A DNA stretch of 45,269 nt from Thermovibrio sp. (GTDB lineage: Bacteria; Aquificota; Aquificia; Desulfurobacteriales; Desulfurobacteriaceae). Location: assembly GCA_015488335.1 (NCBI GenBank), contig WFNZ01000001.1, positions 1-45,269 of the forward strand. Reading direction: 5' to 3'. The translations under genes and the position numbers were made by a program. A model generated the notes under the pieces. It made no database searches, was not told the origin of the DNA, and worked only from the letters and a program-made list of their open reading frames with translations. Positions 1 through 45,269 of this stretch are shown one piece after another (within the stretch, counting starts at the first letter, position 1; the number at the start of each line of letters is the position of its first letter).

Positions 1-208
1 GTGGAGACGGGCCGAAGAGGGAGCTCCCTGTAAACCCGAAGAACTCCTCCAATGAGTCCGGGTAGAATTTCTCAATTTTCCTGATTTCAGAAACCTTTTT
101 TATAAACTGGTCTGTTAAGTAGCTCTCATCACCGTAGATGAATATCCTCTTCCAGGAAAGACCCTTTTTCAGCTCCCTTAGAGCTTCCTGAACCTTAAGG
201 GTTTTCAT
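1..208 (-). CDS. holA: DNA polymerase III delta subunit, N-terminal fragment (runs off the left edge)
   Basis: Only the first 69 codons are in the window. The peptide begins MKTLKVQEALRELKKG and continues with a beta strand and turn (RIFIYGDESYLTDQFIKK) that matches the usual start of the clamp-loader delta subunit, where a nucleotide-fold strand is followed by a conserved 'YG.E.YL' turn. A 'FYPDSLEEFFGF' stretch and 'SSLFG' follow, as in HolA. In that family the protein opens the beta sliding clamp for loading. The ATG overlaps the end of the upstream ferredoxin gene by 14 bases, so the two are probably translationally coupled in the run from 2330 leftwards. The identification rests on the N-terminus alone, so it is likely but not certain. 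Confidence 0.65.
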   Translation of the reverse strand, partial: MKTLKVQEALRELKKGLSWKRIFIYGDESYLTDQFIKKVSEIRKIEKFYPDSLEEFFGFTGSSLFGPSP

Positions 209-749
209 TCTTTACCTTAACAAGGGTTATGGACTTTGGAATTGTTGGGCAGGCGTGGACGCACTTACCGCACCCTTTACAGTGTTCTGAGTGGAACTCA
301 GGGTAGTTGAAGTCTATGAGGGTTATAGCCTTGTCCATCTGTGGGCAGCTCCAGTAGCAGCTCTGGCAGAAAACGTCCTGAAAGGCGACGCACCTGTTTT
401 TATCAAGCTTTGCAACGTATCTGAATCTCTCAAGGTTTTCTTTAGAGAGAGCTCCCGTCGGGCAGGCTTCTATACAGGCGTAACACTGCTCGCAGTAGTT
501 GTTCTCAAAGTTCATAAAAGGGGTATCAAGAACTATCGGGTTCATCTCCTTTACCCTGTCTAAAACACCTGTTGGGCAGGTGTCAATACACTTTCCACAC
601 TTGTTGCAGAGGGCTAAAAAGGTCTCCTCGTCGGCGCTTCCCGGCGGCCTTATGAAAGTTTTGTTGGGCTTTGAAACCTCATACGTAAACTCTGCAGCCG
701 CCTGAACTAAAGATTTCCCAAGCATCTTAAAGAACCGTCTTCTGCTCAC
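195..749 (-). CDS. Ferredoxin-type protein with four 4Fe-4S motifs (NapG/MauM-like)
   Basis: A 184-residue protein with four Cys clusters of the CxxCxxCxxxCP type: C48/51/54/58, C86/89/92/96, C120/128/131/135 (first gap widened to eight residues) and C157/160/163/167. This is the layout of NapG/MauM ferredoxin-like electron carriers. The N-terminus MSRRRFFKMLG resembles a twin-arginine start, but the hydrophobic segment after it is short and weak, so Tat export is uncertain. The GTG start overlaps the stop of the DedA-like gene by four bases (GTGA). No periplasmic nitrate reductase genes lie nearby, so a Nap role is not supported by context. It probably moves electrons for a partner encoded elsewhere. 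Family confidence is good; function is unknown. Confidence 0.75.
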   Translation of the reverse strand: MSRRRFFKMLGKSLVQAAAEFTYEVSKPNKTFIRPPGSADEETFLALCNKCGKCIDTCPTGVLDRVKEMNPIVLDTPFMNFENNYCEQCYACIEACPTGALSKENLERFRYVAKLDKNRCVAFQDVFCQSCYWSCPQMDKAITLIDFNYPEFHSEHCKGCGKCVHACPTIPKSITLVKVKNENP

Positions 750-1327
750 GGCAGAACTCCTTTTCTGTACCTTCTGTAGATTAGAAAGGCAAGCAGGAGG
801 AGAGCTCCCCCTACAAGTGAAAGTATATTAACGTTCCGAATGACAAAATACTGAACCTCTCTTCCGAAGAAGTAGATGAGGGCGGCCTCGGCGAAGAACC
901 TGCTTCCCCTTCCGATTAAAGAGAAGATAAAGAGCTTCCTCAAAGATGCAAAGAGAACTCCCGACGTAACTGTAAAGAGCTTGTAGGGTAGCGGTGTAAA
1001 CCCTGCAAGGAGGATGATTAAGCTCTCGTAAGACTCGTAGAGCCTGTGGACTTTTGCAACCTTCTCCTTTCCGAAGAACCTCTCCGCCAACGGTTTCCCA
1101 CCGAAATAACCGACGTAGTAGCCAACAACTCCCCCCAGGGCTGAAAAGAGGGTAGCAACGGCGGCGTAGAGAAAGGCGCCTTTAGGGTTTGTCATTGAAA
1201 GTGTTAATAGGAGAACGTCTGGAGGAATGGGGAAGAAGATGGCCTCAATGAAAGCGTTTAAGGCCAGTGCGTAAACTCCGTACTTGAGTGCTAAACTCTT
1301 CCAGAAGGCTATTGATAGGAATTCCAT
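746..1327 (-). CDS. YqaA/DedA-family membrane protein (VTT domain)
   Basis: A 193-residue polytopic inner-membrane protein. The motif FFPIPPDVLLL near residues 31-41, the Gly-rich GGVVGYYVGYFGGK loop, and the later 'GFTPLPYKLFTVTSG' and 'GRGSRFF' elements are typical of the YqaA branch of the DedA (VTT, SNARE-associated) family. Related proteins act as lipid flippases or in membrane homeostasis; the substrate here cannot be told from sequence. A final hydrophobic helix ends in RRYRKG, giving a positive cytoplasmic tail. The start ATG directly abuts the stop of surE, so the genes are co-transcribed and probably coupled. Confidence 0.8.
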   Translation of the reverse strand: MEFLSIAFWKSLALKYGVYALALNAFIEAIFFPIPPDVLLLTLSMTNPKGAFLYAAVATLFSALGGVVGYYVGYFGGKPLAERFFGKEKVAKVHRLYESYESLIILLAGFTPLPYKLFTVTSGVLFASLRKLFIFSLIGRGSRFFAEAALIYFFGREVQYFVIRNVNILSLVGGALLLLAFLIYRRYRKGVLP

Positions 1328-2089
1328 CTACCACTCGTAGTTTTTAAGAATTTCCAGCGCCCTGTAGTCTGTAAGGTCTAAGTGGATTGGTGTTATTGAA
1401 ACGTATCCGTTCTTAACAGCCCAGTAGTCGGTTCCCGGCTCTGCCTTCCAGTTGGGCTCCTCTCCACCTATCCAGTAGTAGACCCTTCCCCAAGGGTCTC
1501 TCCTCTCCTCAACCTTCTCTGTGTAGTCCTTCCTTCCCTGCTTAGTTATCTGAACTCCCTTTATCTCATCCTTTGGCAGGTTTGGAATGTTTACATTTAA
1601 ACAGCACCCTTCGGGAATTCCTTGATTGTAGGCTCTAAGGGTTATCCTCTTTGCCCACTCTGCTGCGTCCTTCCAGAGGAAGTCTTTAAAGGTTGCAAGT
1701 GAAAAGGCGATTGACGGGATGCCAAGGAGAGCTCCCTCCATGGCGATGGAGACGGTTCCAGAGTAGGTTATATCTTCCCCAAGGTTGGGACCCCTGTTTA
1801 TCCCGCCGATTACCATATCGGGTTTCTTACCTTTCATTATGGCGTGAATCCCTATGTAAACGCAGCTGGTTGGCGTTCCGTCAACGGCAAACCAGTTCTG
1901 GTCAACCTGTTCGCACCTTAAAGGCCTGTGGAGGGTTAGAGCCCTCCCAACTGCGCTTCTTTCCCTGTCTGGTGCCACGACAACAACGTCTGCAAACTCA
2001 GATAGTGCTTCGTAGAGCGCCTTTAAACCGTCAGACCTTATTCCGTCGTCGTTTGAGAGGAGGATTTTCAGCCTCTTTTTAACTTCCAT
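1328..2089 (-). CDS. surE: 5'/3'-nucleotidase SurE
   Basis: A 253-residue protein with the SurE signature at the N-terminus: ILLSNDDGIRSDGL, where N13, D14 and D15 bind the catalytic metal. It is followed by VVVAPDRERSAVG with the family serine, and by GGINRGPNLG with a further metal-ligand Asn. SurE dephosphorylates nucleoside monophosphates and short polyphosphates in the cytoplasm and is linked to stress survival in many bacteria. Length and motif order are normal for the family. The ATG overlaps the end of the small membrane gene upstream by 11 bases. SurE is often beside pcm; here it is not. Confidence 0.95.
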   Translation of the reverse strand: MEVKKRLKILLSNDDGIRSDGLKALYEALSEFADVVVVAPDRERSAVGRALTLHRPLRCEQVDQNWFAVDGTPTSCVYIGIHAIMKGKKPDMVIGGINRGPNLGEDITYSGTVSIAMEGALLGIPSIAFSLATFKDFLWKDAAEWAKRITLRAYNQGIPEGCCLNVNIPNLPKDEIKGVQITKQGRKDYTEKVEERRDPWGRVYYWIGGEEPNWKAEPGTDYWAVKNGYVSITPIHLDLTDYRALEILKNYEW

Positions 2090-2330
2090 TGTTGACTCCC
2101 AAGAAAACCCACCTGATTATACCTACAACCTCAACGGCTCCGTATATGAGTGAGCTGACCATTATTCCGTACTGTTTTGTAAGGTAGCCGTAAGTGGCGT
2201 ATAGTGCTGAAGCAAAGAGGGCAACGACGAAGCCCACCTGAGGATATCCAAGGGCGGTTATCAAAAGTGCCAGAACCCCAATTACAGAAGCCGCTATTTC
2301 CAGAACTTTTTGGAACTTTGTCCTCTCCAA
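2079..2330 (-). CDS. Small membrane protein, 83 residues, weakly PnuC-like
   Basis: I place the start at a TTG at 2330, because it is preceded at ideal spacing by AGGAGGAAAG. A longer reading frame starting at 2465 would run back through the start of the divergent WYL gene. The product has a short charged N-terminus (ERTKFQKVLEIAAS) and three hydrophobic segments, ending in 'GAVEVVGIIRWVFLG'. Repeated three-helix units ending in an '..G..RW' element occur in small PnuC/SemiSWEET-like membrane proteins, but the match is loose and I do not assign a substrate. It heads the minus-strand run with surE. Only 49 bases separate it from the divergent WYL regulator, so that regulator may control this operon. 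Confidence 0.6.
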   Translation of the reverse strand: MERTKFQKVLEIAASVIGVLALLITALGYPQVGFVVALFASALYATYGYLTKQYGIMVSSLIYGAVEVVGIIRWVFLGVNNGS

Positions 2331-2379
2331 CTTTCCTCCTTTAAAGGTTGATTTAAAATATTCCTCCGGGAGGGAGAAG

Positions 2380-3474
2380 TTGCAAAAGGTCAACTTAATT
2401 GTTGAGATACTTAAGGTTCTATCTGAGAGGGGAGGGAAATTTATAACAACAACCGAGATTTTCAAAGAGCTTAAAGAGAGGGGAGTTCTGGAGAAAGGCT
2501 CTGAAAGGGAGCGAGCCGAAAGGAAAAGGCTCCAGAGAGCACTCTCTGACCTTTTGGAGGGTGGATACGTTGAGAGGCGGTTCTTTAGGACAAAAGGTAA
2601 AAGGCCTGACGAGTGGAGGATAAACCTTAAGGCCTTTCCCTATTTCGTTTCATACTCTGAGGAAGAGCTCATCTCCCTCTTTACCTTAATCTCTTTTGTT
2701 CCGGGGAAATACAGAGAGATTGAGGTCTTAAAACCTGCTTTAAGGGCTGTAGAGCGGCTGGGAAAGAGTTTAGATCGGGAAAAGAAAGAGATTGCAAAGG
2801 AATCGTTTGACTACCTTCCCATTCCCGTAGAGAGGTTTGCCTTTATCTCAAACGGAACCCTTCAGATGATTTTTAAGGCTATAGTTGAAAAGAGAGGGCT
2901 TATCGTTAACTATGCAGGCTATCAGAAAGAAATTTTCCCGATAAAGCTCTTTACCTACAACGGCGTTTTCTACCTTTCAAGTATTGATTTAAAGACAAAA
3001 CAGCACCGATCTCTACTCGTTCAGAAGATGAAAGCCCTGAGTTTTACAGATGTAGACCTTCCAGACTACTACAGGCAGAAGTTTAAGGATGTTTATTTTC
3101 CCTTTGATAGAGACCCGTTTGTTCTGAAAGTTCGTCTTCCTGCCGACTACTACAGAGACGTCAGGCCTGAGCACGGAATACTCCTCTACCCTACCCAGTT
3201 CAACTACAGGCTCTTTGAAGATGAGGTGGAAATTCTCCTTGTAGGTTATCCCAGCTACCGGTTTGTCAGCTGGCTTATTTTAGACGAGCTCCTCTCCGTC
3301 TCTCCCCCAACTGAGGATGACATAGAGATAGCTAAGGAGAAGAAGATAAAGAGAGAGTTTCCCGGGCTGAGCTACAGCCTGAAAGTCAACAGGGAGAGGT
3401 TTGAGGCCTTTAAGAAAGAGCTTAAGAGGTTTTTTGATGTGAGGAGCTCCCTCCTGAAAAAACTCTCCATATGA
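2380..3474 (+). CDS. WYL-domain transcriptional regulator
   Basis: 364 residues starting from a TTG with GGGAGGGAG just upstream. Residues 1-75 hold a winged helix-turn-helix (IVEILKVLSERGGKFITTTEIFKEL, then a Lys/Arg-rich recognition stretch). The centre has a WYL-type fold: GLIVNYAGYQKEIFPIKLFTYNGVFYLSSID matches the pattern 'Y......PI.L....G.WYL.', with VFYL in place of WYL. The C-terminal 100 residues resemble the WCX extension. WYL proteins usually sense a ligand, in several cases nucleotide or ssDNA, and repress or activate neighbours. It diverges from the small membrane protein-surE operon across 49 bases that contain the inverted element CCTCCGGGAGG, a possible operator. Confidence 0.8.
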   Translation: MQKVNLIVEILKVLSERGGKFITTTEIFKELKERGVLEKGSERERAERKRLQRALSDLLEGGYVERRFFRTKGKRPDEWRINLKAFPYFVSYSEEELISLFTLISFVPGKYREIEVLKPALRAVERLGKSLDREKKEIAKESFDYLPIPVERFAFISNGTLQMIFKAIVEKRGLIVNYAGYQKEIFPIKLFTYNGVFYLSSIDLKTKQHRSLLVQKMKALSFTDVDLPDYYRQKFKDVYFPFDRDPFVLKVRLPADYYRDVRPEHGILLYPTQFNYRLFEDEVEILLVGYPSYRFVSWLILDELLSVSPPTEDDIEIAKEKKIKREFPGLSYSLKVNRERFEAFKKELKRFFDVRSSLLKKLSI

Positions 3475-3532
3475 GCCAGATTCTGGGTTATTGAGTTCTT
3501 AAGCTAAAGAAAACGGTTAAAAGGAGGGGGCT

Positions 3533-3778
3533 ATGGCTGTATTTATCTGTTCCCGTTGTGGAGCTATGGTGGAGAGCTCCGGAACTCCCAACGTTTCCGG
3601 CTGTTCTTCAGGTTCCCACGTGTGGCACAGGGTTTGCGACAGAGGGGGAATTACCCCTCAGCCGGGAACACACCCGTATCAGTGTAAAAAATGTGGAAAA
3701 GTTGTTTACTGCTCTGGAACTCCCTACTCTTCAGGTTGTCCTTCAGGGGGTTCTCACGTGTGGGTAAGGCTCAGTTAG
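3533..3778 (+). CDS. Tandem zinc-ribbon-like small protein (81 residues, internally duplicated)
   Basis: The protein is two copies of one module. Copy 1 (residues 1-37) has CSRCG, then SSGTP, SGCSSGSHVW. Copy 2 (residues 49-81) has CKKCGKVVYCSGTP, SSGCPSGGSHVW. Each copy supplies CxxC, a later Cys and a His before a Trp, enough to form a zinc knuckle. There is no signal peptide and the protein is small and cytosolic in character. A good Shine-Dalgarno (AAGGAGG) precedes the ATG. It sits after the WYL regulator, with its stop overlapping by four bases the stop of the opposing zinc-ribbon gene. I recognise the module style but no named function; binding to nucleic acid or protein is a guess. 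Confidence 0.75.
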   Translation: MAVFICSRCGAMVESSGTPNVSGCSSGSHVWHRVCDRGGITPQPGTHPYQCKKCGKVVYCSGTPYSSGCPSGGSHVWVRLS

Positions 3779-3954
3779 GGCCTACCCTTTACTCTTGAAA
3801 AGTAGTTACAGGTGGGGTTTGAGCAGACGATAAACTTCCCAAAAAGTGTTTCAACAAGAAAGAGGGAGTGGCCGCACCGAGGGCACGGCCCGAAAACGGG
3901 GATTTTTACGACTCCTATTCTTTTTATTGTTTCCTTTAGCAGAGGATTAAGCAT
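3775..3954 (-). CDS. Small topoisomerase-type zinc-ribbon protein (59 residues)
   Basis: A 59-residue reading frame, short enough to be missed by length filters. The peptide MLNPLLKETIKRIG leads into CPRCGHSLFLVETLFGKFIVC and CNYFSRVKG. The pattern CPxCG..L......G.F..C....C.Y is the C4 zinc ribbon found repeated at the C-terminus of bacterial topoisomerase I and in stand-alone small proteins. The ATG overlaps the stop of the YkvA-like gene by eight bases (ATGCTTAA), so coupled translation is likely. Its stop overlaps the stop of the opposing tandem zinc-ribbon gene by four bases. Function is unknown; single-stranded nucleic acid binding is plausible from the domain family. Confidence 0.75.
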   Translation of the reverse strand: MLNPLLKETIKRIGVVKIPVFGPCPRCGHSLFLVETLFGKFIVCSNPTCNYFSRVKGRP

Positions 3955-4345
3955 TTTCTCTTTGCCTTCTCCATTCTCTGTACTTTTCTAAGTCCTCTTC
4001 CACTAAGTAGAGGCAGATGCTCACAACTAAGGCGTCGTCCACCTGGCCTATTATGGGAATGAAATCGGGTATCAGGTCTACCGGGTTAAGGACGTAGAGG
4101 AGTGCTGCCGTGATGGCGGCAACTGTAAACCACGGAACGTCTGTGTATTTTCCGGAGAAGAAGTCCTTGAGCAAGGAGAAGAAGTCTTTAACGTCTTCAA
4201 AGAACCTGCTTAAGGGTCCCTTGAGCTTCCTCTCAATCTCCTCTTGCCTCCTTAGAACTTCCTCAATGTCCTTTTCTGTTATCCTTGATGCGTTCTCCCT
4301 TAAGACCTTTTCTGCTTCTTCCCTTGAAATTTCCTTCTTTCCCAT
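3947..4345 (-). CDS. YkvA-like membrane protein (DUF1232)
   Basis: 132 residues. The N-terminal 70 residues are highly charged and helical (EISREEAEKVLRENASRI, then an IEEVLRRQEEIERKLKG stretch). The DUF1232 core follows: LLYVLNPVDLIPDFIPIIGQ and DDALVVSICLYLVEEDLEKY. The 'NP.DLIPD.IP.iG..DD' signature is diagnostic for this family of small membrane-associated proteins, whose role is not established. It is 58 bases downstream of hemW and coupled to the zinc-ribbon gene after it. The spacer to hemW holds an AT-rich TAATATAC element that could be a local -10 box, but no convincing -35 was seen. Confidence 0.85.
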   Translation of the reverse strand: MGKKEISREEAEKVLRENASRITEKDIEEVLRRQEEIERKLKGPLSRFFEDVKDFFSLLKDFFSGKYTDVPWFTVAAITAALLYVLNPVDLIPDFIPIIGQVDDALVVSICLYLVEEDLEKYREWRRQRENA

Positions 4346-4403
4346 TTCAGCCTCAGATTCGGTTTCTAATGTATATTAACGGGAATTTACCCCGAAATCT
4401 GTC

Positions 4404-5528
4404 TCAAAAGAGGACATTTATCAGCTGGGAGATGACGCTGTTTGAGACGAAAAGACCTTTTTTCCCCAACCTCAATCTGTTCTTTTCTATTTCTATCAGC
4501 CCTTCTTCTATCAGGCCTTTAACGATTTCAGACTTTTCAAGGGCTTCTTTAAACCTCTCTTCAAGCCCAATCTCTTTTAAGTTTACTCCCTCTGTGAGCC
4601 TTAAGCCCATTATGAGCTTGAGTTTTTTCAGATCTTCTCCTTCAAATATCTCTTCTTCCTGTGTTGGGAGCTCCCCCCTTTCCACCTTCTCTACGTACTC
4701 CTTTATGTTGCTAACGTTCTTCCAGTATTTATTAACGTAGAAAGAGGCAGCCGATGGGCCAAGGCCTAAGTAGTTCTCAAGCTTCCAGTAGTTGACATTG
4801 TGCTTGCTCTCAAAACCGGGAACTGCAAAGTTTGATATCTCGTACTGCCTGAAACCTCTCTCTTCTAAAAAGGAGATAGCCTCTAAGTAGATTTCGTAAA
4901 CCGTTTCCTCCTCAGGCAGTCTGAACTTACCCTCTGAAAGTTCTTTAAACAGCGGTGTTTCCTCGTAGACCGTAAGGGCGTAGAGGGAGACGTGGTTTAT
5001 CGGAAATGAGAGGGCGGTTTCAAGGTTTTTCAGGAAATTCTCAACGGTTTGGCCGGGAGCTCCGTAAATAAAGTCAACGGAAACATTTGAAAATACTGAA
5101 CAAACGGTTTCAAGAGCTTTTAGGTTGTCTTCTGGAGTTTGCCTTCTTCCAAGGGTTTTAAGGGTTTCTTCAGAGAAGCTCTGAATTCCTAAACTGATTC
5201 GGTTTACCCCTATTAGAGAGAGCTCCCTCAGTTTCTCCTTTTCTGCATCTTCAGGGTTGAACTCAACGGTTACCTCTGAGAACTGCCCCACCTTAGAGAG
5301 GATTGACTCAAAGAAGGCCGGCTCCATCAGTGATGGAGTTCCGCCACCAAAGTAGACTGTTGGGAACTGGGAGAGCTCTGGCCCTCTTATAGAAAGTTCC
5401 CTGATAACGGCTTTCCTATAGGGATGTTTAAGTTCTAAAAAGCTACCTGAGTAGAAGTCGCAGTATCTACACTTCTCTCTGCAGAATGGGACATGGACGT
5501 AAAGTGACTTAAACGTTTCCCTTCTCAA
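4404..5528 (-). CDS. hemW: HemW-type radical SAM protein
   Basis: 374 residues. The radical SAM cluster motif is at the N-terminus: YVHVPFCREKCRYCDF (C16, C20, C23), and the glycine motif FGGGTPSLM follows near residue 62. Later elements RISLGIQSF, VSVDFIYGAPGQT and the HNVNYWKLENYLGLGPSAAS stretch match HemW/HemN. The HemW subgroup is distinguished by CxxxCxxC without the extra Cys of HemN and by its shorter length. HemW is a heme chaperone rather than the oxygen-independent coproporphyrinogen oxidase proper, although it is often annotated as such. The TTG start lies inside the end of the TPR gene (20-base overlap). Heme handling fits with the multiheme cytochrome elsewhere in the window. 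Confidence 0.9.
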   Translation of the reverse strand: MRRETFKSLYVHVPFCREKCRYCDFYSGSFLELKHPYRKAVIRELSIRGPELSQFPTVYFGGGTPSLMEPAFFESILSKVGQFSEVTVEFNPEDAEKEKLRELSLIGVNRISLGIQSFSEETLKTLGRRQTPEDNLKALETVCSVFSNVSVDFIYGAPGQTVENFLKNLETALSFPINHVSLYALTVYEETPLFKELSEGKFRLPEEETVYEIYLEAISFLEERGFRQYEISNFAVPGFESKHNVNYWKLENYLGLGPSAASFYVNKYWKNVSNIKEYVEKVERGELPTQEEEIFEGEDLKKLKLIMGLRLTEGVNLKEIGLEERFKEALEKSEIVKGLIEEGLIEIEKNRLRLGKKGLFVSNSVISQLINVLF

Positions 5529-6996
5529 GTTCCTCTATCTTTTCCTGTAAAGCTTCATCTTTTAGAACCTTCTGGGCTTCCCTATACCAGGAGAGAGCTT
5601 TTTCTTTATCTCCCATAAATTGGTATATCTCTCCTAACTTAACCTTTAGTTTCGCTTTATCTTCTTCCGTGTAGTCCTCTCTTTTTAGCTCGTCAAAGAG
5701 AAAGGCGATGGCCTCTTTTTCTCTGTTCTGCTGTTTCATTATCTCGGCAAGGAGAACCGCTGCTTTTGGCCTGCACTCTGTATCTAATGCTTCTCTTGCT
5801 TCCTCTTCCGCCTTCTTCAACTTCCCTATTCCCATGAGAGCTTCTGCAGCAGAAATAAGCCTTTTCCCATCTTTATGTTTCTTCAGCGTGAGGACTTCTT
5901 CTTTAATTTTCCTGGGTGGTTCTTCTTCCTTACCGCTTATGAAATCGTTGACCAGCTCGTTTATGTCAAGAACCTGATCAAGGACTTCTAATATCTGTTC
6001 AGGTTCGGGGAGCTCCTCCTCTTTTGAAGCTTCAACCGATAGCGATAGTTCCTCTTCTGGTCTAACTGCCTTTAAGTATGCAACAATTCTCTCGTAGAGG
6101 TTTTTGTCTATCAGCTGTATCTTGTTAAGGTACTCTTGAGCTTCTTCCACTTCTCCTAACTCGTAGTTTATTAGGGCAAGGAGCGTGTACTTGACTTTCG
6201 GTAGGGGAACGTTTGATACCAGTGATTTCAGGAAGTCTAACCTGCCTGCTTCCTTAAATTGAGATACTATAAATGTTAGGAAATTAAAGTCGTCTTTGTG
6301 CTCTTGAAGAAGCGTAAGGAGGATGGACTGAACTTTTGGATTCTCCATGTAAGAGATGGTCTCTATCAGATGTTTATCAAGAGCTTCTGTTGTTTTGATT
6401 CTCCTTGCCTTCAGGAAAGACCTTAGAGCTGCCGGGTAGTTTCTGAGGTTAATGTACATGTTTCCTGCAAGTATGAAGTTGACGAGAGCGTTCTCTTTAT
6501 CTCCCTTTTCAAACAGCACATCGCCGTACTTTTCGTAGAATACCGGGTGAGAGGTATCCTTCAGGAAGCTCTCAATCATCTCTTTAAGTGTTGATGTATT
6601 TATCCCCGTCTCTTCCATTTTCTGGAAGGCATCTAAGAGAACGTTAAAGGCGTCGTAGTAGAGTTCTTTTCTCTTAAAGGCATTTGTGAGGAGTTTTATT
6701 GCCTTCAGGTTCAGGGGATCTATCCGGAGGGCCTTTTTTAAGACCGGAATTGCAACGTCGTAGTACTCTTCTTCCAGTTTTCTTTCAGCAAATGAGATAA
6801 GTGTTGATACAGCCTCATCTTTTCTTCCTAACTTGACGAGAGCATCAACGTAGGGGTTTAAAACTGATATTTGATCCGGTTTCTTCTCAAGGATTGTCTT
6901 GCCGAGCTTTACTACTGTCATGAAGTCCTGGTTTTTTACAGCCTCCGAAAACAGTTCCTCGTCGCTCTTTTTTCTGAAAAAGTCAAACAGGCCCAA
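5509..6996 (-). CDS. TPR-repeat protein
   Basis: 495 residues built of helical hairpins. Canonical TPR segments include residues 75-110 (YYDVAIPVLKKALRIDPLNL) and the C-terminal stretch LKVKLGEIYQFMGDKEKALS. An acidic linker around residues 320-370 separates an N-terminal from a C-terminal TPR block. There is no signal peptide; MGLFDFFRKKSDEELF is typical of cytosolic TPR scaffold proteins in thermophiles. The start is a TTG at 6996 with GGGGGAAACA upstream. It leads the operon with hemW, suggesting a partner-binding role there, but no client can be named. Confidence 0.8.
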   Translation of the reverse strand: MGLFDFFRKKSDEELFSEAVKNQDFMTVVKLGKTILEKKPDQISVLNPYVDALVKLGRKDEAVSTLISFAERKLEEEYYDVAIPVLKKALRIDPLNLKAIKLLTNAFKRKELYYDAFNVLLDAFQKMEETGINTSTLKEMIESFLKDTSHPVFYEKYGDVLFEKGDKENALVNFILAGNMYINLRNYPAALRSFLKARRIKTTEALDKHLIETISYMENPKVQSILLTLLQEHKDDFNFLTFIVSQFKEAGRLDFLKSLVSNVPLPKVKYTLLALINYELGEVEEAQEYLNKIQLIDKNLYERIVAYLKAVRPEEELSLSVEASKEEELPEPEQILEVLDQVLDINELVNDFISGKEEEPPRKIKEEVLTLKKHKDGKRLISAAEALMGIGKLKKAEEEAREALDTECRPKAAVLLAEIMKQQNREKEAIAFLFDELKREDYTEEDKAKLKVKLGEIYQFMGDKEKALSWYREAQKVLKDEALQEKIEELEKGNV

Positions 6997-7027
6997 TGTT
7001 TCCCCCGGAGGTTCTGGATGTCAATGT

Positions 7028-7033
7028 ATTATA
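7028..7033 (-). promoter_or_regulatory. Possible -10 box for the TPR-hemW operon
   Basis: The minus strand reads a perfect TATAAT here, within the near-palindrome TGTATTATATTACA, 32 bases before the TTG start of the TPR gene. A good -35 box at 16-18 bases was not seen, so this rests on the -10 match only. The same AT-rich core could serve the divergent HhH-GPD-like gene. Confidence 0.35.
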
Positions 7034-7062
7034 TTACAGTGAACCATAATGGGAGTTTAAAA

Positions 7063-7941
7063 ATGAAAGTTGACCTCCGGCTGAATCCAGATAGGGCGAG
7101 GGAGGTGGCTTTTTTACTCCTTGAAGCTCTTAAAACCAACGGAATTTTTGGCCACAAGGAGCTCCCCGACGATGCAGTGAAAGAAGTGGCTAAAGAGCTT
7201 GATAGGGATACACTTCTTCTAATTGTTACCTATACAACTGCACTTGACTACATGAGAAACGCCGAGGAGCTGTGGAAAAGCTCCCTTAACACCCTGAAGG
7301 ATGAGGAGGTGAACTGGGTTTTTGACCCAGATTCTGTTGTAAAAAGGGGAAAAGAGGAGCTCTTAAGGGCTCTGGAGAAACACGGCCTTGCGAAAAAGAA
7401 ACACAGGGACGTGGATATATGGTTCACCATTTCAGAAACCCTCTCTAAGAAGTACGGTGGCAAACTGACAGCCCTGTTTGAGGAGTACAGTTACGATGTG
7501 GTTTCAATGTTTGAGGACTTCTTGAAGAATAGAAAGGAGGAGTTTCCTTCCCTCTCAGGTATGAAGATATTTCCCCACTGGATAAGGAGCTTAAAAGAGA
7601 AGGTTACCATTCCAGTTAAAAGAGTGGAAGAACTTCCTATTCCTGTAGATGTTCACGTTGCAAGGGCAACTTTCACTACCGGCTGTATAACCGGTAGGTA
7701 TTCTGCCAAGGGGATAACGGAGACAGTGAAGAAAAAGGTTATTGAAGTGTGGCGGGAAGGTTTAAAGGGAACGGATATAGCTCCCATAGAGATGTTCAGA
7801 CCTCTCTGGCTTCTCTCAAAACACGGCTGTCACTACAGGAAGGACGGAGAGAGGCCAAAACTGGAACAGTGCCCCGTTTCTTCTTTCTGTGTTGACGGAA
7901 AAGTGGTTGTTACTTCTAAGAGAGTGGAGATTGATACGTGA
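7063..7941 (+). CDS. HhH-GPD superfamily-like protein (possible DNA glycosylase)
   Basis: I choose the ATG at 7063 (GGGAG upstream); the frame extends further left but without a ribosome site. The product has 292 residues. Residues 161-205 look like the helix-hairpin-helix and following strand of the EndoIII/AlkA superfamily: FPSLSGMKIFPHWIRSL, then LPIPVDVHVAR, where D196 occupies the place of the catalytic Asp in the 'PVDTHV.R' motif. The C-terminus has C256, C270 and C276 (HGCHYRKDGERPKLEQC, then PVSSFC), which with C208 could bind a metal or Fe-S cluster as in EndoIII. The assignment is from motif shape only. It leads the prepilin-coiled coil-argF run and diverges from the TPR gene. Confidence 0.5.
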   Translation: MKVDLRLNPDRAREVAFLLLEALKTNGIFGHKELPDDAVKEVAKELDRDTLLLIVTYTTALDYMRNAEELWKSSLNTLKDEEVNWVFDPDSVVKRGKEELLRALEKHGLAKKKHRDVDIWFTISETLSKKYGGKLTALFEEYSYDVVSMFEDFLKNRKEEFPSLSGMKIFPHWIRSLKEKVTIPVKRVEELPIPVDVHVARATFTTGCITGRYSAKGITETVKKKVIEVWREGLKGTDIAPIEMFRPLWLLSKHGCHYRKDGERPKLEQCPVSSFCVDGKVVVTSKRVEIDT

Positions 7942-8426
7942 GAAGAGGATTTACCCTTTTAGAACTCCTTATAGTTCTTACAATCCTTTCTCTCCTACTT
8001 ACGCTTTTTTTCCCTGTTATCGTTAAAAACGGATTAAGTTCAGATGAGAGTTTCAAGACTAAGATTTCAACGCTTTTTTCCTCTTCTTTTGTTCCGGGGA
8101 AGAGTGTGCAGATCTGTGTGAACTTTAAAGAAAATTCATTAACTGTAGGGAGTGAAACTGTTAAAGTTCCTTATAAGTTAGACGTTCTTGTACTTCCCGG
8201 GAAAATAATCTCATCAGAACTTACTAATAAGTTCTGTTTTGATCTGAAGAATCTTACCTATGGAGCTCTCATTGGCGAAAAGGGGGAGCTCCACCCGTCA
8301 ATCCTCTTTACCTTTCCCTCAGGAGAAGTTCTTTTCTATAATCTTTCAAGTGCCGAAGCTGAAACATTAAAAGATAAGGTGGGAAAGGGGAGGATTGTTG
8401 AATGGTTCAGTTACTACTCATTCTGA
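7938..8426 (+). CDS. Prepilin-like protein with type IV N-methylation motif
   Basis: 162 residues from a GTG that overlaps the preceding stop (GTGA). The N-terminus MRRGFTLLELLIVLTILSLL is a textbook type III (prepilin) signal: cleavage between G4 and F5 by PilD-type peptidase, Glu at +5, then a hydrophobic helix. The mature domain (about 130 residues) has two Cys (VQICVNF and FCFDLKN) that may pair, and is beta-rich, as in minor pseudopilins of type II secretion or type IV pili. No other pilus structural gene is adjacent; pilT at 16082 is the only other pilus-related gene here. Minor pilin or pseudopilin is the likely role. Confidence 0.8.
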   Translation: MRRGFTLLELLIVLTILSLLLTLFFPVIVKNGLSSDESFKTKISTLFSSSFVPGKSVQICVNFKENSLTVGSETVKVPYKLDVLVLPGKIISSELTNKFCFDLKNLTYGALIGEKGELHPSILFTFPSGEVLFYNLSSAEAETLKDKVGKGRIVEWFSYYSF

Positions 8427-8644
8427 ATCTCCTTGTTGTTTTTCTGCTTTTTATCTCTGTGGGAGCTCTCTTTTACTCTCTAAAAAGGTTTGCTGAGAAA
8501 GTAGAAGAGCTTGAGGCAGAACAGCTAAAACTCTCAAGTGCTTTAAGTGAACTGAAAACAAAAATGGTAAAACTTGAGAGCAGGCTTGAGTTCCTCCAGA
8601 ATCAGGTTAAGATTCTCCTTACAGGACTCAGGAGGAGAGAGTAA
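8402..8644 (+). CDS. Small membrane-anchored coiled-coil protein
   Basis: 80 residues. Residues 1-27 form one hydrophobic helix (LLLILNLLVVFLLFISVGAL), followed by a heptad-like coiled coil (AEKVEELEAEQLKLSSALSE to the end). Its ATG lies inside the end of the prepilin-like gene (25-base overlap), and its stop overlaps the argF start by one base (TAATG). The position suggests a partner of the prepilin-like protein, for example a small assembly factor, but I recognise no family. The tight coupling on both sides supports it as a real gene. Confidence 0.65.
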   Translation: MVQLLLILNLLVVFLLFISVGALFYSLKRFAEKVEELEAEQLKLSSALSELKTKMVKLESRLEFLQNQVKILLTGLRRRE

Positions 8645-9573
8645 TGAAAGACTTTATATCCATGCTTGACGCCGATAGGTTATTCATAGAAAACATACTG
8701 TCTCTCTCTGCATTTCTGAAGGAGAAGGTAAAGAAGGGAGAGCTCTACAGACCTTTAGACGGCTTTACCGCCGCCCTTATCTTTGAGAAACCTTCTACGA
8801 GAACGAGGGTTTCATTTGAAGTAGGAGTTTACCAGCTTGGAGGCCACGGCGTTTATATGGATACGAGGAGCTCCCAGTTAGGCCGTGGCGAACCGATAAA
8901 GGACACAGCAAGGGTTCTCTCCCGCTACGTTGACCTTATAGTCATAAGAACTTTCGGTCAGGAGAGAGTTGAGGAGCTTGCCCGCTACTCAGACGTTCCA
9001 GTCATAAACGCCCTTACAGATGAAGAACACCCGTGTCAGGTTCTTGCCGACCTCTTTACCATCTGGGAGTACAAGAGAAAACTTGAGGGTTTAAAAGTTG
9101 CCTACCTTGGCGATGGAAACAACATGTGCAACTCCTGGCTCGTAGGTGCGGCATACACGGGGATGAAGTTCTACGCTGCAACTCCTGAAGGTTATGAGCC
9201 GCTTCCTAAATACGTTGAGGCTGCAAAAGAGATAGCCAGAAAAACGGGAGCTGAAATAGTTGTTACACACGACCCGATTGAAGCTGTAAAAGATGCAGAC
9301 GTTGTCTATACAGACGTTTGGGCATCAATGGGTCAGGAAGAGGAAGCAGAGGAAAGAAAAAAGATATTTATGCCCTATCAGGTAAACTCTGAACTTGTTA
9401 AACATGCAAAGCCGGACTTCCTCTTTATGCACTGCCTCCCCGCCCACAGAGGTGAGGAGGTTACAGACGAAGTGATTGAAGGTGAGCGTTCAGTTGTCTG
9501 GGATCAGGCAGAGAACAGGCTCCACACGCAGAAAGCCCTTATCCTGAAGCTTGTTAGAAAGAGTAGGCCTTAA
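8644..9573 (+). CDS. argF: Ornithine carbamoyltransferase
   Basis: 309 residues, normal for the family. Carbamoyl-phosphate binding motif STRTR at residues 51-55, HPCQ at 129-132, the ornithine-type signature DVWASMG at 224-230, and the catalytic HCLPAHRG at 263-270. It catalyses carbamoyl phosphate plus ornithine to citrulline in arginine synthesis, in the cytoplasm. The DVWxSMG loop separates it from aspartate carbamoyltransferase. It ends the plus-strand run from 7063, and its stop overlaps by four bases the restored stop of the opposing EAL gene. No ArgR-like operator was evident. Confidence 0.96.
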   Translation: MKDFISMLDADRLFIENILSLSAFLKEKVKKGELYRPLDGFTAALIFEKPSTRTRVSFEVGVYQLGGHGVYMDTRSSQLGRGEPIKDTARVLSRYVDLIVIRTFGQERVEELARYSDVPVINALTDEEHPCQVLADLFTIWEYKRKLEGLKVAYLGDGNNMCNSWLVGAAYTGMKFYAATPEGYEPLPKYVEAAKEIARKTGAEIVVTHDPIEAVKDADVVYTDVWASMGQEEEAEERKKIFMPYQVNSELVKHAKPDFLFMHCLPAHRGEEVTDEVIEGERSVVWDQAENRLHTQKALILKLVRKSRP

Positions 9574-11617
9574 AGGAAGTTTTCAATAGGTTCAGGTTTC
9601 CCGAGGAAGTAGCCCTGCCCCAGGGCACTTCCCTTTCCTATTTTCTTGAGTGTTGAGAGGAGCTCCTCATCTTCAATAAATTCATAAATCACGTTTTTAC
9701 CGAGTTTATTTGCAAGGGAAGTTATCGTTTCTACAATAGCTTTGAACACCTTATCTTTTTTGCCTTTTTAACGAGGCTTCCGTCTATTTTTATGTATTTC
9801 AGGCTCTCGTACTCTACGAGCTGTGCAATCCTTTCAAAGTTGGAGTATCCCGTTCCAAAATCGTCAATGGCAATATGAAAGTTATGGGAAGTTAAAGAAG
9901 GAATGACTTTTCCTATATCAACATCTTCTGTTTCAATAACTTCAGCCACTGTTTCTATACCCTTTTTAAGGGCTACTTCTTTAACCTGGGTGAGTTTTTC
10001 AAGAACTTCGTGGTTATAACAGGAGGTTGGGTAGAGGTTGACAAAGATTTTGCACTTCTCTTTTTTGTCGCAGTTTTCAATGAACTGTTTGAGTTTGTGG
10101 AGAACTGCTCTATCAAAGAGAGATGTGAATTTTAACTTTTTAACAACCTTTAGAAATTTATATGGGGAGATCAGTTTTTCATTTGGCAGAACAATTCTTG
10201 AGAGAACTTCTATCCCCTCTCTCTCTTCAGATTTAAGGTTTATTATCGGCTGGCCGTAGAGTTTAAGGTAGTTTTCACTTTCGGGATCTTTTAATAATTT
10301 TACAGCGGCAATTACTTCCTGAAACTCGTTTATTGTCTCTGAAAGGTCTGATATCTCAACAACAGTTTTTGATGGGAAATTTTCTTTTACAGTTTCTTCT
10401 ATTGTATCTATAAAAATCGGGAAATCCTCTCGGGCTATGGCTGAAAGCTTTACAGTATCTCCTGAAATAACTACCGCTTTAATGTATTTATTTAGCTGTT
10501 CTTCAGATATTGAGAGTTTCTGGCAGGTTATCTCTTCTGCTTTCTTAAGGAGTTTCTTAATGGAAGATTTAACCCAGTCTTTCTTTTCACTTTCTGTTAA
10601 GTAAATAACGTAACATCTATATATCTCCCTCTCTCTATCTTCGTGGATAAAAGCCGTTCCTATACCATAACTGCTTTCATTTATGAGTCTTATCAGATTT
10701 AACGAGAATATCTTAAAAACTCTTATTGCGAGTTTATCTATATCTGTTGGAATGAAAATTAGGCTGAATATCTTTTCCTCAAACAGAGGGTCAAGGAGGA
10801 ATTCGCTCAGAGATTTTTCTTTGCTGACTTCCCACTTATACTTGAGAAATATTGAGTAGAGGAGCAACAGTTTTGACTTTTCCGAAAGCCTTGCCCAGGT
10901 TCTGTATGCATACTTGTAGTTCCTGTTCCTGATGTATTTTGTTAAGTGGCAGACAAGGTTGTAGAGCTCCTCGTTCAGTTTTTGAAGTGCCAGGCTCACG
11001 TCCCTTGCGCTGTAGGATTTCAGGAGGAAATCGGCAGATGAGAAGTAGTGGTTTGCCTCAAAGCAGGAGACGTTTTTTATAAGAAACGCTATCAGTTCCT
11101 GAGCTGTCTGGCTTTTCTCCTCTCCCCTTATTAAACAGGCCTGTTCTAAAGCTTCAAGGAGTTTAATCTGGTCAGAGGCTATTTCGGGAATGTAGGCTAA
11201 GAACTTCTCCCAGGTTTTCCTCAACTCTTTAAGGTCTTCCGTTAGATATATCTCGTAGCTGAGCTCTGTAAGTTCGTGAAACAGTGATTCAATCTTCTGA
11301 GGCGAGGCGGGAATTTTTCCCTTTTCCGACAGGTTCAGAAGCTGTCTTTTTATAAACTCCATTGAGTCTATGAAGTCTTCCTGTGGTAGTCCTATTTTGT
11401 GGTGCAGAAGGATTACGCTTTCGTAGTTTTTCAGGGAATTTTCCTTATCAAGGAGGAGGTTCGCCATTAGAGAAGACTGCTTCTGAACGAGCCCTTTGAA
11501 CATGTGTGGAGACGGAAAAAATGCGGAGAGGTGTGGAAGGTTTAACAGATTGTGGTAAAAGAGGTTAAATACCCTGTTGAGTATCCCCTGCAGTTTTTTT
11601 GGATCGGTTTTCTCCAC
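9570..11617 (-). CDS. Globin-sensor-like/EAL-domain protein, interrupted by a -1 frameshift
   Basis: Starts at GTG 11617. In frame zero it stops after about 628 residues, ending RCSKLL. A -1 shift at 9755-9761 instead gives a 682-residue product ending at 9570. Residues 1-150 resemble a globin-coupled sensor helix bundle (FNLFYHNLLNLPHLSAFFPS, then LHHKIGLPQEDF, whose His could be the heme ligand). The middle shows no GGDEF motif. The C-terminal part is an EAL phosphodiesterase domain: EVLSR in place of EALxR, IFVNLYP, AEVIET, IDDFGTGYSNF, KYIKIDGSLV. After the shift come YEFIEDEELL and LGQGYFLGKP, the equivalents of AEGVE and QGY. These pieces are needed for a complete fold. Either a programmed frameshift, a pseudogene or a homopolymer sequencing error explains it. 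Confidence 0.8.
9755..9761 (-). other. A_AAA_AAG slippery heptamer in the EAL gene
   Basis: Read on the minus strand in frame zero the codons are GCA AAA AAG ATA AGG. The heptamer A AAA AAG is the classic -1 slippery site, as in E. coli dnaX. After a one-base slip the next codon is GAT, giving D-K-V-F-K-A-I-V-E-T, the expected EAL continuation. No strong downstream hairpin was found by eye, so stimulation of shifting is not shown. Confidence 0.6.
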
Positions 11618-11672
11618 AAACTTCCCCTACCCGGTTTTCCTTCTACTATTCTAAAAAATTTTTTAATTTAGT

Positions 11673-11698
11673 ATAAGGGGGAGGAAAGGCCCCCTTAT
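11673..11698 (-). terminator. Terminator hairpin overlapping the valS stop
   Basis: Nine base pairs, ATAAGGGGG with CCCCCTTAT, around an eight-base loop (AGGAAAGG on the plus strand). The stop codon of valS lies in the stem. On the minus strand the hairpin is followed by an AT-rich stretch with TTTTTT about 12 bases on, so it is an imperfect intrinsic terminator between valS and the EAL gene. Confidence 0.55.
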
Positions 11699-14328
11699 TT
11701 CATGTTCTTCAGCTGACGGAGTGTTCCTTCAAGTTTCTTCACAACTTCAGACAGTTCTCTCAGCTCCTCTTTGTTCTTCTCAACAACCTCTTTTGGAGCT
11801 CTCTCTAAGAAATTCCTGTTTGAGAGTTTCTTCTCAAGCTTTGCAACCTCTTTCTGGAGCTTCTCTAACTTCTTCTTAATCCTTTCAATCTCTTTCTCAA
11901 CGTCTATCAGCTCTCCAACCTTAACGTAGACTTCAACTCCCGGAAGGAAGAAGGAGACGCTTCCCGGCGGTGGCTCATCTACTTTGTGGAGCTCCCCTAC
12001 CCTTGCCATCTGTTTTATGGATGGAGCCATCTTCCCAATAACTTCTAATAGTTTGTTGTTGTTCGTTCTTACTCCAACCTCAACCTCTGTAGAAGGCGGT
12101 ATGTTCAGCTCTGCCTTAACATTCCTTGTTCCTCTTATTATCTCTTTAACCGTTTCAACAAGCTCCGCCGTTTCCGGGAACCTGCAGCAGGTATCGCTGG
12201 GCCATGGTGCTATAACGATAGATTCTGCATCTCTGTTGGGAAGTTTCTGGTAAATCTCCTCTGTAATGAAGGGCATTATGGGGTGAAGGAGCTTCATCGC
12301 GTCCCTTAAAACCCTTAAAAGAGTATGGGCTGCAGCTCTTTTCTCCTTATCACTTCCCCTGTAGAGCCTCTGTTTTGTGAACTCAACGTACCAGTCTGCA
12401 AGCTCGTTCCAGATAAACTGGTATATGGCCTTTGCTGCGTCGTTGAACCTGTAGGCAAAGAGCTCCCTGTCAACGGCCTCTACAGTTTCAGAGAGCTTTG
12501 TGAGGATCCACTCATCTTCAGGGGCATAATCTATAGCTCCGTCCTCTTTAATTCCTTCCGTTGCAGTTAGAACAAACCTTGCAACGTTCCACACCTTATT
12601 TGCAAAGTGCCTGTATCCCTCAATTATTTTTTCCGAGAGCCTTATGTCCCTACCTTGAGCTGCAAGGGCTGTTAGGGTAAACCTTAACGTGTCTGCTCCA
12701 TACTTTTCAACCATTTCTAACGGGTCAATAACGTTCCCCTTTGTCTTGCTCATCTTCTGGCCCTTCTCGTCCCTCACGAGGGCGTGGACGTAAACGTCTG
12801 CAAAAGGCCTCTTACCTGTGAAGTGGTAGCCCATCATCATCATACGGGCAACCCAGAAGAAGATGATGTCAAACCCTGTGACCAGAAGGTCTGTCGGGTA
12901 GAATGCCTTAAGGTCATCTGTTTCCTCCGGCCAGCCGAAAACTCCAAAGGGCCAGAGGGACGAGCTGAACCAGGTGTCAAGAACGTCCTCATCCTGCTTC
13001 AAGTTTTTACTTCCGCAGGCTTCACACTTTTCAGGCTCTTCCTCTGAAACGTTTATGTGGCCGCAGTCTAAACAGTACCAGGCAGGAATTCTGTGTCCCC
13101 ACCAGATCTGCCTTGAGATGCACCAGTCCTTTATGTTGAACATCCAGTCAAAGAAGGTGTTTTCCCACTGTTTTGGAATGAACTTGACCTCTCCAGTTTT
13201 AACTGCCTCTATGGGCTTTTCAGCTAAAGGTTTCGTCTTCACGAACCACTGGTCTGAAAGGTAGGGTTCAACAACTGTTTTACACCTGTAGCAGTGGCCT
13301 ACTGCGTGGTTGTGGGGTTCTTCTTTCTCAAGAAGCTCCTCCTCCTTTAATAGGGCAACTATGGCTTCCCTCGCCTCTAACCTGTCCATTCCCTTAAACG
13401 GAGGAACAGTTATCCTTCCCCAGTCGTCCATTACCTGAATGGCCTCAAGGCCGTGCCTCTGGCCTACCTCAAAGTCGTTGAAGTCGTGGGCCGGAGTTAT
13501 CTTGACGGCTCCCGTTCCAAACTCAGGGTCAACGTACTCGTCTGCAATTATGGGAATCTCCCTTCCAACTATTGGAAGCCTAACCTTTTTACCGATGAGG
13601 TGTTTATACCTCTCATCGTTCGGGTTAACTGCAACTGCAACGTCTCCTAAAAGGGTTTCAGGCCTTGTTGTGGCTACAACTATGTAACCTTCCCCATCAA
13701 CCAGAGGGTACCTTATGTACCAGAGTTTTCCCTGTTCTTCTTCGTGCTCAACCTCAAGGTCTGAAAGTGCTGTGTGGCACCTTGGACACCAGTTTATGAG
13801 CCTTTTTCCTCTATAGATTAATCCTTCTCTGTAAAGGGTTACGAAGGCTCTCCTAACGGCCTTTGAGAAACCCTCGTCCATTGTGAACCTTTCCCTGTCC
13901 CAGTCGCAGGACGTTCCCAGTTTCTTGAGCTGGTTGATAATTCTGCTTCCGTACTGCTCTTTCCACTCCCAGACTCTCTTTAAGAACTCTTTCCTTCCAA
14001 CGTCGTGCCTTGTCAGTCCCTCTTTTGCCAGCTCCCTCTCTACAACCCACTGGGTTGCAATTCCTGCGTGGTCTGTTCCCGGAACCCAGCAGACCTCGTA
14101 ACCTTTCATCCTCTTCCAGCGACAGATAACGTCCTGAAGTGTTGAGTTGAGGGCGTGGCCTACGTGGAGAACGCCTGTTACGTTTGGCGGTGGAAGAACC
14201 ACGCTAAACTTCTTTTTCTCTCCAGATAGGACTTTTTTCTTGTCGGCGTGGAAGTATTTTTTCTCTAACCACTTCCTATACCACTTATCCTCAAAGAGCT
14301 GGGGGTTGTATGTCGGTTCCATTTCCAT
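11695..14328 (-). CDS. valS: Valyl-tRNA synthetase
   Basis: 877 residues, normal length. Class I HIGH motif as HVGHA (residues 55-59) after PPPNVTG, and KMSKTKGN near residue 530. Two zinc knuckles are visible, CPRCHTALSD in the first part of the editing region and the pair CLDCG..CEACG before the catalytic core resumes. The CP1 editing domain carries TTRPETLLGD. The last 65 residues are the Val-specific tRNA-binding coiled coil (VEKEIERIKKKLEKLQKEVA and beyond). It charges tRNA-Val and proofreads Thr. The gene diverges from tRNA-Arg at 14417 and ends in its own terminator hairpin. Confidence 0.98.
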   Translation of the reverse strand: MEMEPTYNPQLFEDKWYRKWLEKKYFHADKKKVLSGEKKKFSVVLPPPNVTGVLHVGHALNSTLQDVICRWKRMKGYEVCWVPGTDHAGIATQWVVERELAKEGLTRHDVGRKEFLKRVWEWKEQYGSRIINQLKKLGTSCDWDRERFTMDEGFSKAVRRAFVTLYREGLIYRGKRLINWCPRCHTALSDLEVEHEEEQGKLWYIRYPLVDGEGYIVVATTRPETLLGDVAVAVNPNDERYKHLIGKKVRLPIVGREIPIIADEYVDPEFGTGAVKITPAHDFNDFEVGQRHGLEAIQVMDDWGRITVPPFKGMDRLEAREAIVALLKEEELLEKEEPHNHAVGHCYRCKTVVEPYLSDQWFVKTKPLAEKPIEAVKTGEVKFIPKQWENTFFDWMFNIKDWCISRQIWWGHRIPAWYCLDCGHINVSEEEPEKCEACGSKNLKQDEDVLDTWFSSSLWPFGVFGWPEETDDLKAFYPTDLLVTGFDIIFFWVARMMMMGYHFTGKRPFADVYVHALVRDEKGQKMSKTKGNVIDPLEMVEKYGADTLRFTLTALAAQGRDIRLSEKIIEGYRHFANKVWNVARFVLTATEGIKEDGAIDYAPEDEWILTKLSETVEAVDRELFAYRFNDAAKAIYQFIWNELADWYVEFTKQRLYRGSDKEKRAAAHTLLRVLRDAMKLLHPIMPFITEEIYQKLPNRDAESIVIAPWPSDTCCRFPETAELVETVKEIIRGTRNVKAELNIPPSTEVEVGVRTNNNKLLEVIGKMAPSIKQMARVGELHKVDEPPPGSVSFFLPGVEVYVKVGELIDVEKEIERIKKKLEKLQKEVAKLEKKLSNRNFLERAPKEVVEKNKEELRELSEVVKKLEGTLRQLKNMK

Positions 14329-14375
14329 TTTTCCTCCGGCTTTTCAGCGGTTTGGGAAATTTTACTTTGTATCTG

Positions 14376-14403
14376 TTGAAAACTTAAACGGCGGGGATAA
14401 ATT
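14376..14403 (+). promoter_or_regulatory. Sigma-70-type promoter for tRNA-Arg and the tadA-recA run
   Basis: TTGAAA at 14376-14381, a 16-base spacer, then TAAATT at 14398-14403. The expected start is near 14410, about seven bases before the mature tRNA 5' end. No other good promoter was seen before recA, so this may drive tRNA-Arg, tadA, tRNA-Ser and recA together. Confidence 0.6.
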
Positions 14404-14416
14404 TATACCCGGCTGG

Positions 14417-14493
14417 GCGCCCGTAGCTCAACTGGATAGAGCGTGGGACTACGGATCCCAAGGTTGCAGGTTCGACTCCTGCCGGGCGCGCCA
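14417..14493 (+). tRNA. tRNA-Arg (anticodon ACG)
   Basis: Acceptor stem GCGCCCG pairs with CGGGCGC, the discriminator is G and CCA is encoded. The D arm is GCTC..GAGC, the anticodon stem TGGGA/TCCCA encloses CTACGGA with anticodon ACG, and the T arm is GCAGG TTCGACT CCTGC. A34 of this tRNA is the standard target of TadA, converted to inosine so that one tRNA reads CGU, CGC and CGA. The tadA gene starts 24 bases after the CCA end. Confidence 0.97.
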
Positions 14494-14517
14494 CTTTAAA
14501 CCTTTCTTCGGAGCTCC

Positions 14518-14967
14518 ATGAAGTCCGACCTCCACTTCCTTCAAGAGGCTCTCTCTGAGGCCAGAAAAGCCTTTTCCTACGGTGAAGTCCCCATCGGAGC
14601 TCTCATTGTTAAAGATGGAGAGATAATTTCAAGGGCTTTCAACAGAAAGGAGTTCCTCCAGGATCCAACCGCCCACGCCGAGATTCTGGCAATCAGAGAG
14701 GCTTCACGGAAGCTCAACTCCTGGAGGCTGAACGGCTGCACTCTCTACTCAACGGTTGAACCCTGCGTTATGTGTTGCGGTGCTATAATTCAGTCAAGGA
14801 TAAGCAGGGTCGTTTATTCGGTTCCAGACCCGAAGTTCGGAGGGGTTGAGAGCCTCTACTCAATACTCTCAGACGAGAGGAACAACCACAGGCCGGTTGT
14901 TGAAAGGGTGGAGCTCCCCGAAGCTGCAGAGCTCTTAAAAGAGTTCTTTAAAAGGCTTAGAACCTAA
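14518..14967 (+). CDS. tadA: tRNA-specific adenosine deaminase TadA
   Basis: 149 residues with the cytidine-deaminase-fold zinc site: HAE at 53-55 (H53 ligand, E55 proton shuttle) and PCVMC at 82-86 (C83, C86 ligands). Length and the C-terminal helix (AAELLKEFFKRLR) fit TadA rather than free-base deaminases. It makes inosine at position 34 of tRNA-Arg(ACG), which is encoded just upstream on the same strand. The ATG has GGAG immediately before it, within the frequent GGAGCTCC palindrome. It is followed seven bases later by tRNA-Ser, so a single transcript would need tRNA processing on both sides. Confidence 0.93.
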   Translation: MKSDLHFLQEALSEARKAFSYGEVPIGALIVKDGEIISRAFNRKEFLQDPTAHAEILAIREASRKLNSWRLNGCTLYSTVEPCVMCCGAIIQSRISRVVYSVPDPKFGGVESLYSILSDERNNHRPVVERVELPEAAELLKEFFKRLRT

Positions 14968-14974
14968 ATAGAGC

Positions 14975-15069
14975 GGAGAGGTGCCGGAGCCTGGCTTAAC
15001 GGGCCCGACTCGAAATCGGGTGTGCGGGTAACCCCCGCACCGCGGGTTCAAATCCCGCCCTCTCCGCCA
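14975..15069 (+). tRNA. tRNA-Ser (anticodon CGA)
   Basis: A class II tRNA with a long variable arm. Acceptor GGAGAGG pairs with CCTCTCC, the discriminator is G and CCA is encoded. Anticodon stem CCCGA/TCGGG encloses CTCGAAA, giving anticodon CGA (reads UCG). The variable arm TGCGGGTAACCCCCGCA forms a stem of about six pairs, followed by T arm GCGGG TTCAAAT CCCGC. It lies between tadA and recA; recA starts 24 bases after the CCA. Confidence 0.97.
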
Positions 15070-15093
15070 CTAACCTCAATTGAAGGAGTGTTT

Positions 15094-16098
15094 ATGCAGG
15101 AAGAGAGAAGGAAAGTTTTAGAGGACGCCCTTAAGAGAATCAGGAAAGAATACGGCGAAGGCTCCGTAATGTTTTTAGGCGAGAAGCCTGTAGAGAAAGT
15201 CCCTGCCATTCCAACTGGCTCTATAGCAATAGATAGGATCACCGGAATAGGCGGAATCCCCAGAGGGAGAATTACAGAAATCTACGGCCCTGAATCTTCA
15301 GGTAAAACAACCCTTGCCCTCCACGTTATAGCGAATGCCCAGAAGGAAGGAGGAGTTGCCGCCTTTATAGACGCAGAGCACGCCTTAGACCCAACGTATG
15401 CCAAAAAGCTTGGAATAAACCTTGAAGAACTCTTAGTTTCCCAGCCAGACAGCGGAGAGCAGGCACTTGAAATAGCCGAAACTCTGGTTCGCAGCGGAGC
15501 AGTTGACGTAGTTGTTGTTGATTCTGTAGCTGCCCTTACCCCTGAGGCTGAAATACAGGGAGATATGGGAGACTCCCACGTTGGCCTTCAGGCAAGGCTT
15601 ATGTCTCAAGCCCTCAGGAAGCTTACGGCAGCTGTGAGCAAGAGCAACTGTGCCCTCATTTTCATCAACCAGGTGAGGGAAAAGATTGGAATGATGGGCT
15701 ACGGGGGGCCTCAGGAGACAACGACAGGTGGGAGAGCTCTCAAGTTCTACTCCTCAATGAGGATAGAGATAAGAAACATCGGCCAGATAAAGGGTAAGGG
15801 AGACGAGAGAATAGGCCACAAGGCCAAAGTGAAGATAGTGAAGAACAAACTTGCTCCGCCGTTCAGAGAGGCCGTGGTTGAGGTCTACTACGGAGAGGGA
15901 ATTTCAAGGGAAGCAGACCTTCTGAACCTTGGAGAGGAGCTCGGCATAGTTAAGAAGAGCGGTTCCTGGTACTCTTTCGGAGATGTGAGGCTTGGGCAGG
16001 GCAAGGAGAACGCAAGACAGTTTCTGAAGGAAAATCTGGAAGTTGCAGCAGAGCTTGAAGCTAAGATTCTGGAGGCTTTAGGTGGAACTTCAGAGTAG
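15094..16098 (+). CDS. recA: Recombinase RecA
   Basis: 334 residues from the ATG at 15094 (AAGGAG upstream); the open frame extends back into tRNA-Ser but that is not coding. Walker [10 protein letters not shown] at 65-73, Walker [11 protein letters not shown] near 140, [13 protein letters not shown], loop L2 region with [10 protein letters not shown], and [14 protein letters not shown]. The C-terminal domain is present with only a short acidic tail. RecA forms filaments on ssDNA for recombination and SOS signalling. pilT starts inside its 3' end and recX follows. No LexA-type operator was recognised upstream, where the space is filled by tRNA-Ser. Confidence 0.98.
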
Positions 16099-17174
16099 GC
16101 CAAAAATTGAGCTAAACGACCTTTTAAAAAAGGCCTTTAAGGTGGGAGCTTCCGACGTTCACCTCAGGGTGAAAGCTCCGCCAGTTTTTAGAATTGCCGG
16201 AAAACTTGTAAAAACTGACCTTCCCCTTCTGGAGCAGACAGACATTCTTGAGTATGTTAAGCAGATACTTCCCTTAGAGAAGAAGAAACAACTTCCATAT
16301 ATAAAGGATATAGACCTGGCCTACTCCCTGCCGGGGGTATGCCGTTTCAGGGTAAACATTTTCCGCCAGAGGGGGACGTTTGCAATAGTCATGAGGGCTA
16401 TCCCGGTAAGGGTTCCCAGAATTGATGAGTTAAATCTTCCTCCAATTTTAAAAGAGATAGCCCTCTACCAGAGAGGATTGGTTCTTGTTACTGGAACCAC
16501 CGGTTCGGGTAAGTCAACAACCCTTGCAGCGATGCTTGAAGAACTGAACGAAAGAGATTCAAGGATCGTTATTACTATAGAAGATCCGATTGAGTACCTT
16601 CACAGAGACAAAAAGTGCCTTTTCTACCAGAGGGAAATTGGAGACGATGCAGAGAGTTTCTTTACAGCTCTTAGGGCTGCTCTCCGTGAAGACCCGGACG
16701 TGATTTTGGTAGGTGAGATGAGGGATGTAGAAACTGTAAGGACGGCCCTTGATGCCGCAGAAACCGGTCACATGGTCTACTCAACCCTCCACACCCTTGA
16801 TGCTAAGGAGACCATAAACAGGATTATCTCTTTCTTTCCCCTCCACGAACAGCAGGCCATAAGGTTCCAGCTTGCTTCGGTTCTTAAAGCTACTATTTCA
16901 CAGAGGCTTTTACCTACTGCAGACGGTAAGGGTAGAGTTCCAGCTGTTGAGGTAATGATAGTTTCTGAGGCGATAAAAGAGAGGATAATGAACCCGGAGC
17001 TTACAGACGAGATACCAGAGTTTGTTGAAAGGGGAAAAGAGGTTTACGGTTCGCAGACTTTTGACCAGTCACTTTACGACCTGTGGAGGAAGGGACTCAT
17101 TACCACGGAAGACGCCCTCAAATACGCAACCCGTCCAGACGACCTGCGTCTGAAAATGGAAGGGATTATTTCAA

Positions 17175-17194
<20 letters not shown>
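16082..17194 (+). CDS. pilT: Type IV pilus retraction ATPase PilT
   Basis: 370 residues from a GTG with GGAGG six bases before it, overlapping recA by 17 bases. The N-terminal PAS-like part has [17 protein letters not shown], typical of PilT. Walker [11 protein letters not shown] at 138-147, Asp box [11 protein letters not shown], Walker [13 protein letters not shown], and His box [13 protein letters not shown]. The C-terminus is the usual PilT length, though the AIRNLIRE retraction motif is not obvious and is replaced by [13 protein letters not shown]. It powers pilus depolymerisation at the inner membrane. Its placement between recA and recX is unusual; a link between twitching, DNA uptake and recombination is inference. 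Confidence 0.93.
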
Positions 17195-20304
<3,110 letters not shown>

Positions 20305-20381
20305 AATTTCAAATCAATAACTTTTCCTGCTTTCCACAGAATATAAGAAATTCCTAACATATTCCCCTTTTTATCAAACTT

Positions 20382-20422
20382 TGGTAAAATGGCACAGAGC
20401 AGAATTGTAAACATTTTGTAAA
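20382..20422 (+). promoter_or_regulatory. Extended -10 promoter and repeated TTGTAAA element before the cytochrome gene
   Basis: An extended -10, TGG TAAAAT, lies at 20382-20390. The -35 region at 17 bases (TTCCCC) is poor, which suits an extended -10 or an activated promoter. The leader then has two TTGTAAA copies 11 bases apart (20405-20411 and 20416-20422), one helical turn, a possible operator. The rest of the 153-base spacer shows nothing else clear. Confidence 0.4.
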
Positions 20423-20439
20423 TTTCTGGAGGGTTAGCT

Positions 20440-23400
20440 ATGGGAAGGAAGTGGAAGAGGAGTAGCCTTTCCCTGACGACAGGCTTTATAATGTCTGCGC
20501 TTCTATCGTCTCAGGGTCTGGCACAACACCCGTCTGTAAAGCTTATTGACATCTACGGAAACGTTGAGAAAAACGTTATTGACAAGCCAGACAATTTCAA
20601 AAACAAGTTTGATACGACCACAACTCCAGATACTCTTACTGTAAAAGACAAAAACGGCAACGATGTAACCCTTTACAAAGGAACTCCTATAAGCTTTGAA
20701 AAGTCCTGTGGCCAGTGTCACGAGAACATCATTACAGACATCAGAGCTTCCCACCACGGAGCTGTTGGCCTTCACGACATGGGCTGGATGGACAACAGAG
20801 AGACCTACGGAGACGATACGGGAGCCAAGGACTTCGTTACAAACGTAGTTCTCAAAATGCGCTACTTCAGATCAAAATCCCACTACGGGGGCTGGTGACC
20901 ACCTTCTTACCGCCAGTTGGCGGCCAAAAAACCACTTCAAGACCCTGCAGTTCCAAACGGAGCAGTTGACGGAATCAACCCAGCAGATCCTTCTGCCTAC
21001 AAAGGTTTTAACTTTGACATGGGAACTCCAACCCACAACATCACCTGTAACTCCTGCCACGCAGGCGGTGGTTCGGCCGAATTCGGAAGGGAAAACAAGC
21101 CCCTTGATGAAGTTCTGAAAGATAGATTAAAAAGTGACTTTGATAAGCTTAAGACAAAAGATTGGTTCGTTCGTGATGATCAGATTCTTGCCGAAATAAA
21201 CTCTTTTATTCCTTTTGATGGAGACCTGTTTGGATATTCAGACTACGAAGTTGGTGCAGGTTACATAGGGAAGCCGGGGCTTTTCAACTTTGCCCGTTCA
21301 GGTGTTAACGATACAGACTGTTTCATGTGCCACTCAAAGGCTGATGCTGATTCAAAGATAAAAACGGAGATTAACGGATACGTTCAGCAGCCCATAATGC
21401 CCTCAAACCCAAGGGTTATGGTCTTTAAAGGTATCTCCGATGATGGAGAGACAATTGTTCTGTCCCTTGGAATTCCGCCGAAAGTTGGAGAGAAGATAGA
21501 AGTAGGGAAGGATCAGAACGGCAATCCAATTTATAAAACGGTTGCGAAAGTTGACTCTGCTTACTACAACTCCGTTCCCCTTTCTGTTCTTAAAGCTCTT
21601 TATCATCTCTCAGACGACCAGTTGAACGCTATTAGGAGCAACGATGGTTCCTGGTCAAAGTTCTTCATTTATCCCAACAACGCCAACGGTGCAACAAGAG
21701 AAGTTGCAAGGGTAGCCTACTTTGAACACCCTTCTTCTACAGCAGATAAAGACGGCGGAGATGTTTACGTAAACGGTGGTGCTGCAACGTTCCACGACGA
21801 TAACGGGAATGTCGTATACAGAACGTTTGCAGGTTTCTTCTTCAAATACATCTCAACAGCCGACCTTATGGGCGTTGATACAGATCACGATGGCGTTCCT
21901 CTTGCCTATGTCCGCTTTGTTAAGGAAGACGGCGTCTGGAAACCGGAAGTTTACTACGATAAGGACGAGTTCAACTCTAAGGGAGAAGTTGACCTTCCTG
22001 TTCTTGAAAACAGGGTTGGTGATAAGGATACTCCGTCAACGAAGGTTCCTCCTGAGAATTACACCTACTCCGTTCCTAAAAGGGATGAGAAGGGTGATTT
22101 GATCATTTCGGAGAAGAACGGAGTCCATCAACCAGAGATGACCTCTGGTTCAGATAACAGGAACTGGGGTTATGTCTGTTCTTACTGCCATATGGCAATT
22201 CCCTATAAGGACGGAAAACTTTCAGATGGAAGTGATACATACGCCTGGGTTACAAGGAAAGGAACTTTAGGGCTTGGTGCTGAGATAGTTAAGAGAGGAG
22301 ATGTCTTTTCCTACGATATCCACAGGGGAAGTGATAACGGAGAAAACCTTGAACCGACAGACCTTCAGCAAACTCTTCAGTCTCAAGGGTTTGATGCAGC
22401 TTACAGGAAGATGATTACAGCAAAGTCTGTTCTCTCTATAAACGATGACATTCCAATTGGTTATGACGTTCACTTTGACAGTAAAGATGGTGCCGGTTTA
22501 ACCTGTCTCTCCTGCCACGGAGAGGGAACGCTATCTCCTGAAGAGAAGCAGTATCACCCGATTCACCACGACTTCCTGAAAGGAAACGACTGGGGTGGCC
22601 ACTGGGATCAATCATTAGACTACAACCCGTCTCTTAAGACCTGTTTAGACTGTCACTTTGGCGGCTCAAGGCAGTTGGCTGCACAGGTTCACAGGAGTGC
22701 TTTTGGTCCCGGAGGAAATGCAGCTATCCATATGGATAAGGTTGCTTGTGAAGTCTGCCACATTCCGTTCAAGACTCACTGGACGTTCAGGACCTTCTAC
22801 GATGCTGTTGGCTACTCTTACAACTTTGACAACAGGATACTCAACTACGATCTAAACAATGGAACTGTTCAAAAACTTCCAGAGAGTATGTTTACTCCAG
22901 GATTCGGACCGTTTATGCCGATTGGAGGGTATGGAGCTCCCCAGCCCTTCTGCATAGTCAGAACCGACAGCGGTAAGGATACAGTTGTTCCAATCTACCA
23001 GGCAGACTTTGACCCAAGACAGGCTGCCTTAAGACTTGAGAATAAGAACTTTGGAATCTGGGATGTTCCAGACATCTCCTTCCCATGGGCCTGGGCACCG
23101 GTTATTATCAACAACGGCTTCAGACCAGATACTCCCGGTGGTCAGAAGTTCATGTACAGGCTTGCGGATCCGCTTACTCTTGTAACCTGGTATGACAAGT
23201 CAACAGGGAAAGTTCTCTACACCCGTGAAATCGCTGCCGCTTTAGATGGAGCAGTTAAGTCTAACTATGCCGGAAAGAACGTTCCTGCTTACTACATCCA
23301 TAACGGAAAGGTTTGTGTTAAGACTATAAAAGGAGACTGGATCTGTGACGACAACGGAGATCTCCTGCCGGAGATAGATACGAATGCTGAATATGAGGCA

Positions 23401-25050
23401 ATGAGAAATGCCCTCATAGATGTCCTTAAGAAAGAGGGAGTTCACAACCCTGATCCTGTCTTCTACATCTGGACGGCTCCGTTCAGCATAGACCACGGCG
23501 TTCTTCCCAAAGAGTACGCCCTTGGTGCAGGTGCAACAGTTAACGGTGAAACGCTCAACTGTGAAGTTTGCCACGATGCTAAGAACGGAAGACTTCCTGA
23601 AGCTAACATGTCAGACATTCAGAGCAGTAGTGCTCTGAGCTCCTTGATTAAGAAGGATCCCAATGGTCATATCAAGTTCTTTGGCCTCGGTAGGAAAATT
23701 GTTACTGTTCCGTCTGCAATTCCGCCTGAGGCTTATAAGAACGCTGTAAGGGTATTCTTCAACTCTCCTGAAGATGAGAACGGCAACCCGGTTTACGGAA
23801 CTATGACAATCAAGGTTGCCGGTCAGGAGAAAGACATCAAGGTAATGTATACAACTGCAGGAGATATCCTTGTTAACGCCCTTACCAACGGAATAGATAT
23901 CAACAGACACCTTGTTCCGATTCCCGTTGAGAGCTCCGGAATTGAAGGTATCGCATTTGCCCTTCCCGGTAGAGAGTCAACCTGGAAGATGAAGATTGAA
24001 GGAGTTGAAACGGAAGTTGAAACAGAAGCTCTTAAGGATGATGAAGTTCCAAGAAGAGCTCTTGTTTACAGGCTGAAGAACGAAATGACGGAGCTCCTTG
24101 GATTTGAACACCTTGCAGATGAGATTATGTCTGCAGGTGGGTCAGACCTCGTTCCTGTCTTTACTCCTGTAATTCCATCTGAGTACATAACTAAGATGGA
24201 CTTCAACCTCTCTGACCTGAAAGTTGCTGATCCTGCAGACCTTTACATCAACTATGCGAGAATTCACAAAGTCAGGGTATCTAAGGGAAGTGACGTTCAC
24301 TATGAGCTTGATAAAGAGAACTTCAAGCCTGCATCAATTTCTGTTAAGGATGCGATCCTGAAAGGTTGGGCTTCCTACGATCCTGCAGAGGGAGTTTTAA
24401 CGGTTAATACTGCTGCTATGGCCGAGGAAGTCCCAGGAGAGGGAGAGCTTGTATTCTCCGTTATGAGAAAGACAGGAACAGAGGTTACAGTTCCATCTGA
24501 AATAGATATTGTTGAAAAATCCTCAAATGAGGTTAAGGTGAATGTTGTTGTTTCAGGAGAGAAGAAACCGGTAACTGTTACAACCGATGCTGAAATTTCT
24601 GACGTTCTTGAACCGCCTCAGCTTTTAAGGTTTGCTTCAGAACACAATCTCAAGAAGGTTGTTTTAGGAGTGGAGCTCCTCAGCGATAAGGAGTCTTTCA
24701 GCGTAGAATTTGACGTTGACGGCCTTGTAGATCCAAATAAGGCCGTTGCCTATGTAACTGTTAACGGTAAGACTGAAAGCTGTAAGCCGCAGTTAGAAAG
24801 TGGCGTTCTTAAAGTTGACTACCCATGCTCTGGAACCAGGGCGGTTACGAGAGCTGAAACCCCTGTAACGGTTGTTTTAGGAGAATCTGAATCTACACCT
24901 ACGGCTACCAGCAGCACAGTTTCCGGAGGCGGTGGCGGTGGAGGCTGTTCTGTAGCTCCTTCTGCACCTGCTGGAAACGGCCTTCTGAACTTAGGAGTTC
25001 TCCTCTCTGGCCTCTTAGGACTCTTTGGCTTTAGAAGGAAGAAGCACTAA
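20440..25050 (+). CDS. Exported octaheme c-type cytochrome with in-frame UGA (candidate selenoprotein)
   Basis: A single frame of 1537 codons broken only by TGA at codon 153 (20896-20898). Residues 1-28 are a Sec signal peptide (SLTTGFIMSALLSSQGLAQ). Heme motifs CxxCH: 90-94 before the TGA; then 203-207, 294-298, 580-584, 689-693, 735-739, 770-774 and 1041-1045. The local sequence is SKSHYGGW-U-PPSYRQL. The frame after the TGA has no ribosome site or signal peptide, so independent expression could not yield a matured cytochrome. Beta-rich domains fill residues 1050-1480. The tail is Gly-rich, then GGGCSVAPSAP, a hydrophobic helix and FRRKKH, like GlyGly/Cys-type CTERM sorting signals. It has its own promoter-like leader and a strong terminator. 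Readthrough as selenocysteine is favoured; a disabled gene is the alternative. Likely a cell-surface or periplasmic redox protein; substrate unknown. Confidence 0.85.
20893..20934 (+). promoter_or_regulatory. SECIS-like hairpin immediately after the in-frame UGA
   Basis: CCGCC (20910-20914), loop AGTT, GGCGG (20919-20923): a five-pair G-C stem with G in the first two loop positions and 16 bases from UGA to the loop, at the near edge of the known range for bacterial SECIS elements. A lower stem can form between TGGT (20893-20896, including the U of UGA) and ACCA (20931-20934), with A-U pairs between. Found by eye; not folded. Confidence 0.6.
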
Positions 25051-25066
25051 CAGGTGGCCTTACCCT

Positions 25067-25101
25067 GCCCCGGTCTCCTTAAACGGAGGCCGGGGCTTTT
25101 T
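25067..25101 (+). terminator. Intrinsic terminator after the cytochrome gene
   Basis: GCCCCGGTCTCC pairs with GGAGGCCGGGGC (12 pairs, one G-T) around TTAAAC, followed by TTTTT. It lies 16 bases after the cytochrome stop and is the strongest plus-strand terminator in the window. Confidence 0.9.
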
Positions 25102-25134
25102 CATATACTTTAAGAAAAGTTTACGGAGGTTTTT

Positions 25135-26436
25135 ATGAAAAGAGCTCTCCTCTTAACATTTTTCTTCCTCCTCTCAGCCTGCGGCACGCAGAGTTCGGTT
25201 TCTGAGAAGACAGAAGTTTCTAAAGGAAAGACTCTTCAACCTGTGAGAGAGAAAGTCTGTTCTCCCGATACAGTTCTTGCAGAAGGGAAGGGGCTAAGAA
25301 TAACACTTTCAGATTACAAATACGTGGAAAAGCTGTTGAGTAATAAGTCAAAGGCCTTTTTCTCTGCCCACCCTGAGGAGCTCCTCAGGAGAATGGTAAA
25401 CCGGAGATTGGTAATTAAATACGTTGAAGACTCTGGCCTTGCAGATAAGTACGGCTTAAATAAGGAGATAGAAGCTTTCAAAAAGGACTACCTTTCCCGC
25501 CTTTACGTTTCAAGAGAGGCGGCAAAGCGCTTAAAACCTGTTACAGACGAAGAGATTGTAAAACGATTTAAAGAGCTCTTCCCTAAGAAAGATCCTTCTA
25601 AAATGAGCAAGGGAGATAAGGAGTTTATAAGGAATGAGCTGAGGGTCAAGCACTACGATGAGGCCGTTGCGTCTATTTACGGTGAAGTTGAGAAAAAGCT
25701 GAAGTTTTCTAAAAAAGGCAATCTTTTAACTGTTAGCTGCTGCGGTATAGAGCTCTCCCACAAAATTAAAAAGGGAGAGGATGAAAAGTTTGTGAAGAAC
25801 CGGTTAAAAGAGGATTTCTTCAAGGAGTATTTCTACAGGAAGGCTCTTAAGATAGGCCTTGATAAGAATCCTCAGTTCCGGAGAATGTTGACAGAGTATT
25901 TTGCGACTAAAGCAATAGACGTTTTCAGGAAAGAGCTTGAGAAGGGGATAACTGTTTCTCCTGAAGAGGTTAAAGCCTTTTACCAGCAGAACAGGGATAA
26001 GTTCTTCATGCCCGACAGGGTAAAGGCCGTTATTATCTTAGTTGACAGCAAGAAAAAGGCGGAAGAAGTTAAGAAGCTCCTTGAGAGCGGTAAACCCTGG
26101 CAGGAAGTTGCCAGACGTTTTGCAAACTTTAGGGCGCAGCCGAGGTTCTACTTTAAGGATACGAAAGACCCTGTTGGAGCTCTCCTCTTTGCAGAGGGGA
26201 AGCCCAAAAAGGGTAAAGTCGTTATAGCCCAGTTTGGAGACAAAACCTTTGCAACCATTTATGTTCTTGACTACGTTCCCGGCGGAGTTCTTTCCTATGA
26301 AAGGGTTAAGAAGTATGCCGGGATTGTTTTAAAGAGGGAAAAGCTGAAAGAGGCAGAGGAGAAGAAACTGAAGGAGCTCTGGAAGAAGTATGACGTTAAG
26401 CTTGAGAACTTAGACTGTATTAAGGGGAGCTCTTAG
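25135..26436 (+). CDS. Lipoprotein peptidyl-prolyl isomerase (SurA/PpiC-like)
   Basis: 433 residues. Lipobox LSAC with C16 as the lipidation site after a hydrophobic signal. Residues 70-160 are a SurA-type N-terminal chaperone helix region (EELLRRMVNRRLVIKYVEDSG and on). A long charged helix leads to a parvulin-like domain from about 285 (VSPEEVKAFYQQNRDKFFMP, then VKAVIILVDSKKKAEEVKKL and PWQEVARRFAN). The usual parvulin 'GGDLG' stretch is not clear, so isomerase activity may be weak. The Cys pair SCCGIEL is unusual. As a periplasmic or outer-membrane chaperone it could help fold the large cytochrome upstream. It lies after the cytochrome terminator with GGAGG before ATG; a TATACT at 25104 could be its -10. 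Confidence 0.8.
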   Translation: MKRALLLTFFFLLSACGTQSSVSEKTEVSKGKTLQPVREKVCSPDTVLAEGKGLRITLSDYKYVEKLLSNKSKAFFSAHPEELLRRMVNRRLVIKYVEDSGLADKYGLNKEIEAFKKDYLSRLYVSREAAKRLKPVTDEEIVKRFKELFPKKDPSKMSKGDKEFIRNELRVKHYDEAVASIYGEVEKKLKFSKKGNLLTVSCCGIELSHKIKKGEDEKFVKNRLKEDFFKEYFYRKALKIGLDKNPQFRRMLTEYFATKAIDVFRKELEKGITVSPEEVKAFYQQNRDKFFMPDRVKAVIILVDSKKKAEEVKKLLESGKPWQEVARRFANFRAQPRFYFKDTKDPVGALLFAEGKPKKGKVVIAQFGDKTFATIYVLDYVPGGVLSYERVKKYAGIVLKREKLKEAEEKKLKELWKKYDVKLENLDCIKGSS

Positions 26437-26444
26437 GCTCCCTT
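26423..26444 (+). terminator. Hairpin at the PPIase 3' end
   Basis: AGGGGAGC/GCTCCCTT type stem: GGGAGC pairs with GCTCCC around TCTTAG, extended by a G-T and an A-T pair. It contains GAGCTC and the PPIase stop, and lies between two convergent genes. No T run follows, so termination is only possible. Confidence 0.35.
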
Positions 26445-26445
26445 C

Positions 26446-26859
26446 CTACCGGTTTATTCCACCTTTTAAAACCTTCAGCACTTTTTCCAGAAGCTCAATG
26501 TAGTTCCCTACCCGGGAGAATATCTCGTTTGCAACTTCTTCTCTGTACGTGTGAGATGTTAAGTTCCTGTCGTTAACCATTTCTAAGAGTTTCATGGCCT
26601 CATCTTCGTTTAGGTAGCCGGCCGAGAAGAGCTCCCTTATGCACCCTTTAGGTGAACGGCACTCAATTCCTTCTACTTCAATAAGAAAAGCTTTAACTCC
26701 CTTCCAGCAGGTTTCAACTGTAAACTCAAACCTCTGAAGAGTTGAATCCCTGAAAAAGGGGAAGTAGCGGTTTCCTCTGTTATTTACGGCTTCTCTGTAT
26801 GCCTCTTTCAGTCTACTTAGTGCCTTTTCAAAGCTTGCAAGCCTTTCTTTTAAAGCCAT
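26446..26859 (-). CDS. HEPN-domain protein (HI0074/HepT-like), partner of MNT
   Basis: 137 residues, all-helical. The segment LQRFEFTVETCWKGVKAFL is the characteristic opening of nucleotidyltransferase substrate-binding HI0074 proteins, and DRNLTSHTY holds the HEPN RNase motif R-x4-H as R98 to H103 with N99. In MNT/HEPN toxin-antitoxin pairs HEPN is an RNase toxin that the MNT partner inactivates, in studied cases by AMP transfer to a Tyr near the motif; Y105 here is in the right place (general family knowledge, not shown for this subgroup). The ATG overlaps the MNT stop by ten bases. The pair ends the rimP-nusA run. Confidence 0.85.
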   Translation of the reverse strand: MALKERLASFEKALSRLKEAYREAVNNRGNRYFPFFRDSTLQRFEFTVETCWKGVKAFLIEVEGIECRSPKGCIRELFSAGYLNEDEAMKLLEMVNDRNLTSHTYREEVANEIFSRVGNYIELLEKVLKVLKGGINR

Positions 26860-27152
26860 CTCTTCCCTTCTTTCTCTACAGTTTCCCTCAGGTAAGGAGC
26901 TTCCTTAAGGTCAACAAGGTCAACTTTGTAGGGAAGGGAGCTCTCCTCAACAACTTCCCTCAGTATCAGCAGCTCTTTTCTTATATCAACTTCTGAGTCA
27001 AAGGCTATGTCAACGTCTGAGTATGGGCTGTTGTCTTCCCTTGCCCTTGAGCCAAAGAGATAGACCTTAACCGGCTTTCCCCTGAAAAACTCCCTTATGA
27101 AATTCCTTAAATCCTCAATGGTTTTGATTTCCGGTTGCTTCCTGAGGAACAT
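26850..27152 (-). CDS. MNT-type minimal nucleotidyltransferase (antitoxin-like)
   Basis: 100 residues. The pol-beta-fold motif is complete: FGSRAREDNSPYSDVDIAF, with G34-S35, then D46 and D48, and the third acidic residue D78 in KVDLVDL. This is the MntA/HI0073 family. It pairs with the HEPN gene downstream, and the two overlap by ten bases, the usual antitoxin-first order of MNT/HEPN modules. Twenty bases separate it from the sugar kinase gene upstream, so it could share the nusA transcript or have a weak local promoter. A toxin-antitoxin role is inferred from the pair. Confidence 0.88.
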   Translation of the reverse strand: MFLRKQPEIKTIEDLRNFIREFFRGKPVKVYLFGSRAREDNSPYSDVDIAFDSEVDIRKELLILREVVEESSLPYKVDLVDLKEAPYLRETVEKEGKRWL

Positions 27153-27172
27153 TTAACACCTTGAGATAGAGT

Positions 27173-28147
27173 TCAGCCCGAAAGGAGCTCCCTCTTTATC
27201 TCCTCCCAGCTGCTCTGAGGCTGTGGGAACTCCTCTTTGAAGAAGTGTTCATACCTCCTTACAACCTTTTCCCACGTTGGAAGGCTCGTCTGAGCTCCTT
27301 CGGCCTCAATTGTGAATGAGGCGACTGTAGAGGCTATCCTCCCGGCGGTTTTTACATCGTAACCCTTTAGAAGTGCCACTAAGAAACCTGCCCTGTGGGA
27401 GTCTCCCGCTCCTGTAGGGTCAACAAGTTTTGCCGGTTTAACTGCTGGAATTCTGTAGGTTTTACATTTGTAGATAATTATTGACCCTTGAGCTCCCAGC
27501 GAGACGCATATAAGCTTTGGACCTTTTAGCTCCTTTAAGCTCTTTAACCTCAGCAGTTCTTTCAGCCTCTTTGCCTCGTGGTTGTTCATAAAGAGCATGT
27601 GGACAAAAGGTAAGAGCCTTACTACCCGGTATGGGTAAGAGAAAGTCTCCTGCCCCGGGTCAAAACTGATGATACTTTTGACTTTTTTCCTTTTCAGCAG
27701 GTGGTAGTAAAACTCAAAATGCCCCGTTGAGAAGTGGCAGATTTCATACTTCTTTGAGAGCTCTTCAGCTTTCTGGGTGTTCTGGAAGAGGAGCTCCCTC
27801 ACGCCCTTTTTATTCTCGTAGTAAAAGAGTATTTGATCGTCGCTGTTTTCCTTGCTGATTATGAAGCTCCTCGGCATCAGGAAGCTGGCGGGAATAACTC
27901 CGTCTAAAGAGACCTTCTCTTTAATGAGGTGTTTCCTGTAGTTTGTCCTCTCAAAGTCGCTTCCAGAAACGGCAAATAGGCCGCTCTTAGCTCCAAGCCT
28001 TGCCGCTGCAACGGCTACGTTTGCTCCTGCTCCTCCGTAGGTGTACCTGTACTTGTGTGCCTGAACGGTTTCGTTTACAGATGGGAACCGCTTTACAACC
28101 AAAACGTTATCAATGACTATGCTTCCAAATGCAAGGATGTCTCCCAT
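27173..28147 (-). CDS. PfkB-family carbohydrate/nucleoside kinase
   Basis: 324 residues from the ATG at 28147 (GGGAGG at five bases); a GTG six bases earlier is less well placed. N-terminal GDILAFGSIVIDNVLVVKRF and the GGAGANVAVAAARLG stretch are the PfkB substrate site. The C-terminal signature DPTGAGDSHRAGFLVALLKG carries the catalytic Asp (GAGD), with Ser-His in place of the common Ala-Phe. Family members phosphorylate adenosine, ribose, fructose or related sugars. The sequence has the compact lid of adenosine-kinase-like members, but the substrate cannot be fixed. It follows the YlxR/L7Ae gene after 21 bases. Confidence 0.85.
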   Translation of the reverse strand: MGDILAFGSIVIDNVLVVKRFPSVNETVQAHKYRYTYGGAGANVAVAAARLGAKSGLFAVSGSDFERTNYRKHLIKEKVSLDGVIPASFLMPRSFIISKENSDDQILFYYENKKGVRELLFQNTQKAEELSKKYEICHFSTGHFEFYYHLLKRKKVKSIISFDPGQETFSYPYRVVRLLPFVHMLFMNNHEAKRLKELLRLKSLKELKGPKLICVSLGAQGSIIIYKCKTYRIPAVKPAKLVDPTGAGDSHRAGFLVALLKGYDVKTAGRIASTVASFTIEAEGAQTSLPTWEKVVRRYEHFFKEEFPQPQSSWEEIKRELLSG

Positions 28148-28168
28148 AATCACCTCCCTGTCCCTATT

Positions 28169-28714
28169 TTAACCCTTAGGGCGGGAGGATAGTAGGGAGT
28201 TTATCTTCTCCGCAACGGAGTGGAGTTTCCTTCCAAGGCCTACCTTTTCAACAAAAACTGCCCCAGCCCTTGTTTCTCTTCTCAGTGCGTTTCCAATCTC
28301 TTCAGACGTAAATAGGTCTTCTAAAACGGTGAAGTTTCCCTTCCTTTTAAGCCTCTCTTTTGTTCTGGAACTCAGGTCAACTGCAAGGATCAGAGTTCCC
28401 TCTTTTTCCGGCGGGAGCTCCCTTATGTTGTCCTGCCCAACTACTGTTATCCCCGTTTTGTGGGAGAGGGAGAGGAGGTGGAGGAAGTATTCCTTCAGTG
28501 CGTTGAGGGTCTGGTTGTAAACCTCTTTCGGGTCAACCTTCCCCTTAAACTGCCTCTTTACGAACTGTTTTATGCAGTCAAAGGTCGGGCAGACGTTGTA
28601 GCCCCGGCCGGGAGCTCTCCTTGCAACGTCTGGAACCGGCCGGCCCTCAAAAATCACAAACCTTACGAACCTGACGGTTTCATCCTTTTTCCTGCAGCCT
28701 GCACAGGCCCTCAT
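28169..28714 (-). CDS. YlxR-L7Ae fusion protein
   Basis: 181 residues. Residues 1-65 are a YlxR (DUF448, RnpM) domain: MRACAGCRKKDE with C4 and C7, RFVRFV, then RRAPGRGYNVCPTFDCI, which are its conserved basic and Cys residues. Residues 85-178 are L7Ae-like (YlxQ type): LLSLSHKTGITVVGQDNI, GTLILAVDLSS, and GLGRKLHSVAEKI. In Firmicutes these are two adjacent small genes, ylxR and ylxQ, between nusA and infB; here they are one chain. YlxR binds RNase P RNA in Bacillus. The ATG overlaps the nusA stop by four bases. infB is not next; a sugar kinase is. Confidence 0.82.
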   Translation of the reverse strand: MRACAGCRKKDETVRFVRFVIFEGRPVPDVARRAPGRGYNVCPTFDCIKQFVKRQFKGKVDPKEVYNQTLNALKEYFLHLLSLSHKTGITVVGQDNIRELPPEKEGTLILAVDLSSRTKERLKRKGNFTVLEDLFTSEEIGNALRRETRAGAVFVEKVGLGRKLHSVAEKINSLLSSRPKG

Positions 28715-29850
28715 TCTTCCTCTTCCATCTCCTCTTCAAGCTCTTCAAGTTTCCTGAAGTCGCTTTCCTTAATGATGTCTATTCCAACAACCTGACCGGC
28801 CTGTGCAGCAAGCTTTGACGCAAGCCTTGCGTTTACGCCGTGCTTTCCTATCGCTAAGGAGAGCTGGTCGTCTGGAACGACAACTTCAACCCTCAGGTCT
28901 CCGTTCTCGTCCTCGTAGCTCTCTGCGTGGATAACCTTTGCAGGTGAAAGGGCTTCTGCTACAAGCTTTGCAACGTCGTCGTGCCACCTGATTATCTCTA
29001 TCTTCTCCCCAGAGAGCTCCCTTGAAATGGGCAGAATCCTGCTTCCCTTAACACCTATGCAGGCCCCAACCGGGTCAACGTAGTCAACCTTAGAGTCAAC
29101 GGCCACCTTCGCCCTTACTCCCGGCTCCCTTGCAACTGCTTTAATCTCAACTAATCCTTCTGCAACTTCTGGTATCTCAATCTCCATAAGCCTCTTTAGG
29201 AACTTGGGATGTGTCCTTGAGAGGATTACGTAGGGTGGAGGGTAGTCCTCAATCCTGCTGGGCTTTTTCCTGTTATACCTCTTGTAGTCAAAAACAACAT
29301 CGTAGATGTAGGCCCTTACCCTGTCTCCAATTTTGTAGCGCTCTTTCGGTATCTGCTCCTCTTTAGGGAGGATTCCAACAACCCTTCCGAGGTCAACTAC
29401 TATGTCTCCGTTCCGTCTTATCTCCTTAACTGTTCCGGAGATAACGTCTCCTATCTTCTCCTTGAAGTAGTCGTAGAGAGCTCTCCTCTCAGCCTCTGTT
29501 ATCTTGTCGTGAATTACCTGGGCGGCAGCTTTAGCGGCTATTCTTCCCAGTTCCTCTGTCTTTATCTCAATGAGAACTTTATCTCCGACCTTTACGTCTT
29601 CGCCAAGGAGCTCCCTGGCTTCCTCTAAAGAGATTTCGTGGTCAGGGTCTTTTACCTCTTCAACAACGACCTTTTCCTGGTATATGCCGAAATCTTTACC
29701 GTCCTCATCAATCTTCACTACAAGGTTTCCCCTGTAGCCCGCCTTCTTTGCGGCGTTTATTATTCCAACCTTAACGGCCTCAATTACGTCCTCTTTTAAT
29801 ATGCCCTTCTCTTTGCAGAGGAGCTCTATCGTCTTTCCAAGGCTTTCCAT
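28711..29850 (-). CDS. nusA: Transcription termination/antitermination protein NusA
   Basis: 379 residues. The N-terminal RNA polymerase-binding domain runs to about 125, the S1 domain follows (KIGDVISGTVKEIRRNGDIVVDLG), then SRTHPKFLKRLMEIEIPEV leading into KH1 (AVDSKVDYVDPVGACIG and VKGSR), and KH2 (DDQLSLAIGKHGVNARLAS). It lacks the acidic repeat domains of E. coli, and ends in a Glu-rich tail (KLEELEEEMEEEE), which is usual outside the gamma group. NusA modulates pausing, hairpin termination and antitermination. It is 16 bases after rimP and overlaps ylxR. Confidence 0.97.
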   Translation of the reverse strand: MESLGKTIELLCKEKGILKEDVIEAVKVGIINAAKKAGYRGNLVVKIDEDGKDFGIYQEKVVVEEVKDPDHEISLEEARELLGEDVKVGDKVLIEIKTEELGRIAAKAAAQVIHDKITEAERRALYDYFKEKIGDVISGTVKEIRRNGDIVVDLGRVVGILPKEEQIPKERYKIGDRVRAYIYDVVFDYKRYNRKKPSRIEDYPPPYVILSRTHPKFLKRLMEIEIPEVAEGLVEIKAVAREPGVRAKVAVDSKVDYVDPVGACIGVKGSRILPISRELSGEKIEIIRWHDDVAKLVAEALSPAKVIHAESYEDENGDLRVEVVVPDDQLSLAIGKHGVNARLASKLAAQAGQVVGIDIIKESDFRKLEELEEEMEEEE

Positions 29851-29866
29851 TTAGTTTCCTCCGTAT

Positions 29867-30355
29867 TTACTTGTTGAAAAGGGAGTCTATATCCACCCTT
29901 GCGCTCTTTATGTTCTCGTAGGGTATCTCAACCTCTGCGTTTCGTGAAACGTCGTGTATAGTAACGCCTCTATCTGAAGTTGATACAACTTCTCCTTTGA
30001 AATTCCTCTGGTTGTCCATAGGCTGATGGGTTTTAACCTTTATAACAACGCCTTTTTGTCTTTCAAAGTCTTTTCTGGTTTTTAGAGGTCTATTAAGGCC
30101 GGGAGAGGAGACCTCTAAGTTGTAAGGGTGGTGGATTAAATCCTCAACGTCTAAAAGGGTTCCAATTCTTTCGCTTATCCACTGGCAGTCTGAAATAGTT
30201 ATTCCACCTTCAGGTCTGTCGGCGTATATCCTTAAAACCCAGCCAACAGGCTCCCTTACAAATTCAACGTCAACTAACTCAAAACCCCCTTCCTCTAAAA
30301 TGGGAAGGAGGAGCTCCCTAACTCTATCTACAACTTCCTTAATTTTCTCTTCCAT
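29867..30355 (-). CDS. rimP: Ribosome maturation factor RimP
   Basis: 162 residues. N-terminal helix then GFELVDVEFVREPVGWVLRI, DRPEGGITISDCQWISERIG, and EVSSPGLNRPLKTRKDFERQ: the YhbC/RimP signature 'YxLEVSSPGLDRPL' is plain. The C-terminal domain is a small SH3-like barrel. RimP helps assemble the 30S subunit by acting around S12. The rimP-nusA order is the widely conserved one. Its only upstream space is 21 bases after a strong terminator, so transcription must either read through that hairpin or start within it. Confidence 0.95.
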   Translation of the reverse strand: MEEKIKEVVDRVRELLLPILEEGGFELVDVEFVREPVGWVLRIYADRPEGGITISDCQWISERIGTLLDVEDLIHHPYNLEVSSPGLNRPLKTRKDFERQKGVVIKVKTHQPMDNQRNFKGEVVSTSDRGVTIHDVSRNAEVEIPYENIKSARVDIDSLFNK

Positions 30356-30376
30356 CTCTAACCCCAGATTGCGGTT

Positions 30377-30408
30377 AAATAAAAAGGAGCGGTTCCGAAG
30401 AACCGCTC
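30377..30408 (-). terminator. Intrinsic terminator between smpB and rimP (possible attenuator)
   Basis: On the minus strand GAGCGGTTC, loop TTCG, GAACCGCTC (nine perfect pairs with the stable UUCG loop), then CTTTTTATTT. It ends the plsC-ispH-rpsA-smpB transcript. It also stands just before rimP-nusA with no room for a promoter between. The 93 bases from the smpB stop to this hairpin hold no reading frame with ATG and one weak hairpin (GCGCC..GGTGC). Confidence 0.9.
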
Positions 30409-30501
30409 TAAGAATAGAAGTATGAGTGCGATGAACACAGACAGCTTCTAACCGCCGCGATTAAATTTAGTGCACCTTTGAAAAGGGCGCAAATGGAAGA
30501 A

Positions 30502-30963
30502 TTACCTGTAGTACTTCATCGCCTTCTGAGCTTCCCTCTCAAGCTCTCTTCTCTTTATAGCCTCTCTCTTGTCATACTTCTTCTTACCCTTAACAAGGGC
30601 TATTTCAACCTTAACCTTCCCCCTTTTGTTGAAGTACATCCTTAAGGGAACAATGGTCAGCCCCTTCTCCTGAACCTTTCCCATCAACCTCTTTATCTCC
30701 CTCTTATGGAGAAGAAGCCTTCTCTTCCTTGTGGGCTCGTGGTTAAAGAGGTTCCCGTGGGTGTAGGGAGCGATGTAGGCGTTAAAGAGGAATGCCTCTC
30801 CGTTCTCAATCCTAACAAAGGAATCTCTAAGGTTTGCCTTTCCTTCCCTTAAGGACTTTACCTCAGTTCCCTTCAGCTCTATGCCGGCCTCATACTTCTC
30901 AAGAATCTCGTAGTCATAGTAGGCCTTCTTGTTCTTTATTTCTGGGGTGTTTCCTCCTGCCAT
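30502..30963 (-). CDS. smpB: SsrA-binding protein SmpB
   Basis: 153 residues. KKAYYDYEILEKYEAGIEL, GTEVKSLREGKANLRDSFV, the ENGEAFLFNAYIAPY stretch and the C-terminal KGKKKYDKREAIKRRELERE tail are all family hallmarks. SmpB carries tmRNA to stalled ribosomes, and its basic C-terminal tail enters the empty mRNA channel. The ATG lies 28 bases inside the rpsA end. The tmRNA gene itself is not adjacent; the following 146 bases do not contain it. Confidence 0.97.
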   Translation of the reverse strand: MAGGNTPEIKNKKAYYDYEILEKYEAGIELKGTEVKSLREGKANLRDSFVRIENGEAFLFNAYIAPYTHGNLFNHEPTRKRRLLLHKREIKRLMGKVQEKGLTIVPLRMYFNKRGKVKVEIALVKGKKKYDKREAIKRRELEREAQKAMKYYR

Positions 30964-31955
30964 TTCAGTATAACTCTCCTCTTCTCTCTGTCTATTTTGT
31001 CAACTATGAATTTATACCTGTGCTTGTACTTGAGCTTTACCCCTTTGGGCAAGCTTTCGGCAGGAAGGAAGCCGGCAACGTCGTGTGGCAGGTAAACCCA
31101 AACGCCCTTTTTATCTTCCTTTACAACTTCCCCTTCAACTTCCATTCCCGGTTTGTAGAGCTCCTCTATCCTCTCCCACGGGTCGGGGTTTACATCTTTC
31201 AGTGAGAGGACGAGCCTTTCCTTATCTTTCTCAATTTTCTTGATTTTCACCTTTATCCTGTCCCCAATCTTTGCAACGTCAAAGGGGGTTTTAAGGCCAG
31301 ACCAGGAGATATCGCTCTTGTGGACAAGGCCGTCAACTCCGTCAACGTCAACGAAGATTCCAAAGTCAACAATGTTTTTAACGGTTCCCTCTACAATGTC
31401 CCCCTCTTTCAGCCTTTTAAGGGTCTCTTTTCTCTTTTTAGCCCTCTCTTCTTCAAGGAGCTTTCTCCTTGAGATAACGATGCTCCTTCTCTTCCTATCA
31501 ACAGAGAGGACTTTTGCCTCTATTTCTCTGTCAAGCCAGTCGTCGGGCTTTGTTACCGGCATTATGTCAACCTGTGACATTGGGAGGAAAACTGTTATTC
31601 CCTCTTCTAACTGAACCTTATACCCCCCTCTGACTCTCTGTCTTATCTTTCCTTTTACGATACCCCTTTTCTCTATCTCGTCTGCAATTCTCTCCCACTC
31701 TTTTATTGACCTTGCACAGTTTACAGAGAGGAGAGCGTAACCCTCTTCCGTTTCCGGCTCAACAACGCAGACGTCTATTTTGTCTCCAACCTTTGGCTTG
31801 TAACCAAGCTCTTTTAGCGGAACCACCCCCTCAGACTTCCAGCCGAAATCAACGAAAACTTCCCTATCCGTTACCTTTACAACCGTTCCCGTTATAACTT
31901 CCTGTTTGAGCCTCTTAAAGCTCTCCTCTAACAGTTTCGCAAACTCCCCTTCCAC
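30936..31955 (-). CDS. rpsA: Ribosomal protein S1 homolog (four S1 domains)
   Basis: 339 residues from a GTG with GGGGAG at six bases. Four S1 modules: about 18-85 (VITGTVVKVTDREVFVDFGW), 95-165 (GKIRQRVRGGYKVQLEEGIT), 185-255 (GDIVEGTVKNIVDFGIFVDV, the best match) and 270-335 (GMEVEGEVVKEDKKGVWVYL). E. coli S1 has six; four-module forms are common in other phyla. S1 helps mRNA bind the 30S subunit. The gene overlaps ispH by 41 bases and smpB by 28. The ispH-rpsA link is common in several phyla, in some as a fusion. Confidence 0.9.
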   Translation of the reverse strand: MEGEFAKLLEESFKRLKQEVITGTVVKVTDREVFVDFGWKSEGVVPLKELGYKPKVGDKIDVCVVEPETEEGYALLSVNCARSIKEWERIADEIEKRGIVKGKIRQRVRGGYKVQLEEGITVFLPMSQVDIMPVTKPDDWLDREIEAKVLSVDRKRRSIVISRRKLLEEERAKKRKETLKRLKEGDIVEGTVKNIVDFGIFVDVDGVDGLVHKSDISWSGLKTPFDVAKIGDRIKVKIKKIEKDKERLVLSLKDVNPDPWERIEELYKPGMEVEGEVVKEDKKGVWVYLPHDVAGFLPAESLPKGVKLKYKHRYKFIVDKIDREKRRVILKWQEETPQK

Positions 31956-32805
31956 TCTTGTCTCCCCCTTGGCTGATCTCCTGAAGCCTCTGGATAATCT
32001 CCTCTATAACCCACTGAGGTGTAGACGCACCTGCCGTTATACCTACGCTCTCCGCCCCTTCAAACCAGCTCTCCTCTATCTCGTCTTTTGACTCTATGTG
32101 AAAGCTCTTCGGGTTAACGCTCTTTGCTATCTGGTAGAGCTTTGTTGTGTTTGAGCTGTTCTTTCCTCCAACTACAAGCATAACGTCCACTTTTCCCGCA
32201 AGCTCTTTCGTCTCTTTCTGTCTTATTGATGTTGCGCTGCATATAGTATTGTATACCTTAAGCTCTTTTACTTTAAGGGAAAGAACGGCTATCGCCTCTC
32301 TAAAGAAGTTGAGGTTTAGCGTTGTCTGGCAGACAACTCCCAGCTTTGCCATTTTGGGAAGTTTCTCAAGTTCGTCAATGGAATTGATTATCATCGGGCT
32401 TTTAACGTGTCCGGCTATTCCTATCACTTCTGGATGTTTTGGGTTTCCAAGTATTAAAACCGGATACCCCTCTTCCTGAAGTTTTACTGCCTTTTCCTGA
32501 ACGTCTTTTACAAAGGGGCAGGTTGCGTCAACAACCTCAGCTCCCTTTCTCTTCAGAAAGTCAACGACTTGAGGGGCAACGCCGTGGGACCTGATTACAA
32601 CTGTATCTCCTCTTTGGAGCTCCTCCATATCCTCAATGAAGTTCATCCCTAAACTCTTCAGCCTCTCAATTTCCCTTCTGTTGTGGATGAGCTCTCCGAG
32701 GCAGAGAGCTCTCCCTTTTCCCTTCTCAACGGCGTCAACTGCTATATTAACTGCCCTTTTTACTCCCCAGCAGAAGCCTGCACTCTTTGCTACTTTAATT
32801 TCCAC
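31915..32805 (-). CDS. ispH: 4-hydroxy-3-methylbut-2-enyl diphosphate reductase
   Basis: 296 residues from a GTG. AKSAGFCWGVKRAV gives the first cluster Cys (C12), VDATCPFVKDVQ the second and YNTICSATSIRQ the third, the three ligands of the IspH Fe-S cluster. SHGVAP and the GKNSSNT and GITAGASTP motifs complete the substrate site. IspH makes IPP and DMAPP in the last step of the MEP isoprenoid pathway. It overlaps plsC upstream by 11 bases and rpsA downstream by 41. Confidence 0.97.
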   Translation of the reverse strand: MEIKVAKSAGFCWGVKRAVNIAVDAVEKGKGRALCLGELIHNRREIERLKSLGMNFIEDMEELQRGDTVVIRSHGVAPQVVDFLKRKGAEVVDATCPFVKDVQEKAVKLQEEGYPVLILGNPKHPEVIGIAGHVKSPMIINSIDELEKLPKMAKLGVVCQTTLNLNFFREAIAVLSLKVKELKVYNTICSATSIRQKETKELAGKVDVMLVVGGKNSSNTTKLYQIAKSVNPKSFHIESKDEIEESWFEGAESVGITAGASTPQWVIEEIIQRLQEISQGGDKSGRGVCETVRGEL

Positions 32806-33442
32806 TTCTCAGCTCCTTTATCCTCTCCATTATCAGGTCTGCAGCTTTCTGGTAGTTCTCCTTCTTATCTTCTAAATCTAATCGGAAAGGCTTTCCAAAT
32901 GCAATTTTTACCTTAGGAATTCCGTTTATCAGCCCCTCTTTTCCTATTATTGCTTCACTTCCCTCTATGAGGCACGGAACGATGGGAACCTTAGATTTCA
33001 GCGCCACCATTCCGGCTCCCCACTTAGGCCTTACGAATTTTTTAGCGGGAGCTCTCTGTCCTTCCGGGAATATGCAGACAAGCTCTCCTTTTTTCAGAAT
33101 TTCAAGTGCCGTTTTAAGTGCTGTAAGGTCTGCCTTTCCCCTCTTAACCGGAAATGCGTTTCCCCAGTGTTTAATTAAGCTTCCAAGAATTGGAGTTGTA
33201 AAGAGTTCAGCTTTAGCCATAAAAAAAACCGGTCTTTTGTAAACGGCGTAAGCAACAAGTGGTGGGTCTAAGTAGCTTCTGTGGTTGGCCATTAAGAGAA
33301 CCGGCCCCTTTTCCGGTATGTTTTCCCTTCCCTTTACTTCAAGTCTACATAGTTTCCCGATTAACCTTGCTACTGTTTTAAGCCATACCCAGTAAGCCGT
33401 TTTCCTTTTTACCCAGGGATACTTTGTTGTAAGGGATTCCAT
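32795..33442 (-). CDS. plsC: 1-acyl-glycerol-3-phosphate acyltransferase (PlsC-like)
   Basis: 215 residues. The acyltransferase motif I is LMANHRSYLDPPL (H54 and D59), motif II FPVKRGKAD, motif III FPEGQRAPAKKF and motif IV around VPIVPCLIEGS. A hydrophobic segment near the N-terminus anchors it to the inner membrane. It adds the second acyl chain to make phosphatidic acid. No Shine-Dalgarno is evident before the ATG; TAGAAT lies about seven bases before the ATG and could be a -10, raising the chance of a leaderless message. It leads the plsC-ispH-rpsA-smpB run. Confidence 0.88.
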   Translation of the reverse strand: MESLTTKYPWVKRKTAYWVWLKTVARLIGKLCRLEVKGRENIPEKGPVLLMANHRSYLDPPLVAYAVYKRPVFFMAKAELFTTPILGSLIKHWGNAFPVKRGKADLTALKTALEILKKGELVCIFPEGQRAPAKKFVRPKWGAGMVALKSKVPIVPCLIEGSEAIIGKEGLINGIPKVKIAFGKPFRLDLEDKKENYQKAADLIMERIKELRSGN

Positions 33443-33473
33443 AGATGAATTCTATCATTTATTGGATGGTAAT

Positions 33474-33583
33474 TGGAAGGAGAGAATTTCCTTATAAATT
33501 TTAACAGAGAAGCCCCCTTCAACGGGGGCTGTAGGGGAGGTGCATCAGAAGGTATATGAGAACTGGAAGGAGAGAATTTCCTT
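33474..33583. repeat. Direct repeat of 20 bases, 90 bases apart
   Basis: TGGAAGGAGAGAATTTCCTT occurs at 33474-33493 and again, identical, at 33564-33583. The second copy codes for the end of the porin (ILSFQF on the minus strand); the first lies beyond the porin terminator. Each copy has AAGGA..TCCTT arms that could pair. It may be the relic of a short duplication. Confidence 0.85.
33511..33530 (-). terminator. Terminator hairpin after the porin gene
   Basis: AGCCCCC and GGGGGCT pair around a six-base loop (seven G-C rich pairs). On the minus strand it is followed by TCTCTGTTAAAATTT, a broken T run. It lies 14 bases after the porin stop. Confidence 0.7.
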
Positions 33584-34555
33584 GTGGTCAGAGCCATTAA
33601 ATGCTTCACTGTAATTACTCTTTACGTATGAGTACTCAGCCCTAACTGTTGTGTGTTCTGAGAGTTTGTAGGTAGGAGTAACTGTAAATGAGTAGGTTTC
33701 TTCGTCGTTGAAGCCGTAAATCCCTGAATTGTTCCTGTCTTTTACGTATTCAAATCTTATAGGTAGGGATATTTTCCCTATCTCTGGAACTATGTACACT
33801 GCCAGACCATATCCAGCTTTGCTTCCGTCTCTATCAAGCCACTGGTAGTCTCCGTTTAGTCCTAATTTGACGTTTCTGCACTCTGTTGAAAGGGTAAAGT
33901 CAAATAGGTTCTTGTAGTTTCCATAGTCAAAGTAGTTAATTGTGTAGTAAAAACCTTTAATAGCTCCTGCTGCTCCCGCTCCAAGGGCGTGGTCTTTTGA
34001 GTTTCCGTTGAGCTCTTTCCCCCTGTCGTACTCGCCGTAAATCTGTAGAGATTGGTTAAACGTGTAGGTTGCCCTTACTCCTCTGTAGATGAAGGGTTGG
34101 CTGTTCCAGACCATCCCGTAGATGATGTTGAAGTTCTTGTAGCTCTCTGGAAGCTCGTATCCAACGTTCGTAGGCAGCACACCTGCCTTTATACTGAAGT
34201 TTTCTGAAGGTTTTATCTCTAAGTAGCCCCACAGAAGTCCAAACTTATCACCGTTCCTGTTGAGGCCGAAGTTTCCCTTGTTCTGCTGTTTCGTGCTGTT
34301 CAGAACCGTTGGAAGGAGCAGAGAGCCTAAAGAGAGGTCAAAACCCGTCTTTTTCCCGCTTTTTGAAATTTCAAGAACTGCATCTTCAATCTTTTTATCC
34401 GTTCTTGTCCCCTCTTCGGTTCTGTTTTCCTCAAAAACTGAAATAGAAACTCCCCCTGAAACTTCTACTCCAGCTGAGAGAGTTTTTGCGCTAACCGATA
34501 GAGAGGAGAAGAGGACTAAAAGCCCTGTTAAAATTTTTACTGCGCGCCTTTTCAT
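33545..34555 (-). CDS. Outer-membrane beta-barrel protein (porin-like)
   Basis: 336 residues from the ATG at 34555, chosen for GGAGG five bases upstream; a GTG 12 bases earlier lacks one. Signal peptide MKRRAVKILTGLLVLFSSLS VSA with cleavage after SVSA. The mature chain is a series of alternating amphipathic beta strands with aromatic girdles and polar loops (for example NFSIKAGVLPTNVGYEL and YTINYFDYGNYKNLFDF). It ends FQFSYTF, the terminal-Phe signal read by BAM. About 16 strands are plausible. It sits 50 bases after amtB, so a role in uptake of nitrogen compounds is possible but not shown. Confidence 0.85.
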   Translation of the reverse strand: MKRRAVKILTGLLVLFSSLSVSAKTLSAGVEVSGGVSISVFEENRTEEGTRTDKKIEDAVLEISKSGKKTGFDLSLGSLLLPTVLNSTKQQNKGNFGLNRNGDKFGLLWGYLEIKPSENFSIKAGVLPTNVGYELPESYKNFNIIYGMVWNSQPFIYRGVRATYTFNQSLQIYGEYDRGKELNGNSKDHALGAGAAGAIKGFYYTINYFDYGNYKNLFDFTLSTECRNVKLGLNGDYQWLDRDGSKAGYGLAVYIVPEIGKISLPIRFEYVKDRNNSGIYGFNDEETYSFTVTPTYKLSEHTTVRAEYSYVKSNYSEAFNGSDHKEILSFQFSYTF

Positions 34556-34574
34556 CTTTTCCTCCACTCTCTTT

Positions 34575-34606
34575 GGGCGGGGAGCTCCCGCCCCCTTTTT
34601 TCTTTT
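34575..34606 (+). terminator. GC-rich hairpin with T tract between amtB and the porin, oriented rightwards
   Basis: GGGCGGG and CCGCCC arms around a GAGCTC centre, followed on the plus strand by CCTTTTTTCTTTTT. In that direction it is a good intrinsic terminator, although no plus-strand gene precedes it. On the minus strand, the direction of amtB and the porin, no U run follows, so there it would be a spacer stem-loop only. Confidence 0.55.
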
Positions 34607-35889
34607 TAGAGGTTAAATCCTCTTTCTCCGTGAACTGCTGAGTCAAGGCCTTCAATTTCAACGTCTTCAGGAACTCTTGCTCCCCCTGTGAGGAGAGAGG
34701 CTATACCGTAAACAACTCCAGACATTACCGCAGAGAAAACAACCGTTATGAGAACGGCCTTTGTCTGTACCCAGAGTAGAGGGAGATTTCCCTCAAGAAC
34801 GCCCGGTGTTCCCCCTACAGACTTAACGGCAAAGATTCCTGTTGCAATAGCTCCCCAGATTCCGTTGAGGCCGTGAACACCGAAGGCGTCTAATGAGTCG
34901 TCGTATCCTAACTTCTTCTTCAGGACGAAAACGCCAAACCAGCCCAAAACTCCGGCCACGAGGCCGATAAGGAAAGCTCCTAAAACGTTTACATAACCTG
35001 CAGCAGGGGTAATGGCAACGAGGCCTGAAACGGCTCCAGAGGCTGCACCAAGGAGTGTCGGTTTCTTAAGGAACATCCACTCTGTAGCCATCCAGGAGAT
35101 GGCAGCTACAGATGCCGCAACGTTTGTTATGAGGAAGGCGGTTGCAGCAGAGCCGTTGGCAGATAGGGCTGAACCTCCGTTGAAGCCGAACCATCCAAAC
35201 CAGAGGAGTGCTGCACCCAAAACTGTTAAGACAACAGATGAGGGGAAGAAGGCCTTTTTACCGTAGTGTCTCCTCTTTCCAAGAAGGATGGCCATTACAA
35301 GTCCGGCGATACCGGAGTTTATGTGGACAACGGTTCCTCCGGCAAAGTCAAGGGCTCCGTCGTGGGCAAGGAAACCGCCTCCCCAGACCCAGTGGGCTAC
35401 AGGAGCGTAAACGAAAGTTATCCAGAGGACAACGAAGATTAACCAGGTTGAGAACTTGAGCCTCTCAATTACTGAGCCGCTGGCAATGGCAACGGCGATT
35501 GCTGCAAATGTTCCCTGAAAGGCAACGAAGAGGAGCTCCGGAATCGTCCCGCTCAAGGTTTCTGGAGTAATTCCCTTTAAAAAGAGCTTTTCAAGGCCTC
35601 CGATAACTTCTCCAACGTCGTGGCCGAAGGAGAGGGTGTATCCCCACAGAACCCATACAACAGAGGCAAGGCAGTATGCCAGAAAGCTCATTCCAATCGT
35701 GTTAAGGATGTTCTTGCTCCTTGACATTCCGCCGTAAAAGAGGGCAAGCCCTGCAGGAGTCATAAGCATCACCATAGCCGTTGCAGCAAGCATCCAGGCT
35801 GTATCCCCTGTGTTCAACCCCTTTGTTTCACCGGCCAGAGCTGTTGCCGGAAGAAGAGAGAAGAAAATCACTCTTAGCAGTTTCTCCAT
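34606..35889 (-). CDS. amtB: Ammonium transporter AmtB
   Basis: 427 residues from the ATG at 35889 (AAGGAGG at seven bases). A cleavable-looking signal (LLRVIFFSLLPATALAG) precedes eleven membrane helices. Landmarks: LALFYGGMSRSKNILN near the first helix, GGTVVHINSGIAGL with the first pore His, and DAFGVHGLNGIWGAIATG with the second, the twin-His pair of the ammonium channel. The C-terminal tail is short and ends GERGFNL; GlnK docks on this side in the family. The gene is six bases after glnK, and both sit behind a sigma-54-type promoter. Confidence 0.97.
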   Translation of the reverse strand: MEKLLRVIFFSLLPATALAGETKGLNTGDTAWMLAATAMVMLMTPAGLALFYGGMSRSKNILNTIGMSFLAYCLASVVWVLWGYTLSFGHDVGEVIGGLEKLFLKGITPETLSGTIPELLFVAFQGTFAAIAVAIASGSVIERLKFSTWLIFVVLWITFVYAPVAHWVWGGGFLAHDGALDFAGGTVVHINSGIAGLVMAILLGKRRHYGKKAFFPSSVVLTVLGAALLWFGWFGFNGGSALSANGSAATAFLITNVAASVAAISWMATEWMFLKKPTLLGAASGAVSGLVAITPAAGYVNVLGAFLIGLVAGVLGWFGVFVLKKKLGYDDSLDAFGVHGLNGIWGAIATGIFAVKSVGGTPGVLEGNLPLLWVQTKAVLITVVFSAVMSGVVYGIASLLTGGARVPEDVEIEGLDSAVHGERGFNL

Positions 35890-35901
35890 TTTCAACCTCC
35901 T

Positions 35902-36264
<363 letters not shown>

Positions 36265-36274
36265 TCAACTTTAG

Positions 36275-36290
36275 AGCAAATTGCGTGCCA
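36275..36290 (-). promoter_or_regulatory. Sigma-54 promoter for glnK-amtB
   Basis: The minus strand reads TGGCACG CAAT TTGCT against the consensus TGGCACG N4 TTGCA: 11 of 12 key bases, with GG and GC ten bases apart. The expected start is near 36264, giving a leader of about 25 bases to the glnK GTG. Confidence 0.88.
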
Positions 36291-36363
36291 GATTGAAATG
36301 GGGGGAGCTCCGCCCTATTTTCCCACTGAAGCTGCACACAGTTTGGTATTAAAACCCTAAAAT

Positions 36364-36380
36364 TGCACAAATTTTGTGCA
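36364..36380. promoter_or_regulatory. NtrC-type enhancer palindrome
   Basis: TGCACAAA T TTTGTGCA is a perfect eight-plus-eight palindrome with the spacing of NtrC sites (TGCAC..N7..GTGCA). It lies about 75-90 bases upstream of the sigma-54 promoter and directly before the divergent rsmH start. A weaker half site, TGCACACAGTTTGGT, is at 36333-36347. Confidence 0.7.
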
Positions 36381-36390
36381 GGGAGATGCC

Positions 36391-37281
36391 GTGGAGAGAG
36401 AGATTTATCACCCTCCTGTTCTGCTGAAAGAAGCTATCCATTATCTCAACGCCAAAAAGGGTGTAACTTTTGTAGATGCAACCCTTGGCGGCGGAGGGCA
36501 CACAGAAGCCATACTGAAAGCCAACCCTGAAAATAGAGTGATTGCCATAGACAGAGACGAAGAGGCCATAGAGAGAGCTCTCAAAAGACTTGAGCCTTAC
36601 GGAGACAGAATTGCCGTCTACCACGCGAACTTCTCTCAGATAGATAGAGTTTTAGAAACTGAAGGTGTTTCAGAGGTTGACGGAGTTCTCTTTGACCTTG
36701 GAGTCTCCCATTTTCACCTTAGAGGAGAGAGAGGTTTTACAGTCTGGCAGGAGCAACCTTTAGATATGAGAATGGACAGGAGCCAGAGGTTAACTGCAAG
36801 AGAGGTTGTTAACGAACTTCCAGAGAGAAAGCTTGCAGAGATAATATTTAAGTACGGAGAGGAGCGGTTTGCAAGGAAAATCGCCCGTGAAGTAGTTAGA
36901 AGACGGAAAGTTAAGCCGATAGAGACGACAACAGAGCTTGCAAAAATCGTTGAAGAGGTAATTCCCAAAAAACTCTGGGCTGGGAGGAAAAAACATCCTG
37001 CTATAAAAACTTTTCAGGCTATAAGGATTTACGTTAATAAAGAATTTGAGGAAATAGAAACTGCCATTCCTAAAGCCGCACATCTTCTAAAAGGCAGCGG
37101 CAGGTTGGTTGTAATAACATTCCACTCTTTAGAGGATAGACTCGTCAAAAACCTTTTTAAAAAACTTGAACCAGAGGGCTTTAAAATCGTAACCAAAAAA
37201 CCTGTTGAACCAACCAAAGAAGAAATCTCCCACAACCCCGCCGCCCGCAGCGCCAAATTACGGGTTCTTAAGCGACTTTAA
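36391..37281 (+). CDS. rsmH: 16S rRNA m4C1402 methyltransferase RsmH
   Basis: 296 residues from the GTG at 36391, with GGGAG at five bases; a GTG at 36376 would sit inside the enhancer palindrome. HPPVLLKEAIHYL, DATLGGGGHTEAIL (SAM loop), AIDRDEEAIERA, LFDLGVSHFHL, and the late TFHSLEDRLVKNLF and HNPAARSAKLRVL are the RsmH (MraW) signature. It methylates N4 of C1402 in 16S rRNA. It normally starts the dcw cell-wall cluster, but here stands alone facing the thrB run, with no ftsL or ftsI following. Confidence 0.96.
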   Translation: MEREIYHPPVLLKEAIHYLNAKKGVTFVDATLGGGGHTEAILKANPENRVIAIDRDEEAIERALKRLEPYGDRIAVYHANFSQIDRVLETEGVSEVDGVLFDLGVSHFHLRGERGFTVWQEQPLDMRMDRSQRLTAREVVNELPERKLAEIIFKYGEERFARKIAREVVRRRKVKPIETTTELAKIVEEVIPKKLWAGRKKHPAIKTFQAIRIYVNKEFEEIETAIPKAAHLLKGSGRLVVITFHSLEDRLVKNLFKKLEPEGFKIVTKKPVEPTKEEISHNPAARSAKLRVLKRL

Positions 37282-37337
37282 CAATTAAGTAATCTTGGAA
37301 AAGTTAATTCCTTTTAGAGTTTTTGTGTTGTATCTAT

Positions 37338-37439
37338 TTAAGTTTCTTCTTTTACAACTTTAAAGATTGAGAACAGGAAAAACAGGAATGCCAGAAATAT
37401 GGCTCCAATTACTAAGGCAACTATGACGGTTTCAATCAT
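37338..37439 (-). CDS. Tiny single-helix membrane protein (33 residues)
   Basis: MIETVIVALVIGAIFLAFLF followed by FLFSIFKVVKEET: one membrane helix with a short charged tail. The ATG overlaps the stop of the upstream 77-residue gene by eight bases (ATGATTGA), which supports coupled translation. The composition is clearly that of a membrane peptide rather than chance. No family recognised. Confidence 0.5.
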   Translation of the reverse strand: MIETVIVALVIGAIFLAFLFFLFSIFKVVKEET

Positions 37440-37665
37440 CTATTAACTCCGCTAAGAGTTTCTTGATTTTTAAGATAATCCAGCCTGAAATAACCAACAA
37501 GGCAACTTCTAATACCCCGCCAAGGGTTAGCAGAATTAAGGAAATTCCACTCGTAGGCTTAAACAGGAGACTGATTGTTCCGCCACCTATTCCAAAAGAG
37601 AAAGCTGATACGATTTTCAGCAAATCTTTGTAGAAGGCTATTTCTTCTTTAATTTTTTCCTGCAC
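37432..37665 (-). CDS. Small two-helix membrane protein (77 residues)
   Basis: I start it at the GTG at 37665 (AGAGGA before it), 13 bases after the thrB stop; an ATG at 37713 lies inside thrB and has no ribosome site. The N-terminal amphipathic stretch QEKIKEEIAFYKDLLKIVSA precedes two hydrophobic helices (FSFGIGGGTISLLF, SLILLTLGGVLEVALLVISG) and a basic-acidic tail (LKIKKLLAELIDD). Together with the 33-residue gene it forms a coupled pair of tiny membrane proteins after thrB. Function unknown. Confidence 0.55.
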   Translation of the reverse strand: MQEKIKEEIAFYKDLLKIVSAFSFGIGGGTISLLFKPTSGISLILLTLGGVLEVALLVISGWIILKIKKLLAELIDD

Positions 37666-37678
37666 TATTCCTCTTTGT

Positions 37679-38575
37679 TTAGGTTTCTGAGATTTTAGCG
37701 CCGGTTTTGTCAACGTCCAAGACTAAGTAGCGGGATTCTATGCCTAAGGCGTCAAAGACGTTGCACATTGCTTTGCCGATGTCGTCAAAGTTTTTGTCGG
37801 CGAGAGCTCCGATACAGCTTCCGGCTCCTGAGAGGTAGACGGCGTAGGCTCCGGCCTTGTAGCCTTCTGAGAGGATTTCCCAGAAGGAGGGAATCAGGTC
37901 GCACCGGTAGGGCTGGTGGATTCTGTCTTTCACGGCCTCTTTGAGGAGCTGGTAGTCTCTCTTCTGGAGAGCTCCCAAAAGCAGCGCAACCCTCTGGATG
38001 TTGAAGATGACATCTTCCCTGCTGTAGCTGTCTGGCAGAACGGAACGGGACTCCTCTGTTGAGAGGAAGAGCTCGGGGACAACTATCACAACTTTCAGGT
38101 CTTCAGGCCAGTCAAGTTTTACGTATGAGAGGTCTCCGTTTGTTGCTGCAACTACAAAGCCTCCGGTGTAGGCAGGGAGAACGTTGTCTGGATGTGGCTC
38201 AAATTTGAAGGCTATGTCTATAACCTCTGGGAGTGAGAGCTCTTTACCGGAGATCTTCTCAGCCGCAAGTATTCCCCCAACGATTGCAGTTGCGGAGCTC
38301 CCAAGCCCCCTTCCCAAGGGTATTCTGTTTACAAGTTTTACCTTTATAGGCTGGTTTAATCCCAGGTATTCCATAGAACTTCTATAGGCTCTTAAAAAGA
38401 GGTTTTTCTCGTCTTTGGGGAGCTCCTCAGTCCCCTCTCCCTCTATCTCAACTTCGTAATTTTCAGACGGTTCAACGTAGAACTCGTTGTAGAGGGTTAG
38501 TGCAAGGCCTAAGGCATCAAATCCGGGACCTAAGTTGCTGGTTGAGGCGGGAACGGAGACCTTAAACTTCATCAT
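37679..38575 (-). CDS. thrB: Homoserine kinase
   Basis: 298 residues. KVSVPASTSNLGPGFDALGLAL at the N-terminus and PLGRGLGSSATAIVGG at residues 90-105 are the GHMP-kinase homoserine signature, and the C-terminal YLSGAGSCIGALAD is motif 3. It phosphorylates homoserine for threonine synthesis. Two Met codons in tandem open the gene; the first overlaps the rarA end by 14 bases. thrC is not adjacent. Confidence 0.95.
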   Translation of the reverse strand: MMKFKVSVPASTSNLGPGFDALGLALTLYNEFYVEPSENYEVEIEGEGTEELPKDEKNLFLRAYRSSMEYLGLNQPIKVKLVNRIPLGRGLGSSATAIVGGILAAEKISGKELSLPEVIDIAFKFEPHPDNVLPAYTGGFVVAATNGDLSYVKLDWPEDLKVVIVVPELFLSTEESRSVLPDSYSREDVIFNIQRVALLLGALQKRDYQLLKEAVKDRIHQPYRCDLIPSFWEILSEGYKAGAYAVYLSGAGSCIGALADKNFDDIGKAMCNVFDALGIESRYLVLDVDKTGAKISET

Positions 38576-39839
38576 CTACCTCTTTTTCTTTAGTCGGCTC
38601 AATTTTATCAGTTTCTCCCCTCATCCACTTAAGCCAGTTTTCTAAAGTTTTCTCAAATCCAACTCCTTTTGGTCTGTAGTATTTCCTTTTATCTTTCAGG
38701 TATTCCTGCTTTACCCAGCTCCTTTCGTAGTTGTGTGGATACCTGTATCCCCTGTTCCTCTTTCCAGCCTTAAGATGTTGCGGAACTTCAGGCTGGAATC
38801 CTTCTCTTACATCTTTTTGTGCCTCTTTAAGGGCTCTGTAAACGGCGTTTGACTTTAAGGAGCTTGAGAGGTAGATAACTGCGTGTGCAAGGTTTATTGC
38901 AGCTTCGGGCATCCCAACGTTAGTAACGGCGTTAAGGGCTGCGTTTGCAATTAAGAGTGCCTCCGGGTTTGCGTTTCCAATATCTTCAGAGGCGAATATC
39001 ACGAGGCGCCTTGCTATGAACTTAGGGTCTTCTCCCGCCTCTAAGAGCCTTACTGCGTAGTGGAGAGCTCCGTCAGGGTCGCTCCCCCTCATAGACTTGA
39101 TGAGGGCTGAGATGAGGTCAAACCGTTCGTCTTCGCTCATTGAGAAGTTTATCTCTCCAACAACTTCCTGGGCAAGGGCTAAGTTTGGCTCTTTTCCACC
39201 GGTTAACGTGTGGAGCTCCTCTAAAAAATTTAAGAACTTCCTTCCGTCTCCGGCAGAGGCGTTTATTAATAGGTTTAATACCTCTTCTGGAACTTTAAAA
39301 CCGGGAAGCCCCTCTCTTTTTGCTGTTGCCAGATTGTAGAGTTTCAAGAGGTCTGCCTTTTGTAGCGGTTTAAACCTGTAGATTTTCACCCTTGACCTTA
39401 AGGCAGGCGTGAGGCTGAAGTATGGGTTCTCGGTTGTTGCTCCAATGAGTATTACGTTCCCCTCTTCTGTATCTGGGAGGAGTGCATCCTGCTGGGCTTT
39501 GTTGAACCTGTGGATTTCATCTATGAAAAGGATCGTTTTTCTCCCTAACTTCCTGTTCTCTCTGCCCTTTTCAAGAACCTTTCTAACGTCTGAAACTGTT
39601 GATGTAACGGCGTTAAGCTCGTAAAAGTCTGCCTTCAGCTTTCTGCTTATTAGATGGGCAAGTGCCGTTTTCCCCGTTCCCGGGGGGCCGAAGAAGATGA
39701 GGGAGTGAATTTGGCCTTTCTCAATCAGTTTCTTTAAGGGTTTTCCCTCTCCAATTATGTGCTCCTGGCCTATGAACTCTGAAAAGTCTTCCGGCCTCAT
39801 CCTTGCAGGGAGAGGCTTCTTCCCTTCAAAGAGCTCCAA
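38562..39839 (-). CDS. rarA: AAA+ ATPase RarA (MgsA)
   Basis: 425 residues from a TTG. RMRPEDFSEFIGQEHIIGEG, Walker A FFGPPGTGKTALAH, Walker B TILFIDEIHRFNKAQQD, sensor 1 LIGATTENPYFSL and the tetramerisation domain GSDPDGALHYAVRLLEAGED, ASEDIGNANPEAL identify RarA/MgsA/WRNIP1. It acts at stalled replication forks. It lies three bases after the BI-1 gene and overlaps thrB. Length is normal, with a charged C-terminal tail (IEPTKEKEVDDEV). Confidence 0.95.
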   Translation of the reverse strand: MELFEGKKPLPARMRPEDFSEFIGQEHIIGEGKPLKKLIEKGQIHSLIFFGPPGTGKTALAHLISRKLKADFYELNAVTSTVSDVRKVLEKGRENRKLGRKTILFIDEIHRFNKAQQDALLPDTEEGNVILIGATTENPYFSLTPALRSRVKIYRFKPLQKADLLKLYNLATAKREGLPGFKVPEEVLNLLINASAGDGRKFLNFLEELHTLTGGKEPNLALAQEVVGEINFSMSEDERFDLISALIKSMRGSDPDGALHYAVRLLEAGEDPKFIARRLVIFASEDIGNANPEALLIANAALNAVTNVGMPEAAINLAHAVIYLSSSLKSNAVYRALKEAQKDVREGFQPEVPQHLKAGKRNRGYRYPHNYERSWVKQEYLKDKRKYYRPKGVGFEKTLENWLKWMRGETDKIEPTKEKEVDDEV

Positions 39840-39842
39840 CTA

Positions 39843-40520
39843 CTACCTCTCTTCTTTCAGTGCAACTAATAGGTTGAAGAGAGACCAGAAGAGGTTGATG
39901 ATGTCTAAAAAGAGTGCAATGGCTATTTCAACAGGGTTTCCTTTTTCGTTTACAAGGCGGGAGGTGTCGTAGAGGATGTAGCCTGAGAAGACGAGAGCTC
40001 CCATTCCAGACATTACAACGTTCATCAGTGAGTTGTGCCAGAATAGGCCTACAACAGCCATGATTACAACTAAAACAAGTCCTGTAAAGAGGAAGCCTCC
40101 TAAGAAGCCAAAATCCTTCTTTGTAATCAGAACGAATAGGCTGAGAGCTCCCGTAACTACCCCGGTTATGATTGCTGTCTCTTTAAAGATTTCAAGGAGA
40201 AACGGAGACTGGAAGATTACTGCCACTGCCGGAGCGTCAAAAAAGCCCACTGTAAACGTGAAGAGTGTAAAGAAAATATAGCCCAGAATGTTCCTCTGAA
40301 AGATGAGGGCTAAGAACATTGTTCCTATAGTTGCAACTAAGGAGAGTATCAGGTATCCCCACTTTCCTAAATGGGCAAACATAGGGAGGAACTGAAAACC
40401 GACTCCAGTTCCTAAAGCCATTGTTATGAAGCCGACAGTTAAGAGCAGGTAAGTTTTTCCAAGAATTGAGGCTCTGTTCTCTTCAGGGTAGGTTATTACT
40501 GAAGTTCTCCTTTCTTCCAT
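39843..40520 (-). CDS. Bax inhibitor-1/YccA family membrane protein
   Basis: 225 residues from the ATG at 40520, one base overlapping the rsmG stop (TGATG); a GTG three bases earlier is also possible. Seven membrane helices. GKTYLLLTVGFITMALGTGV and the late YILYDTSRLVNEKGNPVEIA, ALFLDIINLFWSLFNLL are hallmarks of the BI-1 (YbhL/YccA, UPF0005) family, with the conserved Asp residues of the pH-sensitive calcium-leak channel. Bacterial roles are poorly defined; YccA interacts with FtsH in E. coli. Confidence 0.92.
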   Translation of the reverse strand: MEERRTSVITYPEENRASILGKTYLLLTVGFITMALGTGVGFQFLPMFAHLGKWGYLILSLVATIGTMFLALIFQRNILGYIFFTLFTFTVGFFDAPAVAVIFQSPFLLEIFKETAIITGVVTGALSLFVLITKKDFGFLGGFLFTGLVLVVIMAVVGLFWHNSLMNVVMSGMGALVFSGYILYDTSRLVNEKGNPVEIAIALFLDIINLFWSLFNLLVALKEER

Positions 40521-41140
40521 CACTCCTCCTTTTCAATAAATAAAAAGTGGCGCTTGAAGTTTACGCCCTTGGGTTCTAATTCAATTTCCTTGACTCTGTA
40601 GCCGGGAATTTCTCCCTTAAAAGGTTCTTTTCCCCTGTAGATGCAGAGAAGAGCTCCTTTACTTAACAGATGCTCTGTTATCTCAACTGCGCTTTCAGGG
40701 TCTTCAACTGCCCTCATTGTCAGAATGTCAAAATCTCCGCTAACTTGCTCAATTCTTGAACACTGAACAGAAACATTTTTTAGTTTTAGCTGCCTTTTGA
40801 CCTCTTCTAAAAATACACACCTTTTCTTCCTCGGCTCAACCAGTGTGAAAACGGAGCTCTTTACGGCAATGGCAAGTGGAATACCGGGAAAGCCTGCTCC
40901 TGAACCGACGTCGCAGAAAGACTTTTCATTTACCTCTATTCCAGCCTTTTTAAAGGCCAGAAGGCCTAAGAGAGAGTCAAAGAAGTGTTTTTCCTCTATT
41001 TCCCTATCTGTTAAAAGGGACGTGAGGTTTATCCGCTTTCCCCACTTTTTAAGGAGCTCCCTGTAAACTTCAAACTTTTTAAGCTCTTCCTCTGTCAGCT
41101 CTATTCCGTTGAGATGGCAGAGCTCCCTTAACCTCTCCAT
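40520..41140 (-). CDS. rsmG: 16S rRNA m7G527 methyltransferase RsmG
   Basis: 206 residues from the ATG at 41140, which shares one base with the mnmG stop and has AAAGGAG at eight bases; an earlier in-frame start inside mnmG is less likely. WGKRINLTSLLTDREIEEKH, then DVGSGAGFPGIPLAIA (SAM loop), FTLVEPRKKRCVFLEEVKRQ and LTMRAVEDPE are the RsmG (GidB) signature. It methylates N7 of G527. The mnmG-rsmG order is the conserved gidAB pair. Confidence 0.95.
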   Translation of the reverse strand: MERLRELCHLNGIELTEEELKKFEVYRELLKKWGKRINLTSLLTDREIEEKHFFDSLLGLLAFKKAGIEVNEKSFCDVGSGAGFPGIPLAIAVKSSVFTLVEPRKKRCVFLEEVKRQLKLKNVSVQCSRIEQVSGDFDILTMRAVEDPESAVEITEHLLSKGALLCIYRGKEPFKGEIPGYRVKEIELEPKGVNFKRHFLFIEKEE

Positions 41141-43047
41141 CAGGCTTTCTCCTTTCGGAGCTCTCCCCTCTTCCACTTCTCAATGTAAACGGCCAAAATA
41201 GGAATTGACGCAGGCCTTATCCCCTCAAGTCTTGCAGCCTGACCCAAGGTTAACGGCTTCATTTCCTTTAGTTTCTGCCTCTCCTCAACAGAGATTGGAA
41301 CAATGTCGTAGTCAAAATCTTCTGGAATTTTTATGTTCTCAAGCTTTCTGAACCTTTTAACCTCTTCTAACTGCCTCTTTATGTACCCCTCGTACTTAAC
41401 CTCTATCTCAACCTCTTCCAATATCTCCTCAAGGAGTTTTCTATCTTCAATTGTTAGCTCAAGTGGAATGAGAGGGAGAATGTCCTCTAACTTAACTTCA
41501 GGCCTCTTTAAGAGCTCGTAGGCGCTTTTACTCTCTTTCAGCGGAGTGGAACCTTCCTTCTCTAAAATCGGGTTTACAATTTCAGGCTTCAGCTTTACCT
41601 CTTTCAGCTTCTCTATGAAAATCTTTACGGTTTCATACTTTCTCTTAACCCTCTCATACTGTTCCCTTGTTAAAAGGCCGAATTTGTAGCCGTACTTTGC
41701 AAGCCTGTAGTCGGCGTTGTCGTACCTTAAGAGAAGCCTGTACTCAGCCCTTGATGTAAAGAGCCTGTAGGGTTCACGAACCCCTTTATTTACGAGGTCG
41801 TCTATCATTACGCCTATGTAAGCCTCATCCCTTCCAAGAACAAACCTTTCGTCTTTTCCGAGGGCGTGGAGGGCTGCGTTAATTCCTGCAACTATTCCTT
41901 GGCCTGCAGCCTCCTCATACCCCGTTGTTCCGTTTATCTGGCCTGCGTTAAAGAGGCCTTTTATGGTTTTTGTTTCAAGGGTTGGGTAGAGGTGCCTCGG
42001 GTCTATAAAGTCATACTCTATGGCGTAGGCCGGCCTTACTATTTCTGCGTTCTCAAGGCCTGGAATTGACCTTATTATTGCCACCTGAACGTCGTAGGGA
42101 AGGCTTGTTGAAGTTCCGTTGGGGTAGAACTCTATCGTGTCTCTCCCTTCCGGCTCAACAAATACGTGGTGCCTTTCTCTTTCTGGGAACTTTACTATTT
42201 TGTCCTCAATTGACGGGCAGTAGCGGACTCCAACTCCGCTTATGAGCTTGCACTCTCCGTACATGGGAGACCTGTGGAGGTTCTCCCTTATTATCCTGTG
42301 GGTTTCAGGTGTTGTGTAGGTAAGCCAGCAGGGTATCTGCTCTATCTCTTTTGGCTCTGTCCAGTATGAGAAAAACGGGGGAGGTTCGTCTCCGTCCTGC
42401 CTCTCCATCTTGGAAAAGTCTATTGTTCTTCCGTCAATCCTTGTGGGAGTTCCCGTTTTAAGTCTTCCCACTCTGAAGCCGTGTCTCTCGTAAAAAGATG
42501 AGAGTTTATTTGCGGCCGGTTCCCACATCCTTCCACCTTCAAACTCCTGAAAGCCGATGAAGATTTTTCCCCTTAAGAAGGTTCCGGCAGTTACTACAAC
42601 GGCCTTTGCTCCGTAGCGGGCTCCAAGGTGGGTGATTACCCCTTTAACTTTTCCGTCTTCAACAACTATGTCGTCAACTATCTGCTGGATCACCTGAAGG
42701 TTGTCTGTATTCTCAATCACCTGCCTCATTCTCTTCCTGTAGGCCTCTTTGTCGGCCTGAGCCCTTGGAGACCTTACAGCAGGTCCTTTTTTTCTGTTTA
42801 AAATCCTGAACTGAATTCCCGTCTCGTCTATGTTCTTTGCCATCTCCCCGCCTAAGGCGTCTATCTCGCGAACTACTGTTCCCTTTGCTACGCCGCCTAT
42901 AGCGGGGTTGCAGGACATCTCGGCGATTCTGTCAACGTTCACCGTGAAAACGGCAGTTCTGCACCCCATCCTTGCAGCGGCCAGTGCCGCCTCACACCCT
43001 GCGTGGCCTGCTCCCACAACTATTACGTCAAATACTTCGTCCCACAT
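41140..43047 (-). CDS. mnmG: tRNA uridine-5-carboxymethylaminomethyl modification enzyme MnmG
   Basis: 635 residues. FDVIVVGAGHAGCEAALAAA (FAD site), MSCNPAIGGVAKGTVVREID, RAQADKEAYRKRM, GLFNAGQINGTTGYEEAAGQ and the C-terminal helical domain (VEERQKLKEMKPLTLGQAAR) are all typical of MnmG (GidA) rather than the shorter TrmFO. With MnmE it adds the cmnm5 group at U34 of several tRNAs. It begins nine bases after the SAM-hydrolase-like gene. Confidence 0.97.
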   Translation of the reverse strand: MWDEVFDVIVVGAGHAGCEAALAAARMGCRTAVFTVNVDRIAEMSCNPAIGGVAKGTVVREIDALGGEMAKNIDETGIQFRILNRKKGPAVRSPRAQADKEAYRKRMRQVIENTDNLQVIQQIVDDIVVEDGKVKGVITHLGARYGAKAVVVTAGTFLRGKIFIGFQEFEGGRMWEPAANKLSSFYERHGFRVGRLKTGTPTRIDGRTIDFSKMERQDGDEPPPFFSYWTEPKEIEQIPCWLTYTTPETHRIIRENLHRSPMYGECKLISGVGVRYCPSIEDKIVKFPERERHHVFVEPEGRDTIEFYPNGTSTSLPYDVQVAIIRSIPGLENAEIVRPAYAIEYDFIDPRHLYPTLETKTIKGLFNAGQINGTTGYEEAAGQGIVAGINAALHALGKDERFVLGRDEAYIGVMIDDLVNKGVREPYRLFTSRAEYRLLLRYDNADYRLAKYGYKFGLLTREQYERVKRKYETVKIFIEKLKEVKLKPEIVNPILEKEGSTPLKESKSAYELLKRPEVKLEDILPLIPLELTIEDRKLLEEILEEVEIEVKYEGYIKRQLEEVKRFRKLENIKIPEDFDYDIVPISVEERQKLKEMKPLTLGQAARLEGIRPASIPILAVYIEKWKRGELRKEKA

Positions 43048-43056
43048 GTTTCACCA

Positions 43057-43830
43057 TCAGTAGTAGAGTTTTACCTTTGTTCCCCTTGTAGCCTTTAAAA
43101 GTTTGGCGGCGTTTGACATGTAGGCAACTATCTGAACGTGGTTTTCCGGATTGAGGGAAATGAAGAGCTCTCCCCTTTTAACTCCCGAGAAGCTCTCCTG
43201 AGACTTTGTAATTTTCACTCCATTTATCTCTGTAGCTTTTGGAAGGCCCATATCTCCCGTTGCGTTCAGTATCAAGTTTCCAAAGTAGTCAACGTCTAAA
43301 ACGATTGCTTCATAAATGTTGTTTCCTATAGGTTGAGGTTCTGGTAGTTTAAACCTTTTGAGCTGTTTTAAATCCATCTCTTCACCTAAGTGGGATGCCG
43401 TTTGAAGACGGGAGAGCTCCGCCGCAATCGGAACCAGCTGGTCTCTGCTTCTGAAGTTTCCAGCCCTTCTCCTGTTTACAAAGTAGTGTTCTGCCGTTAT
43501 TCTGTGGACGGCCTCCGGTGGTTCCTCTTCAAACATAAGGCTTCCTATTCCGTTGTTTGGGCAGACCAGAAAGTAATTTTCGGTTGTAACTATTACAGCA
43601 TCTGCAGAAGGGTCTGGATCAACTAAGCACAGGAAGATTGTCCCTGTGGGAAAGTACCTGAAAGACCACTTGAGTTTCAGGGCTCCGTCTACTACGTCAA
43701 AAGGTTTTACAAAGTGGGTAATGTCTATCACTTTTGCTTCTGGGGCTACGTCGTAAATAATTCCATGAACTGTTCCTACGTAGTGGTCTTTAAGGCCGAA
43801 ATCCGAGATTATGGCTATTGCACTGTTCAT
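43057..43830 (-). CDS. SAM hydroxide adenosyltransferase-like protein (DUF62) with altered active site
   Basis: 257 residues. SAIAIISDFGLKDHYVGTVH and IDITHFVKPFDV give the DUF62 N-terminal domain, VCPNNGIGSLMFEE its central motif, and AIVLDVDYFGNLILNATGD the C-terminal barrel. In active members the stretch VDPGVGT.RR gives an Arg and TFHGRD a His, both needed for water activation. Here they read VDPDPSADAV and NFRSRD, so both appear changed, although the leading Asp remains. Activity may be lost or altered. The ATG overlaps the DUF374 stop by four bases. Confidence 0.8.
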   Translation of the reverse strand: MNSAIAIISDFGLKDHYVGTVHGIIYDVAPEAKVIDITHFVKPFDVVDGALKLKWSFRYFPTGTIFLCLVDPDPSADAVIVTTENYFLVCPNNGIGSLMFEEEPPEAVHRITAEHYFVNRRRAGNFRSRDQLVPIAAELSRLQTASHLGEEMDLKQLKRFKLPEPQPIGNNIYEAIVLDVDYFGNLILNATGDMGLPKATEINGVKITKSQESFSGVKRGELFISLNPENHVQIVAYMSNAAKLLKATRGTKVKLYY

Positions 43831-44444
43831 CTTTTCCCCCTGTCGGCTTCTTCTGTAAGCTCTTTCAATTTTAATTCAATCTCCTTTCTCAGTTCTTCCT
43901 CGCTTTTAAAGTTTTCAGGATTTACAGGTTCTCCTAAAATGACTCTACACTTTGAAAATGGGTAAGGTATGAGGAACCTATCCCAAGAGTTGAGGTTGAA
44001 CTTCCGGTTAGCCGAAAAGGTTAAAGGGTAAACCGGAACGCCAGTTTTTATAGCAAGCTTTGCAACTCCGGGCTTTGCTACTTCCCTTGGTCCTTTGGGT
44101 CCGTCTGGAGTTATTGCTACGGTGTAGCCCTCTTCTATCAGTTTAACCATCTCTTTAAAAGCCCTTTCTCCACCTTTTCCCTTTCCCGCCGAGCCCCTTA
44201 CGGTTTTAAATCCCATCTTTTCAACAATTTGGGCTATCAGTTCACCGTCTCTGTGTCTGCTTATAAGAATGGCCACTTTTTCAGCGTACTCTTTGAGGGC
44301 AAAGGGTAAGAGGAACATCCTTCCGTGCCAGAATGCTACTATTGACGGGAACTTAGGAGCAGATAGGAATTCTACCTCTACCTTCAGGGTTTTTACCCAG
44401 AGGGAGCTTAAGGCGTAAATGAGTTCAGGTTTACTTAACCTCAA
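43827..44444 (-). CDS. DUF374 lysophospholipid acyltransferase-like protein
   Basis: 205 residues from a TTG overlapping the TonB-like gene by 14 bases. The DUF374 signature is clear: IVAFWHGRMFLLPFAL with the catalytic His, ILISRHRDGELIAQIVEKMG, TVRGSAGKGKGGERAFKEM and VAITPDGPKGPREVAKPG. The family is in the LPLAT superfamily with LpxL-type enzymes, so acylation of a cell-envelope lipid is likely. The substrate is unknown. It joins an envelope-related gene (TonB-like) upstream. Confidence 0.85.
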   Translation of the reverse strand: MRLSKPELIYALSSLWVKTLKVEVEFLSAPKFPSIVAFWHGRMFLLPFALKEYAEKVAILISRHRDGELIAQIVEKMGFKTVRGSAGKGKGGERAFKEMVKLIEEGYTVAITPDGPKGPREVAKPGVAKLAIKTGVPVYPLTFSANRKFNLNSWDRFLIPYPFSKCRVILGEPVNPENFKSEEELRKEIELKLKELTEEADRGKR

Positions 44445-45183
44445 ACTTCACCTTCAACCTAACCTTTTTCTCCTTTACCCCTTTCGGGAAAGGGCCAAAT
44501 GACTTTACAGAATATATGGCGGAAATTGCCGACCGGTTGAAGGTGATGTCGGGAGAGAGCTTTTCTACTGTTAACTCGTCTATTGAGCCGTCGTTTTTTA
44601 ACGTTATCACAACAACGGCTCTCCTTTTCTTAGGAGCGTTTGAGTAGTAGGGTATTTTCCAGTTCTTCATTATTATGTCTCTGACCTTTATCAGGTAGGG
44701 AACCAATTTAGACCTTGAGATGGAAGGTAGCCCTTTTCCTTTTCTGTCTGGAAGGTCAACTGAGAGTTCTATATTTCTTGGGCCTCTACCTGTTTTCAGG
44801 TTTCTTACAAGTTTTGATGGAGAGAGGCCTGCTCCTCTGTTTTCCGACTTTCTGCCGATGCCCCTCTCTTTTGGGCTGCTGATGGGAGCTCCTCCTCCAC
44901 CCCACCTCCTGACGGAGCGGTTTCCACCGGTGACGGAGTTCTGGGTTCTGGGAGCTCCGCTCTTCAACTTCCCCTTTACCGGCTTAACTCCTATAAGGTT
45001 TGACTCAACCTCTGTGTCAAAAGAGATAGGAACAACGTTTACAACCTCGTAGGTTTTTCCGGAGAGGACGTTATTAATGGAGATGGCAATCAGAATCGCA
45101 ACGTGTATTGAAAGTGAAACTAAGAAAGAGAAAAGGTCTAACTTTTTTGAATTTTCCAACTCCCAAACCTTCTTCTTATTCAT
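44431..45183 (-). CDS. TonB/TolA-like energy-transducing protein
   Basis: 250 residues. One membrane helix near residues 17-40 (LFSFLVSLSIHVAILIAISI) with the SxxxH pattern typical of TonB anchors, a Gly/Ser/Arg-rich linker (residues 60-150) and a C-terminal TonB-like domain: YLIKVRDIIMKNWKIPYYSN, then AVVVITLKNDGSIDELTVEK, SAISAIYSV, FPKGVKEKKVRLKVKFEV. ExbB/ExbD are not in the window. The ATG directly follows the CCA of tRNA-Gly, leaving no leader with a Shine-Dalgarno. Confidence 0.85.
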   Translation of the reverse strand: MNKKKVWELENSKKLDLFSFLVSLSIHVAILIAISINNVLSGKTYEVVNVVPISFDTEVESNLIGVKPVKGKLKSGAPRTQNSVTGGNRSVRRWGGGGAPISSPKERGIGRKSENRGAGLSPSKLVRNLKTGRGPRNIELSVDLPDRKGKGLPSISRSKLVPYLIKVRDIIMKNWKIPYYSNAPKKRRAVVVITLKNDGSIDELTVEKLSPDITFNRSAISAIYSVKSFGPFPKGVKEKKVRLKVKFEVK

Positions 45184-45259
45184 TGGAGCGGGCGACGGGA
45201 CTTGAACCCGCGACCCTCAGCTTGGGAAGCTGATGCTCTACCACCTGAGCTACGCCCGC
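45184..45259 (-). tRNA. tRNA-Gly (anticodon CCC)
   Basis: Minus strand: acceptor GCGGGCG with CGCCCGC, discriminator T, encoded CCA at 45186-45184. D arm GCTC..GAGC, anticodon stem TCAGC/GCTGA around TTCCCAA giving anticodon CCC (reads GGG), T arm GCGGG TTCAAGT CCCGT. The next base, 45183, is the A of the TonB-like start codon. The ten bases right of the tRNA hold no further feature. Confidence 0.97.
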
Positions 45260-45269
45260 TCTTTTACAC

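Follow-up and report, generated by a model that had tools for sequence, protein, structure and literature searches.

A conserved UGA codon, probably read as selenocysteine, in OTR-like octaheme cytochromes of the Desulfurobacteriaceae

The octaheme c-type cytochrome OTR (octaheme tetrathionate reductase) performs catalysis at heme 2, which is ligated by a lysine residue (PMC11024163). No published role for the active-site cysteine of OTR was found in the open-access literature. Among selenoproteins, a 2026 review lists two multiheme cytochrome families, namely ExtKL (NF040886) and a TIGR04315 protein that is known by GenBank annotation alone (PMC13188914). The earlier note on the DNA described here regarded selenocysteine (Sec)-containing multiheme cytochromes as rare; the review places the kind on record already (PMC13188914). 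The Desulfurobacteriaceae reduce sulfur, and published work favours cytoplasmic enzymes for this process, which would need the import of polysulfide (PMC12724263). Two members of the family, T. ammonificans and D. thermolithotrophum, possess porin-cytochrome clusters (PMC4245776), and electrons could therefore cross the outer membrane.

The window, i.e., the whole stretch of 45,269 nucleotides of Thermovibrio sp. that was analysed, contains the gene listed in Table 1, which we assign to family A of four paralogous families (A to D). The only internal stop of its frame is the TGA at codon 153, with heme 1 before it and hemes 2 to 8 after it. Frame reading and the positions of the CxxCH motifs thus bear out the earlier description of a single frame on both sides of the TGA, with the signal peptide and heme 1 upstream, and of an exported octaheme product of about 1536 residues broken by one UGA and no other stop. 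A GGAGG ribosome site lies immediately 5' of the start codon. The second ORF of the mechanical list opens with TTG at 20917, which is the next start-like codon and lies 477 bases past the ATG, as had been noted. This TTG is not a plausible start because it is located inside the SECIS hairpin; the downstream part has no export signal, as the earlier note had also stated. In the C-terminal tail, the GGGC motif is kept across families A, B, C, and D. The family B tail scores 21.2 bits against NF033191 (JDVT-CTERM; cut-off, 27), and an MrtJ-like protease match reaches 48 bits (cut-off, 75). The housekeeping genes valS, recA, recX, alaS, and nusA surround the cytochrome gene, and the Rotamase_2 gene adjoins it in 12 of 13 further loci that were inspected; the remaining locus (L017) ends within the cytochrome gene. 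The genomes nearest to the source genome are MAGs of Desulfurobacteriaceae/Thermovibrio.

Table 1. Positions of the predicted features in the window
Feature	Position	Strand	Basis or remark
Octaheme c-type cytochrome gene, family A, predicted to contain Sec	20440..25050	+	1536 residues when the UGA is decoded as Sec
Signal peptide MGRKWKRSSLSLTTGFIMSALLSSQGLAQ	20440..20526	+	assigned by eye from sequence; GGAGG ribosome site upstream
Heme 1 motif CGQCH, residue 90	20707..20721	+	motif scan
In-frame TGA, codon 153, predicted Sec (GGW-U-PPSYRQLA)	20896..20898	+	frame reading and homologue conservation
Invariant codons Y-R-Q-L-A (TAC CGC CAG TTG GCG)	20908..20922	+	no differences among the 36 genes of families A, B, and C
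Bacterial SECIS hairpin CCGCC-AGUU-GGCGG	20910..20923	+	stem 20910-20914/20919-20923, loop 20915-20918
Heme 2 motif CNSCH, residue 203	21046..21060	+	aligns with catalytic Lys-ligated heme 2 of OTR (PMC11024163)
Heme 3 motif CFMCH, residue 294	21319..21333	+	motif scan
Heme 4 motif CSYCH, residue 580	22177..22191	+	motif scan
Lys618 (EIVKRGD)	22291..22293	+	aligned with OTR Lys153 (DAVKHGD); candidate heme-2 ligand
Heme 5 motif CLSCH, residue 689	22504..22518	+	motif scan
Heme 6 motif CLDCH, residue 735	22642..22656	+	motif scan
Heme 7 motif CEVCH, residue 770	22747..22761	+	motif scan
Heme 8 motif CEVCH, residue 1041	23560..23574	+	motif scan
C-terminal sorting-signal-like tail: GGGGGGGC, hydrophobic stretch, RRKKH (JDVT-CTERM/MYXO-CTERM-like)	24925..25047	+	
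Peptidyl-prolyl isomerase (Rotamase_2)	25135..26436	+	

The TGA at GGW-U-PPSYRQLA was observed in all nine other loci retrieved from a species-level genome collection. Furthermore, 14 of the 22 genomes of the family carry a family A orthologue with exactly one TGA at the same place; some records are common to these two sets. The recurrence of the codon in nine other assemblies and in 14 orthologues cannot be due to chance, and every one of these independent assemblies has the TGA at the site of codon 153. With families B and C included, the number of distinct genes that retain the TGA rises to 36, all of them from Desulfurobacteriaceae (Aquificota). The differences at codon positions 1, 2, and 3 are 0.21, 0.12, and 0.42 before the TGA and 0.20, 0.14, and 0.49 after it, i.e., both sides evolve as coding sequence. 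Sec families outside Desulfurobacteriaceae were found neither in one contig scan with patterns of close relatives nor in 136 Aquificota genomes, and a plasmid search with the focal protein returned no match. Homologues with cysteine in a GGWCPP-type motif, which had been expected, did not appear among the close relatives: these all have the Sec codon, the paralogous family D has serine, and cysteine is found only in the distant OTR family.

Every feature of the hairpin that follows UGA 153 lies within the published bSECIS model (PMC13188914): it has 5 bp (-9.4 kcal/mol) and a 4-nucleotide loop with G in the second position followed by U, and the distance from the UGA to the loop is 16 nucleotides. 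In family C, the outermost pair is absent and four pairs are kept. The nucleotides 3' of the TGA are variable at PPS/PPA and identical over the five codons that follow in the 36 genes. Runs of at least three positions that are invariant in both residue and codon occur only over the SECIS in each of families A, B, and C, and elsewhere the codon-invariant share of the residue-invariant degenerate columns is 7.9% (A, 14 genes), 4.9% (B, 12 genes), and 1.7% (C, 9 genes). In these genes, Leu, Ala, and Arg are encoded only in a minority of cases by TTG, GCG, and CGC, respectively, which makes the constancy of these codons over the hairpin all the sharper; covariation is uninformative for the hairpin because its sequence is invariant. 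The pattern TGA-N9-TACCGCCAGTTGGCG gave 36 matches in the 22 genomes of the family, spread over 17 of them and all at these cytochrome loci, and the reversed control of this pattern gave 0 matches in the same 22 genomes.

The source genome contains tRNA-Sec (selC; 81.7 bits), SelA (619 bits), SelB (444 bits), and SelD (377 bits), and the selD gene itself has one TGA, at ASG-U-GAK, which is followed by its own hairpin. All four genes that the earlier note had named as a check are therefore present. Across the family, tRNA-Sec is above the cut-off in 20 of the 22 genomes and SelA in 21; the two genomes without tRNA-Sec (G005 and G021) both have SelA, and the missing tRNA is thus probably an assembly gap. 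UGA is also the ordinary terminator of 7 of the 22 genes in the window, and a simple change of the genetic code is therefore not the explanation. The machinery, the conserved TGA, and the SECIS support the original reading of a Sec between hemes 1 and 2, and it is almost certain that codon 153 is a conserved codon for Sec, served by a SECIS of its own and by the complete Sec machinery of the genome. The SECIS, the paralogous families B, C, and D, the kinship with OTR and its Lys-ligated catalytic heme, and the C-terminal sorting signal go beyond the earlier note.

The sequence comparisons place the protein in the OTR superfamily, as judged from eight hemes in the OTR register and a lysine aligned with the heme-2 ligand of OTR. 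The NCBIfam model TIGR04315 (OTR) gives a partial match of 30.5 to 44.6 bits, which does not reach the curated cut-off of 375 bits. In the PDB, the focal protein alone found no match by sequence search, and a profile of families C and D matched OTR (1SP3) with an E value of 7.6e-5. With hhalign, the score against four OTR sequences was 99.7%, and for the N-terminal halves it was 98.0%, with the Sec placed on the OTR cysteine in both the global and the realigned local alignment. The heme columns fall on the eight of OTR (8/8) in four MAFFT modes. An invariant lysine aligns with Lys153 of 1SP3 (GGGDAVKHGD), which we take to be the heme-2 ligand of OTR, in all 41 rows in three of the modes and in 29 of the 41 rows in the remaining one; its context is EIVKRGD in family A, DVVKR in B, MKEA in C, and FFKRA in D. 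Lys618 is accordingly listed as a candidate for an OTR-type heme-2 ligand.

The OTR sequences examined have one invariant non-heme cysteine between hemes 1 and 2 (Cys64 in 1SP3), and, the CxxCH motifs aside, this interval contains no Cys or Sec other than the Sec of codon 153 and its equivalents in families A, B, and C. G-INS-i and hhalign place the Sec on the Cys64 column; L-INS-i, E-INS-i, and --auto do not, since inserts make the interval between hemes 1 and 2 ambiguous. The Sec is likely the counterpart of Cys64. An AlphaFold2 model of family C (heme-free, 11 sequences) was unusable (pLDDT 36, pTM 0.25).

The complete genes of family B encode approximately 1250 to 1520 residues with the motif GAW-U-PPSYRQLA, and those of family C encode approximately 810 to 925 residues with GKL-U-PPAYRQLA; both have eight hemes, of which only heme 1 precedes the TGA and heme 2 is the first to follow it. 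Family D also has eight hemes and no TGA, and serine (codon TCA, AGT, or TCT) is found at the aligned position. The source genome contains families A, B, and D. A tree in which OTR formed the other group resolves two clades, A with B and C with D, the latter with a support of 98/95. If OTR is the outgroup, we infer that Sec was present in the ancestor of the four families and was lost once, in D. Four genomes of one genus, g3, have no Sec families; three of them have an OTR-like protein, with cysteine at the site in the two that were read complete. OTR with Cys, families A, B, and C with Sec, and family D with Ser thus constitute a natural series that allows one to ask what Sec contributes.

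We consider the protein to be a Sec-containing, surface-anchored OTR-like reductase, probably acting on S-S substrates, with the Sec beside heme 2 (probability of approximately 0.6). In the proposed mechanism, UGA 153 would be decoded as Sec at the position of the invariant OTR cysteine, beside heme 2, and Sec and the Lys-ligated heme 2 would form a catalytic pair. The selenolate would attack an S-S bond, with polysulfide, S0, tetrathionate, or a comparable compound as the acceptor; alternatively, it may ligate heme 2 transiently. Electrons from the oxidation of H2 would pass through hemes 1 and 3 to 8 to heme 2 and then to the substrate, and the C-terminal tail would anchor the mature protein on the outer surface. 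Polysulfide, S0, or another S-S compound is our guess for the substrate, because of the kinship with OTR and the sulfur metabolism of the family. We know of no description of heme-selenolate chemistry of such a kind.

It is also conceivable, although we regard it as unlikely, that the Sec ligates a heme axially or tunes its redox properties in an extracellular conduit for metal or mineral reduction, similar to MtrC/OmcA, and has no catalytic role on S-S bonds. In Pfam, only fragments matched, namely Cytochrome_C7 and MtrC/MtrF domain II/IV (36.6 bits). The latter match, the very large size of the protein, and its surface-type tail are consistent with such a conduit. However, the MtrC/MtrF match is restricted to hemes 5 to 7 and part of the preceding stretch, and an enzyme is favoured by the OTR-type lysine for heme 2 together with the one-to-one correspondence of the hemes. 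To our knowledge, no extracellular conduit needs Sec. The porin-cytochrome clusters of the two species named above also point toward a conduit, and a family B gene (L127) is convergent with such a cluster in one genome of the family (G008). This arrangement is absent in another (G018), and a general link between these genes and porin-cytochrome clusters was therefore dropped.

A role in detoxification instead of respiration, in which peroxides, nitrite, hydroxylamine, or selenite/tellurite would be reduced at the cell surface, appears improbable. Sec is common in peroxidases. Nitrite and hydroxylamine are also substrates of OTR (PMC11024163). Nevertheless, the presence of several paralogues per genome and the very large size suggest bulk respiration, and none of the four families was hit by the ExtKL model (NF040886) at E values up to 10. 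The view that the UGA is a real stop in a pseudogene, a sequencing error, or a gene with translational restart, yielding two proteins or none, can draw on the use of TGA as a terminator in the window, but we reject it given the 36 conserved TGAs, the coding-type evolution on both sides, the codon invariance over the SECIS, the full Sec machinery, and a downstream part without export signal whose first start codon sits in the hairpin. Reading of the UGA as Trp or a similar ordinary amino acid would account for the open frame alone and is rejected as well, since UGA terminates other genes here, the hairpin obeys the bSECIS rules, and OTR has cysteine in the homologous interval.

When genes are called mechanically, each of these is cut in two at the UGA, which leaves a short piece with heme 1 and a long one that lacks a leader. 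Redox proteins that rank among the largest in these vent chemolithoautotrophs are therefore easily misread. If the reductase assignment is true, a Sec octaheme enzyme at the surface would be a direct alternative to the cytoplasmic sulfur enzymes, and a well-known catalytic multiheme fold would gain a selenium partner. More tentatively, and with a good deal of doubt, we propose that the Desulfurobacteriaceae use solid or polymeric sulfur for respiration at the cell surface via a set of Sec-dependent octaheme reductases, with a selenolate beside a Lys-ligated heme, and that Sec is ancestral to the four families with a single swap to Ser in D.

Sec-containing multiheme cytochromes are already on record, and neither of the two listed models recognises family A, B, or C at its cut-off; no publications on these three families were found in the open-access literature. 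ExtKL resembles them in being a multiheme c-type cytochrome selenoprotein. By its GenBank annotation (PMC13188914), the protein WP_331457571.1 is similar in having Sec in an octaheme cytochrome of the OTR family, and it may be a relative with Sec at the same site; it is filed under TIGR04315, whose cut-off is not reached here. The outer-surface cytochromes MtrC, MtrF, and OmcA share the partial Pfam match and the probable surface location, whereas they have ten hemes and a lipoprotein anchor, compared with eight hemes in the OTR register, a predicted Sec, and a C-terminal anchor here. OTR (Shewanella SO4144, PDB 1SP3; TIGR04315) resembles these proteins in several respects: its eight CxxCH motifs correspond one-to-one, a lysine follows heme 4, one non-heme chalcogen residue lies between hemes 1 and 2, and the motifs at hemes 7 and 8, such as CxxCHIP and HxxxPxxxAL-CxDCH, match. 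On the other hand, the chalcogen residue is cysteine in OTR and predicted to be Sec here, and the proteins of the present families are approximately 2 to 3.5 times longer, with large inserts, a C-terminal domain, and a sorting tail, and form a clean separate clade in the tree.

The octaheme paralogue of family D, which is found in the genome of this Thermovibrio sp. (contig C60) and at loci L070 and L072, carries Ser in place of Sec and has no SECIS hairpin, yet the Lys aligned with the heme-2 ligand of octaheme tetrathionate reductase (OTR) and the heme register are retained. Judged from its sequence, family D is a natural Sec-to-Ser replacement. An EF-hand-like loop (e.g., DINGDGKI), perhaps a calcium site, lies downstream of heme 4 in family C and D proteins (L059, L063, and L066).

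The focal cytochrome gene is adjoined by a peptidyl-prolyl isomerase gene at every locus with a sufficiently long contig, and the isomerase may aid periplasmic folding of the cytochrome. On contig C54 of the same genome, the gene next after prfB is the one for the family B Sec-cytochrome; prfB encodes release factor 2, the competitor of SelB at UGA. The selD gene of this genome likewise contains a UGA (Sec) codon, and the hairpin CCC-GGUC-GGG lies downstream of it. In G008, a porin-cytochrome cluster leads up to the family B Sec gene, which is encoded on the other strand; the cluster encodes a porin-like protein, two 7-heme cytochromes, a 6-heme membrane cytochrome, and a 1,026-aa 28-heme cytochrome; this arrangement was not found in G018 (L128).

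Coordinates of the genes and cluster described
Feature	Location	Source
Peptidyl-prolyl isomerase	25135-26436	window
prfB	L056:1862-2881	own genome, C54
Family B Sec-cytochrome	L056:3041-7462	own genome, C54
selD (L077)	G000:C31:11962-12888	own genome
Family D paralogue	L057:899-4309	own genome, C60
Porin-cytochrome cluster and family B gene (L127)	G008:C1:336000-354000	G008

In a genus without the Sec families, L112 (G010) resembles the OTR-like octaheme proteins L111 (G009) and L113 (G011) but contains an internal TAA; the latter two have a membrane helix at the C-terminal end and Cys at YNDYC.
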